Part shown: one piece after another, positions 1-63,908 of the stretch
Layout: each line of letters starts with the position of its first letter
Position numbering within the stretch: position 1 is the stretch's first letter
Assembly: GCA_945913285.1 (NCBI GenBank)
Contig: CAMEDD010000012.1
Span: forward strand, 1 to 63,908
DNA length: 63,908 nucleotides
Direction: 5' to 3'
From: Candidatus Sulfopaludibacter sp. SbA3
Lineage (GTDB): Bacteria > Pseudomonadota > Alphaproteobacteria > Caulobacterales > Hyphomonadaceae
Position numbers and translations under genes: made by a program
The notes under the pieces: generated by a model
The model's input: the letters and a program-made list of their open reading frames with translations, nothing else
Databases searched by the model: none
Told to the model about the DNA's origin: nothing

Positions 1-36
1 ATCCTGCTCGAACGTGAGAAAATCAAAAGGAGGACG

Positions 37-78
37 ATGAAACTTCGGCGCTTGCAGCACGCCCAGTCTGCTGCTTAA
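37..78 (+). other. 13-codon start fragment with strong ribosome binding site
   Basis: A near-perfect Shine-Dalgarno (aaaggagg, about 26-33) sits in front of an ATG at 37. It opens MKLRRLQHAQSAA and then meets TAA at 76-78. The basic start looks like the n-region of a signal peptide. I infer that this is the orphaned start of the surface-protein gene that follows in another frame, separated from it by a deletion or frameshift. It could instead be a true short leader peptide. Confidence 0.4.
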
Positions 79-175
79 CTCAAACCCGGATGCGCCAGAC
101 CCTCCTTAAGTCAGGCAGCCATCTGTCTCAAAATACCTGACGACGGACAATGGGTTTAAGGTCGGCCCGTCTGGC

Positions 176-3151
176 TTGATCAGTAACACCTGCGGCGGGA
201 GCATTACAGCCCTGCCCGATGCAACCAGTCTCCAGGCGGGCGGCCTGACGGTCAATCCCGGCCAGTCCTGCAGCTTTGTCGTTCAGCTGATTACGGCGGC
301 CGATGCTGTTGTGACAACCGGAACATCAGAAAACAGAACACTGACGATTGCCGCCGGTGCCATTCTCCATGACACCCCGGACACTCAGAACATACCTAAC
401 AGCCTTGCCGTCACCGCATCGATCAGCCTCCAGCCTGCCGTTTCCCTCTCGATGAGTTTCAGCCCGTCCGTTGTTGGCCCGCTCGGGATCAGCCGGCTTC
501 GCATCAGCGTGCAGAGACGTTCAAGCGACCTTGTGGGAATGCGCGATATCTCTGTCATCAGTACCCTGCCGGCCGGCCATGTTGTGGCCCCCAGTCCTGA
601 TGTCCTGAACGGTTGCGGGGGGAGTGTATCGGCCGTCCCCGGGGGCAGCTCCGTTGCGTTGAGCGGGGCCAGCATGACACTGGGTGCGAGCGCGACTTTG
701 ACGTGTAGCCTGGAAGTCAATGTCCGGGCCGCCGGCCTTGTTGCTCCTGCAACCACGGCGACCGCGGCGGCCTCCATTGCCGCAGATCCGCGACCTGCAG
801 CACGGGTCAACTTCATAGCAACGGACAACAGGCAGCCCGCCGGATTTAACGAGGTCCGCAATCTGCGCCAGGCCAGTGCGAACTTAACCCGTCAGGCAAG
901 CGATGTGACCGTCAGCAAGGCGTTCAGTCCGACCTTTATCAACGGGGGCGGGGTTTCCCGTGTCCGGATAACTCTTTCGAACCTTGCATCCACGGCGCTG
1001 AACCTTACGGGTTTGTCCATGACTGATGCGTTCAGTGATACCGACATGCGCCTCTACGCCGATGTCAACCCCGTCTTTACGGATCTTGCCGGCAACCCGA
1101 ATGCCAATGGCTGCACAGGGGGGACATTCACCGGCGCTTCGGGTGATGCGCAGATCACGCTGGCCGGGGCCGCTATCCTTGCCGGTCGCTCCTGCCTCTT
1201 CGAGTTTAACATCACGGCCTTTGGCGGAGGCAATAAGATAAACCGGATTTCGCCTGGTGCGCTTGCGACGCTGGAGGGGATCAGCAACCCTTCCGAAGTG
1301 TCGGCGACGCTGACGGTTGGCTACCAGATCGGCGTGGGAACAGGGTTTGCGCCCTCTGTCATGGAGGCGGGAGGCCAGTCGACCGTTTCTCTCGAGATCT
1401 ACAACACCAATCTCGTCCCCAATGATCAGACGGGTGCGTCCCCGGCGATTGTGGACATCATGCCTCCCGGTCTGCAGATCGTGCCGGCAACGGCCACAAC
1501 CGACTGTGCCGGCGGCGTCGTGAGCCACGGCGTTGACGGCAGCGGGAACCATTTCCTGCGCCTCGACGGAGGGGTTTTCCCGGCATCGGGCGTCTGCCGG
1601 GTTCAGGCGCAGGTGACCGGCAGTGCAACAGGTGTTTACCTGAATGAGATCCCGGCGGGCGCGCTGCGGGCGCTTTCCGGGCTGACGAGTATAAACGCCG
1701 CTCAGGCGCAGCTTCGAATTATTCAGCCGCCGGTGATTACCAAGGCCTTCGGCCCGGCCTCTATACCGCGGGGCGGCACGTCTGTGATCACGTTCACCCT
1801 TCGCAACCCCAACCCGGCGGGAGTTCTGCCTGCAGGCATGACCGGGATAGCATTCACTGATACAATGGCGGGTATGCAGGTTGCTGCCCCCTTGGCGATT
1901 GGCGGGACATGCGCAGGCGTCGTCACGAATGCGCAGATCGGGGCGACGGCTTTCAGCATCTCCAACATTTCCCTGGCTGCGGGGGCGCAATGCACGGTCA
2001 CGCTTCCCGTCACCTCATCAACGCCCGGGCTTCTCCCGAACCAGGCGAGTGGGGCGACCTCCGGTCAGACGTCCCAGCCTGGTCCCGCCTCGAACATTGC
2101 CGAGCTGCGCGTGCTGGAGCCGGTAACGCTGGCAAAGTCTTTTGCCGTAACAGAGATTTTTTCAGGACAGACCGCGCGGCTTGTCTTTGAGCTGATCAAT
2201 CCCAATCCCGTTCCGGCCTCGATTTCCAACCCCGGCTTTACGGATACATTCCCCACCAGTCCGGGCGTCATGGCCGTCGCGCCCGTCCCAAATCTTACCT
2301 CGACCTGTACCGGCGCAGCCATCCGTAACCTTGGGGATTCGGCAAATCTCGCGGCGGGCAATCTTGGCGTCCTGGTGCGGGGCGGAACGGTGCCGGCAAG
2401 TGCAGGATGTCAGATCAGCTTCGACATAACGGCGCAGCGGCCTGGGATTTATCTCAATACGACCTCTGGGATCCAAAGTGCCGGCGGATCCGCTCCGGCT
2501 AGCGCTGCCGAACTGCTGGTTTTGTCTATTTCCGCAACGGATGACACGGCGACAGGCATCAATGGCCTGCTTGGCGCTCAAAGCGTGCTGAATGTCTTTG
2601 ATGGAGATCTGCTGAACAATGCCCCGGCCGGGGCTGCAACAACAGTGCTTTCCGTTGCAGCTGGTTCGACGGTTCCGGCAGAGCTGACTTTTGATCTGGC
2701 AACCGGAGCGGTCGGAGTTGTCCCTGGTGCCCGGCAGGCAACCTATTCTTTCAGATACAGGATCTGCGACGGGACCATTGCGCTGAACTGTGCCGAAGCA
2801 AATGCAAGCGTGTCCGTCGCGCCTTCGGCAGATCTGTCGATTACCACGACCAATACAGCCGGTATCAACAACAATGCCGATCCTGCCGATGACGGGGTCA
2901 TTTCGGGTACAGTGACGAACTATACGATTATCGTGCGCAATAACGGCCCGGATTCCGTTACCGGCGCGGTTGTGAAGGATACGGCCGTGTCGGGGCTCAT
3001 CTGTCCTGCAACCAATCCTGTAAGCCTCTCCGGCGCCGGGGTTCCCGGCGGCAGCTTCACCTTTGCGGACCTGTCGGGCGCGGGTATCACACTGGGCACG
3101 CTTTCCGCAGGCCAGGCGACCACTCTGTCTTTCTCCTGCAGTGTGAACTGA
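176..3151 (+). CDS. DUF11-type repeat surface/secreted protein, 5' end damaged
   Basis: This is a long protein made of Ig-like repeats of about 110-140 residues. Successive units open with KAFSP-, KAFGP- or KSFA-like strands, followed by paired cysteines in CGG/C-type turns. The C-terminus is a DUF11-type unit (ADLSITTTN..., then NYTIIVRNNGPD). Such proteins are exported and act as surface or adhesin-like filaments. No proper start is visible: the given TTG at 176 has no ribosome binding site, and the frame is open from 110, where upstream residues (NGFKVGPSGLISNTCGG) still match the repeat pattern. So the true N-terminus, including any signal peptide, is missing. The C-terminus also ends right after a DUF11 unit with no sorting domain. 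It is probably a remnant or a fragment of a larger gene. Confidence 0.6.
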   Translation: MISNTCGGSITALPDATSLQAGGLTVNPGQSCSFVVQLITAADAVVTTGTSENRTLTIAAGAILHDTPDTQNIPNSLAVTASISLQPAVSLSMSFSPSVVGPLGISRLRISVQRRSSDLVGMRDISVISTLPAGHVVAPSPDVLNGCGGSVSAVPGGSSVALSGASMTLGASATLTCSLEVNVRAAGLVAPATTATAAASIAADPRPAARVNFIATDNRQPAGFNEVRNLRQASANLTRQASDVTVSKAFSPTFINGGGVSRVRITLSNLASTALNLTGLSMTDAFSDTDMRLYADVNPVFTDLAGNPNANGCTGGTFTGASGDAQITLAGAAILAGRSCLFEFNITAFGGGNKINRISPGALATLEGISNPSEVSATLTVGYQIGVGTGFAPSVMEAGGQSTVSLEIYNTNLVPNDQTGASPAIVDIMPPGLQIVPATATTDCAGGVVSHGVDGSGNHFLRLDGGVFPASGVCRVQAQVTGSATGVYLNEIPAGALRALSGLTSINAAQAQLRIIQPPVITKAFGPASIPRGGTSVITFTLRNPNPAGVLPAGMTGIAFTDTMAGMQVAAPLAIGGTCAGVVTNAQIGATAFSISNISLAAGAQCTVTLPVTSSTPGLLPNQASGATSGQTSQPGPASNIAELRVLEPVTLAKSFAVTEIFSGQTARLVFELINPNPVPASISNPGFTDTFPTSPGVMAVAPVPNLTSTCTGAAIRNLGDSANLAAGNLGVLVRGGTVPASAGCQISFDITAQRPGIYLNTTSGIQSAGGSAPASAAELLVLSISATDDTATGINGLLGAQSVLNVFDGDLLNNAPAGAATTVLSVAAGSTVPAELTFDLATGAVGVVPGARQATYSFRYRICDGTIALNCAEANASVSVAPSADLSITTTNTAGINNNADPADDGVISGTVTNYTIIVRNNGPDSVTGAVVKDTAVSGLICPATNPVSLSGAGVPGGSFTFADLSGAGITLGTLSAGQATTLSFSCSVN

Positions 3152-3674
3152 GACTTTACCCGGCGCCGGCGTGAACGGGTCCGGCCAGCGCCGTTATCTT
3201 CAGGAGGCCGGGAGGCTGTCCCACGGGTTGAAGGCATCGGTGCGCGAAGCCGTCCCGCCCTGCGGGCTTATCTTTTCTGCAGTCTGAACCTGGGTCTCTG
3301 GCGCAGGCCCGGTATCCATCCGCGAAGGGCCGCGGCATGAGGGAATTTGCCCCGGAAACAGCCATAAACCCGCTCCGCCATTTCAAGAACTGACAAGCAC
3401 CTGGAGAAGGTCAGGCTTCAAGTCGCTTGGGGGCCGCGACCTTTGAGGCTGGCGGGCGCGGCTCGTTGTCGGCAAGTTTATGTCTTGCCAGCAGAGGGGG
3501 AGGCTTCGCGTTACAATCACAAAAACCACTCAGTGAACGGATAAAAAGCGCGGGGCTTTCGCCCTGGCTATCAACGGTATCATTTTCGCGTCGTCCTTTC
3601 CGGCGCCCCTGCGCCCGGGTGCGCGTGCGGCCAATCGGGTTTGCCAGTCCAGTGCCTTTGGCGGCTCTTCCCGC
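3152..3674. other. 523-bp stretch without a convincing gene
   Basis: This lies between the convergent ends of the surface protein and the GH3 gene. The only open frames are short and have no recognisable start site or family resemblance. No clear U-tailed terminator hairpin was found for either flanking gene. I see nothing else I can name here. Confidence 0.5.
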
Positions 3675-5867
3675 TCAGGGCATGATCCATTTTTCCGCGA
3701 TGCTGGCGCCGGAGTGAAGCGCGAAGTCTTCTGCGCTGTGCGCGAGGGCGATTTCGTAGCGGCCTTCGGGGACGTGCCAGGCGCGGCGGTCCGTGTCGAA
3801 GTCGGCCAGCAGGCGCGGGTCGGCGGTGACTGTGGCCGCGGCGCGCTCGCCCGGTTTCAATCTCAGGCGTGACCAGCCGAGGAGCCGGCGTATCGGGGCG
3901 CCCCTGCGGCTGCTGAGGTAGACCTGCGGGGTATCGATACCTTCGCAGGGGCCGGTATTTGTGACGTCGAAGGTGATCGTCAGCGTGTCGCCGCCTGTTA
4001 CGGCGAGGTTGGCGTAGCTGAATGCCGTGTAGGACAGGCCGTACCCGAATGGAAAGAGGGTTGGGCGCCCCATGCGCGCAAACCACCGATAGCCGACGTC
4101 AGAACCCTCCGGATGCGCAACATCGAATCCCGGCGCGCGTGACAGGTCGATCCGCGGGCCGAACGGGGCTGCCCAGCGTTTGCCGAGGCCGGGCAATTCG
4201 GGGCGCGGGAGCTGCGCGGTCGATTGGGGGAAGGTGACCGGAAGGCGCCCCGACGGGCAGGCGGCGCCGAACAGGACATCGGCGATTGCTTCACCGCCTT
4301 GCGAGCCGGGATACCAGGCCTGAAGTACGCCGGCGACACGCTCCAGCCACGGCATGAGGATCGGTCCTCCGGTTTGCAGGACGACTATGGTGTTGGGGTT
4401 GGCCGCAGCGACCGCTTCAATCAATGCGTCCTGGCCGCTCGGAAGCGTCAGGTCAGGCACGTCTGCGCCTTCGGTGGTCCACTGGTTGGCGAATACGACG
4501 GCGATATCTGAGCCCGCGGCTATCGTCGCGGCTTCGGAGGGGTAGCGGCCATTCGCAAAACTGACCCGCGCCCCGACGGCTGCCCGCTTGATGGCGGCCA
4601 GCGGCGGGGAGGGGTGGTAGGCCTCGCTGGCCATCGCCATCATCGCGCCTTCGCCGCCGGCATGGATGAAGGCGGCATGCCCCTTGCCGGTGGTGACCTG
4701 CGAAGATCCACCCCCGCAAAGGACGCCGACGTCGGCATGGCCGCCGATCACTGCAATGCGCTTTGCCTCGCCCGACAGAGGCAGGAGACCTGCGTCATTC
4801 TTCAGGAGAACGATGCCTTCGGCGGCGGCCCGGTGCGCGATCCGTCCGTGGGCGGCATAATCGATCGGCTGGCCTTCAGGCAGCGGGCGATCGAACAGGC
4901 CGGCGGCGAACATCGAGCGCAGGATGCGGCGGGACATGTCGGAGATGCGGTGCGGCTGAGTTTCGCCTGCGGCGACGGACCCGCGCAGGGGCTCATCGAA
5001 CCAGACACGAAAGTCCAGCTGCTCTCCCGATTGCTGGTCGAGGCCGTTCGCGGCGGCGCGCACGCTGGTCGTCGCGCCCCAGTCGGCCATCACGAAGCCG
5101 GGAAAGGCCCAGTCGCCTTTAAGCACACCGTTCAGCAGCGCGTCGTTTTCGCAGGCATAATGGCCGTTGATCTTATTATAGGCGGACATGATCGCGCCCG
5201 GCGCGCCGCGTTCGATGGCGATCTGGAAAGCGAGCAGGTCGCTTTCTCGCAAGGCCGCTTCGTCGATCACGGCATTGACAACGTGCCGGCCGGTTTCCTG
5301 GTCGTTGAGCACGAAATGTTTGGCGGTGGCGATGATGCCCTGGCTCTGGGTGCCGCGGATGGCCTCGCCGGAGAGGACGCCGGCGAGCAGGGGGTCTTCG
5401 CCGAGATACTCGAAATTACGCCCGCATCTCGGATCTCGCACGAGGTTCATGCCCCCGCCGAGGAGGACGTTAAAGCCTTTCTTTGCGGCTTCGTCGCCGA
5501 TCATGGCGCCGGCGTCATGGGCCAGGCCCGGGTCCCAGGTGGAGGCCATGGCGAGGCCGGACGGCAGGGCGGTGGCGGTGTCGCCGGGCCGTGCGTTGCG
5601 GGGATTGGTGACACCGAGGCTGGCATCTGTTTCATAAAGGCCGGGAATGCCGAGGCGCGGAATCGGCGGCACGTAACCGGCGGCCGGAATCGCCCCGTCA
5701 GGCAGGGGCGCGTCCGGCAGGAACCCGATGGCCCACTGGCTGTGCAGCAGGCTGTAGCGTTCGTCCTCAGTGAGGGCTGCGTCCAGCAGGGCGGCACGCG
5801 CGTCTGTGGTCAGGCCAGGCGCCATCCAGGGGGCGTCGTTGAAAATGGTTTGAGAAGTCACGGGCAT
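3675..5867 (-). CDS. Glycoside hydrolase family 3 beta-glucosidase-like enzyme
   Basis: A 730-residue GH3 enzyme, the usual length for the three-domain form. The (beta/alpha)8 domain carries KHF at about 183-185, and the catalytic nucleophile Asp262 lies in VMADWGA. The alpha/beta sandwich follows, and the C-terminal fibronectin-III-like domain is visible near TFDVTNTGPCEG. The family hydrolyses terminal beta-linked glucose or xylose from oligosaccharides. No signal peptide is seen, so it probably acts in the cytoplasm on imported sugars. The start is the ATG at 5867, preceded by AGGAGC. An upstream in-frame extension would run into the next gene, so it was rejected. The substrate cannot be told from sequence. 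Confidence 0.93.
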   Translation of the reverse strand: MPVTSQTIFNDAPWMAPGLTTDARAALLDAALTEDERYSLLHSQWAIGFLPDAPLPDGAIPAAGYVPPIPRLGIPGLYETDASLGVTNPRNARPGDTATALPSGLAMASTWDPGLAHDAGAMIGDEAAKKGFNVLLGGGMNLVRDPRCGRNFEYLGEDPLLAGVLSGEAIRGTQSQGIIATAKHFVLNDQETGRHVVNAVIDEAALRESDLLAFQIAIERGAPGAIMSAYNKINGHYACENDALLNGVLKGDWAFPGFVMADWGATTSVRAAANGLDQQSGEQLDFRVWFDEPLRGSVAAGETQPHRISDMSRRILRSMFAAGLFDRPLPEGQPIDYAAHGRIAHRAAAEGIVLLKNDAGLLPLSGEAKRIAVIGGHADVGVLCGGGSSQVTTGKGHAAFIHAGGEGAMMAMASEAYHPSPPLAAIKRAAVGARVSFANGRYPSEAATIAAGSDIAVVFANQWTTEGADVPDLTLPSGQDALIEAVAAANPNTIVVLQTGGPILMPWLERVAGVLQAWYPGSQGGEAIADVLFGAACPSGRLPVTFPQSTAQLPRPELPGLGKRWAAPFGPRIDLSRAPGFDVAHPEGSDVGYRWFARMGRPTLFPFGYGLSYTAFSYANLAVTGGDTLTITFDVTNTGPCEGIDTPQVYLSSRRGAPIRRLLGWSRLRLKPGERAAATVTADPRLLADFDTDRRAWHVPEGRYEIALAHSAEDFALHSGASIAEKWIMP

Positions 5868-5967
5868 GCTCCTGCGGACTGCAATAGCGCTGGCAGTTGG
5901 GCCGGCGCACGTGTGCCATAATCTACCGCCTTCGCGCAGACTTCCAGAGCGCTGTCGTCCCAGAGGT

Positions 5968-7284
5968 TCAGGCGGGGTGTTCGACCAGTTGGCCGACGCC
6001 GACGAATTTGCGCTCACCGGTGCGGAAGGCAGCGAGGCCCCCGTAATACAGGAAGTAGACCATCATGCTGTGAAAGCCCGCAGCATAGGACTCGGTAAAG
6101 CAGGAGACCAGGACCACTGTAAACATCACGAGCAGTATCGAGTTGGCAATGCTGCCCTCGCGCAGCCATAAGCCGAACGTGCGCAGGCCTGCCCAGGTTA
6201 CCGCAAGGATGAAGAAACCGAGGCCCACGAAGCCAAAGTGGACACGGACTTCCCAGAAGGCGCTGTGGAAGGAATGTTTGGTGCCGGGGGCCTTATGGTC
6301 ATTCTCGTTGATTGTTTGGGCAATGCCCGTCATCGGGTGCCAGAACCCATCAAGCCCGACCCCAAACCAGGGGTGGTCGGCGGATACCCGCTCGGCCGCC
6401 TCCCAGATGGCGGTTCGTCCGGTAAGGGTGGAATCCTTGCCGAGGAGCGCGAAGAAGTCATCAACCATGGTATTGTTGGGCACGGACAGGACTGTAATGG
6501 CAATCACAAGAGCGGATGCGGCAAAAAAGGTCAGGGCTATTGTGCGCATGTGGCGAACCTTAGAGACGCTGCCCCAGACTGTCTTGACCATGATCAGGAG
6601 CGCGCTGCCGACCACCGCGAACACGAGTGAGGTGGCCGAGCCCGCGATATACTGGAACAGGAATGCGATCGGCACGAAGGCGAGCCCAATCAGTCTCAGC
6701 GCCAGCGGCTCTTCCTCGTTTAGGAAAGTGCCGAGCGATACGAGGATCACAATCATCATGTGGAAGGCGAGGTAGTTTTTCTGGCCGTAAGGCCCGCCGG
6801 CCGGAAGGGTGGCGAAGAAAAGGGCGGTGTATAGTGTGCCGAGCCAGGCTGCAAACATCACGATGCGCAGGAATTCGATCGCCCGAAGTCGGGTGGCCAG
6901 CAGAACCAGCAGCGTAGGTGTCAGCAGGAGCAGTATGGCGTTCTTTGGCGCTTCTGCAGGGTAGGGGGTCCAGAAGACTGAAAAAGTCCCGAGGATCGGC
7001 AACAGGAACAGCGGCCAGGCCTTCAGCATGAGCGCCAGCGCCTGCGCCCGGTGCAGGAACAGCATGCCGAGGAGGCCGGCAATACAGATATTCCGGATCG
7101 GCTGAAACGCATCGATCGGCAGGAAGATCGTAAACATCCAGATCGTGTAGAATGCCTGCTCCCACACGGGCGCCTTGCGGGCGTCCTCGTACACGTTCAC
7201 CGGGGTGGTGCGCGGAGGCGGTAGATGGCTGATCTGCGCGTATGGCAATTTACGAAAACTCCGGCGTGTGGGCTTCGTGTGCAA
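5968..7284 (-). CDS. O-antigen ligase/polymerase-like polytopic membrane protein
   Basis: This is a multi-pass membrane protein of up to 438 residues with about 10-12 hydrophobic segments. A Wzy_C-type central region contains GVGLDGFWHPMTG and a conserved NDHKAPGTKHSFHSAFWE loop, as in ExoQ/RfaL/WaaL-like polymerases and ligases. The family joins or polymerises lipid-linked glycans at the periplasmic face of the inner membrane. The TTG at 7284 has no ribosome binding site. A later TTG near residue 13, preceded by ggag, or GTGs near residues 29-31 are equally possible starts. It is upstream of and co-directional with the GH3 gene, about 100 bp away. No other polysaccharide genes are in view, so its glycan is unknown. 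Confidence 0.85.
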   Translation of the reverse strand: MHTKPTRRSFRKLPYAQISHLPPPRTTPVNVYEDARKAPVWEQAFYTIWMFTIFLPIDAFQPIRNICIAGLLGMLFLHRAQALALMLKAWPLFLLPILGTFSVFWTPYPAEAPKNAILLLLTPTLLVLLATRLRAIEFLRIVMFAAWLGTLYTALFFATLPAGGPYGQKNYLAFHMMIVILVSLGTFLNEEEPLALRLIGLAFVPIAFLFQYIAGSATSLVFAVVGSALLIMVKTVWGSVSKVRHMRTIALTFFAASALVIAITVLSVPNNTMVDDFFALLGKDSTLTGRTAIWEAAERVSADHPWFGVGLDGFWHPMTGIAQTINENDHKAPGTKHSFHSAFWEVRVHFGFVGLGFFILAVTWAGLRTFGLWLREGSIANSILLVMFTVVLVSCFTESYAAGFHSMMVYFLYYGGLAAFRTGERKFVGVGQLVEHPA

Positions 7285-7444
7285 ACGCCGTGCCCGAGTG
7301 GCCGGCGCGCGGGTACGGGACCGTCCTGACCCCGTCCTTCCCGGATAGCGCTAACGGTCACGTTAGGTTCTCCAGGGCGGCAGGGCAAGATGGCGCAAGG
7401 GGCGGGGTATTGTGCTGGGGCCGGGTTTCGGTCACGTCACAGGC

Positions 7445-8071
7445 ATGGCAATGGTAAAGATCTGCGGACTGAAGGACCCGGAACTCGCGGCGTTTGCAGC
7501 GCGCGAGGGGGCGGACTGGATCGGGTTCATGTTCGCGGCGAGCCCGCGCCAGGTGACGCTGTCGGCCGCCCAGACGCTTCTCCTGTCGGTTGGAAAGGCG
7601 GTGCCGGTGGCGGTTTTGCTCGATCCGCCGGACGCAGAAGTGTGCAGCGTGGCGGCGCTGGGCTTCCCCGTGCTGCAGCTGCACGGCAGCGAGACGCCGC
7701 AGCGGGTAGCCGAGATCAAGGACATGACCGGGGCGGAGGTCTGGAAGGTGCTGGGCGTGCGGGAGGCGGCAGACCTGGCGCGGGCGGGCGATTATGGCGC
7801 GGCGGACCGGCTTCTGCTGGACGCCAAGCCGCCGGAGGGCGACGCGCAGAAGGGCGGGCATGGGGCGGCGTTCGACTGGGGCCTGCTGACGGGCTGGGTA
7901 TCGCCTAAACCGTGGATACTCGCTGGCGGGCTGACGCCGGAGAATGTCGCAGGGGCGATCGGCCAAACTGCCGCGTCTGCCGTCGATGTGTCCTCTGGTG
8001 TGGAACGGATACGGGGGTTAAAGGACAGGGAACGGGTGCGCGCCTTCATTCGCGCGGCAAAGGGAATTTGA
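7445..8071 (+). CDS. trpF: Phosphoribosylanthranilate isomerase
   Basis: This enzyme catalyses the Amadori rearrangement of N-(5'-phosphoribosyl)anthranilate to CdRP in tryptophan synthesis. The 208-residue TIM barrel has the catalytic cysteine in VKICGL and the acidic residue in VDVSSGVE near the C-terminus, with the phosphate loop [11 protein letters not shown] just before it. I chose the ATG at 7445 because family members begin with (M)VKICGL; the upstream in-frame extension adds nothing conserved. It heads the trpF-trpB-GFA-cutA-trpA-accD-folC run, with only 5 bp to trpB. Confidence 0.95.
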
Positions 8072-8076
8072 GCCTT

Positions 8077-9288
8077 ATGGATCTGCGCAATACCTGGGAT
8101 AAATGGCCGGACGCGAACGGCCGGTTTGGCGAGTTCGGCGGACGCTATGTCGCCGAGACGCTGATGCCCCTCGTGCTGGAGCTTGAGGCAGAGTACCGCA
8201 AGGCAAAACAGGACCCCGCCTTTGTGGCCGAGATGCAGGACCTGTGGACGCATTATGTGGGCCGTCCGTCGCCGCTGTATTTTGCCGAGCGGCTGACCGG
8301 GCATTTCGGCGGCGCGAAAATCTATTTCAAGCGCGACGAGCTGAACCATACGGGCGCACACAAGATCAACAATTGCCTCGGGCAGGTCTTGCTCGCCCGC
8401 CGGATGGGTAAGAAGCGGATCATCGCAGAGACGGGCGCCGGCCAGCACGGCGTTGCGACGGCGACGATCTGCGCGCGGTTTGGCCTCGAATGCGTCGTGT
8501 TCATGGGCGAGACGGATGTGGAGCGGCAGAAGCCGAACGTGTTCCGGATGCGCCTCCTGGGGGCGAAGATCATCCCTGTCTCGTCCGGCACAGGCACGCT
8601 TAAGGACGCGATGAACGAAGCGCTGCGCGATTGGGTGACGAATGTCGAAACGACGTTCTACTGCATCGGCACGGCGGCTGGCCCTCATCCGTACCCGGAA
8701 ATTGTACGCGACTTCCAGTCCGTGATCGGGCGCGAGGCGCGCGCGCAGATCCTGGAGCGGGAAGGGCGCCTGCCGGACGCCGTGATGGCGTGTATCGGGG
8801 GCGGTTCGAACGCGATCGGCCTGTTCCATCCCTTCATCGAAGATGAAAGCGTCCGCCTGATCGGCGTCGAGGCGGCAGGGCATGGCATAGAGACGGGCAT
8901 GCACGCAGCCGCGCTGAACGGTGGCAGGCCGGGCATCCTGCACGGCAACCGGACCTATCTGTTGCAGACCGATGATGGCCAGATCATCGACGCGCATTCG
9001 ATTTCGGCAGGCCTCGATTATCCAGGTATCGGGCCTGAGCATGCCTTCCTGCGGGACGCGGGGCGGGCGGAATACCTGTCGTGTACGGATGATGAAGCTC
9101 TTGCCGCGTTCCAGCTGTGCACGCGGCTTGAGGGTATCATCCCGGCACTGGAGCCCGCGCATGCGATTGCCCGCGTTGGCGAAGTGGCGCAGGAACTTGG
9201 CAGGGACGGCCTGATGATCCTGAATCTGTGCGGGCGCGGCGACAAGGATGTGTTTTCGGTGGCGAAGGCGCTCGGGGTAGACGTATGA
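8077..9288 (+). CDS. trpB: Tryptophan synthase beta chain
   Basis: This PLP enzyme condenses indole with serine, forming an alpha2beta2 complex with TrpA. It has 403 residues, normal for TrpB1. The PLP lysine is Lys96 in HTGAHKINN, and the phosphate-binding glycine loop GGGSNAIG is near 246. The ATG at 8077 gives the family-typical start before FGEFGGRYV. The gene begins 5 bp after trpF, and its TGA overlaps the start of the GFA-domain gene (ATGA), so translation is probably coupled. The partner subunit trpA lies two genes downstream instead of next to it. Confidence 0.97.
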
Positions 9289-9635
9289 CCAGAATGAGGG
9301 GCGGATGTCATTGCGGGGCGGTCGGGTTTGAAGTGACCGGCGATTTCACGTCCGGCATGGAGTGCAATTGCTCTCACTGCGACATCAAGGGCCTGGTGCT
9401 GGCATTTGTGGCGCGTACGGATTTTACGCTGCTTCGCGGCGAAGATGAGACCGAAACCTATCATTTCAATCGCGGCGCCATAGACCACGTGTTCTGCAAG
9501 ACTTGCGGCGTTGAAGCGTTCGGTTTTGGCGCGGCGCCAGATGGCACGCCGATGGCAGCGATCAACCTGCGCTGCCTCAATGGGCTCGACCGGCGCGCGA
9601 TGTCTCTTGAACAAGTCAATGGTAAGGATTTCTGA
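9285..9635 (+). CDS. GFA / CENP-V domain zinc protein
   Basis: A 116-residue protein with the GFA fold. It has the zinc cysteine motif GCHCGAV near the start, CNCSHC in the middle and CKTCG near 66-70. Members include glutathione-dependent formaldehyde-activating enzyme, but most have no proven activity. The start ATG overlaps the trpB stop in ATGA, which supports coupled translation. Its presence between trpB and trpA is unusual. A role in tryptophan synthesis is not expected; it probably shares only transcription. Confidence 0.9.
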
Positions 9636-9638
9636 GAC

Positions 9639-9959
9639 GTGACCGGTTTCATCCTTGTGCGCATCACCTGCCCTTCGCGCCGCGTAGCGGAAGATATCGC
9701 CGACGCGGCGCTCGAAGCGCGCCTTGCGGCCTGCGCGAACCTGGAGGGGCCTGTCTCGTCCACCTATCGCTGGAAAGGCGTGATCGAGCAGTCATTCGAG
9801 TTCATCCTCTGGCTCAAGGCGCCGGACGCCAACTGGACGAACATCGAAGCGCTGGTGAAGCGGGTCCACCCATATGACGTGCCCGCGATCGTTGCGACGG
9901 GGCTGACGCATATCACCGACGACTACGCCGCCTGGGCGCTTGAGAATACGGCGAACTGA
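9639..9959 (+). CDS. cutA: Divalent-cation tolerance protein CutA1
   Basis: A 106-residue CutA1 family protein, a small trimeric PII-like fold linked to copper tolerance in Escherichia coli, with debated function elsewhere. Visible marks are the ACANLEGPVSSTYRWKG stretch (conserved cysteine and the -YxWxG- strand) and the C-terminal HPYDVPAIVA motif. It begins with GTG at 9639, 3 bp after the GFA gene, and its stop directly abuts the trpA start. It sits inside the trp operon with no evident pathway link. Confidence 0.93.
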   Translation: MTGFILVRITCPSRRVAEDIADAALEARLAACANLEGPVSSTYRWKGVIEQSFEFILWLKAPDANWTNIEALVKRVHPYDVPAIVATGLTHITDDYAAWALENTAN

Positions 9960-10787
9960 ATGGGACGCACACGGATCGAGGCGGCCTTTGCGAAGGCGCG
10001 CGGCGAAAGTCGCGCCGTGCTTGTCACTTACCTCATGGCGGGCGACCCGGACCTTGAGTCCAGCTATGCTGCGCTGTGCGCGCTGCGCGATGGCGGCGCC
10101 GACATCATCGAACTCGGCGCGCCGTTCACGGACCCGATGGCGGATGGCGCTGCGATCCAGAAGGCGGGCTTGCGGGCGCTCGCAAATGGCACGAAACTGA
10201 CCGACGTGATCGCGCTCGCCGCGCGCTTCCGGAAGGATGATCCGGTAACGCCGCTGATCCTGATGGGATATGCCAATCCCGTGCACTCGATGGGCTACGA
10301 GGTGTTTGCAGAGGCGGCGGCCGGGGCTGGCATTGATGGCACCATCCTGGTGGACCTGCCGCCTGAGGAAGATGAGGGCCTGCGGGCGATATACGCGCAA
10401 TACGGGCTTTCGGTGATCCGTCTTGCAACCCCGACGACGGACCGGGCGCGAGCCGCCAAGGTCGCGGAGGGTGCCTCCGGCTTTATTTATTTCGTTGCCG
10501 TAACGGGTGTGACCGGGGCTGGAAGCGCGGATCCTGCAGCGATTGCAGGGCAGGTAGCCATGGTGAAATCTGTGTCGGGATTGCCGGTTTGTGTCGGTTT
10601 TGGTGTAAAAAATGGTGCACAAGCTGCAGAAATGGCTAAAATCGCGGATGGGGTGGTTGTTGGTTCGGCTTTTGTGGAAAAGGCGGGCGATGCACATGCG
10701 ACTGACCGGTTCGGGGCTGCGGCCCCCGCGATGGGCGCGCTCGCACAGGAATTGCGGGCGGCCATCGATACGGTCCGCAAAGCCTGA
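9960..10787 (+). CDS. trpA: Tryptophan synthase alpha chain
   Basis: This subunit cleaves indole-3-glycerol phosphate to indole and glyceraldehyde 3-phosphate, and passes indole to TrpB. The 275-residue TIM barrel carries the catalytic Glu51 in ELGAPF and Asp62 in MADG; the usual SDPLADGP is TDPMADGA here, with the key acids kept. The C-terminal phosphate site VCVGFGVKNG is present. The ATG immediately follows the cutA TGA. accD begins 30 bp downstream, as in many alphaproteobacteria. Confidence 0.97.
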   Translation: MGRTRIEAAFAKARGESRAVLVTYLMAGDPDLESSYAALCALRDGGADIIELGAPFTDPMADGAAIQKAGLRALANGTKLTDVIALAARFRKDDPVTPLILMGYANPVHSMGYEVFAEAAAGAGIDGTILVDLPPEEDEGLRAIYAQYGLSVIRLATPTTDRARAAKVAEGASGFIYFVAVTGVTGAGSADPAAIAGQVAMVKSVSGLPVCVGFGVKNGAQAAEMAKIADGVVVGSAFVEKAGDAHATDRFGAAAPAMGALAQELRAAIDTVRKA

Positions 10788-10817
10788 CGCTGCCGCGTAT
10801 TCGGGAGTCCCTGACTT

Positions 10818-11798
10818 ATGAACTGGATCAACAAAGTCACGCCGCCGGGCCTCAAGACAATCATGTCCAGGAAGGACACGCCGGACGACCTCTGGGTTAA
10901 ATGTCCGGTGTCCGGGGAGCTGATCTACAAGAGCGACCTGGAAGCGACCTGGAACGTCACACCGGCGGGCGCGCACCTGCGGATTTCGCCGCGTGTCCGT
11001 TTCCGGCTGCTCTTTGATGATGAGCGGTGGGAGCCGGTCTCACTGCCGCCTGTGCCGCTCGATCCCCTTAAGTTCAAGGATGACAAGCCGTACCCGGCGC
11101 GCCTCAAGGCAGCGAAGGCGAAAGTGGCCGCGCGCGATGTGAAGGAAACCGAGGACGGCGGCGCACCGCTCCTGCAGGAAGACTGCATGGTGGCGGCCTA
11201 TGGCAAGATCGGCGGCGTGCCGGCGGTCGTGCTGGTTCAGGATTTTGATTTCATGGGCGGCTCGCTCGGCATGGCGGCGGGCGAGGCCTTCATTACCGCA
11301 GCGCAGCTGGCGCTCGCGCGAAAGTCATCCTTCGTGGTGTGCACGGCCTCCGGCGGCGCGCGGATGCAGGAGGGCACGCTGAGCCTGATGCAGATGCCGC
11401 GCACAACGCTGGCAATCAACGACCTTGCCGATGCGAAGCTGCCTTACGTGGTGGTGCTGACGGACCCGACTTCGGGCGGTGTCTCGGCCTCCTACGCGAT
11501 GCTGGGCGACGTGCATATTGCAGAGCCCGGCGCTATGATTGCGTTTTCGGGTCCGCGCGTGATCGAACAGACAATTCGCGAGAGCCTGCCGAAGGGCTTC
11601 CAGAGATCAGAATTCCTGCGCGAGAAGGGTCAGGTCGATATCGTCTGTGACCGGAGGAAGCTGAAGGCAACACTGTCACGCGTGCTGTCGCACCTCCTGC
11701 CGATGTCGCGCCGCAGGGAGGACCGCTCCAACGTGACGCTGACGGCGCCGAAGACGCATGCCGACAAGCTGTCCCAGCCAAAGGGCGTTCTCGATTGA
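10818..11798 (+). CDS. accD: Acetyl-CoA carboxylase carboxyltransferase subunit beta
   Basis: The beta half of the carboxyltransferase moves the carboxyl group from carboxybiotin to acetyl-CoA, the first committed step of fatty-acid synthesis. It has 326 residues with a crotonase-type core: ASGGARMQEGTLSLMQM and the GGVSASYAMLGD oxyanion region. The N-terminal zinc ribbon is degenerate. Only Cys29 (WVKCPVSGE) remains of the usual four cysteines, and the second pair is replaced by VTPAGAH. From memory, other alphaproteobacterial AccDs look similar, so this is probably a lineage trait. It overlaps folC by 4 bp. Confidence 0.96.
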   Translation: MNWINKVTPPGLKTIMSRKDTPDDLWVKCPVSGELIYKSDLEATWNVTPAGAHLRISPRVRFRLLFDDERWEPVSLPPVPLDPLKFKDDKPYPARLKAAKAKVAARDVKETEDGGAPLLQEDCMVAAYGKIGGVPAVVLVQDFDFMGGSLGMAAGEAFITAAQLALARKSSFVVCTASGGARMQEGTLSLMQMPRTTLAINDLADAKLPYVVVLTDPTSGGVSASYAMLGDVHIAEPGAMIAFSGPRVIEQTIRESLPKGFQRSEFLREKGQVDIVCDRRKLKATLSRVLSHLLPMSRRREDRSNVTLTAPKTHADKLSQPKGVLD

Positions 11799-13048
11799 CC
11801 GGAAACAGTCCGGCGCTCGACGCCGCTCTGAAGCGGTTCGAAGGCCTCTATCCTGAAGTTATCGAGCTGTCGCTCGGTCGCGTGCTCGCGGCGCTTGAGG
11901 CGCTGGGGCGCCCGCAGGACCGGCTGCCGCCGGTGATCCATGTCGCAGGCACGAACGGCAAGGGCTCGACCTGCGCGTTCATGCGGGCCATGGCCGAAGA
12001 GGCGGGACTCTCCGTACACGTCTTCACCTCGCCGCATCTGGTGCGGTTCAATGAGCGCATCCGGCTGGCCGGCAAGCTGGTGGACGATGCGCGGCTCATC
12101 GGCTGGCTGGACCGCACATTCGCGGCGATCGGCCGGGGCCAGATCACGCATTTCGAGGCGACCATGGCGGCGGCGATCCTCGCCTTCTCGGAAGTGCCGG
12201 CGGACCTACTGATCCTCGAAGTGGGCCTTGGCGGACGGTTCGACGCGACAAATGTGATCGATAAGCCAGCCTTGTCGGTGATCACGCCGGTCGATTATGA
12301 CCACAAGGCTTTCCTGGGTTCGGACCTGCGGTCGATTGCGGGCGAGAAGGCAGGCATCATCAAGAAAGGCCGGCCGGTTCTGTCCGCGATCCAGCGCAAG
12401 GTGTGCGATGATGTGATCACCAAGAAGGCGGCCGCCGAAGGCGCGCCGCTCTACCGCCTTAAGACGCACTTCGTGGACGCGATGCCGGAAGGCTTGGCGC
12501 TCATTGGCGAGCATCAGCGCTCGAACGCGGCGCTCGCCGCGATGGCGATGCAACTGTTCGGCAACTCGACGCGCATCTCGCAGGACGCCATTTTCCGCGG
12601 TGCGCGCTCGGCGACCTGGCCCGCGCGGATGCAGCGGCTGAAGCCCGGGCCGGTCACGGCGATAGCGCAGGGGCGCGAGGTCTGGCTCGATGGCGGGCAC
12701 AATCCGCACGCGGCGCGGGCGATTGCGCGTCACCTGACGGCGCTGGGCGGCAAGACCGCCCTCGTTACTGCGATGCTTGCGAGCAAGGACTCGGTCGGCT
12801 TCTTCATGCCGTTCCGCTATCTGAAGCCGCCGGTGTTCACGCTGCCGAACGCGCCCGGGCATCTCGGGGCAGAACCGATCCGGCTGGCCGATGCCGCGCA
12901 CACCGCGGGGCTCCAGGCCGAGCCTTGCGACAGCCTCGAGGCCGCGATGGGCGCCGCCGCAGCGAGCGGTGCAGACAGGATCCTGATCTGCGGGTCGCTC
13001 TACCTGGCCGGGATTGTGCTCGGAGCGAACGACGAAGCGCCGGAATAG
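11795..13048 (+). CDS. folC: Folylpolyglutamate synthase / dihydrofolate synthase
   Basis: This Mur-ligase-family enzyme adds glutamate to dihydropteroate and to tetrahydrofolates. It has 417 residues with the P-loop VAGTNGKGS near residue 50, the substrate region TSPHLVRFNERI, the acylphosphate/metal region LEVGLGGRFDATN, and the C-terminal WLDGGHNPHA motif. The TTG at 11795 overlaps the accD stop (TTGA), the arrangement usual for accD-folC. It ends the trp-acc-fol run. Confidence 0.95.
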   Translation: MTGNSPALDAALKRFEGLYPEVIELSLGRVLAALEALGRPQDRLPPVIHVAGTNGKGSTCAFMRAMAEEAGLSVHVFTSPHLVRFNERIRLAGKLVDDARLIGWLDRTFAAIGRGQITHFEATMAAAILAFSEVPADLLILEVGLGGRFDATNVIDKPALSVITPVDYDHKAFLGSDLRSIAGEKAGIIKKGRPVLSAIQRKVCDDVITKKAAAEGAPLYRLKTHFVDAMPEGLALIGEHQRSNAALAAMAMQLFGNSTRISQDAIFRGARSATWPARMQRLKPGPVTAIAQGREVWLDGGHNPHAARAIARHLTALGGKTALVTAMLASKDSVGFFMPFRYLKPPVFTLPNAPGHLGAEPIRLADAAHTAGLQAEPCDSLEAAMGAAAASGADRILICGSLYLAGIVLGANDEAPE

Positions 13049-13184
13049 GTGACCTCGTTTGTAGCGCAAAAGTGCGCCCAATTGACCCTGACGTAAGCGT
13101 CAACTCTTGCGCGCGGGCGCCCGCGACGGTAGGGACGGCGCTCCTTCTATTTCCATAATCCGAAACCAGCCTGGGAGTGCCCGC

Positions 13185-13931
13185 ATGAAGGTCCTCGTGC
13201 CTGTCAAGCGCGTCATCGATTACAACGTGAAGGTCCGCGTGAAGCCGGACCAGACCGGCGTCGATCTCGCCAACGTCAAGATGTCGATGAACCCGTTCGA
13301 CGAGATTTCGGTCGAAGAGGCCGTGCGCCTCAAGGAAGCCGGCGTCGCGACGGAGATCGTCGTGGTCTCGATCGGCCCGCAGCAGGCGCAGGAGACGATC
13401 CGCACGGCGCTCGCCATGGGCGCAGACCGGGGCATCCTGATCAAGACCGAAGCGACCGTCGAGCCTCTGGCCGTGGCGAAACTGTTGGCCAAGGTGGTCG
13501 GCGAAGAGTCGCCGGACCTCGTGATCCTCGGCAAGCAGGCGATTGACGATGACAGCAACCAGACCGGCCAGATGCTGGCCGCGCTGCTCGACTGGCCGCA
13601 GGGCACGTTTGCCTACAAGCTGGAAAAAGACGGCGGCGCGCTGAAAGTGGTGCGCGAAGTCGATGGCGGCCTGCAGACCGTGAAGCTGACCCTGCCGGCG
13701 ATCGTGACGGTAGACCTGCGCCTCAACGAGCCGCGCTATGCCTCGCTGCCGAACATCATGAAGGCCAAGAAGAAAGAGATCGCCGAGAAGTCGCCAGAGG
13801 CTTACGGGGTCGACATCTCGCCGCGACTGACGGTGGTTAAAGTGACCGAGCCTGCAACGCGCAGCGCCGGTGTGAAAGTTGAAGATGTGGCGGCGCTGGT
13901 CGCGAAACTCAAAACTGCAGGAGCTGTCTGA
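13185..13931 (+). CDS. etfB: Electron transfer flavoprotein beta subunit
   Basis: The beta subunit of ETF binds AMP and takes electrons from acyl-CoA dehydrogenases, passing them to ETF-ubiquinone oxidoreductase. It has 248 residues. The start [16 protein letters not shown] is typical, and the adenine-binding stretch [10 protein letters not shown] and the signature in the second half ([20 protein letters not shown]) are present. The ATG at 13185 has gggag upstream. Its stop shares one base with the etfA start (TGATG). Confidence 0.97.
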
Positions 13932-14860
13932 TGGCCGTCCTAGTCATTGCAGAACATAACAATGCAATCCTGTCGGACGCGACCGCAAAGGTCGTGACCG
14001 CCGCTTCGAAATTCGGCAGCGATGTCGATGTGCTCGTCGCCGGTGAAGGTGCAGGCGCCGTGGCCGAAGCGGCTGCGCAGATTGCCGGAGTGCGCAAGGT
14101 CGTCCACGCAGACGGCGCATCGCTGAAGAAGCAAAGCGCCGAAGCCATGGAAGCCCTCGTTGTGCCGATGATGGCTGGCTATGACGCCGTGTTCATCGCC
14201 GCGACCACCACAGGCAAGAACATCGCCCCGCGCATCGCCGCGAAGCTCGACGTGATGCAGCTGTCCGAGATCGTGGCGGTGATTGATCCGTCCACGTTCG
14301 TTCGCCCGATCTATGCGGGCAACGCGATCATGACTGTCAAATCGTCGGACGCGAAGAAAGTGATCACGGTTCGCGGCACGGCGTTCCCCGCCGCCGAAGG
14401 TGGCGGGTCGGCTTCGGTCGAAGCCGCGCCGGCGCCGGCAGGCCCGTTCAAGTCCGAGTTCATCTCGGATGAAATGGTAAAATCGGATCGCCCGGAACTG
14501 ACGGCCGCGAAACGGATCGTCTCGGGCGGGCGCGCGCTTGGCTCGTCCGACAAGTTCAAGGAAGTCATCATTCCGCTGGCAGACAAGCTTGGCGCAGCCG
14601 TTGGCGCGTCGCGCGCAGCGGTCGATGCCGGCTACGCCCCGAACGACTATCAGGTCGGCCAGACGGGCAAGATCGTTGCTCCGGAACTCTACGTTGCCGT
14701 CGGTATCTCGGGCGCCATCCAGCACCTTGCGGGCATGAAGGATTCCAAGATCATCGTCGCCATTAACAAGGACGAAGAAGCGCCGATCTTCCAGGTCTCC
14801 GATTACGGCCTCGTGGCGGATCTGTTCATTGCCGTGCCGGAACTGACCAAAGCGCTCTGA
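13931..14860 (+). CDS. etfA: Electron transfer flavoprotein alpha subunit
   Basis: The alpha subunit carries the FAD of ETF. It has 309 residues. The C-terminal FAD domain shows [36 protein letters not shown] and [10 protein letters not shown], then [17 protein letters not shown]. It is translationally coupled to etfB through TGATG and is followed by a clear terminator. ETF feeds beta-oxidation electrons to the respiratory chain, which fits the hydroxyacyl-CoA dehydrogenase gene downstream. Confidence 0.97.
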
Positions 14861-14882
14861 CCTGATCCATTCAGGTTTGTGC

Positions 14883-14912
14883 AAAGCCCGCGCCCCAACG
14901 CGCGGGCTTTTT
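14883..14912 (+). terminator. Rho-independent terminator after etfA
   Basis: A ten-base perfect inverted repeat (aaagcccgcg at 14883-14892 and cgcgggcttt at 14901-14910) with an 8-nt loop runs into further Ts. It lies 22 bp after the etfA stop. Confidence 0.9.
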
Positions 14913-14982
14913 CATTGGACCGCAAGCATCGGGCGGCGTCTGCCGGGTGCGAATCAGGGCTCCGCATGCACGGACTACGCCC

Positions 14983-15453
14983 ATGTCACCCGCCATGACC
15001 GGATTGCCGCGGCAGGACTTTGCATACCCGTCCGGCCTCAGCGATAAAGTGCTCCGCCTGCAAAACATTATGCGTAAGACCGTCGATGCGAAGCCCGGCT
15101 CTCCCTGCCGGATCACATTGCAGGATGCTGAGCCGGGCGAGACCGTTCTCCCGTTAAGCTATCAAAGCCACGACGTGCTGGCGCCCTGTGCCTTGCGCTC
15201 TGCGGTCTATGTCCGTGAAGCCGCTGCGCAGGCCGCAGCTTACCGGGATGAACTGCCGCCTGTATTCGCTGATCGCCCTGTCGAGCTTCGGCTGTTCAAT
15301 CAGGACGCCATGCTGGTCGGCGCGGACATGAACTTCAATCCAGGCGTGAAAGGCAAGATCGAGGCGGCCTTCGCACGCTTGGAGATAGCCTGAATCCATG
15401 GCCACAACCCGGTGTATGGGTCTTTCGTCGCCGGGATTGGTCGCGAGACCCGA
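14983..15453 (+). pseudogene. DUF1203 family gene interrupted by an in-frame TGA
   Basis: The reading frame matches DUF1203 from its start: GLP...GLSD, then DAKPGSPCRITLQDAEPGE, a SYQSHD strand and a VYVREAA segment. It meets TGA at 15391-15393. In the same frame, directly after the stop, the codons read IHGHNPVYGSFVAGIGR, which resembles the family's conserved HxHN...G C-terminal end. The stop therefore falls inside the conserved tail, not after it. Either the gene is newly dead by nonsense mutation, the stop is read through, or there is a sequencing error. Start choices are ATG 14983 or 14995, without a clear ribosome site. The biochemical role of the family is unknown. Confidence 0.65.
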
Positions 15454-15547
15454 CACGCGCTTCTCCAGGCCCTGCAAACCTGCACTTTGCTGCGCTGCAC
15501 CACGCGTTATAACGGGCGCGTTCAACACGTGTTCAAGGATCGCGGGC

Positions 15548-16438
15548 ATGCCGGAAATTGGGGCAGATATCAGGACGGTCGGCATCATCGGGGCCGGGCA
15601 GATGGGCAACGGCATCGCGCATGTCTCGGCCTTGGCGGGCTATGACGTTGTGCTGACGGATGTGTCGGAGGCTGCGCTCGAAAAGGGCGCGGCCACGATG
15701 GAAGCCAACATGCGCCGCCAGGTCGCGCGCGAGATCATCACAGCCGAGGCGATGACGGCCGCGTTGAAACGCGTGCGCAGTTCGACCGACATGAAATCGC
15801 AGGCCGAATCTGATCTGGTCATTGAGGCGGCGACCGAAAAGCGTGAGATCAAAGAGCAGATTTTCCGGTCGATCTGCGAAGTCGTGCCCGCGCACGCGTT
15901 CCTCGCGACCAATACGTCTTCGATCTCGATCACGCGGCTCGCCTCCGTAACCGATCGGCCGCAGCGTTTCATCGGACTGCACTTCATGAACCCGGTTCCC
16001 TTGATGAAGCTGGTAGAGGTGATCCGCGGACTGAATACCGATCAGGAGACGTTCGAGACGGCGATCACCTATGCGAAACGTATCGGCAAGACGACGACGA
16101 ATGCCGAGGATTACCCGGCCTTCATCGTGAACCGGATCCTCATGCCGATGATCAACGAGGCGGTTTATACGCTCTATGAAGGCGTCGGGAACGTCGGATC
16201 GATCGACACCGCGATGCGTCTCGGCGCGAACCATCCGATGGGACCGTTACAGCTCGCGGACTTCATTGGCCTCGATACGTGCCTCTCGATCATGCAGGTT
16301 CTGCATGACGGGCTTGCCGATACAAAGTACCGCCCATGTCCGCTACTGGTGAAGTTTGTCGAGGCGGGCTGGCTTGGCAAGAAATCCGGACGCGGCTTCT
16401 ACGATTATTCCGGCGATCACCCGGTTCCAACACGCTAG
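15548..16438 (+). CDS. 3-hydroxybutyryl-CoA dehydrogenase
   Basis: This enzyme oxidises or reduces (S)-3-hydroxybutyryl-CoA with NAD(P), as in short-chain beta-oxidation or butyrate metabolism. It has 296 residues. The Rossmann motif GIIGAGQMGNGIAH is near 12-25, NTSS follows the Rossmann domain, the catalytic His region is GLHFMNPVP, and the C-terminal dimer domain ends in GKKSGRGFYDYS. The ATG at 15548 removes an unrelated upstream extension that covers the end of the DUF1203 gene. It lies downstream of etfBA, whose product would re-oxidise the acyl-CoA dehydrogenase of the same pathway. Confidence 0.95.
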   Translation: MPEIGADIRTVGIIGAGQMGNGIAHVSALAGYDVVLTDVSEAALEKGAATMEANMRRQVAREIITAEAMTAALKRVRSSTDMKSQAESDLVIEAATEKREIKEQIFRSICEVVPAHAFLATNTSSISITRLASVTDRPQRFIGLHFMNPVPLMKLVEVIRGLNTDQETFETAITYAKRIGKTTTNAEDYPAFIVNRILMPMINEAVYTLYEGVGNVGSIDTAMRLGANHPMGPLQLADFIGLDTCLSIMQVLHDGLADTKYRPCPLLVKFVEAGWLGKKSGRGFYDYSGDHPVPTR

Positions 16439-16514
16439 GCATGCGGGTTCTTTAACGCTTCATTTAGCCCTGACGGGCTCCTTGGACTTTGAAACCGAAG
16501 TTCGGGAGAAATGC

Positions 16515-16988
16515 ATGTCCGTGCGTACACCGCTGACTTATCTCGCCGGCGCAGGGGTTATGCTCACGATTGTCGCGGGCGGCGCGCTCTACGCGTCCCG
16601 GGCGCCGTCTGCGGCGGCTGCTACACCGGCGGCGGTCGAGATACCGCTGACAGTCTACTGGTCGGATGGCGATTCGGGACGCCTTTCTGATGGTACGAAG
16701 TTCCGGCTGCACGGGATCGATTCTCCGGAGACAGGTTCGATGAAACAGCGCGGCGGTGCGAAGTGCGAGGCGGAGCGCGCACTCGGTTACAAGGCCAAGG
16801 AAGCGGCGCTGGGACTGACGCGCGGCAAGGCAGTGACCGTCAGCGAGACGCGCGGCACCGACCGGTATAAGCGCACGGTCGTGCGGCTCGACATCGGCGG
16901 CGAGGATGTGGCGGCGTTGCTTGTTGCGGGCGGAACGCACCGGACCTGGGACTATGACGGCCGGCAGAAAAAGCCTGACTGGTGTTAG
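16515..16988 (+). CDS. Exported staphylococcal-nuclease-like (TNase) protein
   Basis: A 157-residue protein with an N-terminal membrane anchor or signal sequence (about 8-27) and an SNase fold. The catalytic arginine and glutamate lie in FRLHGIDSPE (Arg64, Glu72) and the second arginine in YKRTVVRL (Arg120). The calcium-site aspartates are in SDGDS. The family cleaves DNA or RNA non-specifically outside the cytoplasm. The ATG at 16515 has gggag 6-7 bases upstream. It ends in WC at the very tip, a common ending of small TNases. Confidence 0.9.
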   Translation: MSVRTPLTYLAGAGVMLTIVAGGALYASRAPSAAAATPAAVEIPLTVYWSDGDSGRLSDGTKFRLHGIDSPETGSMKQRGGAKCEAERALGYKAKEAALGLTRGKAVTVSETRGTDRYKRTVVRLDIGGEDVAALLVAGGTHRTWDYDGRQKKPDWC

Positions 16989-17662
16989 GCGTCGGCCCAG
17001 CGCCGCAGGAGGGCGCCGATGGATTTGTCGAGTGCGAGCAGCTCCGGCGCGTCTGATGGCAGACGAGCGACGAGCGAAATTTTCAGGTTCTCGAGATCGA
17101 ACAGGATGTCGCGCGCGGCGCTATCCCGGATGCTGCTTTCGATCCAGCCGACACAGGCGAGGCGGATGCCGCGCGTGACGGGGCGGACTTCGTGGATGGC
17201 GCCGGACGGATAGAGGACGAGATCGCCGGCGTCGGGCTTGGCCGTGTAGTCGCCGGCGGGCGTGTCGATGACCAGTTCGCCGCCGTCATAGGAGGCCGGG
17301 TCTGACAGGAAGAGCGTGAAGGAAAGATCCGTGCGCAGACGGCCGGCCGGAACCGGCATCAGCGCGTTGTCGACGTGCCGGCCATAATGGCCGCCATCCT
17401 CGGTGCGGCTGAGCAAGAGGCGTGAGAAGCGGCGCGGGCGCGCCGCCGCGCGCAGGACAGCGTGAACGGAGATATCGTCCAGCAGCGCGGCATGCAGCGC
17501 TTCGCCTGCGCCGGATCGCAAATCGGCCTGCAAATTATGTTTTACGGCGCGTGCCCTGCCACCGGCGGTCAACTCCCCGGGTTGCCAGGTAAGTGTGCCC
17601 GTCGCCGCCAGCACGCTTGCCAGCGTGTCGAGCGAAAGGACGTTGGCGAGTGTAAGGTACAT
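16985..17662 (-). CDS. Fe(II)/2-oxoglutarate dioxygenase, PiuC/PKHD-type hydroxylase
   Basis: A 225-residue protein of the YbiX/PiuC group. The iron ligands His96 and Asp98 (HYGRHVDN) and His157 (GAIHEV) and the 2-oxoglutarate arginine near 167 (RGIRLAC) are all present. Family members are usually iron-regulated and sit by TonB siderophore receptors. No receptor is visible here, but a Fur-box-like sequence lies just upstream, between this gene and the divergent lipoprotein. The ATG at 17662 was chosen because family proteins start just before a LxxVLS-type helix; the upstream extension is not conserved. It overlaps the nuclease gene tail-to-tail by 4 bp. Confidence 0.9.
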   Translation of the reverse strand: MYLTLANVLSLDTLASVLAATGTLTWQPGELTAGGRARAVKHNLQADLRSGAGEALHAALLDDISVHAVLRAAARPRRFSRLLLSRTEDGGHYGRHVDNALMPVPAGRLRTDLSFTLFLSDPASYDGGELVIDTPAGDYTAKPDAGDLVLYPSGAIHEVRPVTRGIRLACVGWIESSIRDSAARDILFDLENLKISLVARLPSDAPELLALDKSIGALLRRWADA

Positions 17663-17682
17663 GATGCCGCGCCGCCAGAATT

Positions 17683-17700
17683 GAGAATGACTTGCATTTC
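17683..17700. promoter_or_regulatory. Fur-box-like operator candidate
   Basis: The sequence gagaatgacttgcatttc contains AATGA-ctt-GCATT, close to the classic GATAATGAT-type Fur repeat. It lies 21 bp upstream of the PiuC-like start and 50 bp upstream of the divergent lipoprotein start. The iron-related nature of PiuC supports the reading, which remains an inference. Confidence 0.4.
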
Positions 17701-17750
17701 GCAGTCTAGCGGGCTTAAACTGATGGTGCAATTCATTCCGGAGGCATGAC

Positions 17751-18545
17751 ATGAACTTCCTACCCAAGCGCTGGATGGGTCTTGGCCTCGGCGCCGCCCT
17801 GATCGGCGCGGCCAGCCTTTCGGCCTGCGGCGGCGAAAGCGGCGAGGCCGGCGCCCCGGTTGCGGCTCAGTCGGCCGACGGAGCGCCTGTCGGGCAAGGC
17901 GAAGGCGGTGAGGGCGGCGAAGGCGAGGGCGCGTTTCCTCGACTGGACGCCGCGGCCGGCTTGCCGGTCGAAAAGCGCCTGGCTTTCATCTCCGGACATG
18001 TTGCGGCGGGACTTGCACTTTACCGCGCCGGAGCTGCGGGAGAAGCCGCGCCCCACCTGCTGCATCCGGTTTCGGAGACGCATGCAGACGAGCGCGCCGG
18101 GCTTGATGCGATCGGCTTCAAGCCGGAAGTGTTTGAACAGCTCTCTGCCGCCCTGGAGGCCGGCAAACCGGCCGAAGAGATAGAGCCGCTGCTGACCGAG
18201 GCCGAAGCCAACTTGAAGGCCATGCGCGAGGCGGCCGGCGGGGCGCCAAAAGACATCATCGAATACCTCATGAAGACGACCGCGGACGAATATGATGCGG
18301 GCGTCGATAACGGCGAGGTCGTTAACGCGGGCGAGTTCCAGGACGCTTATGGCTTTGCAGTCGTGGCGCGCGACATTGCCAGCGCGCAGGACCCCGCCGT
18401 GTACGGTGACCTGAAGCTGGAACTCGAACTGCTGGTGCTGATGTGGACTGGCAAAGCCCCGCTCGCAGCATCGACCCCCGCCCCCGAGGCCCAGATGGCG
18501 CTTCAACTCGCCCGGGTCAAAACGGCGCTAGCGAGCCTGCCTTAG
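17751..18545 (+). CDS. Lipoprotein of unknown function, probably iron-responsive
   Basis: A 264-residue protein with a lipoprotein signal (lipobox LSAC, Cys25), then a Gly/Glu-rich linker (GEGGEGGEGEGA) and an all-alpha domain. That domain includes LALYRAGAAGEAAPHLLHP and SETHADERAGL, with several conserved-looking His and Glu residues. I do not recognise a named family. It is divergent from the PiuC-like gene across a Fur-box-like site, so a role linked to iron is a guess from context. ggagg stands 7 bases before the ATG. Its 3' end overlaps the TlpA-like gene tail-to-tail. Confidence 0.8.
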   Translation: MNFLPKRWMGLGLGAALIGAASLSACGGESGEAGAPVAAQSADGAPVGQGEGGEGGEGEGAFPRLDAAAGLPVEKRLAFISGHVAAGLALYRAGAAGEAAPHLLHPVSETHADERAGLDAIGFKPEVFEQLSAALEAGKPAEEIEPLLTEAEANLKAMREAAGGAPKDIIEYLMKTTADEYDAGVDNGEVVNAGEFQDAYGFAVVARDIASAQDPAVYGDLKLELELLVLMWTGKAPLAASTPAPEAQMALQLARVKTALASLP

Positions 18546-19118
18546 GGCTGCATCGATAAACTGCACGGCTTCGAGTGAGGCCCAGTCAGCTTCGCCCGAC
18601 AGCCGGGCAAGCTCTGCGCCGTCCGGTCCGTAGAGGATCGTCGTCGGAAAACCCTGAACGTCCGCGCCATAGACGATGTCGCCGCGGTCCAGCGGTGCGT
18701 GCCGGAAGGTGATGTTCGCCGCTCCAAGTTCTGTCAGCCGCTGGCGGGCGAAGCCGACGTCTTCGTCCGCGTCGATGCTGATCGCGACGACTTCGAACGT
18801 GTCGCTCCCGCGAGCCGCCTGCAGGGCGCCCAGCGAGGGCATCTCTTTCTCGCAAGGCGGGCACCAGGTGGCCCAATAGTTCACGAGGATCGTCTTGCCT
18901 TTGAAGCTCGCGAGGTCTGCTGCGGTCCCATCGGCCACCGTGAAGGTTCCTGAGGGTGCTGGCTTGCCGGCAGAGGCGAAGTCCACCTTCTCAAGCGTAT
19001 CCCTGGCATACCGCTCCAGCGGATTGACGGGTGGTTTGCCACCGGCTGCGCTCATCAGCACATAGACAATCCCCGCGGCGGCGACCAAGAAGAGGCCTGT
19101 AAAGGCAAAACGTATCAT
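18528..19118 (-). CDS. TlpA-like thiol-disulfide oxidoreductase
   Basis: A 196-residue membrane-anchored thioredoxin. One N-terminal TM helix (about 5-23) is followed by a TlpA/ResA-type thioredoxin fold with the WCPPC active site at 85-89 and the cis-proline loop GFPTT at 156-160. Such proteins reduce disulfides in the periplasm, often for cytochrome c maturation. The ATG at 19118 starts at the TM helix; the long upstream open frame is antisense to argH and was discarded. It is divergent from argH, 37 bp away. Confidence 0.93.
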
Positions 19119-19155
19119 TTGGGGCGCGCGCTCCGAGAGGCCGATAGCGAGGGAT

Positions 19156-20559
19156 ATGGCGATGAATCCGGGTAAAGGCCAGACAATGTGGGGTGGCCGT
19201 TTTGCCGCAACGCCCTCGGACATCATGAACGAGATCAATGCTTCGCTCGATGTGGACCGGCGGATGGCCGGGGAAGATGTGGCCGCAAGCCGGGCCCATG
19301 CGGACATGCTCGCGCAAATGGGCATTCTCAGCGCGTCGGACAATGAGGCGATCCAGTCGGGGCTCGACATGATCGCGGCGGAGATGCGGGCAGGGACCTT
19401 CCCGTTCCGGCGCGAACTGGAAGACATCCACATGAATGTCGAAGCCCGCCTCAGGGAATTGATCGGCGAGCCCGCGGGCCGGCTGCATACCGCGCGGTCC
19501 CGCAACGACCAGGTGGTGACGGATTTCCGGCTCTGGACACGCGGCGCCCTGGCGCAGACGAGCCATCTGGTCACGGCGCTGCAGGCTGCGCTGGTGCGCC
19601 GGGCCGGCGAGAACACGTCGACCTACATGCCCGGCTTCACCCATCTGCAGACGGCGCAGCCCGTGACGCTTGGCCATCATCTGCTGGCCTATGTGGAGAT
19701 GCTGGAACGCGACCGCACGCGGCTTCTGGACTGTGCGTGGCGGCTGAACGAATGCCCGCTGGGCGCGGCGGCGCTTGCCGGGACGGGCTTTCCGATCGAC
19801 CGGGATATGACAGCCGAGGCGCTCGGTTTTGCGCGGCCGATGGCGAACTCCCTGGACGCTGTGGGATCCCGCGATTTTGCGCTGGAGGCCCTGAGCACAT
19901 TGTCGATTGGCGCGACACATCTGTCGCGGCTGGCCGAGGAGATCGTCCTTTGGACAAGCCCGCAGTTCGGCTTTGCGCAGCTCCCGGACGAATGGTCCAC
20001 GGGCTCCTCCATCATGCCGCAGAAGCGCAATCCGGATGCGGCGGAACTGATACGGGCGAAGGCCTCGCTGATTACAGGGCTCTTCTCCGCGTTGCAGGGC
20101 GCCGTGAAGGCGCTGCCGCTTGCCTATGCCAAGGACCTGCAGGATGACAAAAGGCTCACATTCGAAGCCTTCGACACGTTTGACCTCTGCGCGCGGGCAA
20201 TGGCCGGGATGGTGGAGACGATCCGGTTCAAGCCGGATATGATGCAGGCGGCGGCGGGCCGGGGTTATTCGACCGCGACGGATCTTGCCGACTGGCTGGT
20301 CCGCGAGGCGGGCCTTCCGTTCCGGGACGCACATCACGCCACCGGTCAGATCGTGGCGCTGGCCGAGTCGAAAGGCGCCGAATTGGCAGAGCTTTCGCTG
20401 GCTGATCTGCAGAAGGTGAATTCCGCGATCACCAAAGATGTCTTCAATGTGCTGACGGTCGAGGCGTCTGCCTCATCCCGGACATCTTATGGCGGCACAA
20501 GCCCTGTTCGGGTCGCCGAACAAGTGGCACAGTGGACGCAGAGACTTAGACTGGAGTGA
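19156..20559 (+). CDS. argH: Argininosuccinate lyase
   Basis: This enzyme splits argininosuccinate into arginine and fumarate, the last step of arginine synthesis. It has 467 residues. The fumarase/aspartase-superfamily signature [12 protein letters not shown] is at about 283-294 with the catalytic serine in it, and FTHLQTAQP near 161-169 holds the catalytic His. The N-terminal MWGGRF is typical. It is followed at once by lptM-like and lysA, a common alphaproteobacterial order. Confidence 0.97.
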
Positions 20560-20561
20560 CG

Positions 20562-20801
20562 ATGATGAAACGTATCCTTGCCGCCTCGGCGGCGACCTTC
20601 CTGCTTGGCGCTGTGTCTGCCTGCGGCCTGACCGGCGACCTGAAGCGCCCGGAGCCGCTGATCGGAAGCCCCAACGAGGTCGATCCGGCAACGCTGCCGG
20701 ACGCCGGCAACAAGAACCTGCCAGAGTTGCCGGACCGGCCGTCCGTTCCGGCTGCCGGCGACGCCGATGACGAACTTCTTGGCGGGCCCGGGAGCCGTTG
20801 A
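20562..20801 (+). CDS. Small LptM/YifL-like lipoprotein
   Basis: A 79-residue lipoprotein with lipobox VSAC and the CGLTGDL start characteristic of the LptM (YifL) family, which helps mature the LptDE outer-membrane LPS translocon in Escherichia coli. The rest is Pro/Asp/Glu-rich and disordered. The ATG at 20562 is preferred over the GTG at 20556 because ggag is spaced 5-6 bases before it. It lies 2 bp after argH, and its own stop overlaps the next start. Confidence 0.85.
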   Translation: MMKRILAASAATFLLGAVSACGLTGDLKRPEPLIGSPNEVDPATLPDAGNKNLPELPDRPSVPAAGDADDELLGGPGSR

Positions 20802-21034
20802 TGAAGGCGCGGCGCCTTCTGGTGGCATGCGCCATGGCGGCGTTGACTGCGTGCCGGACGTCCGCGCCTGTCATCACGCTGGCTGAAGCTGCGCAGACCG
20901 AGCCGGTCGGTGTGGCAGTTGGCGTGAGTAACAATCCGTCCGAGGGGATGACGGAAAATGACTGGGGCGGCGAAGTTCCGCAGACGAGGCCGTCCGGCGC
21001 TGTAAGCGAAGGCGGCCTCGGCGACCTCGACTAG
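20801..21034 (+). CDS. Short lipoprotein of unknown function
   Basis: A 77-residue protein with an N-terminal signal and lipobox LTAC, then a polar tail rich in Gly, Glu and Asn. I recognise no family. The ATG at 20801 has ggag upstream and overlaps the previous TGA. Its position inside argH-lptM-lysA indicates co-transcription; the function is unknown. Confidence 0.7.
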   Translation: MKARRLLVACAMAALTACRTSAPVITLAEAAQTEPVGVAVGVSNNPSEGMTENDWGGEVPQTRPSGAVSEGGLGDLD

Positions 21035-21047
21035 CCCGGGAGACCGA

Positions 21048-22322
21048 ATGCATCATTTCAGCTATTCCGGTGGGCGCCTTCATTGCGAGGGGGTGGACCT
21101 TGCGGCTGTCGCAGCCGCTGTGGGCACGCCGTGTTATGTATACTCGAGCGCGACCCTCGTGCGCCATGCGCGGGTGATTGCCGATGCGTTCCGTGGGCAG
21201 GGCGTACTGGTCGCCTATTCTGTTAAGGCGAACGGCAACCTGGCCGTCCTCGCGACGCTTGCCAGGCAGGGGTGCGGCGCCGACGTGGTCAGCGGCGGCG
21301 AATTGCTTCGGGCACGGAAGGCCGGGATTCCGGCCTCCAGGATTGTCTTCTCCGGCGTTGGCAAGACCGCGGCCGAAATGACACTCGCGCTCGAACAGGG
21401 CATCCATCAGTTCAATGTGGAGAGCGCGGCAGAACTGCGTCTCCTGTCTGAAGTGGCGGCGAAGCTCCGCCGCGAGGCGCCCGTAGCCCTGCGGGTGAAC
21501 CCGGACGTAGCCGCGGGCGGCCACCCCAATATTTCGACCGGCAAGTCCGGCGACAAGTTTGGCGTCCCCTGGGGCGAGGCGGAAGCACTCTATGCCGAAG
21601 CGGCGCGCCTGCCCGGGATCTGCGCGGTCGGGGTCGATGTGCATATCGGCAGCCAGATCGGCGATCTTACGCCGATGCGGGCGGCCTTCGAGAAGGTCGT
21701 CGCGCTGGCGCTGCGCCTTCGCCAGCAGGGCCATGCGATCGGCCGGATCGATGTGGGTGGCGGCCTGGGTATTCCGTACAAGGAGGGTGACGCCCCGGCG
21801 CCGCCATCTGATTATGCTGCAATGATCTCCGAAGTTGTTGCCGGACAGGGGTTTGAGCTCATTCTTGAGCCGGGCCGCGTGATCGCTGGAAATGCCGGCG
21901 TCATGCTGACCACAGCCCTGTATGAGAAAGAGGCTCCGGACCGGACCTTCCTGATCGTTGATGCGGGCATGAATGACCTGATCCGCCCCGCGCTTTATGC
22001 GGCGCATCACGATATCCTGCCATTGGCCGAGCCTGGGGCGGGACACCCCTCGAAAACATATGACGTTGTCGGCCCGATCTGCGAATCGACTGACAAGTTC
22101 GCCTCGGGCCGGGTAATGCCTGAGGTCAAGGCGGGTGAGCAGCTTGCCTTCATGTCGGCCGGCGCCTACGGCGCGGTGCTGTCTTCGGCCTACAACGCAC
22201 GGCCGCTGGTGCCGGAAGTCCTTGTCGACGGCGACCGGTTTGAAATCGTCCGCAGACGTCCGACATTCGAGGAATCGGTTGGGCTGGAGAAAGTACCCGC
22301 GTGGCTTACGACGGTAGCCTGA
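21048..22322 (+). CDS. lysA: Diaminopimelate decarboxylase
   Basis: This fold-III PLP enzyme makes L-lysine from meso-diaminopimelate. It has 424 residues. PLP Lys60 lies in AYSVKANGN, the HIGSQI motif is near 200, the GGGLGIPY loop follows, and the C-terminal cysteine region CESTDKFA and the substrate motif SAGAYG are present. gggag lies before the ATG. The 3' end overlaps the next gene by 22 bp in another frame. Confidence 0.97.
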   Translation: MHHFSYSGGRLHCEGVDLAAVAAAVGTPCYVYSSATLVRHARVIADAFRGQGVLVAYSVKANGNLAVLATLARQGCGADVVSGGELLRARKAGIPASRIVFSGVGKTAAEMTLALEQGIHQFNVESAAELRLLSEVAAKLRREAPVALRVNPDVAAGGHPNISTGKSGDKFGVPWGEAEALYAEAARLPGICAVGVDVHIGSQIGDLTPMRAAFEKVVALALRLRQQGHAIGRIDVGGGLGIPYKEGDAPAPPSDYAAMISEVVAGQGFELILEPGRVIAGNAGVMLTTALYEKEAPDRTFLIVDAGMNDLIRPALYAAHHDILPLAEPGAGHPSKTYDVVGPICESTDKFASGRVMPEVKAGEQLAFMSAGAYGAVLSSAYNARPLVPEVLVDGDRFEIVRRRPTFEESVGLEKVPAWLTTVA

Positions 22323-25021
22323 CAGAGATCGCGGCAAAGGTCGCCGCGACGAAGCGCAGGCTGACGCTGCTGGCGCTGGGGCACGCGTTTTGGCCGGTCT
22401 TTGTATTGGTCATGCTGTTTCTGGCCGCGGCGCTGTCGGGCGGGTTTGACCGTCTGGACAAGATCACGGCAGCTTTGATCACGCCGCTGATCATCGCCGG
22501 TGGCGGCTCGCTCGTCTGGCGCGGCATGAAATTTTATGCGGAACCGGGCGAGGCGGAGGCGGCACGGCTGCTTGAGGCGCGGTCCGAGCTTCGCCCGCTC
22601 AGTTCTCTGAAGGATCGCCCGGCACACCCGTCGGCGGCGGCGGCCGGCCTCTGGGAAGCGCATCGCACACGTCTGCTTGCGGAACTGAAAAATCTCAGGC
22701 TGCCGAGTTTCGGCGCGCAGTGGAAAACCCTGGACCCGTACCTGCTGCGCGGCCTCCTGCCGGCGGCGGTGATCGGGTTCGCCGTTCTGGCGGGCGGGAA
22801 TGGGCCGGGCCGTGTCTGGCGCGCCCTGTTTCCGGATTATGGCGCCTTGGTCGGCGCCGACAAGATGGTAGTGGAGGCCTGGGTCACGCCGCCGGAACAT
22901 ACCGGCCGTCCGCCAATTTTCCTGAAGCCCGGCACCGAAAACGTCCGTGTGCCGATGGGATCAGAAGTGACCTTGCGGACCGAAGCGAGGTCTGCGCCGA
23001 AACTGGTCATGCGCGGGGCGCGCGACAAGGCCGCAAAGTTTGTGGAGACGCCGGACGGTGCGTGGGAAGCCAAAGCGAAAATCTCGGGCGATACGCGCGT
23101 GAGTGTCCGATGGTGGGGCGAGCGCGCACGTTACGGCTTCCAGGTGCTGCCGGATGCGGCGCCCGTCATCGAGTTTGTCGCCCCGCCAGAGCCCGGCTCG
23201 CAGGACCGGGTGAAGATCGCCTGGAAAGCGTCCGACGATTACGGGCTCGCGGCGGTGGAGCTCGCGGTGCGTCTGCAGACACCGCACCCCGCTGCGCCCG
23301 GCGCCGAAGACCGCGTGCCGGTTCCGCTGCCGGGAACGGCCGGCGTGAAGGAACTGGACGCCAAGAACGAACTGGACCTCTCGCGTCACCGCTGGGCGGG
23401 GCTTCCCGTGGAAATACAGCTCGTCGCGGTCGACGGCGCGGGACAGGAAGGGCGAAGCGAAAGCATCTCCTACACGCTTCCGGAAAAGCTGTTTCTGGAC
23501 CCGCTGGCCCGGGCTGCGCAGGAAGCGCGCGTCACTGTTCTGCGCGAGCCGCGCGGCTATGCCGAGTTTGGAAAGAACGAGCAGGCGCTGCAGGACGGCG
23601 CTGTGAATACGCCCGCAACCGGACGCCTCAGCGCAGCGCCGGAAGGCGTGCGGCAAGCCGTGCTGATGCTCGAATCGATGACCTACAAGGGCGAGATGTT
23701 CATCGACGATCTCGGCGTGTTCATGGGGCTGCAGATGGCCGAGAGCACGCTGGTGGCCGCCGGGAACAAGGCTGAGGCAGATGCGGTCGAACCATTGCTC
23801 TGGGCGATTGCGCTGAAGCTGGAGTTCGGCAGCGCCGCGGACGCCGCGCGACGACTGGAGGCCGCACGGGCGGCGCTTGAGCGCGCCTTGCGCGATGGCG
23901 CGCCGGAAGAAGAAATCCGTAGGCTGATGGAAGCGTTCCGCGACGCCGCCAATGAATACCTCGCTGCAAAAATGGCCGAGGCGATTGCCAATGGTCTTGA
24001 AGAGCCGCCCTCGACCGAAGACGGTGAGGCGGCCGCCGACGGGCAAGGTCCTGGCGGTCAGGACTTTGAGGATATGCTCAACGCGTTGCAGGACCTGACG
24101 GAGACAGGCGCGAGCGACCAGGCACGCCAGCTGCTGAGTGACATCACCAATATGCTGGAGAACCTCGAGTTCCAGAAAGGCGGCGAGGGGCAGCAGGGTC
24201 AGGGCATGCCGGGACAGCAGGCCGGCGGTGAAGAGAGCGATGTGCCGCCCGAAGAGCAGGAGCTGACCGACGCAATGCGGCGCCTGTCCGAACTGCTGCG
24301 CGAACAGCGGCAGCTGAACGACGATACGCTCGCCCAGCAGCGCGGCGAAGAACCCGGCCAGCCCGGCGGCGCGCCGCCGCCGTTCGGCTCGCCCGAAGGA
24401 GAGGGCGCCGATGAAGGCGCCGGCGGCCAGCAGGAAGGCGATGGCATGGGCCGCGGCGAGGAGAACCCGGGTCAGGCCGGGACCGGCGCGGGCAGCGAGG
24501 GCGAGCCGCAAGACGGGGACCAGGGCGGCGGATTGCAGCGCGGCGGCACGCTGGCTGAGCGGCAGGCGCAGCTGGGCGATCTCCTTGACCGGCTTGCGGA
24601 GCAGTCAGGGCAGGACGAGGGCGGCGGTCAGGCCGGCGAGGACGGGCAAATCGACCCGGATGCCCTCTCCGCGATCCGCGATGCGCAGCGCCGCGCCGAG
24701 CAGGCGCTTGAGACTGGCAATGAAGGCCGCGCCATACTCGAGCAGGAGCGGGCGACGCAGCTGATGTCGGAGTTGTCACGCGAACTTGCGGGCGAACTCG
24801 ACAGCCTGCAATCGCAGCGCATGGGCGAGCAAGGCGCGACATCTGACCCGATGGGTCGTTCGCTGATGGGCGCCGGCAATGATGGTGAGGGCGTCAATAT
24901 TCCCGAAGAGGCCGAGCGCCAGCGCGCCAAGGACATCCTCGACGAATTGCGCCGCCGCTACAATGAAGCTGAGAACGAAGAAGAGCGCGAGTATCTGCGC
25001 CGGTTGCTCGACCGGTTTTAA
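22301..25021 (+). CDS. TIGR02302/DUF4175 membrane protein
   Basis: A 906-residue protein with hydrophobic segments near 24-45, 57-72 and 147-165, a beta-rich middle region, and a long C-terminal half of low complexity rich in Gln, Gly and Glu. It ends in the conserved charged tail (RRRYNEAENEEEREYLRRLLDRF region). This matches the alphaproteobacterial TIGR02302 family of unknown function, usually downstream of lysA. It begins with GTG at 22301, inside lysA, with ggag about 10 bases upstream. A cell-envelope role is likely but not shown. Confidence 0.88.
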   Translation: MAYDGSLTEIAAKVAATKRRLTLLALGHAFWPVFVLVMLFLAAALSGGFDRLDKITAALITPLIIAGGGSLVWRGMKFYAEPGEAEAARLLEARSELRPLSSLKDRPAHPSAAAAGLWEAHRTRLLAELKNLRLPSFGAQWKTLDPYLLRGLLPAAVIGFAVLAGGNGPGRVWRALFPDYGALVGADKMVVEAWVTPPEHTGRPPIFLKPGTENVRVPMGSEVTLRTEARSAPKLVMRGARDKAAKFVETPDGAWEAKAKISGDTRVSVRWWGERARYGFQVLPDAAPVIEFVAPPEPGSQDRVKIAWKASDDYGLAAVELAVRLQTPHPAAPGAEDRVPVPLPGTAGVKELDAKNELDLSRHRWAGLPVEIQLVAVDGAGQEGRSESISYTLPEKLFLDPLARAAQEARVTVLREPRGYAEFGKNEQALQDGAVNTPATGRLSAAPEGVRQAVLMLESMTYKGEMFIDDLGVFMGLQMAESTLVAAGNKAEADAVEPLLWAIALKLEFGSAADAARRLEAARAALERALRDGAPEEEIRRLMEAFRDAANEYLAAKMAEAIANGLEEPPSTEDGEAAADGQGPGGQDFEDMLNALQDLTETGASDQARQLLSDITNMLENLEFQKGGEGQQGQGMPGQQAGGEESDVPPEEQELTDAMRRLSELLREQRQLNDDTLAQQRGEEPGQPGGAPPPFGSPEGEGADEGAGGQQEGDGMGRGEENPGQAGTGAGSEGEPQDGDQGGGLQRGGTLAERQAQLGDLLDRLAEQSGQDEGGGQAGEDGQIDPDALSAIRDAQRRAEQALETGNEGRAILEQERATQLMSELSRELAGELDSLQSQRMGEQGATSDPMGRSLMGAGNDGEGVNIPEEAERQRAKDILDELRRRYNEAENEEEREYLRRLLDRF

Positions 25022-25080
25022 GACCGCTTGCGCGGCGCAGGTTTCCCTGACTTGATCCGGGAAAACGGGAGGATAATGCG

Positions 25081-26043
25081 ATGGCGCCGCGCTGGACATA
25101 CACCAAAGGCCTCAAGGATATTGGCAACGGGCTGTATGCCTGGTTGCAGCCCGATGGTGGCTGGGGCTGGTCGAATGCGGGATTGATCCGGGATGGCGAG
25201 GCATCGCTGCTGGTTGATACCTTGTTCGACATGGCGCTCACCCGCGACATGCTGTCGGCGATGGAGGACGCGACCGGGATCGGCCCGGGCCGGATCGCCA
25301 CTATCGTCAACACACATGCCAACGGCGATCATTGCCATGGGAACGGATGTTGCCCGCAGGCGGAGATTATCGCCAGCGAAGCCAGCGCGAAGGAGATGGC
25401 AGAGGTTCCACCCGCGATGCTCGCCCAGTTCAAGGCGATGGGCGCGAAGCTGGGGCCTGCCGGCGCCTACTTTGCCGATGTGTTCGCGCCCTTTGATTTC
25501 GAGAACGTCGATGAGCGCACGCCGACGCGGACATTTTCCGGCACGCTGGATATCAAGGTTGGCAACAAGGCGGTGAGCCTCATCGAAGTCGGCCCCGCGC
25601 ATACGGGCGGCGACGTGCTGGTCCATGTGCCCGGGGACCGGACGGTGTTCACCGGCGACATCCTGTTCATCGGCGGCACGCCGCTGATGTGGGCGGGCCC
25701 TGTCGCGAACTGGATCCGGGCTTGCGAGACGATCACCGCGATGGACGTGGATGTTATCGTGCCCGGGCATGGTCCGATCACGGACAAGGCGGGCGTGCGG
25801 CACGTGGCCGAGTATCTGGCCTATATCGACGCCGAGGCCCGCCGGCGGTTTGACGCCGGACTGGCCGTCCGCGAAGCCGCCCTCGACATCGCGCTCGGCG
25901 ATTATTCCAGCTGGGGCGACGCCGAACGCATCGCGGTGAACGTGGACAGTCTTTACCGGGAATATCGCGGCGACGGAAAGGTGACGCCCGTCATCGAACT
26001 ATTTGCTCTGATGGCCGAAGTGCGCAGCGCCCGCCGTCAGTGA
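25081..26043 (+). CDS. Metallo-beta-lactamase-fold hydrolase
   Basis: A 320-residue MBL-superfamily hydrolase. The metal ligands are in NTHANGDHCHGN (His79, Asp83, His84), a bridging motif is GPAHTGGD, the metal-bridging Asp is in FTGDILF, and the last His is in VPGHGP. The first His of the canonical HxHxDH is kept, while the second position is Asn (HANGDH), as in some flavin-independent quinol or thioester hydrolases. There is no signal peptide. The substrate is unknown. It overlaps the NDH-2 gene tail-to-tail by 7 bp. Confidence 0.92.
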   Translation: MAPRWTYTKGLKDIGNGLYAWLQPDGGWGWSNAGLIRDGEASLLVDTLFDMALTRDMLSAMEDATGIGPGRIATIVNTHANGDHCHGNGCCPQAEIIASEASAKEMAEVPPAMLAQFKAMGAKLGPAGAYFADVFAPFDFENVDERTPTRTFSGTLDIKVGNKAVSLIEVGPAHTGGDVLVHVPGDRTVFTGDILFIGGTPLMWAGPVANWIRACETITAMDVDVIVPGHGPITDKAGVRHVAEYLAYIDAEARRRFDAGLAVREAALDIALGDYSSWGDAERIAVNVDSLYREYRGDGKVTPVIELFALMAEVRSARRQ

Positions 26044-27353
26044 AGCTTGAGCTTCGGCCGGACGACCTGGTTGACGTGCCCCATGAAGATCATGCCGAGG
26101 CCGCGTATTGACCCGTGGATCGCCATCAGGTGCATCCGGTAGAGCGAGACATAGACAAAGCGCGCGAGGCGGCCTTCGATCGCCATGCGGCCGCCCACAA
26201 GGTTGCCCATCAGCGTGCCGACGGTGGCATAGCGGCTCATCGAGATCAGCGAGCCCTTGTCTTCGTAGGTAAAGTCCTTGAGCGGCTTGCTTTCGATCAG
26301 GGCACGGATGTTGTGGTAAGCGGTTCCCGCCATCTGATGGGCGCTCTGGGCCCGGGGGGGGACAGCGTGTGAGGCGCCGGGCGCGGTGTAGGATGCGCAG
26401 TCACCGATCGCGAAGATCCGGTTGTCGCGCGTGGTCTGGAGCGTGGCCTTGACGATGAGCTGGTTCGCCCGGTTCGTCTCGAGGCCGGCGATGTCCTTCA
26501 GGAAGTCCGGCGCCTTGACGCCCGCAGCCCAGACCTTGAGGTCAGCCGGGAAGCGGCGCCCATCTTTCGTTTCAATCGCTTCTTCGGTGACGCGGGAAAC
26601 CTGCGCGCCCGTTGCGACGTCCACGCCGAGTGCTTCCAGTTCGCCGAGCGCCGCTTCCGCGAGTTTTTCCGGCAGGGCCGGCAGGATGCGCGGGCCCGCT
26701 TCAAGCAGGCTCACCTTCAGGCGCTTCTCGTCGAACACCTCAAGCCCGTAATAGCGCAGCGCTGAAGCCGCATTATAGAGTTCTGCCGCGAGTTCGACGC
26801 CGGTTGCGCCGCCGCCGACAATGGCAATGCGCACGTATTCCTCTGCCCCCGGATCGAGGCTGAGGCGGCGCGAGCAGCGTAGGCACTGGTTGAGCAGGCG
26901 TTGGCGGAACCCGTCTGCATCCCGGCGGCTTTCGAGCGACAGGCAGTGTTCTTTGACGCCTTCGACGCCAAAGTCGTTGGAAACTGATCCGAGTGCCAGA
27001 ACGAGATAATCGTAGCGGATCCTGTGCTCGCCCATCAGCTCGGAACCGTCCACATCAAGCAAGGGGGCGACGATGACCTGGCGCTTCTCCCGGTCGATTC
27101 CCTTCAGGGCACCCTGAAAATAGCGATAGCCCCAACGGTGCGCATGGGCGCCATAACCCACTTCGTCGAGATTGGCGTCGAGTGATCCAGCGGCGACTTC
27201 GTGCAGCAGCGGTTTCCAGATGTGCGTCCGGTTGCGCTCCAGGAGGATGATGTCAAACTTTTCGCGGCCATAGCGTGCGGCAAGCCGGGCGGCGAGCTGC
27301 AGTCCGCCGGCTCCGCCCCCCACAACAACAATCTGGATCTTCAGGTTCTTCAT
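26037..27353 (-). CDS. ndh: Type II NADH:quinone oxidoreductase-like flavoprotein
   Basis: A 438-residue two-dinucleotide-fold flavoprotein. The FAD-binding VVVGGGAGGLQLAARL is at the start, the NADH-binding IAIVGGGATGVELAAEL is in the middle, and FAIGDCAS and the PRAQSAHQM quinone-side motif lie near the C-terminus. A hydrophobic C-terminal helix region fits membrane attachment. NDH-2 oxidises NADH without proton pumping and reduces ubiquinone. Confidence 0.92.
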   Translation of the reverse strand: MKNLKIQIVVVGGGAGGLQLAARLAARYGREKFDIILLERNRTHIWKPLLHEVAAGSLDANLDEVGYGAHAHRWGYRYFQGALKGIDREKRQVIVAPLLDVDGSELMGEHRIRYDYLVLALGSVSNDFGVEGVKEHCLSLESRRDADGFRQRLLNQCLRCSRRLSLDPGAEEYVRIAIVGGGATGVELAAELYNAASALRYYGLEVFDEKRLKVSLLEAGPRILPALPEKLAEAALGELEALGVDVATGAQVSRVTEEAIETKDGRRFPADLKVWAAGVKAPDFLKDIAGLETNRANQLIVKATLQTTRDNRIFAIGDCASYTAPGASHAVPPRAQSAHQMAGTAYHNIRALIESKPLKDFTYEDKGSLISMSRYATVGTLMGNLVGGRMAIEGRLARFVYVSLYRMHLMAIHGSIRGLGMIFMGHVNQVVRPKLKLH

Positions 27354-27400
27354 GGCTCAAGGTTATTGTGCGGATTCGGCGGAAAGCAAACGCAGATGGC

Positions 27401-27973
27401 TCAGCGATTGGCGCCGGGCACCCATTTAACGTCATCTGCGCCATTTTTGTTCGCCGCCCGCCCGGCCACGAACAGCCAGTCCGACAGGCGATTGATGAAG
27501 GCCAGGGCAACCGGGTTTACGGGCTCGTTCTCGAGAGCGCCGAGTTCGGCGACATGTCGTTCGGCCCGGCGGCAAAGGGTTCGCGCCACATGAAGCGCGG
27601 CAGCGAGGCGCGATCCGCCTGGCAGGATGAAGCTGTCGAGGGGCGCGATGACGGCGTTCATGGCGTCGATTTCAGCCTCCAGACGGGTGACCTGCGATTC
27701 GATGATCCGCAGCGGCGTCCATTCGAGCACGCGGCCGCGTTCGGGGGTGGCGAGGTCGGCGCCGAGGTCGAACAGGTCGTTCTGGATGCGCCGTATCGCC
27801 GCCAGCATGTCACCCTCAGCCTCGAGGGCGGCTACGCCGAGCGCCGCGTTCAATTCATCGACGGTTCCATAGGCGGCTACCCGCGGGTGCCATTTGGCAA
27901 TCGGCTCGCCGGTCGCGAGGCTCGTCGAGCCCATATCGCCGGCGCGGGTGTAGATCTTGTCGAGACGAACCAT
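27401..27973 (-). CDS. ATP:cob(I)alamin adenosyltransferase, PduO type
   Basis: This enzyme makes adenosylcobalamin from cob(I)alamin and ATP. It has 190 residues. The ATP loop TRAGDMGSTSL is at 9-19 (usually TRtGDdGtT), the central LPGGSRLAAALHVARTLCRRAER is the family signature (quoted here in two halves: LPGGSRLAAALHVA and RTLCRRAER), and NRLSDWLFVAGR lies near the end. No other cobalamin gene is in view, so it probably supplies a B12-dependent mutase or reductase encoded elsewhere. Confidence 0.94.
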   Translation of the reverse strand: MVRLDKIYTRAGDMGSTSLATGEPIAKWHPRVAAYGTVDELNAALGVAALEAEGDMLAAIRRIQNDLFDLGADLATPERGRVLEWTPLRIIESQVTRLEAEIDAMNAVIAPLDSFILPGGSRLAAALHVARTLCRRAERHVAELGALENEPVNPVALAFINRLSDWLFVAGRAANKNGADDVKWVPGANR

Positions 27974-27991
27974 GATTCCGGGCTCCTCAGC

Positions 27992-28204
27992 CTAGCCTCC
28001 GAGCTTGATGGCCCCGGCGACGATGCCAAGCAAGACGAGAAGGCCGATCGCGGCCGCCTGGAGGATCACCCGCAGGCGCATCAACTGGTTCGAACGGCTG
28101 GCCGCCTTGTCGTCCCGGCGGGCGAGGTTTGCGATCCCGAACCCCAGGACAATCACGATCCCGGCCATTGCGATGTAGAAGCCGATGGTCAGCAAGCTTT
28201 GCAT
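27992..28204 (-). CDS. Twin-transmembrane small protein, HIG1-like
   Basis: A 70-residue protein with two TM helices (about 5-25 and 48-66) joined by a basic loop ending in QLMRLRVILQA, the pattern of the HIG1 domain family associated with respiratory complexes. It lies 18 bp upstream of the adenosyltransferase gene, so the two are likely co-transcribed. Confidence 0.85.
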   Translation of the reverse strand: MQSLLTIGFYIAMAGIVIVLGFGIANLARRDDKAASRSNQLMRLRVILQAAAIGLLVLLGIVAGAIKLGG

Positions 28205-28289
28205 GGGGGGGGTGCCTTGTTTGTCCGGTGTCTATTGGTCCTTAGCCGGTTCCCGTCCATCCGGCCCTGCTGCATCCCGTCGCGGCGCG

Positions 28290-28598
28290 TCAGCTGTCCG
28301 CCTCCAGCCTTGCGGCCAGCGATTCGATCCTTTCCGCCATCCGGAGCAGTTGCTCTGATGCCTGTCCGGCAGCGTCCGTTGACGTTGCGGCATCGCGCCG
28401 GACCATGTCCAGTTCGTCGAGCAGGGCGAGGGCCGTGATCAGCAGAAGGCGCTCTTCGCCGATGTCGCCGACGGCATTCGAAATCTGCTTTGTACGGGCA
28501 TCAAGTTGCTCGCCGAGGCGCTGGATGCGCAGCTCTTGCCCCGGGGCGCAGGCAATCGAGAAGCTTCGCCCCCGGATCGAAATGTCGGCTTTGGCCAT
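28290..28598 (-). CDS. zapA: Cell division protein ZapA
   Basis: A 102-residue ZapA-family protein, which bundles FtsZ filaments at midcell. The N-terminal beta segment ISIRGRSFSIACAPGQE is followed by the LGEQLDARTKQI helix and a long C-terminal coiled coil containing the LLLITALALLDEL stretch. It sits 2 bp after the DUF4164 gene, the usual alphaproteobacterial pair. Confidence 0.92.
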   Translation of the reverse strand: MAKADISIRGRSFSIACAPGQELRIQRLGEQLDARTKQISNAVGDIGEERLLLITALALLDELDMVRRDAATSTDAAGQASEQLLRMAERIESLAARLEADS

Positions 28599-28600
28599 GT

Positions 28601-28870
28601 TCAGGTCTCTTCGCCAAGCGCCGCGCGGACTTCCTCAATCGCCGATCCGAGGGCATGGCTGGCTTCGTCGGCCAGCACCTGCAATTCGCGCTCCCGGGCA
28701 AGCGACTGGTCGAGCGCTTCGGCGAGGTTGGTGCGGCTCGCCATCAAGGCTGTGATCTCGGCCCGCAGGGATGCGGGGTCGCCGGCGCGCAGCAGGTGGG
28801 CATCAAGCGCAACTTCCAGGCGCGTAAGCGCGGCATCGAGGCGTTCGGCGGCCGGGTTGAGGTCGGTCAT
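28601..28870 (-). CDS. DUF4164-type coiled-coil protein
   Basis: An 89-residue, all-helical protein with heptad-like Leu/Ala spacing and no catalytic motif. Size and position just upstream of zapA match the DUF4164 family of alphaproteobacteria. A role in cell division is suggested by the pairing only. It is divergent from the transketolase gene, about 105 bp away. Confidence 0.8.
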   Translation of the reverse strand: MTDLNPAAERLDAALTRLEVALDAHLLRAGDPASLRAEITALMASRTNLAEALDQSLARERELQVLADEASHALGSAIEEVRAALGEET

Positions 28871-28975
28871 GGCCCCATTGAATAAACTGGAATGAAGCTA
28901 CGCGCCAAGCGCCTTGACGCTGCGGGTCAACTCTGGCCTAGCACAAAAATAAACGAGCTCAGGGAGATCAGCAGA

Positions 28976-30946
28976 ATGGCTGTAACGAACCGCGATATGG
29001 CGAATGCCGTCCGGGCCCTGTCGATGGACGCCGTCGAGGCGGCGAAATCAGGTCATGTCGGCTTGCCACTGGGCATGGCCGATGCCGCCACGGTTCTGTT
29101 CCGCAAGTTCCTGAAGTACGATCCGAAAGACCCCGCCTGGCCGGACCGCGACAGGTTCGTGCTGTCGGCCGGTCATGGATCGATGCTGATTTATTCCCTG
29201 CTGCACCTCACGGGTTATGCCTCGGTCAGCCGGTCCGACATCCGCAACTTCCGCCAGCTGGGCGCGAGCACTCCGGGCCATCCGGAGAACTTTGTGACCG
29301 CCGGCGTCGAGACCACCACCGGCCCGCTCGGACAGGGGATTGCTACGGCTGTCGGCATGGCGATTGCGGAGCGCCATCTGAATGGGCGGTTCGGGAATGA
29401 TCTGGTGGATCACCGGACCTGGGTGATCGCCGGGGATGGCTGCCTCATGGAAGGCATCAGCCAGGAAGCCATCACGCTGGCGGGCCACATGAAGCTCAGC
29501 AAGCTGATTGTTCTGTTCGACGACAACGCCGTGACCATTGATGGCTCAACCAACCTGTCCGATTCGACCGACCAGTGCGCCCGGTTCGAAGCGTCCGGAT
29601 GGGTCAGCCGCCGCGTGGACGGGCATGACGAGAAAGACGTTACCGAAGCGCTGAAATGGGCGACGCGGCAGAAGAAGCCGGTCTTCCTCGCGGTGAAGAC
29701 GATCATCGGATTTGGCGCGCCGAAGCTGGCGGGTACCGGCAAGGCGCATGGCGGGCCCTACGGCGCCGAAGAGATCGCCGGGATCCGCGGCGCCCTCGGC
29801 TGGCCCTATGCGCCCTTTGAGGTTCCGTCCGAGATCGAGAAAGCCTGGGCGAAAGCGGGCGAGCGTTCGCGCGAAGACCACGCCGCCTGGAAGCAACGTC
29901 TTGCCGCGAGCCCCCGGAAAGGGGAGTTCAACGCCGCGATCGCCGGCCGCCTGCCGAAGAACCTCGGCAAGGCCATCGTCAAGCACAAGAAAGCCGTCGT
30001 CGAGGGCGGCGCTTCCAAGGCGACCCGTGTCTGGAGCGGTGAAGCGCTTGAAGTGATCACGCATCTGGTGCCGGAAATGGTGGGCGGCTCGGCTGATCTC
30101 ACGGGCTCCAACAATACCAAGACGAGCCATACCGCGTCGATGACCCCGCAGAGCTGGGACGGCCGCTACATCCATTACGGCGTGCGCGAGCATGCCATGG
30201 CCGCCGCGATGAATGGCATGGCGCTGCATGGCGGCATCATCCCGTATTCGGGCACGTTCCTGGTCTTTGCAGATTACAGCCGCGCAGCCATCCGCATTGG
30301 CGCGCTGATGGGGCTGCGCGTCATCCACGTAATGACGCATGACTCAATCGGCCTCGGCGAGGATGGCCCGACCCACCAGCCGGTGGAACAGGTTGCGTCG
30401 TTGCGGGCGATGCCGGACATGCTCGTGTTCCGGCCGGCCGACGGCGTCGAGACGGCCGAATGCTGGGAACTCGCGCTGGCCCGTGATGACGGCCCAACGA
30501 CGATGGCGTTAACGCGTCAGAATGTGGCAGCCGCCCGCAAGAAGCATACTGAAGATAACCTCTGCGCTTACGGAGCGTATGTCCTGTCGCCCGCCAGCTT
30601 GAAAGAGCGCGGCGTTCTGATCGCAACCGGTTCGGAAGTCGAAATTGCGCTTCGGGCGCAGGCGCTTCTCGCGGAAGACGGAATCGGTGTGCGCGTCGTC
30701 TCGATGCCGTCGATGGAGCTCTTCGGCCGCCAGGATGCCAGCTATATCGAAGCGACCCTGGGCAAGGGTCTGCCGCGCGTGGCGGTCGAGGCCGGCGTGC
30801 GCTTTGGATGGGATCGCTGGATCGGCGCAGATGGCGGCTTTGTCGGCATGGACAGCTTCGGCGCCAGCGCGCCGTACCAGCAGCTCTACAAGCATTTCGC
30901 GATCACGGCAGAAGCCGTTGTCGAGGCGCTGAAGGTGCGGATCTAG
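28976..30946 (+). CDS. tkt: Transketolase
   Basis: This thiamine-diphosphate enzyme moves two-carbon units in the pentose phosphate pathway. It has 656 residues. KSGHVGLPLG is near 24-33, the ThDP motif GDGCLMEGISQEA is at about 154-166, the middle domain carries a catalytic-His region (YGVREHAM), and EDGPTHQPVEQ is in the Pyr domain. The ATG at 28976 has agggag upstream; the 28-codon extension before it is not conserved. It overlaps the next, opposite-strand gene by 4 bp at the tails. Confidence 0.97.
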   Translation: MAVTNRDMANAVRALSMDAVEAAKSGHVGLPLGMADAATVLFRKFLKYDPKDPAWPDRDRFVLSAGHGSMLIYSLLHLTGYASVSRSDIRNFRQLGASTPGHPENFVTAGVETTTGPLGQGIATAVGMAIAERHLNGRFGNDLVDHRTWVIAGDGCLMEGISQEAITLAGHMKLSKLIVLFDDNAVTIDGSTNLSDSTDQCARFEASGWVSRRVDGHDEKDVTEALKWATRQKKPVFLAVKTIIGFGAPKLAGTGKAHGGPYGAEEIAGIRGALGWPYAPFEVPSEIEKAWAKAGERSREDHAAWKQRLAASPRKGEFNAAIAGRLPKNLGKAIVKHKKAVVEGGASKATRVWSGEALEVITHLVPEMVGGSADLTGSNNTKTSHTASMTPQSWDGRYIHYGVREHAMAAAMNGMALHGGIIPYSGTFLVFADYSRAAIRIGALMGLRVIHVMTHDSIGLGEDGPTHQPVEQVASLRAMPDMLVFRPADGVETAECWELALARDDGPTTMALTRQNVAAARKKHTEDNLCAYGAYVLSPASLKERGVLIATGSEVEIALRAQALLAEDGIGVRVVSMPSMELFGRQDASYIEATLGKGLPRVAVEAGVRFGWDRWIGADGGFVGMDSFGASAPYQQLYKHFAITAEAVVEALKVRI

Positions 30947-31383
30947 CTCGTCGCCTTGGGCGGCTTGAACAGGTCGAGCTGGTTCGGGTCAGCGGGCTTT
31001 GCGCGTTTTGACTTCGTGCGTCCGCGCCGGAAATAGAGATCGTCTGTATGATCAGCGCCGCCGGCCCGGACAGGTTCGGGCGCTGTCTCCCTGACAGCCT
31101 CGCGCTTTTTGCCGGGCACCGAGATTTTCCACCAGCTGATCGCGACAACGACATGGCCGGAGGTGTCTTCGTAGCGTTGGAGGTGACCTGCAGGCCCATC
31201 CGCGCTCTGTGCGCTGAACAAGGCGGCCGCGTCTTCCTCCGTCAGGTGCAGCCAGCCGGTCTCCAGACCCTCCACGGCAAAACCGGGCGACAGCTGCGCG
31301 GCTTCGCGCCGCGAGCGGGCGAATTTTGCGCCGGGCTTCGCGGCAGCTTCCAGACTTTCAGCGATCGGATAGGCAAGGCTCAT
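30943..31383 (-). CDS. Hypothetical protein coupled to mmcB
   Basis: A 146-residue soluble protein with no family I recognise. The N-terminal half holds a WLHLTEEDAAALF segment and a VVVAISWWKIS strand. The C-terminal quarter is Arg/Lys-rich and disordered, ending in NQLDLF. The start overlaps the mmcB stop by 4 bp, so co-translation with MmcB is likely and a DNA-repair link is possible by context. Confidence 0.75.
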   Translation of the reverse strand: MSLAYPIAESLEAAAKPGAKFARSRREAAQLSPGFAVEGLETGWLHLTEEDAAALFSAQSADGPAGHLQRYEDTSGHVVVAISWWKISVPGKKREAVRETAPEPVRAGGADHTDDLYFRRGRTKSKRAKPADPNQLDLFKPPKATS

Positions 31384-31865
31384 GTGACAGGGGAGGTAAG
31401 GCTCTCATCGCCCGGCGTCCAGCCTGCATCCACGATGGCGGTCAGGCGCGCCGCCGCCAATCTTGCAAAGCGCAGCGTCACCGCCTTGCGGCGGGCCGGC
31501 ACAAGGCGGGCTGCCGGCGCCTCTCGGATCACGGCGCCGTAAAAGGCGTCGGCGACGATCAGGCCGGCTTGCGGCGGGATCAGGTCCTGCGGAAAATCCT
31601 CCGCCACCGCAAAGGACAGCCGGTCACAGAAATCCATGTAATCACGCCATTTCATGTCGGACTTGAAGTCTGAGATGCTGGATTTGATCTCGATCATCCA
31701 GATATCGCCGCCCGGCCCGATCGCGGCAATGTCGGCTCGCCGGTTATTGGCCAGCGTCATTTCCGTCACGCCGAAATAGCCAAGCTGGCTGAGCAGGCGC
31801 AGCGAGCCACGGCAGATTTCCGCTGACCGGCGCGGCAGGAGATCGTCGGGCAGGGCGTTCGTCAT
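31380..31865 (-). CDS. mmcB: MmcB family DNA repair protein
   Basis: A 161-residue PD-(D/E)XK-like protein. The catalytic core reads RADIAAIG...IWMIEIKSS, with Asp and the E-x-K of the nuclease fold, followed by SDFKSDMKWRDY. MmcB of Caulobacter is an SOS-induced protein that helps with mitomycin C damage. It is divergent from rpoH with a 190-bp spacer. I did not see a clear LexA box in that spacer. Confidence 0.9.
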   Translation of the reverse strand: MTNALPDDLLPRRSAEICRGSLRLLSQLGYFGVTEMTLANNRRADIAAIGPGGDIWMIEIKSSISDFKSDMKWRDYMDFCDRLSFAVAEDFPQDLIPPQAGLIVADAFYGAVIREAPAARLVPARRKAVTLRFARLAAARLTAIVDAGWTPGDESLTSPVT

Positions 31866-32020
31866 GACGGGCGGCTCGTTCCGCTTGTGTTCCGGGGTTG
31901 CGAGTTAGTCCCCGCGGGCGGTGAGCGTCAAGGCGTGAGCCGTGGGCGCCCAGACCGGCTCCGGAAAAAATCAAGGCAGCGTTAATCCATTCGGTGCGCG
32001 GGCGCGTATGAGCGAGCAGC

Positions 32021-32038
32021 GAGACGGCGTGTCGTCTC
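32021..32038 (+). promoter_or_regulatory. Hairpin in the rpoH leader just before the ribosome site
   Basis: A perfect 6-bp stem (gagacg at 32021-32026, cgtctc at 32033-32038) with a 6-nt loop lies 4 bases before the Shine-Dalgarno region (ggag at 32043-32046). Leader structure controls heat-shock sigma translation in other bacteria; a role here is an inference. Confidence 0.35.
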
Positions 32039-32056
32039 TCCCGGGAGCAGACAACC

Positions 32057-32944
32057 ATGGCCAGCGCGTACGACACGAATAACAGTTCGGACCGCCAGTT
32101 CGTGCGCACGGCTATGAAGGTTGCCCTGCTGGAGCCAGAGCATGAAGCCAGTCTCGCCCGGCGCTGGCGCGAACAGAATGATGAAGTCGCGCTGCACGAG
32201 CTGACCACAGCTTACATGCGCCTCGTGATCGCGATGGCTGCCAAGTTCCGTCACTATGGCCTGCCGATGGCGGACCTCGTGTCCGAAGGAAATGTCGGGC
32301 TGATGCAGGCCGCCGCGCGGTTCGAGCCGGAACGCGAAGTCCGGTTTTCAACTTATGCCAGCTGGTGGATCCGCTCCTCGATCCAGGATTATGTGCTGCG
32401 CAACTGGTCGATCGTCCGGACGGGCACAACGTCTGCCCAGAAATCCCTGTTCTTCAACCTGCGCCGCTTGCGCGCCCGGATCGCCGATACCGGCGACGGG
32501 ATCATGAGCCTCGAAAACCGCGAATGGGTCGCCAATCACCTTGGCGTGCCGGTGCGCGATGTCGAGACGATGGCATCGCGCCTGTCAGGCTCTGATCGTT
32601 CCCTCAATGCGCCGCTGACGGTGGATGGGGACGGCGAATGGCAGGACCTGATCGCTGACGAGTCGGCAATCCCTGAGCAGATCGTGATGATCGAGCATGA
32701 CACCGCCAAGCGGCGCGAATGGATCGCCGAGGCGCTGAAATCCCTCAATCCGCGCGAGATGCACATCATCGCTAAGCGGCGGCTCGCCGAAGAGTCGATT
32801 ACGTTGGAAGCCCTGGGCGAAGAACTCGGCGTCTCGAAGGAACGCGTGCGTCAGATCGAGCATCAGGCGCTCGGCAAGCTGCGCAAGGCGCTGGAGCGGA
32901 TCGTCGGCGATCCGGTCAAGGCTGGGCTGCTTCCGGAAGACTGA
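32057..32944 (+). CDS. rpoH: RNA polymerase heat-shock sigma factor RpoH (sigma-32)
   Basis: A 295-residue sigma-70-family factor for heat-shock promoters. Region 2 shows DLVSEGNVGLMQAAARF and VRFSTYASWWIRSSI. The RpoH box QKSLFFNLR (about 128-136), which separates RpoH from other sigmas, is intact. Region 4.2 ends in LGVSKERVRQIEHQAL. ggag lies 10 bases before the ATG. Alphaproteobacteria often carry more than one rpoH; only this one is in view. Confidence 0.97.
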   Translation: MASAYDTNNSSDRQFVRTAMKVALLEPEHEASLARRWREQNDEVALHELTTAYMRLVIAMAAKFRHYGLPMADLVSEGNVGLMQAAARFEPEREVRFSTYASWWIRSSIQDYVLRNWSIVRTGTTSAQKSLFFNLRRLRARIADTGDGIMSLENREWVANHLGVPVRDVETMASRLSGSDRSLNAPLTVDGDGEWQDLIADESAIPEQIVMIEHDTAKRREWIAEALKSLNPREMHIIAKRRLAEESITLEALGEELGVSKERVRQIEHQALGKLRKALERIVGDPVKAGLLPED

Positions 32945-32947
32945 GTT

Positions 32948-33382
32948 TCAATCGATCACTTCGAGGTTCAGCGGATGGCTGACTTCCGGCCGCCTGTCTC
33001 CCGGAAAGCCTCGCGAGCTAAGACGCGGTATCTGGCAGAGTTCAGCCGCAGCCCGGTCAATCGCGAGCGCACGCGCTGAACCCTTGAGTGCAAGAGCGCA
33101 GACAGTGAAGCGTTCATGCGATCCGGTCGTTCGGCTGGCGGTGCCTTCAGCCATCTGAAACCGCGCCGCGTCCGCTGGCCGCCGGGCGCCGCCGTGAATC
33201 GGCCAGACACCAACCAGCCCGGCGCTTTGACCCGCATCGAGGACCCGGGCGTCGCCCTCAAAGACGCGCACCACGCGGCCCCTCTCGCCGATGGTCAACT
33301 CATCCAGCGGGTCTTTTGCCGCGCTGCAGGCCGCCGCCAGACGCAGCAAGCAGGCGCCAGCACGTCTCAACCCCAAGTGCAT
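32948..33382 (-). CDS. Hypothetical protein
   Basis: A 144-residue protein ending in SHPLNLEVID, convergent with rpoH and 3 bp from its stop. The middle (RVVRVFEGDARVLDAGQSAGLVGVWP, seen in two parts) has the alternating pattern of a small beta domain. The N-terminus has a short hydrophobic stretch with cysteines that could be a poor signal. I recognise no family. The ATG at 33382 has only a weak ribosome site, so a shorter form is possible. Confidence 0.55.
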   Translation of the reverse strand: MHLGLRRAGACLLRLAAACSAAKDPLDELTIGERGRVVRVFEGDARVLDAGQSAGLVGVWPIHGGARRPADAARFQMAEGTASRTTGSHERFTVCALALKGSARALAIDRAAAELCQIPRLSSRGFPGDRRPEVSHPLNLEVID

Positions 33383-33529
33383 GCGATGATCCCAAGCGGC
33401 CCGGGTCTTTTCGATCGCCCGGCAGGCCCGAGCCTCGCAAGGGGAGTTTGGGCGGGCCGGCCCTGCCTTGCCAGATGCGCCCGGCGCCCGCTAAGGCTTC
33501 CCCCACGAAAAGTTTCCCGGGAGGATCCA

Positions 33530-34822
33530 TTGTCGAAACCGAAGAAGGCCTACCGCAAACGCGAAATCGGCGGTCATGCGCTAAGCCCCGAATCCCTCGT
33601 GATGGGATTCGGCTATGATCCGTTCATGTCGGAAGGCTCGATCAAGCCGCCGATCTTCATGACCTCGACCTTCGCCTTCAAATCCGCCCGCGACGGCGAG
33701 GCGCTGTTCCGCCGTCTTGCAGGCCGGCATGAAGTGGGCGATCCGGAAGACGCAGACCTCATCTACACGCGCTTCAACAACCCGAACATGGAAGTGCTCG
33801 AAGACCGGCTCACGCTCTATGATGAGGGCGAAGCGGCGCTCGCATTTTCGTCCGGCATGTCCGCGATCACGACCGCGCTGTTTGCCTGCGCCGAGCCCGG
33901 CACGACGGTGCTGCATTCGAGCCCGCTCTACGGCGCGTCCGAAGTCTTCATCCGCTCGTTCCTGCCCGAATGGGGCGTGCGCTCCGCGGAATTCGACGCC
34001 TGGTCCACCGAAGACCAGATTCTCGCTGCGGCGCGGGCTTCGGTGAAAGCGACTGGCCCGATCTCGGTCATCTACACCGAGTCCCCCGCCAATCCGACCA
34101 ATGCCCTCGTGGACATCGCCGCCTGCGCGCGCGTGTGCGACGTGCTGGAGACGGAAACGGGCCGCCGTCCGATCCTGATGTGCGACAACACGATGATGGG
34201 ACCCATCGGCCACAAGCCTCTGAAGCATGGGGCCGATCTCGCGCTCTATTCGCTGACCAAATATGTCGGTGGCCACTCGGACCTGATCGCGGGCGGTATC
34301 ACCGGCAATGAGGAGATGATGACGAGGATCCGCCGAATGCGCAATTATCTCGGCACGATGCTGGATGCCCATTCCTGCTGGCTGCTGACGCGCTCGCTGG
34401 AAACCGTCCAGCTGCGCATGGAGCGCGCATTCCGGAACGCGAAAGTCTGCGCGGAGTTCCTGCGCGATCATCCCAAGGTCACGGCCGTCATGTATCCCGG
34501 TTTCCTGAAAGAGGGCGATCCGCAGAAGAAGGTCTATGACGAGCAGTGCGAGTCCGCCGGCGCGACCTTCGCGTTCGATGTGAAGGGCGGCAAGGAAGCG
34601 GCATTCCGGATGCTGGACCATCTGCAACTCATCAAGCTCGCCGTCAGCCTCGGCGGTACCGAAAGCCTGATGTGCCATCCGGGCTCAACCACGCATTCGG
34701 CCGTGCCGGCAGACGTGCGCGCGCGCATCGGCTTCACGGACGGTCTGGTTCGGTTCTCGGTGGGGATCGAAGCCTCCGAAGACCTCCTTGCAGACCTCGG
34801 CCAGGCGCTCGCCCACGCCTGA
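33530..34822 (+). CDS. Cystathionine gamma-synthase / methionine gamma-lyase family PLP enzyme
   Basis: A 430-residue Cys/Met-metabolism PLP enzyme. SSGMSAI binds the PLP phosphate, the cofactor-aspartate region is CDNTMMGP, the Schiff-base lysine is in YSLTKYVGGHSD, and the C-terminal GGTESLMCHPGSTTHS is a family signature. Members make or break C-S bonds (gamma-synthase, gamma-lyase), and the exact reaction cannot be set from sequence. The TTG at 33530 is chosen because cgggagg precedes it by 5-6 bases; the upstream open frame has no family resemblance. Confidence 0.92.
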   Translation: MSKPKKAYRKREIGGHALSPESLVMGFGYDPFMSEGSIKPPIFMTSTFAFKSARDGEALFRRLAGRHEVGDPEDADLIYTRFNNPNMEVLEDRLTLYDEGEAALAFSSGMSAITTALFACAEPGTTVLHSSPLYGASEVFIRSFLPEWGVRSAEFDAWSTEDQILAAARASVKATGPISVIYTESPANPTNALVDIAACARVCDVLETETGRRPILMCDNTMMGPIGHKPLKHGADLALYSLTKYVGGHSDLIAGGITGNEEMMTRIRRMRNYLGTMLDAHSCWLLTRSLETVQLRMERAFRNAKVCAEFLRDHPKVTAVMYPGFLKEGDPQKKVYDEQCESAGATFAFDVKGGKEAAFRMLDHLQLIKLAVSLGGTESLMCHPGSTTHSAVPADVRARIGFTDGLVRFSVGIEASEDLLADLGQALAHA

Positions 34823-34874
34823 CGCTGAGCGCACTTCAATCCGGCGGCGGTTTCCGGTATGGCAAGGCCCACGT

Positions 34875-34951
34875 GATCCCGTAGCTCAGCAGGATAGAGC
34901 GAGTGATTCCTAATCACTAGGTCGGAGGTTCGAATCCTCTCGGGGTCACCA
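34875..34951 (+). tRNA. tRNA-Arg (anticodon CCT)
   Basis: A full cloverleaf can be drawn. The acceptor gatcccg pairs with cggggtc (one T-G wobble). The D-arm agctcag...agagc and the anticodon stem agtga/tcact enclose loop ttcctaa with anticodon CCT. The T-arm ggaggttcgaatcctc and a genome-encoded CCA complete it. It reads AGG codons. The CCA ends one base before the stop of the minus-strand operon that follows. Confidence 0.95.
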
Positions 34952-34952
34952 C

Positions 34953-36041
34953 TCACTCGCGTGTGGGATGCAGCGTGCCGCAGCGGATGTCATAAATGAT
35001 GGCCTTGTCGCTGTGTGTCAGCGCTTGGCTGCTGGCAGGGTCGACGCGCACGGCGTCCGCAAGGGCGGGGCCCGGCTGGACAGGGTTCATGAACACCCGC
35101 TCGCAGAACCGCGCGCCGGGTCGGGCGGATGCGATGACTCCGTTCCAGCAGGCATCGTAGTCGGACTGGCCGCAATAGGATCCGAAGTCCGACAAGGAGA
35201 ACGCGTCAAAGGGACCGAGGCCAGAGGCGCCGAGAGCATCCAGCCCGGTTTCGGTAATCTCGATCAGGTCGATCCGCTCCCGGACGACGGCGAGATTTTC
35301 TGGCCGCATATGCAGCGGAAGGGCGCGCTGCACCGAATGGCGGCCATGGAACAGCAGGACGGCAAAGTCGGAACCCCGGAACAGGATATGCTTCGCTGCC
35401 CGCCGGAAAAGTCCGGTGAGGCGCGCTTCGCTTTCGGCCGGCGGCGGCAGGAACGCGCCTCCCGGCTCCCCGATGATCCGTGTCCAGAACCAGCGCTGCG
35501 CGAGAACGCGCACGGCGCCGTGCCAGAGGCCATCGTCGAACCGCGTGCGCCAGATATCCGCCTGTTCGCTGAGGCTGCTCGCCGCGAAAAGTCTGTCAAT
35601 CGACCGCCCGCGCAAGCGGCGTGTGCCGAACGCGCCGAGGCGAAGCACCCGCTCCCAACGGCCTGAATGCCAGACCCCCGATGCGATAGCGCCCGGGCGC
35701 GCCTCCCAGAAGGCGCGCGACGCCGGCGGCAATCCGGCGGCCACGCGCCGGTGCAGGTCAGGCCGGTGCCGACTGTTTGCAATGCCGAGATAGGCATACA
35801 GAGCTTCGTCCTCCAGCACCTTGAAGGCGGCGATCTTCAGCCGGAGGAGTTCGTTCTGTGCGGGGTTGATGTCGATGGCGGTGATGCGGGCCGGGTTGCC
35901 CAGAAGCAGGTCCAATGGCCGTGCGCCGCTCGCCGTCAGGCATAGGACGTGATCGGACGGCGCCAGCGCCAGCGCTTCCAATTCGGTTGCGCCGTCTTCA
36001 TTGGCCGAGGTGAAATTCAGGGTCCGGCTGAAATCCGCCAT
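34953..36041 (-). CDS. DUF3419/BtaA-like aminocarboxypropyl transferase homologue
   Basis: A 362-residue protein with an N-terminal SAM-binding Rossmann region (VLCLTASGARPLDLLL, then ITAIDINPAQNEL) and a DUF3419-type C-terminal half (FDAFSLSDFGSY). BtaA of betaine-lipid synthesis, in this family, moves the 3-amino-3-carboxypropyl group of SAM to diacylglycerol. No BtaB-like methyltransferase is in view, so a plain betaine lipid is not implied. This is the last gene of a six-gene minus-strand operon, 6 bp after the oxygenase homologue. I infer that it adds a homoserine-like group to the operon's product. Confidence 0.85.
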   Translation of the reverse strand: MADFSRTLNFTSANEDGATELEALALAPSDHVLCLTASGARPLDLLLGNPARITAIDINPAQNELLRLKIAAFKVLEDEALYAYLGIANSRHRPDLHRRVAAGLPPASRAFWEARPGAIASGVWHSGRWERVLRLGAFGTRRLRGRSIDRLFAASSLSEQADIWRTRFDDGLWHGAVRVLAQRWFWTRIIGEPGGAFLPPPAESEARLTGLFRRAAKHILFRGSDFAVLLFHGRHSVQRALPLHMRPENLAVVRERIDLIEITETGLDALGASGLGPFDAFSLSDFGSYCGQSDYDACWNGVIASARPGARFCERVFMNPVQPGPALADAVRVDPASSQALTHSDKAIIYDIRCGTLHPTRE

Positions 36042-36047
36042 GAGGGG

Positions 36048-36902
36048 TCAGACCTTCAGCAGAACGCGCCGAGGGGCGGCGCAGGGCGTTCGCCCCGAGA
36101 GGATCGCTTCGATACCTGGCCGAAGCACATCCTGCGGCGCAAAGACCAGCGGCGCCGGCCCGTGTGCCGCGCGGTTTGCGCCGATGAGTTCGAGGATCGC
36201 GCGGTCTTCGGCGAATATCCGCTGGAAGAACAATTTCAGCGCGGCGAGCTTCAGGTCCGCCCACGCGCCGTCGCCCGGCACGGCAATGGTCGCCGCCACA
36301 TAGGTTTCGCCGGGCCGGGCAGGTGTGAGACGGAAGCGGGCCACGAACGCCATTCTGCCATCCCGGCAATAGGTCACTTCGGCAATCGCGGGCGCGCGGA
36401 ATGTATCGGTGATGGTGTACCGGTGTGCCCCAAGCAGGCGCGCGCCCCAGCCGCTGGGCGCTGCTCCTGCCGGATAGGTGGCCGAGATCCAGCCGTCGCC
36501 GGAGGAGATCTGCGCCTCCACGCAGCGGCGGTCTCCCGGCTTTCGCAGATAGTCCTGATGCACCACGCTCGTATGCGTCGTGTCGAGAATGTTCTCGGCC
36601 ACATCGCCGAGCCCGGCGCGAACGTATCCCTCAAGATGGAGTTGACGGTTAGGCCCGGCGAAGATCTCCGTTTCGCAGGGCTCGTGCGTGTCTCGGTCAC
36701 CTATCGCCGCAAAGATCCATCCGGAACGTTCGGCGACAGCCCGGGGCTGGCCGCTCTTCATGCAACGTCCATTTGCGACGCGCGCGCACGTTCGCCTAAG
36801 CTCTATCGGCGCGCCGGCCAGATGACGCACGGCAGCGCCGGCGCCAAGATCATGCGCCCGTATCAAGGGATACCACCCTGCAGGGAAGACTGTCTCATTC
36901 AT
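36048..36902 (-). CDS. Rieske-oxygenase homologue lacking the Rieske centre
   Basis: A 284-residue protein that aligns by eye with ring-hydroxylating or aliphatic Rieske oxygenases. The N-terminal strand WYPLIRAHDLGAG and the catalytic-domain iron motif ILDTTHTSVVH (Asp107, His110, His115) are present, with the C-terminal EDRAILE region. Both cluster motifs (CxH and CxxH) are absent. The chain jumps from the second Rieske strand (PIELRR) to the post-cluster segment (NGRCMKSGQP). It therefore cannot hold a [2Fe-2S] cluster of its own. The mononuclear iron could still be loaded. Its start overlaps the adenylate-forming gene (ATGA), so it is still translated in the operon. Confidence 0.8.
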   Translation of the reverse strand: MNETVFPAGWYPLIRAHDLGAGAAVRHLAGAPIELRRTCARVANGRCMKSGQPRAVAERSGWIFAAIGDRDTHEPCETEIFAGPNRQLHLEGYVRAGLGDVAENILDTTHTSVVHQDYLRKPGDRRCVEAQISSGDGWISATYPAGAAPSGWGARLLGAHRYTITDTFRAPAIAEVTYCRDGRMAFVARFRLTPARPGETYVAATIAVPGDGAWADLKLAALKLFFQRIFAEDRAILELIGANRAAHGPAPLVFAPQDVLRPGIEAILSGRTPCAAPRRVLLKV

Positions 36903-38176
36903 GGCGCAATGCCGGGTGACCGGATAACGCGGCGCAGTTTTCCGCCTTGCGGCGGCAGAAGCGGCGCTGTCCCGGCGTTGATCTGGGGGCGCGCGCCGTG
37001 CCGGGCGAAGAGGTCCTGCAAGGCGCGCTCTGCGGCCGGAAGTTCTGCGGCGAGCTGAGGCGGCAGGATGAGCGAGACCGCATCCGGCCCGGACTGGACA
37101 ACACGAAAATCTTTGATCAGGCGGCTCGCGGACACCACGGCATTGCGTATCACATCCGGCGTAATGCGCACCGCCTGGCTCCCCTCCCCTTTCAGCTGGA
37201 AAGTGTCATCCTGGCGCCCGGCAACCGCCGTGACGGCTTGCAAGGGTGACCCGCACGCGCAGGGCTCTTCCGAGAGTTTCAGCAGGTCGTTCATCCGGTA
37301 GCGGACCATCATCTGGGTGCGGCGGGTAAAGTCCGTGACCAGCGGCGCGGAAAGATCACCTGAGGGCTCCCATTCGAACGCGACGCAGTCTTCACACAGG
37401 TGCAGCCTGCCGTGCGTGCACGCCGCGCCGAACAGGCCTTCGGTTGCCATGTAGATTTCCCGGACGCCCAGCCCGAACCGCGCCTCGATTTCGCCGCGGT
37501 CGGCAGGGTCCAGAACTTCGGCGCCGGAAAAGACGTGCTGCGGCGCAAGCGCCAGATCGGCCCGCGCCAGCGCCAGCAGCGCGTGCGGCGGCGCCACGAT
37601 TACGTTGGGCCGGAAGTTCGCAACCGCTGGAAGCTGTATGTCCAGCCCGTCCGCGAGGTCAAAGAACTTCAGCGCCAGCCGCCCGGATTCATTGGCCGCA
37701 TCGTACAGCCGGCTGCTGCGCGGCAACATCAGGGCGACGCGGTAACGGGCAGACAGCATGTCGGGCAACGCCTTGGCGAGGAGGGTGCCGAGCCAGAGGT
37801 AGCGCTCAGCATCGCTCACCAGATAGAGGCCGCGATTGCCACTGGTGCCCGTACTTGCGCCCACTGAGTAATGGCCGATCCGGTGAGATGTCTCGAGGGC
37901 TTGCCAGCCCGCGTCCGCGGTGATGCCGGGTACGTTGTAACGATGAAAGCCGGACATCAGAGCGTCCTTGTCCATCACCGGATAGTCCGTCAGCCGATGA
38001 CTGGCGATGCCAGAGAAAGCTGCAACTTTCGGCGCCGTGTTCCTAAGGAAGCGCTCCAGCCGGGCAGACTGCCACTTCAGCAGCTGGTCGCGCGTGCGCA
38101 GCCGTTTGGCGCGGGCGCTCGCTCGCCAGAAGGCCGACAGCGTGAGTGCCAGAGCCATGGGTGACGCGCCGCTCAT
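36899..38176 (-). CDS. Adenylate-forming enzyme, F390-synthetase/CapK-like (TIGR02304 type)
   Basis: A 425-residue member of the PaaK/CapK/F390-synthetase branch of adenylate-forming enzymes. The P-loop is STGTSGNRG near 128-136, the adenine region is EIYMATEGLFGA, and the hinge region is MVRYRMNDLLKL, followed by the C-terminal AMP-binding tail (RQDDTFQLKG). It lacks a carrier-protein domain. The family activates a carboxylate as acyl-AMP and passes it to CoA or another acceptor. It overlaps both neighbours by 4 bp. I infer that it activates or ligates an acyl intermediate of this operon's pathway. Confidence 0.85.
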   Translation of the reverse strand: MSGASPMALALTLSAFWRASARAKRLRTRDQLLKWQSARLERFLRNTAPKVAAFSGIASHRLTDYPVMDKDALMSGFHRYNVPGITADAGWQALETSHRIGHYSVGASTGTSGNRGLYLVSDAERYLWLGTLLAKALPDMLSARYRVALMLPRSSRLYDAANESGRLALKFFDLADGLDIQLPAVANFRPNVIVAPPHALLALARADLALAPQHVFSGAEVLDPADRGEIEARFGLGVREIYMATEGLFGAACTHGRLHLCEDCVAFEWEPSGDLSAPLVTDFTRRTQMMVRYRMNDLLKLSEEPCACGSPLQAVTAVAGRQDDTFQLKGEGSQAVRITPDVIRNAVVSASRLIKDFRVVQSGPDAVSLILPPQLAAELPAAERALQDLFARHGARPQINAGTAPLLPPQGGKLRRVIRSPGIAP

Positions 38177-38952
38177 GTGAGCGGTTCCGGATCATGGCAC
38201 AGCACGACCTTGCCGCCCGCTGCCTCGAATGCGTTCAGCCGGCACGCGGTGGCCTCGGCCGCTTCACGGTCGTCGAGAATCCACCGGGCGGGCGCGCCCG
38301 GCGACCTGCGTTCCCGAATTGCCCTGGCGAGCCAGTCCGCATCACCGGCATAGAGCACCGGGACGGCCTGCTTCGCGAACAGGTATCCCGTATGGCCACG
38401 CATATGGCCGGGAAGGGGCACCGCGAGCACTTCTCCGTCTGCGAAAACATCCCGTGCGGGACCAAGACCGAACGGGGCTTCCACCACGGCAAGGGACTCA
38501 AGCGAGACAATCCGCGCCGCCAGATCGTCCGGCAGCAGTTCGCGGAACACGCCATGCCGCGTCCGCCCAAAAGTGCCGGCCGACAGGAAGTGCGACACCG
38601 AATCTGCGTCCGCAATCAACTGCGCCGACGGATAGTCCCTCAGCGCCGAGACATGATCGGCATGCAGATGGGTGATCAGTATGGTCGCAGCCTGCGGCGA
38701 GGCGTCTGGCAGAACGCTCTCAGTCAGGTGCGGCCGAAGAACAGCGCTATAGAGCGTCAGCGGCAGCGACCGGCGCCCCTGCGTCACGCGGCGGGAATAC
38801 CCGGTGTCGATCAGGCAGGTGCCCACACGTTCATGGACGAAGCGGCCATATCGCACGGCAAGCTCAACCTCCTGCCATCGCCCACCTTTCAGAACGAGAC
38901 GTTCCGGCACCCGAACGGTTGCGCTGCTGGGAAAGGACAAGCCGGTGATCAT
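38173..38952 (-). CDS. Metallo-beta-lactamase-fold hydrolase of the biosynthetic operon
   Basis: A 259-residue MBL protein with THLHADH (His95, His97, Asp99, His100), a GHMRGHTG third-ligand loop and the YAGDADW metal-bridging aspartate. There is no signal peptide. Such enzymes often hydrolyse thioesters, lactones or phosphodiesters. In this operon a role as acyl thioesterase or lactonase is plausible but inferred. The ATG at 38952 overlaps the stop of the upstream epimerase gene, which fixes the start; a long upstream open frame is antisense noise. Confidence 0.9.
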   Translation of the reverse strand: MITGLSFPSSATVRVPERLVLKGGRWQEVELAVRYGRFVHERVGTCLIDTGYSRRVTQGRRSLPLTLYSAVLRPHLTESVLPDASPQAATILITHLHADHVSALRDYPSAQLIADADSVSHFLSAGTFGRTRHGVFRELLPDDLAARIVSLESLAVVEAPFGLGPARDVFADGEVLAVPLPGHMRGHTGYLFAKQAVPVLYAGDADWLARAIRERRSPGAPARWILDDREAAEATACRLNAFEAAGGKVVLCHDPEPLT

Positions 38953-39920
38953 GCCGGCACCTCGAAGGTGCGCCGGAGGCCCTCTTCGAAGGAGACGGCG
39001 GGACTCCAGCCGAGATGTGCCTTGGCTGCGGAGATATCGAGTGTCTGCGTGAAAGCGAACAGGCCCGCGCCGTAAGCGGTGATGCGCGGCTCCGGCCGCT
39101 GGCTCTGCATATGGCTCGCCACTTCCATCGCGCGTGCTGCCACAAGCAGTACCCTTGACGGCATACTCCGCCAGCGGACGGCTACGCCGGCCCGCGCACA
39201 GGCGGCCTCCGTAATCGTGCGAATGGATTTGGGCTCGCCTCCGGAAATGTTGAACACCCGCTTGGGGAGTCCGGCTGGTGCGCGAAGGGCGGCCAGAACA
39301 CTGTCGACGACGTCGTCGATGTGCGTCAGGTCTGTCTCGGCCGATCCGCCCCGCACCAGCGGCAGCGGTCCTGTCGTGGCGGCGCGCAGCAATCGGGGCA
39401 GAAGCGCCGTGTCGCCGGGACCGTACAGGCCGCGAGGGCGCAGGATGAGATAGTCGAGGTCGGTCTGCGTCTGCACCAGGCTTTCGGCTTCGCGCTTTGT
39501 CGCGGCATACGCGTTGACAGGCTGCGGCAGCGCCATGTCCTCCCGCACGAGGCGCTGATCGCACAACCGGAAATACAGGCTTGGCGTTGAGATGTGCACA
39601 AAGCGCCGGGCGCCCGAAATGCGGGCAAATGCCAGCGCCGATGAGGTGGCGTATACATTCGCGGCGCGAAAGCCTGCATAGGCGCCCCAGGCGGAGGACA
39701 GCGCTGCGCAATGGATCACGGCTGACACGTCCGTCCCGGGTGCGGGCGGGGCGCCGCGGGAAAGATCGCCGGCGATGCATGTCGCGCCGAGCTGCTCCAA
39801 TGCGGCGAGCTTGGTCTCGTTGCGGCCCATCGCGATCACCGAATGTCCGGTGCCCAGCAGTTGCCGCGCCAGCGCGCCGCCCAGAAATCCTGTTGCGCCA
39901 GTGATTGCAATCGCGGTCAC
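38949..39920 (-). CDS. NAD(P)-dependent epimerase/reductase (SDR, 3beta-HSD/OleD-like)
   Basis: A 323-residue extended SDR with ITGATGFLGGALARQL at 6-21, a Ser/Thr at about 111-112 and the catalytic YAATK (Tyr138, Lys142). The SDLTHIDDVV-type segment (ETDLTHIDDVVDSV) and the C-terminal LGWSP motif are typical of the 3beta-HSD/OleD group, which reduces beta-keto acids or sugars. Directly downstream of the condensing enzyme (4-bp gap), reduction of its beta-keto product is the natural guess. Confidence 0.88.
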   Translation of the reverse strand: MTAIAITGATGFLGGALARQLLGTGHSVIAMGRNETKLAALEQLGATCIAGDLSRGAPPAPGTDVSAVIHCAALSSAWGAYAGFRAANVYATSSALAFARISGARRFVHISTPSLYFRLCDQRLVREDMALPQPVNAYAATKREAESLVQTQTDLDYLILRPRGLYGPGDTALLPRLLRAATTGPLPLVRGGSAETDLTHIDDVVDSVLAALRAPAGLPKRVFNISGGEPKSIRTITEAACARAGVAVRWRSMPSRVLLVAARAMEVASHMQSQRPEPRITAYGAGLFAFTQTLDISAAKAHLGWSPAVSFEEGLRRTFEVPA

Positions 39921-39924
39921 AGGA

Positions 39925-40971
39925 TCAAGTCTCCAGAACCGCTCCGGCGAGCGATACGCCGGCCGAGGTTCCGATCAGCAGAATGCGCATGCCGGGGCGG
40001 ATCAGCCCCTCGGCGCGGGCCATACAAAGCGCGGTCGGAATGGACGCAGCCACCAGGTTTCCGATCGTCCGGACACGGTCAAAAACAAGGGCTGCGGGAA
40101 ACCCGCCGCGCCGAACGATATGGGTCAGCGCATGCGGGCTCGCCTGATGCGGCACAACGAGATCGATATCTTTGCGCGCGAGGCCGGACCTCCCGAGCAA
40201 CCTGTCGAGGAACCCGGTCAGAGCCGCTGCGGTGATCCGGTAAAGGGCTTTGCCGTCCATCCGGAAATACGCGCTGCGGGCAAAGGCGTCGGGGTCAGCA
40301 TGGAAGTCGATCCCTGTGCCGCCCGCGGCCAGCGTGCAGGCGTCATATCCGTCCGCGAACGTCTCCATGTAAAAGCCGCCAAACCGGGCGCTGGACTTCT
40401 GCCCGGTACCAGCGGCGCTGACGACGAACGCGGCCGCGCCATCGCCAAACAATCCGGCCGTCTCCGGCGCATCTGCCCAGGGCAAGGCGCGTGAGGCGAT
40501 TTCCGATGTGACGACGAGTACGTGGCGCGCGCGCCCTGCCGCGATGTTGAGGGCAGCCAGGTCAAGCCCAACCAGTGCGCTGAGGCAGGTGGCGTTCACA
40601 TCATAGGCCGGAAAGTTCAGCTTGCCGCCGCCGAGTTCGCGTTTGATCAGGGGCGCCGTGGCAGGAATGGGCTGGCGGCCGACAGCGGCGCCGAACAGCA
40701 TAAGGCTGACATCGTCCAGCTGCAGGCCGGCGTCGAGAAGCGCGCCGCGGGCTGCGGCGGCCCCGAGGCCTTCCTGCGTTTCGTTTGCGCCGGCCACCGG
40801 ACGGCTGGCGACGCCGCAGGCGCCTTCAAGCCAGCCTTCGGGTTTGCCCAGCCTGAGATCGATCTCGGCCGATGTAACCAGCCGCTCGGGCAGCGCGAGG
40901 CAGAACCCGGAAAGCACGGGGCTCGTCGCGGGCAGGACGGCAGGGCGCAGGCGCTTTGTGTGAGTGAACAT
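39925..40971 (-). CDS. KAS III / OleA-like condensing enzyme
   Basis: A 348-residue thiolase-fold enzyme with the full KAS III triad: Cys129 in DVNATCLSAL, His275 in VPHQAS and Asn305 in RTIGNLVAAS. It joins acyl-CoA or acyl-ACP units. Because a separate regular fabH is expected elsewhere in the genome, this copy probably starts a special pathway, as OleA or other KAS III-like enzymes do. It is the first gene of the six-gene minus-strand operon; the ATG at 40971 has no strong ribosome site. Confidence 0.92.
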   Translation of the reverse strand: MFTHTKRLRPAVLPATSPVLSGFCLALPERLVTSAEIDLRLGKPEGWLEGACGVASRPVAGANETQEGLGAAAARGALLDAGLQLDDVSLMLFGAAVGRQPIPATAPLIKRELGGGKLNFPAYDVNATCLSALVGLDLAALNIAAGRARHVLVVTSEIASRALPWADAPETAGLFGDGAAAFVVSAAGTGQKSSARFGGFYMETFADGYDACTLAAGGTGIDFHADPDAFARSAYFRMDGKALYRITAAALTGFLDRLLGRSGLARKDIDLVVPHQASPHALTHIVRRGGFPAALVFDRVRTIGNLVAASIPTALCMARAEGLIRPGMRILLIGTSAGVSLAGAVLET

Positions 40972-41104
40972 TTACGCATTATACTGCGCTTCGACCGGGC
41001 TGGCAAGCACGCTGGCGCTGGCCAGTCAGATCGCAGGCAGGAAGTGGGGCGGGTCCAGCCGCAATCTCGGCCGGCAAAGCGCTTGACGGGTCACGAAAGC
41101 TTAT

Positions 41105-41125
41105 GTACTTTGAAAATCAAAGTAC
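41105..41125. promoter_or_regulatory. Perfect palindromic operator
   Basis: GTACTTTGA at 41105-41113 and its exact reverse complement TCAAAGTAC at 41117-41125 flank AAA. The site lies 15 bp before the six-TM protein start. The downstream winged-helix protein is the obvious candidate to bind it. This is inferred from the layout. Confidence 0.7.
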
Positions 41126-41140
41126 TACATGGAGCTGTCG

Positions 41141-41764
41141 ATGACACATACCCCAACCCTCTCGAGTGATCTCGCTTACATCCGCGACCTTGCCGAAGCC
41201 GGCGAGAATGCGCCGCTGCTCGGCGGACGGTTTCTCGCCTGGTGGGGCGGTCTGATGACCCTCGCCTATACAGGCCACTTCCTGATCGCCACGAAAGCCG
41301 TTGGCATCGGGCCTGAATCGCTCTGGAGTCTCTGGGCGACGGTCACCGGACTTGGGATCATCGGCCAGTTTGCCCTGCAAGCCTTCTTCCCGTCCAAGCC
41401 CGGCGAGTCCTCTACGGGCAACCGCGTCCAGTCCGTCGTCTGGATGAGCGCAGGCTTTGTCCTGTTCGCCTACTTCATCGGCGTGATCGGCCAGATCATG
41501 TTCTTGGGCGGCGGCTATACCGGCTTCTACTGGTCGGTCCCCGTCGTGATCGGCCTCTACGGCCTCAGCCAATTCGTCACCGGCCTGATCGCCGGGCACG
41601 GCGCGCTGAAGTTTGCTGGCCTCGCGGCCTTCGCGGGAACCGCGGTCGCTGCCATGATGACCGGCACGGATTTCGTCTGGCTTGCCGGCGCAGGCGTTGC
41701 ATTCCTCGCCGTCTTCGTTCCCGGGCTGATGCTGCTGCGCACCGAGCCGGCGACCACAGTTTGA
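41141..41764 (+). CDS. Six-TM membrane protein of unknown function
   Basis: A 207-residue protein with about six hydrophobic helices (GGLMTLAYTGHFLIA, LGIIGQFALQAFF and further ones to the end) and a short polar N-terminus. I recognise no named family. The ATG at 41141 is chosen because ggag lies 6 bases before it; an ATG at 41129 would overlap that site. It is followed 10 bp later by a winged-helix regulator, a common pairing of an integral membrane protein with its repressor. Confidence 0.8.
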   Translation: MTHTPTLSSDLAYIRDLAEAGENAPLLGGRFLAWWGGLMTLAYTGHFLIATKAVGIGPESLWSLWATVTGLGIIGQFALQAFFPSKPGESSTGNRVQSVVWMSAGFVLFAYFIGVIGQIMFLGGGYTGFYWSVPVVIGLYGLSQFVTGLIAGHGALKFAGLAAFAGTAVAAMMTGTDFVWLAGAGVAFLAVFVPGLMLLRTEPATTV

Positions 41765-41774
41765 GGCGCGCATC

Positions 41775-42086
41775 GTGAGCGAAGACAATCCCTTCGACCA
41801 TAACGAGATCGACGACGTCATCCACGGGCGCCTGCGCCTGGGTGTCATGGCCTACCTGTCCGCAGCAAGCCCCGCGATCTTCGGGGAGCTGCGCGACAAG
41901 GTCGCCACGAGCGATGGCAACCTCTCGACCCACCTTAAGAAGCTCGAAGACGCAGGCTATATCGCGCAGGAGAAACGCTTTGTCGGCAAGAAGCCGCAAA
42001 CGCGGGTGTTCCTGACCGACAAAGGCCGCAAGGCCTGGATTGTCTGGATCGGGCGCATGGAAGCCATCATGAAGGCAGCCGAGTAG
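41775..42086 (+). CDS. Winged-helix transcriptional regulator (HTH_34/MarR-like)
   Basis: A 103-residue single-domain DNA-binding protein. IHGRLRLGVMAYLS begins the domain, the recognition helix is DGNLSTHLKKLEDAGYI, and the wing ends in RVFLTDKGRKAW. It matches the HTH_34 group, a dimeric family that often represses its own operon. The start is GTG at 41775. The perfect palindrome at 41105-41125 ahead of its partner gene is the likely operator. Confidence 0.88.
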   Translation: MSEDNPFDHNEIDDVIHGRLRLGVMAYLSAASPAIFGELRDKVATSDGNLSTHLKKLEDAGYIAQEKRFVGKKPQTRVFLTDKGRKAWIVWIGRMEAIMKAAE

Positions 42087-42141
42087 CGGATCACGCTGAG
42101 TTGAATTGAACCAAACGGGGCGGCTGTGCGTATCTGCGCTC

Positions 42142-42648
42142 ATGACACATCCATTCTTCTCCCGCCGCCTTTTCCTGCTCTCCGGCTGCGTTGCCTTGCT
42201 CGGCGCCTGCTCGGGCGGCCCGGAAGCCAGCGCTGCGGCGCCGTCGCAGTATTCCGATGACGAGTGGCGCGCCCTCTCTGAGGCCGACTGGAAATCCCGG
42301 CTCTCGCCCGCCGCGTTTGCGGTTCTGCGCAAGCACGACACCGAGCGGGCTTTCACCTCACCTCTCAATGCTGAAAAGGGCGCCGGCGTGTTTCACTGCG
42401 CCGGCTGCGACCTGGCGCTGTTTTCGTCTGACGTGAAGTTCGACAGCGGTACAGGATGGCCAAGCTTCTGGGACTACCTACCGGCATCGCTTGGCACCAG
42501 CATCGACCGCAAGCTCTTCTATCCGCGCACGGAATATCACTGCGCCCGCTGTCTCGGTCACCAGGGTCACGTTTTTGAAGACGGCCCGGCGCCCACCGGG
42601 CTGCGCTACTGCAATAATGGCGCTGCCTTGACGTTCAGGGCGGCCTGA
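42142..42648 (+). CDS. msrB: Exported peptide-methionine (R)-S-oxide reductase, lipoprotein type
   Basis: A 168-residue MsrB with an N-terminal signal RRLFLLSGCVALLGAC (lipobox LGAC). The zinc cysteines are in HCAGCD and HCARC. The catalytic-site strand GTGWPSFW and the catalytic cysteine in RYCNNGAAL are present; the usual VNS after the Cys is NNG here. The family repairs oxidised methionine in proteins. As a lipoprotein it would act in the periplasm. It is convergent with the metal operon. Confidence 0.9.
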   Translation: MTHPFFSRRLFLLSGCVALLGACSGGPEASAAAPSQYSDDEWRALSEADWKSRLSPAAFAVLRKHDTERAFTSPLNAEKGAGVFHCAGCDLALFSSDVKFDSGTGWPSFWDYLPASLGTSIDRKLFYPRTEYHCARCLGHQGHVFEDGPAPTGLRYCNNGAALTFRAA

Positions 42649-42688
42649 TGAACCGCCCCTCTCCGCCAAAGTAGAGGGACGGATGCTT

Positions 42689-43081
42689 TCAGTAGAATAT
42701 CGACGCCGCCAGGAAGGCAAAGAAGAATCCGGTTGCGTAAAGCGCAACGCTCAGCCCCCAGACGATCCAGCTGACTTGCCGCGCCCGCGCGCAGGCGGCC
42801 GCCTGCGCCTTGTCGACGGGGCAGGGCAGGCTGCGTGCATGCCACTGCCAGGCGCCCGAGATCACCAGCAGTATGCCTGCCAACGCAAACACGGCCGTCT
42901 TGTGCTTGCCGATCCAGGTGATCTGCGGCACGGCCTCGACCAGCCCTGCCATCACAGCGCCCGCACCAATGCTGACCAGCAGCGCGGGCAAGGCGCAGCA
43001 GATCAGGGTCCCGGTCGATGTGAACAGGGTCAGGAAGGCCGGCAACATGCTGGGCGGCCGGATGTCATCGGCCCCCGTCAT
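42689..43081 (-). CDS. MerT-like metal transport membrane protein
   Basis: A 130-residue protein with three to four TM helices. The first carries a vicinal CC pair (TLICCALPALLVSIGAG), as in MerT where the cysteines pass Hg(II) inward. A further Cys pair is near the loop LPCPVDKAQAAACA. It overlaps the MerP-like gene by 4 bp. No mercuric reductase is in view, so the metal may be something other than mercury, such as copper. Confidence 0.8.
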   Translation of the reverse strand: MTGADDIRPPSMLPAFLTLFTSTGTLICCALPALLVSIGAGAVMAGLVEAVPQITWIGKHKTAVFALAGILLVISGAWQWHARSLPCPVDKAQAAACARARQVSWIVWGLSVALYATGFFFAFLAASIFY

Positions 43082-43413
43082 TTCGCAAAGTTCCGGTCGA
43101 CGGAAACCATTGAATAGCCCGCCTTGCGGATAAGGGCTTCCAGTGCGGCGTCATCGAGTGATTTGCCGGGCTTCAGGTCCACGCGAACCTCCCCCTTTGA
43201 CAGGTCGACATAAACCTTCTGGACCGCCTCGTCCTTGCCGACGATCTTGCGGATCGACTGGGCACAGAAATCGCAGACAAGCCCGTTCACCTTGGCGAGC
43301 AGGATTTCGCCGGCGCCGGCCTCGGCCTTGGCCGGGGTTTCGGCCAGCGCAGATCCGGCGACGGGGCTGAGGGTCAGGGCGGCGGCAAGTGCAAGTGTCT
43401 TGACAAGTTTCAT
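43078..43413 (-). CDS. Periplasmic heavy-metal-associated (HMA/MerP-like) protein
   Basis: A 111-residue protein with a cleavable signal (to about ALAE, residue 25) and one HMA domain: VNGLVCDFCAQSIRK, with the CxxC metal site, and a ferredoxin-like fold ending at AGYSMVSV. In Mer systems such a protein hands metal to MerT, which is the coupled neighbour here. Confidence 0.88.
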   Translation of the reverse strand: MKLVKTLALAAALTLSPVAGSALAETPAKAEAGAGEILLAKVNGLVCDFCAQSIRKIVGKDEAVQKVYVDLSKGEVRVDLKPGKSLDDAALEALIRKAGYSMVSVDRNFAK

Positions 43414-43439
43414 TGTGAATATCCTTTGATCAGAGTGTA

Positions 43440-44075
43440 TCAGAAACGCCAGGTCCAGTTGAGCAGGAATTCCTCGTCCTCCAGCGTATAGCCCGCCTCG
43501 ACGAGGAGCGGCCCCTGGAAGAAGCGGAGCAGCGGTGTGACGGTGACTGGCTCGTCCGCATCCGGAGTATTCTCCACCTGAACCATCGCCCAGGTGTGGA
43601 ACTTGCCGAACTCTGCGACATAGGGCGCGATGCCGATGCGGGCGGCGTGGCTCAGGGTTTCATTTTCTCCATAGTCACGCACATGCGCGTCATAGGAAAC
43701 GAACACGCGCCGGGTTTCCCAATCGGCGGCAACGCCGGCCATGGAACCCCATTCCGTGTCTGCCTCCCCGAACGGATCGGCGGCCCCTGCGCCAAGCGAA
43801 AAGTAGAGATTGCCCTGACTTTGAGGGGCGTTCCATCGCTTGGCCAGCCTCGTGTACTTGAGGCCCGTGAAGGTCGTGTCCATTTCCTGGTTCTGCTCGA
43901 CATACAGGCCGATCGAATCGGTGGCCGTCGGCGAGTAGTGGGCATGCAGGGATGAATACATCCCGTTATTGTCCTGCATCAGTGTCCAGCCGCCCGCATA
44001 GGAGACGGGCCGGGCGCTGGCAGGCGCGGCAAACGCTGCAAGGGCTAGTCCTGCAGCAAGATATCGAGGCGGCAT
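43440..44075 (-). CDS. Outer-membrane beta-barrel protein of the metal operon
   Basis: A 211-residue protein with a signal peptide (cleavage near ASARP) and alternating amphipathic strands ending in NWTWRF, the C-terminal aromatic usual for outer-membrane barrels. Its sequence (YSPTATDSIGLYVE, TGLKYTRLAKRW) fits a small porin-like barrel. The ATG at 44075 was chosen because it starts the signal peptide. I cannot name a family. Placement between the Met/His-rich secreted protein and MerP suggests metal handling. Confidence 0.75.
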   Translation of the reverse strand: MPPRYLAAGLALAAFAAPASARPVSYAGGWTLMQDNNGMYSSLHAHYSPTATDSIGLYVEQNQEMDTTFTGLKYTRLAKRWNAPQSQGNLYFSLGAGAADPFGEADTEWGSMAGVAADWETRRVFVSYDAHVRDYGENETLSHAARIGIAPYVAEFGKFHTWAMVQVENTPDADEPVTVTPLLRFFQGPLLVEAGYTLEDEEFLLNWTWRF

Positions 44076-44118
44076 GTGCCGGTCCTTTGTCCGAGGTTGA
44101 TCCAACGTAGACGCAGGA

Positions 44119-44472
44119 TCAGGCCTTCGGCGGCGGCGGCTCCGGGATCAGCGTGCGCGAGCCGGCGCGGGCATCAGGCGGAAAGTCCGCCATCAGACCG
44201 AATGCCTGGTGGAACGCATCTGGAGCCGAAGGCGCGGGCAGGGCCGAGACGATGGCAGGGCAGCAGCAATTGCCGTCCGGTTGCGATGTGCCGGGCGTCG
44301 CAGGCGGCGCGGCATGCGGCGCCGCCATCATGTCGCAATGCGCTTGGGCTTCGCCCGGAGCGGCGGCAGCGGCCGTCTCCATGCCCATGTCACACGGGCC
44401 AGCATGGGCCGATAGACCGGCAGCGGCAATCAGCCAAAGGCCGAGACAGAGGAGCAGCGCACGTTTCAGCAT
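44119..44472 (-). CDS. Secreted Cys/Met/His-rich metal-binding protein
   Basis: A 117-residue exported protein (signal to about SAHA) whose mature part is rich in metal ligands: CDMGMET, HCDMMAAPH and a CCCP triplet. The rest is Ala/Pro-rich. Such patterns occur in copper-related proteins such as DUF2946 members. It is the first gene of the four-gene minus-strand operon. Copper is the more natural guess for Met/His clusters, though the partner genes resemble mercury transport. Confidence 0.75.
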   Translation of the reverse strand: MLKRALLLCLGLWLIAAAGLSAHAGPCDMGMETAAAAAPGEAQAHCDMMAAPHAAPPATPGTSQPDGNCCCPAIVSALPAPSAPDAFHQAFGLMADFPPDARAGSRTLIPEPPPPKA

Positions 44473-44517
44473 TATGCTGACACTATCCGGCCGCAGGCCT
44501 GCGAGGTCAATGCGGCG

Positions 44518-45300
44518 CTACTGCGCGGTCCAGCCGCCATCGATCGAGAGGTCTGCCCCGTTGATCGAATCGGCGGCCGGCGAACAAAGGAACGACGCGA
44601 ACCCGGCGACCTGCTCGACCGTCACGAATTCCTTCGTCGGCTGCGCGGCCAGCAGCACGTCATTCTTGACCTGATCTTCGGTCATCGCGCGCGCCTTGGC
44701 CGTGTCGGCGATCTGGCCTTCCACGAGCGGCGTGAACACATAACCGGGGCAGATCAGGTTGGCGCGCACGCCGTGCTGGGCGCCTTCCAGAGCGGTCGTC
44801 TTGGTCAAACCGGAAAGGCCGTGCTTGGCGGCCACATAGGCAGACTTAAACGGCGAGGCGACCTTCGCATGGGCCGAGCCCATGTTGACGATCCGGCCCC
44901 ATTTCTTCGATTTCATATAGGGCAGCGCCAGCCGTGTCGTGTGGAAGGCGCAAGACAGGTTCAGGGCGATGATCAGGTCCCATTTGGCGACCGGGAAGTC
45001 CTCGATGGGAGACACAAACTGCGTGCCCGCATTGTTGACGAGGATATCTACGCCGCCAAAATCCCTTGCCGCCGCCGCCATCATCTCTTCGATCGCTTCG
45101 GCCTTTGTCAGATCCGCGCCGGAAAAACCCACCTGTACTTTATGATCCCTTTCGAGGCTGGCGCGAAGCGCGTCGATGTCTTTCGCGTCACCGAAACCGT
45201 TCAGGATCACATTGGCGCCGTCGGCGGCGAGGCGTGAGGCGATGGCTTTTCCGATGCCGCTGGTCGAGCCTGTCACGAGGGCGGTTTTTCCCTTGAGCAT
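44518..45300 (-). CDS. 3-hydroxybutyrate dehydrogenase-like SDR
   Basis: A 260-residue classical SDR with TGSTSGIGKAIA at the start, NNAG at 89-92, the catalytic Ser in MGSAHA and Tyr/Lys in SAYVAAKHG (Tyr155, Lys159). It closely resembles D-3-hydroxybutyrate dehydrogenases (NxxG and AxxHGLxGLTKTTALE elements). It would link ketone-body or PHB-derived hydroxybutyrate to acetoacetate. The ATG at 45300 is the natural start before LKGKTALVTG. Confidence 0.9.
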   Translation of the reverse strand: MLKGKTALVTGSTSGIGKAIASRLAADGANVILNGFGDAKDIDALRASLERDHKVQVGFSGADLTKAEAIEEMMAAAARDFGGVDILVNNAGTQFVSPIEDFPVAKWDLIIALNLSCAFHTTRLALPYMKSKKWGRIVNMGSAHAKVASPFKSAYVAAKHGLSGLTKTTALEGAQHGVRANLICPGYVFTPLVEGQIADTAKARAMTEDQVKNDVLLAAQPTKEFVTVEQVAGFASFLCSPAADSINGADLSIDGGWTAQ

Positions 45301-45406
45301 GCGATGCGTCTCCTTGTGGGGGCGTTGTGGGGGTGGGTAGGGACGGCCGGGCACTCTGGCAACCCTGATCAGATTATTCTCCGGTAATACCAGGGAGTGG
45401 TACGCC

Positions 45407-45844
45407 ATGCCTTTCGGCGGAGAAATAAGTGCCTTCGATGCGGCCTTCCCGCAATTTCTCATGTCCACCGGCGCGGCGGGGTTCATGTTGCTCCTCGCAT
45501 CGACGCTTTACGTGCTGCTGACCCCGTGGAAGGAACTCTCGCTCGTGCGCAGTGGCAACACGGCCGCAGGCGTTGCGCTCGGCGGCGCCATCGCCGGGCT
45601 CGCCATCCCGGTTGCATCCACGCTCGCCTCGTCGATGTCGCTGCCGGGACTCCTGATCTGGGGCGCCGTCGCGCTCCTGATGCAGCTGATCACCTACCGG
45701 GTCGTGGATCTCGTGCTTCGCGATATCCCCGCCCGGATCGGCAATGGCGAAATCGGCGCCGCGGCGGTTCTCGCTTGCGCAAAGCTCTCGGCGGCCCTGA
45801 TCCTTGCAGCTGGCCTCTGGGACCCTGTGCTGCAACGGCTATAA
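45407..45844 (+). CDS. DUF350 membrane protein
   Basis: A 145-residue protein with four TM helices and the DUF350 pattern: NTAAGVALGGAIAGLAIPVAS, then a LPGLLIWG helix and a C-terminal GAAAVLACAKLSAALILAAG helix. Function is unknown in the family. gggag lies before the ATG. It is followed 7 bp later by a protease gene. Confidence 0.88.
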   Translation: MPFGGEISAFDAAFPQFLMSTGAAGFMLLLASTLYVLLTPWKELSLVRSGNTAAGVALGGAIAGLAIPVASTLASSMSLPGLLIWGAVALLMQLITYRVVDLVLRDIPARIGNGEIGAAAVLACAKLSAALILAAGLWDPVLQRL

Positions 45845-45851
45845 GCGCCTT

Positions 45852-46691
45852 ATGCGTTCGTTCGATTGGCTCATTTATGTTGGCGCGCTGGGGCTGATGC
45901 TCGCGGTGATCTTCGCGATTGCGCCGGACGCCGGCGCGCCTGCGCCCGCCCCGTCATCCGAGTTTGCCGAGCAGTTTGCACAGGAGATCGGGCCCCTGCT
46001 GCCCGATCCCTCGCCGCTGGACGAAATGGTCCTGGTCCAGATCGGCGAGCCGCAGAACGGCGTCGGCACGGCCTTTGCGGTCAACGAGAAGGGCGACTGG
46101 CTCACCGCCCGGCATGTCGTCGAAGGCTGCACGAAAGTGACCCTTGAAGTCGCCTCTGGCAATTATGTGCCGGTCGCGAAAGTCGCCATCGATGACGGGC
46201 ATGACCTCGCCCTCCTTTCGACCGGGCGCAGTCCCTTTCCCGTGACCCTGGATCTCGCAGTGCCCCTCCGTATCGGCGATGCAGGCTTCGCGGTCGGCTT
46301 CCCGCAAGGCGAGCCGGGCGAACTGGCGACGCAGCTCGTTGCCCGCTCGCGCCTCGTCACGCGCGGCAAGCGGGAAGGGGACGCGCCCATCCTCGCCTGG
46401 GCGGAGATCGGCCGCACTGAAGGCCTCGAGGGCACGCTCGGCGGCATTTCCGGTGGCCCGATGTTCGATGCCCGCGGCGCCGTGCGCGGCGTGATCGTCG
46501 CCGAAAGCCCCCGGCGCGGGCGCCTCTACACGACCTCGCCGCAGGCAATAGAAGCCTTCCTGACCTCGCAGGGCGTGCCGATTGAACCGGGCCCGGCAGA
46601 AGCGTTCGAGCTGTCCGGCTACGGCGCACCTTCCGACAATGCCCGGCGGCGGCTACAGGTGGTGAAAGTCACCTGCGAGGTAGGAAAATGA
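45852..46691 (+). CDS. Trypsin-like serine protease, membrane-anchored
   Basis: A 279-residue protein with one N-terminal TM segment (about 5-24) and a Pro/Ala linker. The chymotrypsin-like protease domain has the catalytic His in TARHVVEG, the Asp in DDGHDLALL and the Ser in GGISGGPMFD. All three are present, so it should be active, in the periplasm. No PDZ domain follows, unlike DegP. The stop overlaps pyrF by 4 bp. The ATG at 45852 excludes a spurious extension into the DUF350 gene. Confidence 0.88.
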   Translation: MRSFDWLIYVGALGLMLAVIFAIAPDAGAPAPAPSSEFAEQFAQEIGPLLPDPSPLDEMVLVQIGEPQNGVGTAFAVNEKGDWLTARHVVEGCTKVTLEVASGNYVPVAKVAIDDGHDLALLSTGRSPFPVTLDLAVPLRIGDAGFAVGFPQGEPGELATQLVARSRLVTRGKREGDAPILAWAEIGRTEGLEGTLGGISGGPMFDARGAVRGVIVAESPRRGRLYTTSPQAIEAFLTSQGVPIEPGPAEAFELSGYGAPSDNARRRLQVVKVTCEVGK

Positions 46692-47557
46692 GCGATTTTG
46701 CCGCCCGGCTGACCGACGGTGTGCGCCGCCACGGCCCGCTTTGCGTCGGCATCGATCCGCATCCCGGCATGGTGCCGGCGCTGTTCGGCGGTGACACCGC
46801 AAAGGGCCTAGAATACTGGGGCCGCGCGCTGGTTGAGGCCGCAGCGGGCAAGGTCGCAGTCATCAAGCCCCAGGTCGGTTTCTTCGAGCGGCTCGGCCCC
46901 GGCGGCATGACGGCGCTCGCCGCCATCACACGCGCCGCCCGCGAGGCCGGCCTGCTCGTGCTCATGGATGCCAAACGCGGCGATATCGGCTCCACCGCTG
47001 AGGGTTACGCGGAAGCTTACCTCTCTCCCGGCGCCTTCTTCGAAGCCGATGCGCTCACCGTGAACCCCTACATGGGCCTCGACACGCTGGAGCCCTTTGC
47101 CAAACGCGCTGAAGCCGGCGGCAAGGGCCTCGTCGTGCTCGTGCGCACCTCCAACCCCGGCGCGGCGGATTTCCAGATGCTCGAGACGGGCGGCAAGCCG
47201 CTTTACATGCACCTTGCCGAAGCGCTCCGCCCGCTCACCGACCGGTTGATGAGCCCCTGTGACTGGTCGAACCTGATGATGGTCGTCGGCGCCACCGCGC
47301 CTGAAGAGGCCCGCCGCATCCGGGCGGCCGCCCCGAAGGCGCTGTTCCTGGTGCCAGGGTATGGCGCGCAGGGCGCTGGCGCCGACGCGGCCTGCGCGGG
47401 TCTGGTCGGCGGCGAAGGCGGGGTCGTCAGCGCCTCCCGGTCGGTGATCTTCCCGAAGGCCGCCGACGGCGCCCGCACCCGGAATGACTGGCAAGCCGCG
47501 ATCGAGGCCGCCATCATGTCTGCCCGCAGCGAGCTGAAAGCCGCCGCGCTCGCCTGA
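46688..47557 (+). CDS. pyrF: Orotidine 5'-phosphate decarboxylase, type 2
   Basis: This enzyme makes UMP from OMP, the last step of pyrimidine synthesis. It has 289 residues, longer than type 1. The catalytic motif LMDAKRGDIGSTAEGYA identifies the type 2 form. The start ATG overlaps the protease stop (ATGA). Confidence 0.95.
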   Translation: MSDFAARLTDGVRRHGPLCVGIDPHPGMVPALFGGDTAKGLEYWGRALVEAAAGKVAVIKPQVGFFERLGPGGMTALAAITRAAREAGLLVLMDAKRGDIGSTAEGYAEAYLSPGAFFEADALTVNPYMGLDTLEPFAKRAEAGGKGLVVLVRTSNPGAADFQMLETGGKPLYMHLAEALRPLTDRLMSPCDWSNLMMVVGATAPEEARRIRAAAPKALFLVPGYGAQGAGADAACAGLVGGEGGVVSASRSVIFPKAADGARTRNDWQAAIEAAIMSARSELKAAALA

Positions 47558-47661
47558 TCACTTCCGCAGCGTCAAGCCTCGACATTGCCCTGCGAATGGC
47601 TAGTCTGTCGACGGACAGGCCCCGCCGCCGATCCGGACGGGGCGCCGCTTGGGAGGCAATC

Positions 47662-49818
47662 ATGAAGTTCACGAATTTGCGCAGCTGGGCAGGCCCGGCG
47701 CTTTTGGCAGGCACCGCTCTCGTGCTGCTCGCGTCATGCGGGCGCGGCGAGAAAGTCGCGGAGCCTGAAGGCTTCGCCGCCGTCGATACCGCGCGCATTT
47801 CCGCCGCCAGCGCAGCCGATGAATGGCTCACCTATGGCGGCACGTATGACGAGCAGCGCCACTCGAAGCTCGACAAGATCAACAAGGAAAACGTCAGCCA
47901 GCTCGGCGTTGCGTGGACCTATGACCTCGCGACCAATCGCGGCGTGGAATCCACCCCCATCGTGGTCGACGGCGTCATGTACGTCACCTCCGCCTGGTCC
48001 GTCGTCTATGCGCTCGATGCCAAGACCGGCGCCGAGAAATGGGTCTATGACCCCGCGGTGGACCGCGCGGTTGGCGTCAAAGCCTGCTGCGATGTCGTGA
48101 ACCGCGGCGTCGCCGTCTATGACGGCAAGGTCTATGTCGGCGTCATCGATGGCCGCCTCGAAGCCCTTAACGCCGAAACCGGCGAAGTGGTCTGGAGCAA
48201 GGTCACGGTTGACCAGACCAAGCCTTACACCATCACCGGCGCGCCCCGGGTTGTGAATGGCAAGGTGCTGATCGGCAATGGCGGCGCCGAACTCGGCGTA
48301 CGCGGCTACCTGTCGGCCTATGACACAAGCTCGGGTGATCTCGTCTGGCGCTTCTACACTGTCCCGAACCCCGCCAAGCAGCCCGATGGCGCAGCTTCGG
48401 ACGATGCCTTCGTCAAGGTCGGAAACGTCACCTGGGGCGACGAAGGCGCCTGGACCACGGATGGCGGCGGCGGCACCGTCTGGGACTCGATCGTCTATGA
48501 CGAAGTGAACAACCAGATCATCTTCGGCGTCGGCAACGGCTCGCCCTGGAACCGCAAGTTCCGTGACCCCTCCGGCGGCGACAACCTCTTCCTGTCGTCG
48601 ATCGTGGCCGTGGATGCCGAAACCGGCACCTACAAATGGCACTTCCAGACGACGCCAGGCGACAACTGGGACTATACGGCCACGCAGACCATCATCCTCG
48701 CAGACCTGCCGCTCGGCGAAGGCGGCGCGAAACGCCGCGTGGCGATGCAGGCGCCGAAGAACGGCTTCTTCTATGTCGTCGATGCCGCCACCGGCAAATA
48801 CATCTCGGGCGATGCCTTTGTGCCCGTGAACTGGGCCACGGGCCTCGACGCGAACGGCCGTCCGATTGAAGTGGCTGCGGCCCGTTATGCCAAGGAACCC
48901 TTCCAGCAGACGCCGGGCCCGCTCGGGGGCCATAACTGGCAGCCGATGGCGTACAACCCGGATCTCGGCCTCGCCTACATCCCGGCGCAGGAAATTCCGC
49001 AGGCCTATGCCGAAGACCCGCGCTTCGCCTCCCGCCCCACCGGCTGGAACACCGGCATCGACTTCTCGGCCGGCGTGCCGCCGATTGCGCCGCCGGAAGT
49101 CGCCAAGATGCTGCGCGCTTCACTGAAGGGCCGCCTCATTGCCTGGGATCCGGTGGCGCGCAAGCCCCGCTGGACCGTCGAGCACGAGAACGCCTGGAAT
49201 GGCGGCGTGCTCTCCACCGCGGGCGGCCTGGTCTTCCAGGGTCGTCTCACCGGTGATTTCTCCGCGTTCGATGCGGCCACCGGCGATAAGCTCTGGACCT
49301 ACCAGCTGAAGTCCGGCGGCGCGTCAGGCCCCGGCACCTACATGATCGACGGCGAACAATACGTCACGATCACCACGGGTTGGGGCTCAGCCTTCGCGCT
49401 CGCCGCAGGCTTCGCCTTCGACGAAAAAGTCACCTCCTCGGTCGGCAAGGTCGTCACCTTCAAAGTTGGCGGCACGAAAGAGATTGCCGATTCGGGTCTG
49501 ACGCCGATCGAGGCGGCGCCCAAGGGCGACGCCTTCGGAAGCCTCGCGATGATCTCGGAAGGCACCGTGCACTACGCGCGCAATTGCGCCGTCTGCCACG
49601 GCCCGCTCGCTGTCTCGTCCGGCGTGCTGCCGGACCTGCGCTGGTCGATGATCACCGGCAACAAGGACGCCTGGAAGGGCGCTGTGCTTGATGGCAACCT
49701 CTCCGCCAATGGCATGGTCTCCTTCTCGGAATACCTGACGGCGGATGAAGCCGAGGCGATCCGCGCCTATGTGCTGACGCAGGCGCATACCGCCGCCAAG
49801 GCGGGTGGGGGCAAATAG
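47662..49818 (+). CDS. PQQ- and haem c-dependent alcohol dehydrogenase
   Basis: A 718-residue quinohaemoprotein. A lipoprotein signal (Cys26 in LLASC) is followed by an eight-bladed propeller with tryptophan-docking repeats (DAKTGAEKW, NAETGEVVW), the vicinal cysteine pair at 142-143 that lies beside PQQ, and the catalytic region SSIVAVDAETG. The C-terminal cytochrome has CAVCH at 642-646. It oxidises periplasmic alcohols and passes electrons to cytochrome or ubiquinone. gggagg lies before the ATG. No pqq synthesis genes are in view. The metal at the active site (calcium or lanthanide) cannot be settled by eye. Confidence 0.93.
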   Translation: MKFTNLRSWAGPALLAGTALVLLASCGRGEKVAEPEGFAAVDTARISAASAADEWLTYGGTYDEQRHSKLDKINKENVSQLGVAWTYDLATNRGVESTPIVVDGVMYVTSAWSVVYALDAKTGAEKWVYDPAVDRAVGVKACCDVVNRGVAVYDGKVYVGVIDGRLEALNAETGEVVWSKVTVDQTKPYTITGAPRVVNGKVLIGNGGAELGVRGYLSAYDTSSGDLVWRFYTVPNPAKQPDGAASDDAFVKVGNVTWGDEGAWTTDGGGGTVWDSIVYDEVNNQIIFGVGNGSPWNRKFRDPSGGDNLFLSSIVAVDAETGTYKWHFQTTPGDNWDYTATQTIILADLPLGEGGAKRRVAMQAPKNGFFYVVDAATGKYISGDAFVPVNWATGLDANGRPIEVAAARYAKEPFQQTPGPLGGHNWQPMAYNPDLGLAYIPAQEIPQAYAEDPRFASRPTGWNTGIDFSAGVPPIAPPEVAKMLRASLKGRLIAWDPVARKPRWTVEHENAWNGGVLSTAGGLVFQGRLTGDFSAFDAATGDKLWTYQLKSGGASGPGTYMIDGEQYVTITTGWGSAFALAAGFAFDEKVTSSVGKVVTFKVGGTKEIADSGLTPIEAAPKGDAFGSLAMISEGTVHYARNCAVCHGPLAVSSGVLPDLRWSMITGNKDAWKGAVLDGNLSANGMVSFSEYLTADEAEAIRAYVLTQAHTAAKAGGGK

Positions 49819-49877
49819 CCCCCACGCCGCGTAATTCGTGAGTAGCGCCGCGACAATGACGAGGCTAATCTGCAGCA

Positions 49878-50417
49878 ATGCCTATGATCCTCGGAATTCT
49901 CGCGGTGCTGGTCGCCATCGGTGTCTGGGCCTGGCGCTTGCAGGCGGCCAAACGCGGACTGGACGCCGCCGCTGAGATTGCGAAAACGGCGGCGAACGCG
50001 CCGCGCCGTTTTGCGTTCAAATTCAAGATGGGCCTGGGCGGTCTCGACCTGATCGAGGATCCGCGCGAAGCCGCCGCCATCATGATGATGCAGGTCGCCC
50101 TCGCCCGCGGCGGCGCGCTCACCATCCTGCAGGGAGATATCATCGAGGCCGAAATCCGCGAAACCTTCCGAACGACACCCGGTGAAGCCGAGGAACTCGC
50201 AGCCCACGCGGCCTGGGTCTGCCAATCCTGCCCGCCGGCACAGGACACAATGACCCGGCTCAGCAAGCTGGTCGTCAACGCGCCGCAACTCGGTCCGAAG
50301 GAAGTCGTTGATCTCGATGCGATGCTGGTCGCCGTCTCCGAAGCCGAAGGCTTGCCAACCCGCTCGCAGCTGAGACTGCTTCAGGTTTACCGCGACATGG
50401 CGGGCCTGAAGACCTGA
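49878..50417 (+). CDS. TerB-like helical protein with N-terminal membrane anchor
   Basis: A 179-residue protein with one N-terminal TM helix (about 3-19) and an all-helical domain. It has MMMQVALARGG and an acidic stretch EAEIRETFRTTPGEAEEL, the look of the TerB/DjlA-type fold. A short CxxC (CQSC) lies near 117-120. A TerB-like assignment is tentative. Confidence 0.7.
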   Translation: MPMILGILAVLVAIGVWAWRLQAAKRGLDAAAEIAKTAANAPRRFAFKFKMGLGGLDLIEDPREAAAIMMMQVALARGGALTILQGDIIEAEIRETFRTTPGEAEELAAHAAWVCQSCPPAQDTMTRLSKLVVNAPQLGPKEVVDLDAMLVAVSEAEGLPTRSQLRLLQVYRDMAGLKT

Positions 50418-50454
50418 GCTTGCATGGCCGCGGGCGCTGGTCTAGGGCGGCTTC

Positions 50455-51264
50455 ATGACCTATGCCGCCCGCGTCTGGAACGATAACTGGATGAACTTCT
50501 CCGTGCTGCGGCACGGCGCGTTTGACGGCTTTCTCGTCACCTCAAAAAACTCGGGCACCCACTGGGTCAAGTATATGTTCGCGGTCGCTCTCGCCGACAC
50601 GTATGGCATTGAGCGGCCGAAATACTTCTCCGAAAACGCCGTGCGCCCTTACATCGGCTGGCCGAAAGACAATCCCGTCTTCCCCCAGCTGCCGCGCCTT
50701 GCCTTCAGCCACACCATCCCGCACCGCCTTGCCGACTGGAGCTGGGCGAGGGGGCTTGCCCGCCTGCCGCCCTACGCGCTCTGCGTTCGCCACCCGATGA
50801 GCATCCTCGCCTCGCACCACGCAAAATGGGAGTACGACATCCAGGTCGGCTGGCCCGAGTATCTGAGGGGCGATCCTGACGGCAAACGCTACCGGTGCGA
50901 TCTTTACTGGCTCGCCCGCTTCTGGAACCGCTGGGGCGAAGTGGAACAGGCACACCCTTCCTCCATTCTGCGGGTTCAGTATGAAGAGACGCGCGCCGAC
51001 CCCCACGCCGCCGTCTGCGCCATTGCGCGCCACTGGAACATCAAGCTGAAGCCCGATTCCATCGACGCCGCCGTCGCCGCCGGCACGAAAGAAGCGATGG
51101 CCCTGAAGGTTGACCCTGAGGCCGAGCCGAACGTGCTGCAGAACCGGCAGCAGTCGCTCGCCGAACTCTTCTCCGGCGAAGCGATGGACATCTATGCTGC
51201 CCACGTGCGCGAACTCTTCCGGTTCGACCTCGGCTACGACTTCTTTACGCCGCCTAAGGGTTGA
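50455..51264 (+). CDS. Sulfotransferase-family protein
   Basis: A 269-residue PAPS-dependent sulfotransferase-like protein. The 5'-phosphosulfate loop reads TSKNSGTHWVKYM (about 29-41) instead of the common PKSGTTWL, but keeps the Lys and Gly-Thr. The 3'-phosphate region is RHPMSILASHHAKW. There is no signal or TM helix, so it acts in the cytoplasm on an unknown acceptor. Bacterial members sulfate glycans, lipids or small molecules. It is convergent with the GST gene, overlapping by 11 bp. Confidence 0.85.
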   Translation: MTYAARVWNDNWMNFSVLRHGAFDGFLVTSKNSGTHWVKYMFAVALADTYGIERPKYFSENAVRPYIGWPKDNPVFPQLPRLAFSHTIPHRLADWSWARGLARLPPYALCVRHPMSILASHHAKWEYDIQVGWPEYLRGDPDGKRYRCDLYWLARFWNRWGEVEQAHPSSILRVQYEETRADPHAAVCAIARHWNIKLKPDSIDAAVAAGTKEAMALKVDPEAEPNVLQNRQQSLAELFSGEAMDIYAAHVRELFRFDLGYDFFTPPKG

Positions 51265-51934
51265 GATACCCCGCCGAGCGCCCGGTCCCGCCGGGACCAT
51301 ACTTGATCCACCAGGGTTCCAGCTTCGCCTGCTCTTCAAGTGTCCGGAACAGGGGGTCTGCCAGCACGGCCGCGGCATAGTCAGCGGCCGCGCCGCTCAG
51401 CGCCAGGCCATAGGTGCGAAAGCGGGTGACGACGGGCGTGTAGAACGCATCCGCCGCCGACCATGCCCCGAACAGGAACGGACCGCCCGAGCCGTACTTC
51501 GTCCGCAGCCCGGACCACATCGATTGGAGACGGGTGATGTCGGCCTCAAGCGCGGGGGTCATGTCCGGTGTGGGCGCCTGACCGCGAATGTCCATCGAAC
51601 ACAGCTGGCGCAGCGTCTGGAAGCCTGCATGCATTTCACTCGAGACCGCCCGGGCAATGGCGCGGCGCTCGGCGTCCAGCGGCCAGACAGCGCCCGGCGG
51701 GGCCCATTCAGCGACGAACTCGGTAATCGCCAGGCTTTCCCATATCTCGGTCCCGTCCCAGCGCAGCAGCGGAACCTTGGCGGTCGGGCTGATCGCTTTC
51801 AGCTGCGCCGTTGTCTCGGGGAAATCGAGCGGCAGGATGATTTCCTCGACCGGCAGCTCAACCTTGCGCACGACAAGCAGCGGCCGGATCGACCAGCTGG
51901 AATAGTTGAGATTTCCGGAAACGAACTGCCTCAT
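51254..51934 (-). CDS. Glutathione S-transferase
   Basis: A 226-residue GST. The N-terminal thioredoxin-like domain has a Ser/Tyr-rich active-site start (SGNLNYSSWSIRP), the cis-Pro loop KVPLL and the glutathione motif ESLAI. An alpha-helical C-terminal domain with SAADAFYTPVV follows. The reaction is unknown. Its ATG overlaps the YciI stop by 4 bp. Confidence 0.92.
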   Translation of the reverse strand: MRQFVSGNLNYSSWSIRPLLVVRKVELPVEEIILPLDFPETTAQLKAISPTAKVPLLRWDGTEIWESLAITEFVAEWAPPGAVWPLDAERRAIARAVSSEMHAGFQTLRQLCSMDIRGQAPTPDMTPALEADITRLQSMWSGLRTKYGSGGPFLFGAWSAADAFYTPVVTRFRTYGLALSGAAADYAAAVLADPLFRTLEEQAKLEPWWIKYGPGGTGRSAGYLNP

Positions 51935-52227
51935 TGCGATTTGCCGTCTCCGATGGCCCAGCGGGTCTCATTGATCGTGACGCGGTCGAAGACGCCGGCC
52001 TTGCTGTAGGGATCTTCGGCGTTGAGCGCCCTGGCGTCAGCAAGGCTTGCCGCCTCGATGAGGAACACGGAGCCCACCATCTTGCCGCCTTCATCCAGCA
52101 GCGGCCCGGCCATCCGGATTACGGGGCCAAGGCCGGCGGCCCATTCTAGATGGGCCGGGCGGGCGGCCGCCCGCCGGGCGGCCCCGTCGATCTCGTTATC
52201 GAGACAATGCAGACAATACAGCGCCAT
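51931..52227 (-). CDS. YciI-like protein
   Basis: A 98-residue YciI-superfamily protein (alpha-beta barrel dimer). It has ARPAHLEWAAGLG with the conserved His, a GPLLDEGG loop, and the DPYSKAGVF motif that is the clearest family mark. Function is unknown; some members act as small hydrolases or dehalogenases. It is likely co-transcribed with GST. Confidence 0.9.
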   Translation of the reverse strand: MALYCLHCLDNEIDGAARRAAARPAHLEWAAGLGPVIRMAGPLLDEGGKMVGSVFLIEAASLADARALNAEDPYSKAGVFDRVTINETRWAIGDGKSQ

Positions 52228-52342
52228 ATCGGGCCCTCCGAGCCGTTCACAATCGCAATGCCTGGCCTATGGCACAAGCATCCGGCGCGGGCCATGTGTG
52301 TAAACAAGGCACTGACACCCGCATGGCGAGTGGACGCTGAAT

Positions 52343-52362
52343 GCTATATTGAATGTTCAGTC
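52343..52362. promoter_or_regulatory. Possible TetR operator upstream of the TetR gene
   Basis: The sequence tattgaatgttcagtcattt contains TGAA-tg-TTCA followed by TCATT, 20-30 bp before the regulator start. A similar AaTGAAC element recurs as two inverted copies at 53351-53387. Autoregulation is inferred. Confidence 0.35.
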
Positions 52363-52382
52363 ATTTTGTGCATATTGCGCAG

Positions 52383-53081
52383 ATGAGCCAGACCGATGAC
52401 ACCCGCACCATGATCCTTCAGGCCGCTGTGGAGCGTATTCTTCACTACGGTTATGCGAAGACGACGATGGCGGAGATCGCCAAGGACTGCAACATGTCCG
52501 CCGGTAACATCTACCGGTTCTTCGCGTCCAAGATCGATATCGCCGAGGCGATGGCGCACAAGTTCAACGAAGAAGCCTATCTTACCTTCGAGAAGATCGT
52601 TGCGCGCAAGGAAACCGCCTCGAACCGGCTGCGCGAGCTGTTTCACTATGATCTTGCCCGCACTTACTCGGCGATCGAGGACGAGGCGAAGATTCTGGAA
52701 GTCGCTGAAGTCCTAAGCAAGGAACGCCCGCTCTACATGAATGAGAAGCTCGCCAAGGAGCGGGTCTATCTCTCGGCTATCCTGGAAGACGGTGTCCGGG
52801 CCGGCGAATATCGCGCGCTCTCCAATCCGAACGAAATTGCCGAGATGTGGCAGGCCGCGCTGATGAAGTTCCGGTTCCCGCAGCTCTTCTCCAAGCTCAC
52901 CCTGCCGAAACTTCAGCGCGAACTCGACGGGGTGATGGACCTGCTGCTCGCCGGCATTTCGCCCCAGTCCGCCGTACCCGCCCCGTGGGACGGCGTCACA
53001 CCGGCCACCGGTGAGGTCTGCCCGGTCACCGGTAAGCTCATCGATTCCCTGGAAAGCACGGCCCTTAGCGAAAATCGATAA
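52383..53081 (+). CDS. TetR-family transcriptional regulator
   Basis: A 232-residue TetR regulator. The N-terminal HTH reads TTMAEIAKDCNMSAGNIYRFF (helices 2-3, quoted in halves: TTMAEIAKDC and NMSAGNIYRFF), then FASKIDIAEAM. The all-helical ligand domain covers the rest. The C-terminal 40 residues are unusual: a Pro-rich linker with CPVTGKL. The ATG at 52383 follows an AT-rich leader with operator-like repeats. Ligand and targets are unknown; the micro-proteins downstream are candidates. Confidence 0.9.
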   Translation: MSQTDDTRTMILQAAVERILHYGYAKTTMAEIAKDCNMSAGNIYRFFASKIDIAEAMAHKFNEEAYLTFEKIVARKETASNRLRELFHYDLARTYSAIEDEAKILEVAEVLSKERPLYMNEKLAKERVYLSAILEDGVRAGEYRALSNPNEIAEMWQAALMKFRFPQLFSKLTLPKLQRELDGVMDLLLAGISPQSAVPAPWDGVTPATGEVCPVTGKLIDSLESTALSENR

Positions 53082-53109
53082 AAATCTTTGCGCATCGCAT
53101 CGATTTTCG
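53069..53109. repeat. 11-bp inverted repeat at the TetR gene end
   Basis: CGAAAATCGAT at 53069-53079 and ATCGATTTTCG at 53099-53109 are exact reverse complements with a 19-nt spacer. The first arm holds the last codons of the TetR gene. No T-tract follows, so it could be a weak transcription end or a binding site. Confidence 0.6.
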
Positions 53110-53202
53110 ATTAATCCATATTGTAAAACAATAATCTGCTTCCCAGATGAGACTCATGACGGCGCTCATTGTCGTCGACAGTCACATCTCAGGAGCCACA
53201 CC

Positions 53203-53319
53203 ATGAAAACCCCCGTCTTCAACAGCCGCCTGGAGCAGGTCCTCACCTATGCGACCGCCGTCTCCATCGCGGTCTACACGCTGGCCATGGGCTATGCCCT
53301 GACCCCGTTCGCCCTCTGA
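53203..53319 (+). CDS. 38-residue single-TM micro-protein
   Basis: MKTPVFNSRLEQVL is followed by one TM helix (about 15-33, TYATAVSIAVYTLAMGY) and a short tail. aggag stands 9 bases before the ATG. AT-rich DNA upstream, with an ATTGT-AAA-ACAAT repeat near 53119-53131, could hold its promoter. I recognise no family. Its size and ribosome site make it likely to be a real small membrane protein. Confidence 0.6.
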   Translation: MKTPVFNSRLEQVLTYATAVSIAVYTLAMGYALTPFAL

Positions 53320-53350
53320 TCCGCGAAATCTCGGTACCCGGCCAAAATGA

Positions 53351-53387
53351 TCAATGAACACTAAATAAGAACGATTTCGTTCATTGA
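53351..53387. repeat. 9-bp inverted repeat, possible TetR-family operator pair
   Basis: TCAATGAAC at 53351-53359 and GTTCATTGA at 53379-53387 are exact reverse complements with a 19-nt spacer. They lie just upstream of a small TM frame and resemble the TGAA/TTCA element ahead of the TetR gene. Confidence 0.5.
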
Positions 53388-53432
53388 CCAACGTTCAGGC
53401 TGGTGCTATATCAAACTCATGGAAGGCAGCCG

Positions 53433-53573
53433 TTGCCCTCCGCCAACACAAAGAGACCCGGCTTGCACATCTCCTCGCAAGCTCGCCAATCGATCCTCTC
53501 CCTGCTGATCGCCCTTCCGATCGCCGCTTTCGTGATGTGGGCCCCCCAAGGCCTCGTCTACATCGCAGGTTGA
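53433..53573 (+). CDS. Possible 46-residue TM micro-protein
   Basis: A TTG start at 53433, with ggaagg 6 bases upstream, opens a 46-residue frame with a basic N-terminus (KRPG) and one TM helix (SILSLLIALPIAAFVMW). A later TTG at 53463 is another possible start. It lies between the inverted repeat at 53351 and a strong terminator, which supports a real transcript. I recognise no family. Confidence 0.4.
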   Translation: MPSANTKRPGLHISSQARQSILSLLIALPIAAFVMWAPQGLVYIAG

Positions 53574-53647
53574 GCCGATGGTGATTGCCGGATGCCGGCA
53601 ACCGACCCTGCCCGCGCCGCGCCCCCTGAAGCGGCCAAGCGGAAACC

Positions 53648-53695
53648 AACCGGGACCTGAGGATTTCCTCCCGCCCACAGGTCCCGGTTTTTCTT
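53648..53695 (+). terminator. Strong Rho-independent terminator
   Basis: A perfect 12-bp stem (aaccgggacctg at 53648-53659 and caggtcccggtt at 53678-53689) with an 18-nt loop is followed by TTTTCTTT. It ends a plus-strand transcript, most likely that of the micro-proteins. Confidence 0.88.
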
Positions 53696-53710
53696 TGTTT
53701 GAAATTGGAA

Positions 53711-53756
53711 GCCGGAGCCCTTGTGCGATCTGATGGAATCAGATGGCCGGCTCCGG
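53711..53756. repeat. Nested hairpin downstream of tsaD
   Basis: The outer arms ccggagcc (53712-53719) and ggctccgg (53749-53756) enclose a perfect inner stem, atctgat/atcagat (53728-53734 and 53738-53744) with loop gga. It may end tsaD transcription on the minus strand. The rest of 53574-53815 shows no further gene. Confidence 0.55.
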
Positions 53757-53815
53757 AGTTTCGTTTTGTCGCGATGTCTTTCGCTCAACCCGTACCCACT
53801 CGAGCGGACATCGCG

Positions 53816-54907
53816 CTAAGCTTTTGCGCCCTTGTGGCCGCCGCCATAGACCGGCGCGTTGAGGGCCGAGGCCTCGTCCAGCGGCCAGCGTGGCCGCGAG
53901 CCTGCGTCCAGCCCATCCGCCCCGTCCAGCATGCCTGCGGCCATCCGCTCGGCGCCCGCCAGCGCAATCATGGCCGCATTGTCCGTGCAGTGACGCAGGG
54001 GAGGGGCGATCAGCCGGGCGCCCTGCGCGGCCGCTGCTGTCTCCAGCGCAGCCCGGACCGCGTTGTTGGCCGCAACACCGCCTGCCACCACGAAGCGCTT
54101 GCCCTCCGTCCCCGGATCAAAACCTGCCAGCGCCCTTGCAGATTTCTCCGCCAGCACATCGCAGATCGCGGCCTGGAAGCTCGCGCAGATATCGGCTTTC
54201 GCAGCCTCTGTCTCCGCGCCCGGCGCCGCGCGTGCAACGGCTGACTTCAGCCCCGCAAAGCTCATCTCGAGCCCCGGCCGGTTCAGCAGCGGGCGAGGAA
54301 AGTCATGCGCCTTCGGATTGCCTGAGCCCGCCAGCCGCTCGACGGCCGGCCCGCCCGGAAACCCAAGCCCCATCAGCTTCGCCACCTTGTCGAACGCCTC
54401 GCCCACGGCGTCATCGATGGTTGATCCGAGCCGCTTGTAGTCGCCAAGTCCGCGTACTTCCAGAAACTGGCAATGCCCGCCGCTCACCAGCAGCAGAAGG
54501 TACGGGAACGGACAATCTTCCGACAGGCGAGGAGAGAGGGCGTGGCCCTCCAGATGGTTCACCGGAATGAACGCAATGCCGGCCGCCTGCGCCACCGCCT
54601 TGCCGGTCATCAACCCCACCAGCACCCCGCCGATCAGCCCCGGCCCGGCAGTCGCCGCCACGCCGTCGAGATCGCCATACGAAATCCCCGCCGCATTCAT
54701 CGCCGCCGCCACCGCCGCGTCCGCCAGCTCTGCATGTGCCCGCGCCGCAATCTCCGGCACCACGCCCAGATACGGCGCATGTTCCTCCAGCTGCGTTCGT
54801 ATAATGTCGGAGAGCAGCGTCACTTTCCCGTCCTCAAGCCGCAGGACAGCAGCAGCGGTCTCGTCGCAGGAGGTTTCGATGCCAAGGATAGTGACGGCGT
54901 GGGTCAT
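53816..54907 (-). CDS. tsaD: tRNA N6-adenosine threonylcarbamoyltransferase
   Basis: This is the catalytic subunit of the t6A synthase, which modifies A37 of ANN-decoding tRNAs. It has 363 residues. [13 protein letters not shown] is at the start, the metal histidines are in [10 protein letters not shown] (His118, His122), and the nucleotide loop is [11 protein letters not shown], with the ASKH-fold C-terminal [12 protein letters not shown]. The ATG at 54907 starts the first beta strand (VTILGIETS); the upstream extension is not conserved. lepA lies upstream on the same strand. Confidence 0.96.
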
Positions 54908-54921
54908 GCGGGGCCTCGCCC

Positions 54922-56727
54922 CTAATCCCCATCCATCCGCAGCGCCGCCACAAACGCCTCCTGCGGAATCTCGACCTTGCCGAACTGGCGCATGCGCTGC
55001 TTGCCGGCCTTTTGCTTGTCGAGCAGCTTGCGTTTGCGGGTGGCGTCGCCGCCATAGCATTTCGCAGTCACGTCCTTGCGCATCGCCGAAATGGTTTCGC
55101 GCGCCACGACGCGGCCGCCAATCGCCGCCTGGATCGGGATCTTGAACATCTGTCTCGGGATCAAATCCTTCAGCCGTTCGCACATTTGCCGGCCGCGCCC
55201 TTCGGCCCGGTCGCGGTGCACCAGCATGGCGAGCGCGTCCACCGGCTCTTCGTTGACGAGGATCTGAAGCTTCACGAGGTTCTCGGCGCGGTGGCCGATC
55301 AGGTTATAGTCAAAGCTCGCATAGCCGCGCGAGATGGATTTCAGCCGGTCATAGAAGTCGAACACCACCTCGTTTAGCGGCAGCTCGTACTTCACGCAGG
55401 CTCGTCCGCCTACGTACGATAGCTCCGTCTGTACGCCGCGCCGGTCCTGGCACAGCTTCAGGATCGAGCCGAGATATTCGTCCGGCGTGTAGATCGTCGC
55501 CGCAATCCACGGCTCGCGGATTTCCGTGATGCGCACAACATCCGGCATGTCGGCCGGATTGTGCAGCTCGATCTCGCTGCCGTCCGTCATCGTCATCTGG
55601 TAGACCACGCTTGGCGCTGTCGCGATCAGGTCAAGGTCAAACTCGCGGCTCAGCCGCTCCTGGATGATCTCGAGGTGCAGGAGGCCGAGAAAGCCGCAGC
55701 GGAACCCCATCCCCAGCGCTGCCGACGTCTCCATCTCCCACGTGAACGAGGCATCGTTCAGTCGCAGCTTGCTCATTGCCGCGCGCAGGTCATCAAAGTC
55801 GCCCGCATCCATCGGGAACAGGCCGCAGAACACCACCGGCTGCACGTCCTTGTAGCCGGGCAGGGCCTTGTCGGTCGGCCGCTTGTCTTCGGTGATCGTA
55901 TCGCCGACCGCCGTGTCTCCCACTTCCTTGATCGAGGCGACGAAATAGCCGACCTCGCCCGGGCCCAGCGCATCGGTGTCGGTCAGCTTCGGATTGAACG
56001 TGCCGATCTTGTCAATTTCATAGACGCCGCCCGTTCGCATCATGCGGATGGACTGCTTGCGGCGGAGCACGCCGTCATGCACCCGCACGATAACGACGAC
56101 GCCGAGATAGGGGTCGTAATAAGCGTCTACGAGCGCAGCCTTCAGCGGCGATGTCACCTCGCCGCCCTTCGGCGGGGGCAGGCGGGTGACGATGGCTTCC
56201 AGAACGTCCGGAATGCCAAGACCCGTCTTCGCCGAAATCTGCACGGCGTCAGAGGCGTCCAGCCCGATCACTTCCTCGATCTGCGCCTTCACGGCGTCGA
56301 CATCGGCGGCCGGCAGGTCGATCTTGTTGAGAACCGGCACGATCTCATGGTTCTGGTCGATCGCCTGATATACGTTCGCCAGCGTCTGCGCCTCGACGCC
56401 TTGCGAGGCATCCACGACCAAGAGCGAACCCTCGCACGCCGCGAGGCACCGGCTCACCTCATACGCGAAGTCCACGTGCCCCGGCGTGTCCATCAGGTTC
56501 AGTGTATAGGTCTCGCCGTCATTGGCTTTGTACTGCAGGCGCACGGTCTGCGCCTTGATGGTGATGCCCCGCTCCTTCTCGATATCCATCGAATCGAGCA
56601 CCTGCTCACTCATTTCGCGGTCGGTCAGGCCCCCGCAGGCCTGGATCAGGCGGTCGGCGAGGGTCGACTTGCCATGGTCGATATGGGCAATGATCGAGAA
56701 ATTGCGGATTTTGTCGCGTGGGGTCAT
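54922..56727 (-). CDS. lepA: Elongation factor 4 (LepA)
   Basis: A 601-residue translational GTPase that back-translocates or remodels stalled ribosomes. The G1 loop is AHIDHGKST at 14-22, G2/G3 cover [10 protein letters not shown] and DTPGH, and G4 is NKIDLP. The unique LepA C-terminal domain ends in [15 protein letters not shown]. The ATG at 56727 ([11 protein letters not shown]) or the in-frame ATG 9 bases earlier are both possible. The long upstream open frame is not conserved. Confidence 0.96.
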
Positions 56728-56792
56728 GCGCGGCATATAGCGGGGGAGGGGAGGCGCGGGAAGTGGCCCCGGACCTCGCTCAACGCCGGGCT

Positions 56793-56856
56793 CCAGACTG
56801 GCCGCCCAGACTGGTCCACCAGACTGGTCCACCAGACTGGCCCCCCAGACTGGCGC
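56793..56856. repeat. Five 13-bp tandem repeats with a CCAGACTGG core
   Basis: CCAGACTGG begins at 56793, 56806, 56819, 56832 and 56845, an exact 13-bp period. The spacer tetramers vary (ccgc, tcca, tcca, cccc). The core is a palindrome around its central base (CCAG-A-CTGG). The array lies between the divergent starts of lepA and the chagasin-like gene, 66 bp and 52 bp away. Confidence 0.92.
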
Positions 56857-56907
56857 AAGGCCCCGCCCGCGGGTATGACAGCGCCAGAGGCTTAAGGAGA
56901 CCCGTCG

Positions 56908-57459
56908 ATGAGAATGTTGTTGGCTACCGTAGCTGCCGTGGCCCTCGGCGCCTGCGGACATTTCAGCAAGCCCGCCGATGAGGCCCCGGCCCCGCCTGCC
57001 GCCGAGGAGCCCGCCAGACAGGAGACCGCCGTGGAGCCAGACGCCTACGTTCCGCCCGAAATGCCGACCGCCGAGCAGGCCGCCAAGGCCGCCGCTGATG
57101 CCCAGGCCGGCGCCCAGGCGGGCGTCGTCTATGCCGGATATGACAAAAAGGGCGGCGAAGTGGCGCTCAAGGTCGGCGAAACCCTTCGCATCGAGCTCGA
57201 GTCTGTCCCCACCGCCGGCTATGTCTGGACGGTGGTCAAAGCCCCCGATTTCATGGCGCCTGCCGGCGAAGGCGGCCGCCCGACCGATCCGGCCCACCAG
57301 AGCCTGCCAGGCTTCACCGGCGGCAACCACTATCTCTCGTTCGACTTCACCGCCGCCAAGCCCGGCAAGGGCAAGTTCGGTCTGAAGGAAAGCCGCCCGT
57401 GGGAATCGGACGAGCCGCCGACCGACACCTACGTCCTCACCGTCACGGTCACGCCGTAG
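56908..57459 (+). CDS. Chagasin-like (I42) cysteine-protease inhibitor lipoprotein
   Basis: A 183-residue lipoprotein (lipobox LGAC, Cys16) with an Ala/Pro/Glu linker to about 70 and a chagasin-type beta-sandwich. All three inhibitor loops are visible: VPTAGYVW (usual NPTTGY), GEGGRPT (usual GxGG) and ESRPWES (usual RPW). Such proteins block papain-like proteases; as a lipoprotein it would act in the periplasm or on the cell surface. The next gene starts 8 bp downstream. Confidence 0.9.
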
Positions 57460-57466
57460 GCCCGCC

Positions 57467-58564
57467 TTGCCCGATACTCAGACCGTCCCTGCGAAGACCG
57501 GCATCACCGATGAGGGCTACCTCACCGATTGCTGGTACCTGGCTGCGCCGTCCGCGCGCCTGTTGCCGGGCAGGCAGACGCGTCTGATGTTCCTCGGCGA
57601 ACCGGTGGTCGTCGGCCGTACGCCCGCCGGCGAAGCCTTCGCGCTGCGTGACATCTGCCCCCACCGCCTCGTGCCCCTCTCCGCTGGCAGCCAGGTCGAG
57701 ACGAAGGGCGAGTGGACCCTGCAATGCCCCTATCACGGCTGGCGCTTCGGCACCGATGGCGGCTGCCGCCTGATGCCGAGCCTGACGGATGACAGCCCGT
57801 ATGATCCCACAAAGGTGAAGGTCCGCCGCTACCCGGTCTATGAGGCGAACGGCGCGGTCTACATCTACATCGCGCACGATCCGCGAAGCACGGCGCTGCC
57901 CGCGGTGCCGCCGCCGGGATTTGGTCCGCTCCCGGACAAACCGGGCTTCGTCATCGAGGACGTGTTCAACGCCCACATGGACGACGCCGTCGTCGGCCTG
58001 ATGGATCCCGCCCACGTGCCCTTCGTGCATAACCAGTGGTGGTGGCGCCCGCCCTCCACGGGCCTGAAGCTCAAGCAGAAACCCTTCGGCCCGATCGAAC
58101 GCGGCTGGGCCATCGATCGGCATGCGCCGTCATCAAATTCGAAACTCTACCGCTGGGTCTTCGGCGGCAATGTGCAGACCGAGATCTGCTTCCAGCTGCC
58201 CGGATACCGCTGGGAAATCATCTCGAACGACACCGCGCGGCTTTTGACGCTGACCTGCCTGACGCCCGAAGCGCCGAAGAAAACCCGCATCACGCAGTTC
58301 ACCTGGTGGACCGGTGCGCCGCTGCTCCACCTCGCCGTGCCGCTCGCCAAGCGCATGGGAAAAACCTTCCTCGCGCAGGACGGGCGCATGGTGGACCTGC
58401 AAAACATGGGGCTGGCGCACCAGAAGGCGATGCTCTGGATCGACGACATCGACGTGCAGGCCAAATGGTACCAGCAGCTGAAGCGCGAATGGGCCGCTGC
58501 CCGAACCGAGGGGCGGGCGTTCGAGAATCCCATCCAGCAACGCACGCTGAAGTGGAAGAGCTAG
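57467..58564 (+). CDS. Rieske non-haem iron oxygenase
   Basis: A 365-residue oxygenase alpha subunit. The Rieske motifs are CPHRLVPL (Cys64, His66) and CPYHGW (Cys87, His90), and the mononuclear iron motif is [13 protein letters not shown] (Asp180, His183, His188). It resembles the vanillate/phenoxybenzoate and aliphatic oxygenase group, and its substrate is unknown. Start TTG 57467, with a weak ribosome site, 8 bp after the inhibitor gene. No reductase or ferredoxin gene is close, so electrons must come from a partner elsewhere. Confidence 0.92.
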
Positions 58565-58718
58565 GCCTCGTGCACACGCGCAGAACGCTGCCCTAAAATC
58601 GCCTTGAAAAAATGTGACCCGCAGCACTGGCCGGGCGGGACATTCGTTCCACCTCCTGGCACGCACGCGTTAATGTGCGCCCCCCGAGAATTCGACAGTC
58701 ACTAAAAGGACAAGCCAA

Positions 58719-59273
58719 ATGAAATTTTCCCTGATCGCAGTTGCGGCAGCCAGCGCTTTTGTGCTCGCAGCCTGTGCGCCTACCGAGACGACGCCGGTTG
58801 AGCCTGCCGCCGTTGAAGAAGTCGTGACCGAGCCGGTCGTGGAAGAAGTTGCTCCGGCCCCGACGACCATTGTCGACGTTGCCGCAGCCAATCCGGACTT
58901 CTCGACCCTCGTCGCAGCCGTCCAGGCCGCTGGCCTTGCCGAAACGCTGGCCGGCGAAGGCCCGTTCACCGTGTTCGCGCCGACCAATGCAGCCTTCGCA
59001 GCGCTTCCGGCCGGCACGCTCGACAGCCTGCTGCTGCCTGAGAACAAGGACAAGCTGGCTGCAATCCTCACCTACCACGTCGTCCCAGGCAAGGTGATGG
59101 CCGCTGACCTGCCGACAACGGCAACCGATGTCGCCACCGTGAACACCGCCACCGTCTCTGTGGTTGCGGCGCCTGAAGGCGCAACGGTCAACGGCGTGAA
59201 AATCACTGCCGCAGACATTGCCGCCTCGAACGGCGTGATCCACGTCATCGACGCGGTTCTTCTGCCTAAGTAA
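58719..59273 (+). CDS. Fasciclin-domain lipoprotein
   Basis: A 184-residue lipoprotein (lipobox LAAC) with an acidic Pro/Val linker and one FAS1 domain: [26 protein letters not shown], the YHVVPGK loop and the C-terminal [16 protein letters not shown]1 domains mediate adhesion. aaaagga lies before the ATG, and a strong terminator follows. Confidence 0.93.
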
Positions 59274-59298
59274 CCAGCCCTCCAAGGCTGAAATCGGG

Positions 59299-59330
59299 GG
59301 CCGCGATCCTGCAAGGGATCGCGGCCTTTT
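59299..59330 (+). terminator. Rho-independent terminator after the fasciclin gene
   Basis: Stem ggccgcgatcc (59299-59309) pairs with ggatcgcggcc (59316-59326) over a 6-nt loop and runs into TTTT and a further TTTT. Confidence 0.9.
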
Positions 59331-59411
59331 CTTTTCGCCCGCTTGCCGCCCGCGAACAAAGAGTGAAACTTCAAGCTGTCTTTAACCCCTCGCGCTGCTA
59401 GTGTCGCAGGC

Positions 59412-59918
59412 ATGACAGCTGCGATTCGCATCCTCGGCATCGACCCCGGCCTACGCCACACCGGCTGGGGGCTCATCGAACAGGCAGGCATGCGGCTCAG
59501 TCATGTCGGCCACGGCGTGATCGAGGCGCCTGTCGATATCTCGATGGCCGAGCGTCTCGCCCACATTTTTGAAGCCGTCGGCGAACTCGCCCGCCACCAC
59601 GCACCCGATGCCGCAGGGGTCGAGGAAACCCTCGTGAACGCGAACCCCCGCTCGGCCCTGAAACTCGGCCAGGCACGCGGCGCCGCGATGGCCGCCCTCG
59701 CCATGGCCGGCGTGCCGGTTGCCGAATTTGCCCCGCGCCAGATCAAATTGTCCGTCGTCGGAACAGGCACAGCCGACAAGGACCAGGTCAAGTTCATGGT
59801 CCAGCGCCTGCTGCCCCGCGCGGGTGGGATGAGGCTCGACGCCGCCGACGCGCTCGCCTGCGCCATCTGCACGGCCCACCATCTGCCGCCGCCGCTCCGG
59901 AAGAAAGGCGCAGCATGA
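59412..59918 (+). CDS. ruvC: Holliday junction endodeoxyribonuclease RuvC
   Basis: This enzyme resolves Holliday junctions. It has 168 residues. The catalytic acids are in ILGIDPG (Asp), GVEETLVN (Glu) and the C-terminal LDAADALACAI (Asp pair). It starts the ruvC-ruvA-ruvB operon, with its stop overlapping ruvA (ATGA). Confidence 0.96.
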   Translation: MTAAIRILGIDPGLRHTGWGLIEQAGMRLSHVGHGVIEAPVDISMAERLAHIFEAVGELARHHAPDAAGVEETLVNANPRSALKLGQARGAAMAALAMAGVPVAEFAPRQIKLSVVGTGTADKDQVKFMVQRLLPRAGGMRLDAADALACAICTAHHLPPPLRKKGAA

Positions 59919-60538
59919 TCATCGGCCGCCTCACCGGAGACGTCGGCGCCGTCGGCCTCGACCATGTGCTCATCGACGTGAACGGCGTCGGCTACGTCGC
60001 CCTCGCCGGCACGCGCCTGCTTGCAAAACTGCAGGCCGGAGACCGCGTCACCGTCCACGTCGAAACCCGCGTCACCGAAAGCTCGATCACTCTCTTCGCC
60101 TTCGCCGCGGACGAAGAGCGCGCGTGGTTCGTGCGCCTGCAGGATGTCCCAGGCGTTGCCGGAAAATCCGCCCTCGCCATCCTCGACGGTCTCGCGCCCG
60201 GCGAAATCATGGACGCGATCGCCCTCGGCGATTCCGGCGCCTTCACGCGCGCCAGGGGCATCGGCAAGAAACTCGGCGAGCGCATCGTCACTGAACTTGC
60301 CGGTAAGGCGCCGCCGATGGGCCGCTTCGGCAGGTTCGAAACCGCCGCTGTTGCAGGCCTAGCCTCGCAGCCCGCGGCTGCCAGCACCGGCCCCCGCGCC
60401 GAAGCCATCAGTGCTCTGACAAACCTCGGTTACACACCGTCTGAAGCCTCCCGCGCCGTCGCGGCGGCTGCCAAAGATACGGGCGGCGATAACGTCAGCG
60501 CCCTCGTCAAGGCCGCCCTCAAGGAACTCGCGCGGTGA
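59915..60538 (+). CDS. ruvA: Holliday junction branch migration protein RuvA
   Basis: A 207-residue DNA-binding subunit that targets RuvB to junctions. The OB-fold start is [14 protein letters not shown], the helix-hairpin-helix motifs are [16 protein letters not shown] and [12 protein letters not shown], and the C-terminal RuvB-binding domain follows the linker ([16 protein letters not shown]). It overlaps ruvC and ruvB by 4 bp each. Confidence 0.96.
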
Positions 60539-61566
60539 GCCGCAAGGACTCCCTCGCCGGCTCCGAGGCACAAGCCCCCGACGCGCTCGACCGGGCCCTG
60601 CGTCCCCAGACGTTCGAGGACTATGTCGGCCAGCGCAAGGCGAAGTCGAACCTGAAAGTCTATGTCGCTGCCGCCCGCGCGCGCAGCGAGGCGCTCGACC
60701 ATGTCCTCCTCTTCGGCCCGCCCGGCCTCGGCAAGACCACCCTCGCTCAGATCCTGGCGCGCGAGATGGGCGTCGGCTTCCGCGCCACCTCCGGCCCCGT
60801 CATCGCCAAGGCCGGCGACCTCGCCGCGATCCTGACGAACCTCGAGCCGAACGACGTCCTCTTCATCGACGAGATCCACCGCCTTCCCGCCATCGTGGAA
60901 GAAATCCTCTATCCGGCGATGGAGGATTACGCCCTCGATCTCGTGATCGGGGAGGGCCCCGCCGCCCGCTCGGTGCGCCTCGACCTTGCCCCCTTCACCC
61001 TCGTCGGCGCCACCACCCGCGCCGGCCTCCTCGCTACGCCCCTGCGCGACCGGTTTGGCATCCCCATCCGCCTCGAGTTCTACGAACCTGAGGAACTCGC
61101 CCGCATCGTTATGGCCGCCGCCCGCAAGCTCGGTGCTCCGATCACGCAAGACGGCGCCGTCGAGATCGCCTCCCGCGCCCGCGGTACGCCCCGCATCGCC
61201 CTGCGCCTCCTGCGCCGCGTGCGCGACTTTGCCGACGCTGAGGGCCAGCCCATCGACAAGCCCGCCGCTGGCCGCGCCCTCACGCGCCTCGAGATTGACG
61301 CCGACGGCCTCGACGCCCTCGATCGGCGCTACCTGCACGCACTCGTCAGAACCTATGCCGGCGGCCCGGTCGGCGCCGACACGCTTGCCGCGGCGCTCAG
61401 CGAAGCGCGCGATTCCGTGGAGGATGTGATCGAGCCTTATCTCATGCAGAAAGGTTATGTCGCCCGCACTCCAAGAGGCCGGGTCGCGGCCCCGCTCGCC
61501 TATGAACGCCTCGGCCTGAAGCCTCCCGGCGGCCTTCAGGAGCCCCTCTTCGGAGAGGACGAGTAG
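60535..61566 (+). CDS. ruvB: Holliday junction branch migration helicase RuvB
   Basis: The AAA+ motor of branch migration. It has 343 residues. The N-terminal [12 protein letters not shown] is typical, Walker A is GPPGLGKTT, Walker B is LFIDEIHR, sensor 1 is VGATTR and the winged-helix C-terminus ends in [12 protein letters not shown]. The GTG at 60535 overlaps the ruvA stop. Confidence 0.97.
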
Positions 61567-61639
61567 CCCGCGCCCGGCCCGTTGGCCGCTTGATCGCCCG
61601 CGTATCCGGGTTAGTTTAGCCGGCGAGGAGGCGCACATC

Positions 61640-62668
61640 ATGCAAGCAGAGTTGAAGCAGCGCGCATTGCAGCGCTTTGGCGCCCCGCTGGACACGGCCG
61701 ATATCATCTGCCTCGCGCGCCAGCTTGCGTCGCAGAAGGGCAAGACCCGCCCCGAAGACCGCGCCGGAATGGCCGGCATGCTTGCACGCCTCGCCTTTCT
61801 TGAACCTGACCGGACCGGCGAAATCTATGACGCTCTGGCGCTCGGCTGGCGCGGCGCGCCGGTAAAGGCCGCTCCTTTGGGCACGCTGTCTCTGCCGCCG
61901 GGGGAGGCGCCTGAAGCCCTGTTCGACGCCTGGTGGGCGGTCGCCGTCGACCTTGCCGCAGGCAAGCTCGACGCCCTGGCCGTCACCCAACGCTCCGCCG
62001 CGCTCGGCGGTCTTGCGCCGGAAGGTTTCCTCACCCGCGTCGCCGAGATGTCATACCTGTGGCCGGGGGTTTCGGAGATTGCCAACCGTCCGCTCCCGGA
62101 GCATGTGCGGCTGGAGGATCTCGCCGCGTGTCCGCCCGCCTCGCTCGGCCGCGCCTTTCACGACCTCATAGTCGGCAACAAGTTCGATCTGGAAGTGCTC
62201 GACCGCGATTCCATCGGCCTGTCGAAATTGCCGAAGCCTCTCGACTATCTCAACACCCGCATCCTGCAGTCCCACGACCTCTGGCACATTACCGCGGGCT
62301 ACGAGACAACTTCGCTGCACGAACTGGCGATTTCGGCCTTCCAGCTTGCCCAGTTCGGCCATTCCTATTCGGCGCAATTCCTGGCGATTTCCGCGGCCAC
62401 GGGGGCGCTCGCGCCTTCCTTCGCCTATCCCATCCTGATGGACACGATCACCAGCGCCTGGGTCCACGGGCGCGAGACGCCGCCCCTCATCACGCTGGAC
62501 TGGGAAGGGCTCTGGCACCTCACGCCCGATGCCATCCGCCAGGCGCACGCTATCCGCCGCTACGTCCGGCCTTGGCGCGCTGACCTTGTCGAAAACCGCC
62601 GTCCGTTGGCCGACAGTCTGGATGCGCTTCGCCGCGCACTGTTCTCAAGGCGCCTCACGCCAGCTTGA
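61640..62668 (+). CDS. Coq4-family ubiquinone biosynthesis protein
   Basis: A 342-residue protein with the Coq4 metal motif HDLWHITAGYETTSLHE (HDxxHx11E), preceded by the LLxTRILQSHD-type strand. Coq4 takes part in ring decarboxylation and hydroxylation in ubiquinone synthesis in eukaryotes and some alphaproteobacteria. The N-terminal 150 residues are more variable. ggagg lies before the ATG. Confidence 0.88.
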   Translation: MQAELKQRALQRFGAPLDTADIICLARQLASQKGKTRPEDRAGMAGMLARLAFLEPDRTGEIYDALALGWRGAPVKAAPLGTLSLPPGEAPEALFDAWWAVAVDLAAGKLDALAVTQRSAALGGLAPEGFLTRVAEMSYLWPGVSEIANRPLPEHVRLEDLAACPPASLGRAFHDLIVGNKFDLEVLDRDSIGLSKLPKPLDYLNTRILQSHDLWHITAGYETTSLHELAISAFQLAQFGHSYSAQFLAISAATGALAPSFAYPILMDTITSAWVHGRETPPLITLDWEGLWHLTPDAIRQAHAIRRYVRPWRADLVENRRPLADSLDALRRALFSRRLTPA

Positions 62669-62682
62669 GACAGCGCGCGGGC

Positions 62683-63036
62683 CTACCCGCTCCCCCTCAT
62701 TCCCCAAAGTACGCCGATCAGCGCGCCCTTGATCCGTGGCAGGAGCATCAGCGCCGCGACAATCGCAAATGCCCCGAGCCCGGCCAATCGCATCCAGAGC
62801 GGCCAGGTCTCATGCCGCGCCGCGATGAGGGTGAGCGCCGCAAGCAAGGGCCCCAGCAACAGTACGGTCAGCCAGGGCGGCCCATCCTCGGCCTCGATTT
62901 CGCCCGTCGCCGCACCGCAATCGGCGCACGCCGGCGCCTGCTTCAGATAGCCCGCAAACAGCCGCCCCTTCCCGCAGGCCGGGCAGCGTCCGCGCAGCCC
63001 GCGCAGGGCCGAGATCCGGGAAGGGGAAACAGCCAT
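62683..63036 (-). CDS. DUF983 membrane protein
   Basis: A 117-residue protein with an N-terminal zinc-ribbon-like segment (RGRCPACGKGRLFAGYL and CADCG) and two TM helices near 55-73 and 80-99. It matches DUF983, of unknown role. The ATG at 63036 is chosen because the longer frame adds no conserved residues. It is divergent from the next gene. Confidence 0.88.
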   Translation of the reverse strand: MAVSPSRISALRGLRGRCPACGKGRLFAGYLKQAPACADCGAATGEIEAEDGPPWLTVLLLGPLLAALTLIAARHETWPLWMRLAGLGAFAIVAALMLLPRIKGALIGVLWGMRGSG

Positions 63037-63083
63037 CGGGCACACCCTCGCACGAATCGCGCCGATACTGTAATCGGGTGACC

Positions 63084-63908
63084 ATGAGCATGGACTGGCC
63101 GGAGATCGAAACACATACCGGTTTTGCCGGCGCGCGGGCGCGGTCGCAAACCGAACTGCGCCCCATCCTCGAGCGGGTCAGGCCCGATCCCACCAATCCT
63201 GACCGCCAGAAGAAGATCGCCGAACGAACCCTGACCACATTCTTTTTCCTGTTCGTCGTCACCTTCATGACGCTCGACATTTTCCTGCCGGACTCGGCCG
63301 GCTGGGTCGTGCTGCGGTTCCTGCTCTTTCCGGTCCTGTTCATCAGCTACATGGCGGCCGGCCTTTTCCTGATGCGTGGCCCGCTCGCAAAGCTTTTCGG
63401 CGCGGCGCTCTCGCGCCATGGCGTGAAAGCGGATGCTATGACCCATATATCTGCTCCCCTCGGCCTGACCTATGTGCCCGCGCCCGGAGGCGCGCCCAAA
63501 GGCCTCGAATGGCTGACGCAGCAGAGCTGGGCGCCGGCCATCCTGCGCGAGGCAACCCGCAGCCTGAATGCTTCCGGCGGCATGGACGGCGCGGTCGCCG
63601 CCGCGCGCGGGTCCGGCCTCCTCGCCCCATCCGGCACCTACGTCATGGGCACGCCGGAGCAGAAGGCGAAGTATCACGAGCAGACGTCGGGCATGGTCCG
63701 GATCGAGGACGGGTTCGAAGGCCAGCGCGCCGGACTTGCCTTCTCAATGTTCGAATGGGTGGAAAGTGGCGGCGACTCGGCGGATATCTGCCATCTCGTC
63801 ATCGTCCTTGCCGCCCCGGTCCGCCTCCACGGCGTCACCCATCTGAGGGCCCGCAAGACCGGCTGGCTGCAGGACCCTGACGGCACACCCATGCAGGATG
63901 TGGATCTT
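63084..63908 (+). CDS. Membrane protein, DUF3137-like, cut by the window edge
   Basis: The frame opens at ATG 63084 and stays open to the last base, so at least 275 codons are in view and the C-terminus is missing. Two TM helices lie near 54-70 and 80-98. After them comes a soluble part with GTYVMG, a QRAGLAFSMFEW strand and VTHLRARKTGWLQ, which resembles DUF3137 proteins. The family function is unknown. Assignment to DUF3137 is tentative. Confidence 0.7.
   Translation, partial: MSMDWPEIETHTGFAGARARSQTELRPILERVRPDPTNPDRQKKIAERTLTTFFFLFVVTFMTLDIFLPDSAGWVVLRFLLFPVLFISYMAAGLFLMRGPLAKLFGAALSRHGVKADAMTHISAPLGLTYVPAPGGAPKGLEWLTQQSWAPAILREATRSLNASGGMDGAVAAARGSGLLAPSGTYVMGTPEQKAKYHEQTSGMVRIEDGFEGQRAGLAFSMFEWVESGGDSADICHLVIVLAAPVRLHGVTHLRARKTGWLQDPDGTPMQDVDL

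Follow-up and report, generated by a model that had tools for sequence, protein, structure and literature searches.

The conserved unit at this locus is a four-gene core, KAS III-type ketosynthase (KAS), OleD-like SDR, MBL hydrolase and TIGR02304 adenylate-forming enzyme, rather than the six-gene operon that contains it. The initial annotation of the window (the whole stretch of 63,908 nucleotides analysed) had described six genes as one biosynthetic operon. That operon proved to be real and to recur, but its last two genes, for a Rieske-less oxygenase and a DUF3419 protein, are one lineage-specific addition among several. Tabulation of the neighbours of TIGR02304 genes across genomes, the check suggested there, returned a shared core accompanied by varying added genes. 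The fear that the genes might not be conserved together elsewhere did not materialise, with the core found in the same order in 40 of the 46 loci examined. The hosts were Alpha- and Gammaproteobacteria together with two Bacillales plasmids, and a version covering most of a query was present in 671 of the 5,426 complete genomes of E. coli searched, about one in eight. Catalytic residues of the core occupied invariant alignment columns in 40/40 core loci. Presence of core and added genes was scored by tblastn; ORF calls had missed PAP2 in L092 and GNAT in L094 and L095. Locus L110 lay outside the tblastn set and is without the core judging from its annotation, and the plasmid sample comprised 11 of 64 matching records.

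In the window, the six minus-strand ORFs (34953-40971) were re-derived with the coordinates and tight spacing first claimed for them (Table 1). KAS and SDR genes are separated by 4 bp, the SDR-MBL, MBL-TIGR02304 and TIGR02304-oxygenase junctions each overlap by 4 bp, and a 6 bp gap precedes the DUF3419 gene. One promoter-like site was seen before gene 1, where 0.5 would be expected, and it is a consensus match only. An antisense ORF overlies the MBL gene, in the window as elsewhere, and some ORF calls picked it instead.

Table 1 Features of the cluster and its borders in the window.
Feature	Position	Strand	Basis or remark
tRNA-Arg(CCT), left boundary of cluster	34875..34951	+	homology to cluster-less relative stops at tRNA 3' end
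Gene 6, DUF3419 (BtaA-related) protein, 362 aa	34953..36041	-	PF11899
Gene 5, Rieske-oxygenase-fold protein without [2Fe-2S] ligand segment, 284 aa	36048..36902	-	VanA_C, PF19112
Gene 4, F390-synthetase-related adenylate-forming enzyme, 425 aa	36899..38176	-	TIGR02304
Gene 3, MBL-fold hydrolase, 259 aa, AHL-lactonase-like	38173..38952	-	PF00753
Gene 2, NAD-dependent epimerase/dehydratase-type SDR, 323 aa, GTG start, OleD-like	38949..39920	-	PF01370
Gene 1, KAS III-type ketosynthase, 348 aa	39925..40971	-	PF08541/PF08545
Intergenic stretch, P450 position in six other clade members	40972..41128		P450 gone in window
Promoter-like site TTGCCA-17-TATAAT, directly before gene 1	40978..41006	-	consensus match only

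The identical six-gene order was found in 6 more genomes of the genus, at 60-91% identity. All six window genes are under purifying selection, with dN/dS of 0.08-0.26 between the window and four relatives. Since the order is repeated in these genomes and all six genes show such values, it is not a chance arrangement; the recurrence of the core in 40/46 loci led to the same rejection. TIGR02304 exceeded its cut-off in 16 of the 42 genomes of the genus, 7 of them with the oxygenase and DUF3419 genes and 9 with a glycosyltransferase gene directly behind the core. A second TIGR02304 copy was noticed in G070, on a 3.2-kb contig.

The KAS carries the Cys129-His275-Asn305 triad in 40/40 relatives, that is, the FabH-type Cys-His-Asn triad of MxnB and CorB, the stand-alone ketosynthases of myxopyronin and corallopyronin. 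These two were also its best solved relatives (152 and 143 bits), ahead of the FabH 4ryb (123) and E. coli FabH 1hn9 (103). The column of the OleA/PpyS glutamate base (E117 in OleA, E105 in PpyS), placed through the MxnB alignment and the available text of PMC4578411, holds Ile in 29 and Leu in 11 of the 40 sequences; MxnB and CorB likewise have a hydrophobic residue there. Because the glutamate is replaced in 40/40, the enzyme is, as judged from its residues, FabH/MxnB-like rather than OleA-like, and of the proposed KAS III/OleA assignment only the KAS III part stands. Ser111, Tyr138 and Lys142 of the SDR and HxHxDH, His183, Asp204 and His253 of the MBL protein are invariant in 40/40. The SDR found its best NCBIfam match in OleD, with 184.8 bits against an equivalog cut-off of 580. 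AHL lactonases are the nearest named families of the MBL protein. Gene 4 passes the curated TIGR02304 cut-off (285.4 versus 251.9 bits), and for both the MBL protein and the adenylating enzyme the solved relatives were weak only.

The OleABCD olefin/beta-lactone pathway likewise has clustered genes for a KAS-type condensing enzyme, an adenylate-forming enzyme and an OleD-like SDR. The window differs from it in the missing OleA glutamate (0/40), in an MBL protein in place of the alpha/beta hydrolase, in a PaaK/F390-type enzyme in place of OleC, and in its extra tailoring genes; no match to the OleB hydrolase or OleC was found among the six genes, gene 3 having the MBL fold and gene 4 belonging to TIGR02304. 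An OleABCD variant was rejected, since the glutamate base is missing, neither OleB nor OleC is present and the SDR scores below the cut-off for OleD, in agreement with the earlier statement that the cluster is distinct from OleABCD.

Added genes differed by lineage: glycosyltransferase; DUF3419; ATP-grasp, GNAT and Rieske; PAP2, hydroxylase and desaturase; or a neighbouring sulfotransferase. Families were named from Pfam scans of representatives, annotation and tblastn. The window clade adds DUF3419 and the Rieske-less oxygenase, and its sister lineage has the glycosyltransferase behind the core. In Rhizobium and Shinella, which form a different branch of the core tree, DUF3419 again comes after the core, there with no oxygenase gene. 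In E. coli and in three f49 genomes the core is followed by PAP2 along with hydroxylase and desaturase genes. The sulfotransferase genes of Ketogulonicigenium and Paracoccus lie beside the core as divergent neighbours, separated from it by a TetR gene, so that their link to the core is weaker. ATP-grasp genes were found in 10/40 and GNAT genes in 8/40 core loci; L103 and L104 (labelled BTA only) hold a GNAT gene, as do L089 and L112. Loci L081, L093 and L113 contained no recognised added gene. The added genes track the core phylogeny, each of eight named sets lying on one side of a branch, and nine labels required 8 changes on the core tree, a value as low being reached in 0/200 shuffles. The labels were set before the tblastn of added genes, which overturned none. 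Sorting by lineage is partly expected from relatedness alone.

We tentatively read the operon as biosynthetic and its product as a hydroxyl-bearing acyl compound, of which a polar lipid or a lipid-like metabolite is the likeliest form. KAS would join two acyl units into a beta-keto chain, which the SDR would reduce to a beta-hydroxy chain; the MBL protein may hydrolyse a thioester, lactone or ester, and the adenylating enzyme may activate the carboxylate for coupling to an alcohol or an amine. Modification of the chain and decoration of a hydroxyl would then fall to the last genes. In the window clade, the DUF3419 protein would perhaps add SAM's aminocarboxypropyl group, corresponding to the homoserine-like cap first suggested; the sister lineage has a glycosyltransferase gene in its place, and others a sulfotransferase gene beside the core. 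The core thus probably makes a fatty molecule that is decorated differently in each lineage, and these swaps allow a direct guess at a scaffold able to carry sugar, sulfate or aminocarboxypropyl. No acyl carrier protein gene was found among the six window genes. PAP2, hydroxylase and desaturase genes behind some cores hint at a lipid, and ATP-grasp and GNAT genes are as suggestive of amide chemistry as of hydroxyl decoration.

MxnB and CorB make alpha-pyrones, so the operon's product could instead be small and pyrone-like. The core might accordingly yield a lactone- or pyrone-type signal or antibiotic rather than a membrane lipid: an MxnB/CorB-like KAS would fuse two chains, the SDR would reduce the product, the lactonase-like MBL protein would edit the ring and the adenylating enzyme would form an ester or lactone. 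The ranking of the solved KAS relatives, the AHL-lactonase affinity of the MBL protein, and a patchy distribution with plasmid locations, typical of secondary metabolism, are consistent with this route. We nevertheless hold it to be rather unlikely: the head-to-head OleA/PpyS glutamate is absent in 40/40, and PAP2 genes and those for a fatty acid hydroxylase and a desaturase suit lipids better. Moreover, as MxnB and CorB fall within the FabH clade according to the available text of PMC4578411, similarity to them alone does not demonstrate chain fusion. The six window genes include no modular polyketide synthase, and to our knowledge the myxopyronin and corallopyronin pathways do not involve SDR, MBL or adenylating partners.

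Genes for P450, Rieske-fold, MBL and PaaK-like ligase proteins, all known from degradation pathways, occur in the clusters. The operon could then be catabolic, with adenylation activating an exogenous acid, the oxygenase and the relatives' P450 opening it, and KAS and SDR acting in reverse-type or thiolase-like steps. This is very improbable given the intact KAS III triad (40/40), the lack of a hydratase or thiolase gene among the six genes, and glycosyltransferase, sulfotransferase and SAM-transferase-type partners that point to synthesis.

Gene 5 matches Rieske oxygenases in fold and in its mononuclear iron ligands (Asp107, His110, His115 and Asp233). About 45 residues bearing the [2Fe-2S] ligands are gone in 7/7 orthologues, as the name "Rieske-less" had implied; the CxH...CxxH ligands occur in 0/7 clade members versus 10/10 relatives beside other TIGR02304 genes. 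The same clean gap in all seven led us to reject a sequencing or annotation error. Asp100, Glu103 and Asn104, together with the four iron ligands, are invariant in 7/7 orthologues and in 10/10 rows including five full-length relatives. The closest likeness is NdmC of the NdmCDE caffeine N7-demethylase, a relative of Rieske oxygenases without the cluster that keeps non-heme iron function, as described in the accessible part of PMC4408171. Gene 5 likewise keeps its iron-site residues, known here from sequence; unlike with NdmC, an NdmD-like Rieske reductase with an extra Rieske domain was not found with it. The window's own genome (assembly 93% complete) has only two Rieske domains: a full oxygenase of 365 aa (57467-58564) carries one, and a 204-aa frame the other. 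A search of solved structures with gene 5 returned nothing, and NdmC was absent from its VIA-align list, which re-examines Foldseek hits only. The protein may be an iron protein that depends, like NdmC, on a separate carrier for its electrons, or may no longer perform redox chemistry.

A dead or purely structural relic would fit the loss of the electron-entry segment in 7/7, a dN/dS of 0.18-0.26 that is the highest or second-highest of the six genes in every comparison, and the lack of the oxygenase in the Rhizobium and Shinella DUF3419 clusters. We judge it quite unlikely, as the seven residues of the iron-site region are invariant throughout, the gene is still under purifying selection, and it is retained in all 7 clade members, even in the window, which lost the P450. 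Gene 5 is a natural test of a Rieske oxygenase active site without its own electron carrier, for which NdmC is the only precedent we know of.

Gene 6 carries the DUF3419 domain (PF11899, 160.8 bits against a cut-off of 28.2), and in the genus DUF3419 rose over the cut-off only inside the 7 oxygenase and DUF3419 clusters. Its tree of 48 rows (7 duplicates dropped; fragmentary or weak L130-L132 and contig-edge L133 left out) placed 9 cluster rows in one clade, 29 reference rows in another and 10 family rows in a third, on long branches. The reference rows are the main Proteobacteria group, taken as BtaA by inference only, and the cluster clade stood apart from the reference groups with 99% SH-aLRT. 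Eleven columns are fixed differently in the cluster proteins (3 of them gaps in the references), and gene 6 lacks the Tyr, Gln and Trp that references fix before a shared Glu-Asp (columns 10, 12, 14). A methyltransferase domain adjoins all 3 reference genes examined of the 29. No BtaB-like methyltransferase was found beside gene 6, whose neighbours are the oxygenase, the tRNA and a PLP enzyme. A true BtaA was rejected on the separate clade and the missing methyltransferase neighbour, and for these reasons the name "BtaA" is a lead, not an identification; of the proposed "BtaA/DUF3419-like", the DUF3419 half held. Gene 6 resembles BtaA, the SAM:diacylglycerol aminocarboxypropyl transferase, in its Pfam family and SAM-type core residues, and differs also by its association with the KAS core. 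Instead of aminocarboxypropyl transfer to the product, the protein might catalyse a different SAM reaction (methylation, SAM cyclisation or lysis), which would agree with the distinct clade, the differently fixed columns, the lack of a BtaB-like neighbour and a weak Foldseek match to ordinary methyltransferases, obtained from a poor predicted model (pLDDT 59.6); solved-structure searches with DUF3419 gave chance-level matches only. We regard this as a lesser though serious possibility; the family assignment over the cut-off argues against it, as do 19 residues common to at least 46 of 48 rows, Gly39, Asp57 and Asn59 among them.

The E. coli TIGR02304 cluster beside narI has the same four-gene core and order as the window, with PAP2, hydroxylase and desaturase genes in place of the oxygenase and DUF3419. 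We found no function for this or other clusters with TIGR02304 F390 synthetase-related genes. In the literature searched, which covered few subscription journals, no paper on this gene set and no assigned product were found, in line with the initial annotation, which knew of none. The accessible part of a ladderane paper mentions an F390 synthetase of another cluster, and those of two further papers list such a gene in tables only. A core reaching from Hyphomonas to about one-eighth of complete E. coli genomes, product-less in that literature, would point to missing chemistry in a species that is otherwise well studied. At its boldest, the proposal would make the core a general, unnamed acyl-scaffold pathway of Bacillota and of Alpha- and Gammaproteobacteria (among them E. 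coli), with interchangeable finishing by sugar, sulfate, amino acid or the aminocarboxypropyl of SAM; the window clade would make a homoserine-ether acyl lipid, and gene 5 would be a Rieske oxygenase with its electron-entry domain cut out and its iron site kept, using a foreign electron donor or no redox chemistry. Taken whole, this is speculative and unlikely.

A P450 gene lies upstream of gene 1 in all six other clade members, one copy being broken. The window has lost it, with 77 bp left that match, at 87% identity, the spacer between the P450 and KAS genes of L071. Relocation within the window genome was rejected, since the best other match reaches 41% identity and the four remaining intact P450s of the clade are 74-94% identical to that of L071. 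In G073 the tRNA-Arg site is empty and still holds a P450 remnant of 68 residues; a never-occupied site was therefore rejected, and loss of the cluster is likelier there.

The six ORFs of the operon matched the coordinates, strand, order and spacing of the initial annotation, three junctions being 4-bp overlaps and the other two gaps (4 bp and 6 bp); profile matches upheld its families: KAS III, OleD-like SDR, MBL fold, TIGR02304 (an F390-synthetase-related adenylate-forming enzyme, here above the family cut-off), VanA_C and the BtaA-related DUF3419. The oxygenase homologue carries a VanA_C domain and has lost the Rieske domain. One sigma-70-like site was found directly 5' of gene 1, against 0.5 expected. 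The initial annotation knew of no assigned product for this set; we likewise found none, nor any paper on the gene set, in the literature searched, most subscription journals lying outside it.

TIGR02304 searches gave matches in 28 of 105 genomes of the window's own family (22 above cut-off) and in 60 of 398 genomes of a phylum sample (7 above cut-off). We examined 46 loci: 34 genome stretches, 11 plasmid stretches (from 64 matching records) and the window. This neighbour survey, which had been proposed with the initial annotation, showed that the core genes occur together elsewhere, KAS-SDR-MBL-TIGR02304 standing in the same order in 40/46 loci. Seven of the eight named matching loci came from Hyphomonadaceae/Hyphomonas MAGs; the eighth was a weak match. 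Alignment showed the KAS catalytic C/H/N columns, the SDR S/Y/K columns and the MBL HxHxDH motif with its His, Asp and His intact in 40/40 core loci, and T-E-G, Asp297, Gly320, Arg321 and Lys413 of TIGR02304 intact in 42/42, with L084 and L085 counted. The core was absent beside TIGR02304 in six loci (L084, L085, L099-L101 and L110), among them the weak matches L099-L101, included deliberately. In L084 and L085, TIGR02304 scores above cut-off and is accompanied by divergent genes for a full Rieske protein and GNAT; L084 additionally has an ATP-grasp gene cut by the stretch end. Both loci present the decorating genes at a site that lacks the core.

Coordinates of the features discussed
Stretch	Position	Feature
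Window	33590-34822 (+)	PLP enzyme of Cys/Met metabolism (PF01053); convergent with the operon
Window		tRNA-Arg(CCT), 1 bp past the gene 6 stop codon
Window	57467-58564 (+)	full-length Rieske oxygenase, 365 aa, Rieske + VanA_C
L084	15905-19900 (orientation as read)	TIGR02304 without adjoining KAS/SDR/MBL
L085	16055-19263 (orientation as read)	TIGR02304 without adjoining KAS/SDR/MBL
L108	5108-10332	Bacillales plasmid core locus
L112	4758-11324	Bacillales plasmid core locus
L107	6191-13072	E. coli core + PAP2, sterol-desaturase-type hydroxylase and desaturase, between narI and tRNA-Tyr pair
L173	2592-9473	as L107
L174	4226-4680	empty tRNA-Arg site of genome G073, with 68-residue P450 N-terminal remnant

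The genes added to this core differed between lineages. In both Bacillales loci the ATP-grasp gene sits between KAS and SDR, and the GNAT-type gene behind the L112 core belongs to the same family as those in the Rhizobium and Shinella clusters and L089.

Genes added to the core in the 40 core loci
Added genes	Loci	Where found
oxygenase + DUF3419	7/40	window and six genomes of its genus
GT1-like glycosyltransferase directly behind core	12/40	9 in genus, 3 in sister genus
ATP-grasp + full Rieske oxygenase	4/40	L089 has GNAT as well
GNAT + full Rieske + ATP-grasp	4/40	L094, L095, L105, L111
DUF3419 + GNAT	2/40	Rhizobium pMK-2, Shinella oryzae
PAP2 + fatty acid hydroxylase + desaturase	4/40	E. coli, 3/4 genomes of taxon f49
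divergent sulfotransferase beside core	2/40	Ketogulonicigenium, Paracoccus
internal ATP-grasp	2/40	Bacillales; GNAT in one
none recognised	3/40	L081, L093, L113

When the four core proteins were concatenated for a 40-row tree, a single branch separated each of the eight named added-gene groups from all other rows; the three rows with no label were scattered. The nine labels required 8 changes, the minimum, against a shuffle mean of 25.7. These results indicate that the added genes track the core lineage, an agreement that relatedness alone partly explains. No above-cut-off genome of the genus combined the DUF3419 and glycosyltransferase types (7 and 9 of 16 such genomes, of 42); an extra TIGR02304 copy on a 3.2-kb contig of G070 was left out of typing. 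The most economical scheme is that the core would make a hydroxyacyl scaffold, which lineage-specific enzymes would finish.

In the window's lineage, the DUF3419 protein may cap a hydroxyl on the operon's product with the aminocarboxypropyl group of SAM; BtaA is described as a SAM aminocarboxypropyl transferase in a review (PMC10491745). This decoration, every other reaction and the lipid nature of the product are inferred. The window DUF3419 gene is the only one found in its genome, and in the genus DUF3419 exceeded cut-off solely within the seven clusters, the G075 match being below it. DUF3419 occurs on two separate branches of the core tree, and in its own tree the cluster proteins of Hyphomonas group with those of Rhizobium and Shinella in a single clade (the latter two with 46-47% identity to the window protein), so its partnership with the core survived a loss or a transfer. 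The window protein and 39 reference rows have 19 near-invariant residues in common; in 11 columns the fixed state differs, 3 of these being gapped in the references. A methyltransferase gene adjoins 3/3 reference DUF3419 genes examined (of 29), and none was seen among the inspected neighbours of the window gene. Genera g5 and g10 of the family contain a third DUF3419 group (L114-L123). G090, G091 and G098 also have a TIGR02304 match, in each case on a different contig from DUF3419, and in L114 the ORF adjoining DUF3419 carries a PEP-utilisers mobile domain.

The nearest solved relatives of the KAS were MxnB (152 bits) and CorB (143 bits), followed by the FabH 4ryb (123 bits), with E. coli FabH 1hn9 at 103 bits. 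According to PMC4578411, MxnB and CorB lack the OleA/PpyS glutamate and fall in the FabH clade; the MxnB mechanism is treated in PMC5724707. Whereas OleA and PpyS have this glutamate, its column holds Ile or Leu in 40/40 aligned core KAS. This residue and the likeness to MxnB/CorB argue against an OleA-type mechanism; the sequences are compatible with both FabH-like extension and MxnB-like chain joining. As the operon product, a small metabolite of pyrone or lactone type is the main rival to a finished hydroxyacyl scaffold.

A P450 gene lies directly upstream of KAS in 6/6 other members of the window's clade, intact in five and in three pieces in L078; the window lacks it and retains 77 bp of spacer. 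G073 was not among the TIGR02304 matches of the family search, and its two cluster flanks lie ~455 bp apart (79-83% identity), the left one matching exactly up to the tRNA-Arg 3' end. The empty site with its P450 remnant is likely a trace of cluster loss; together, these traces suggest that the cluster was probably lost in G073 and trimmed in the window. The other six clade members likewise have the tRNA-Arg near gene 6, at 1-6 bp in four, with a 35-bp overlap in L071 and at 1,758 bp in L083. The six window genes gave dN/dS of 0.08-0.26 against four relatives, suggesting that selection on the remaining genes outlasted P450 loss, to the extent that comparisons also covering pre-loss time can show this. 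Besides the Rieske-less protein, the genome search turned up a single Rieske-type oxygenase, the full-length one elsewhere in the window, which is a possible, unproven partner of that protein. The convergent PLP enzyme has 87-98% identity to matches in 11 other genomes of the genus (42), its remaining matches reaching at most 42%.

For the E. coli version, no paper was found by locus or F390 synthetase names in the literature searched. Of 5,426 genomes, 671 matched at least 80% of a 7,051-bp query (core, PAP2, hydroxylase and desaturase), a count of coverage and not of intact copies. In NRG 857C this version is located between narI and two tRNA-Tyr genes.
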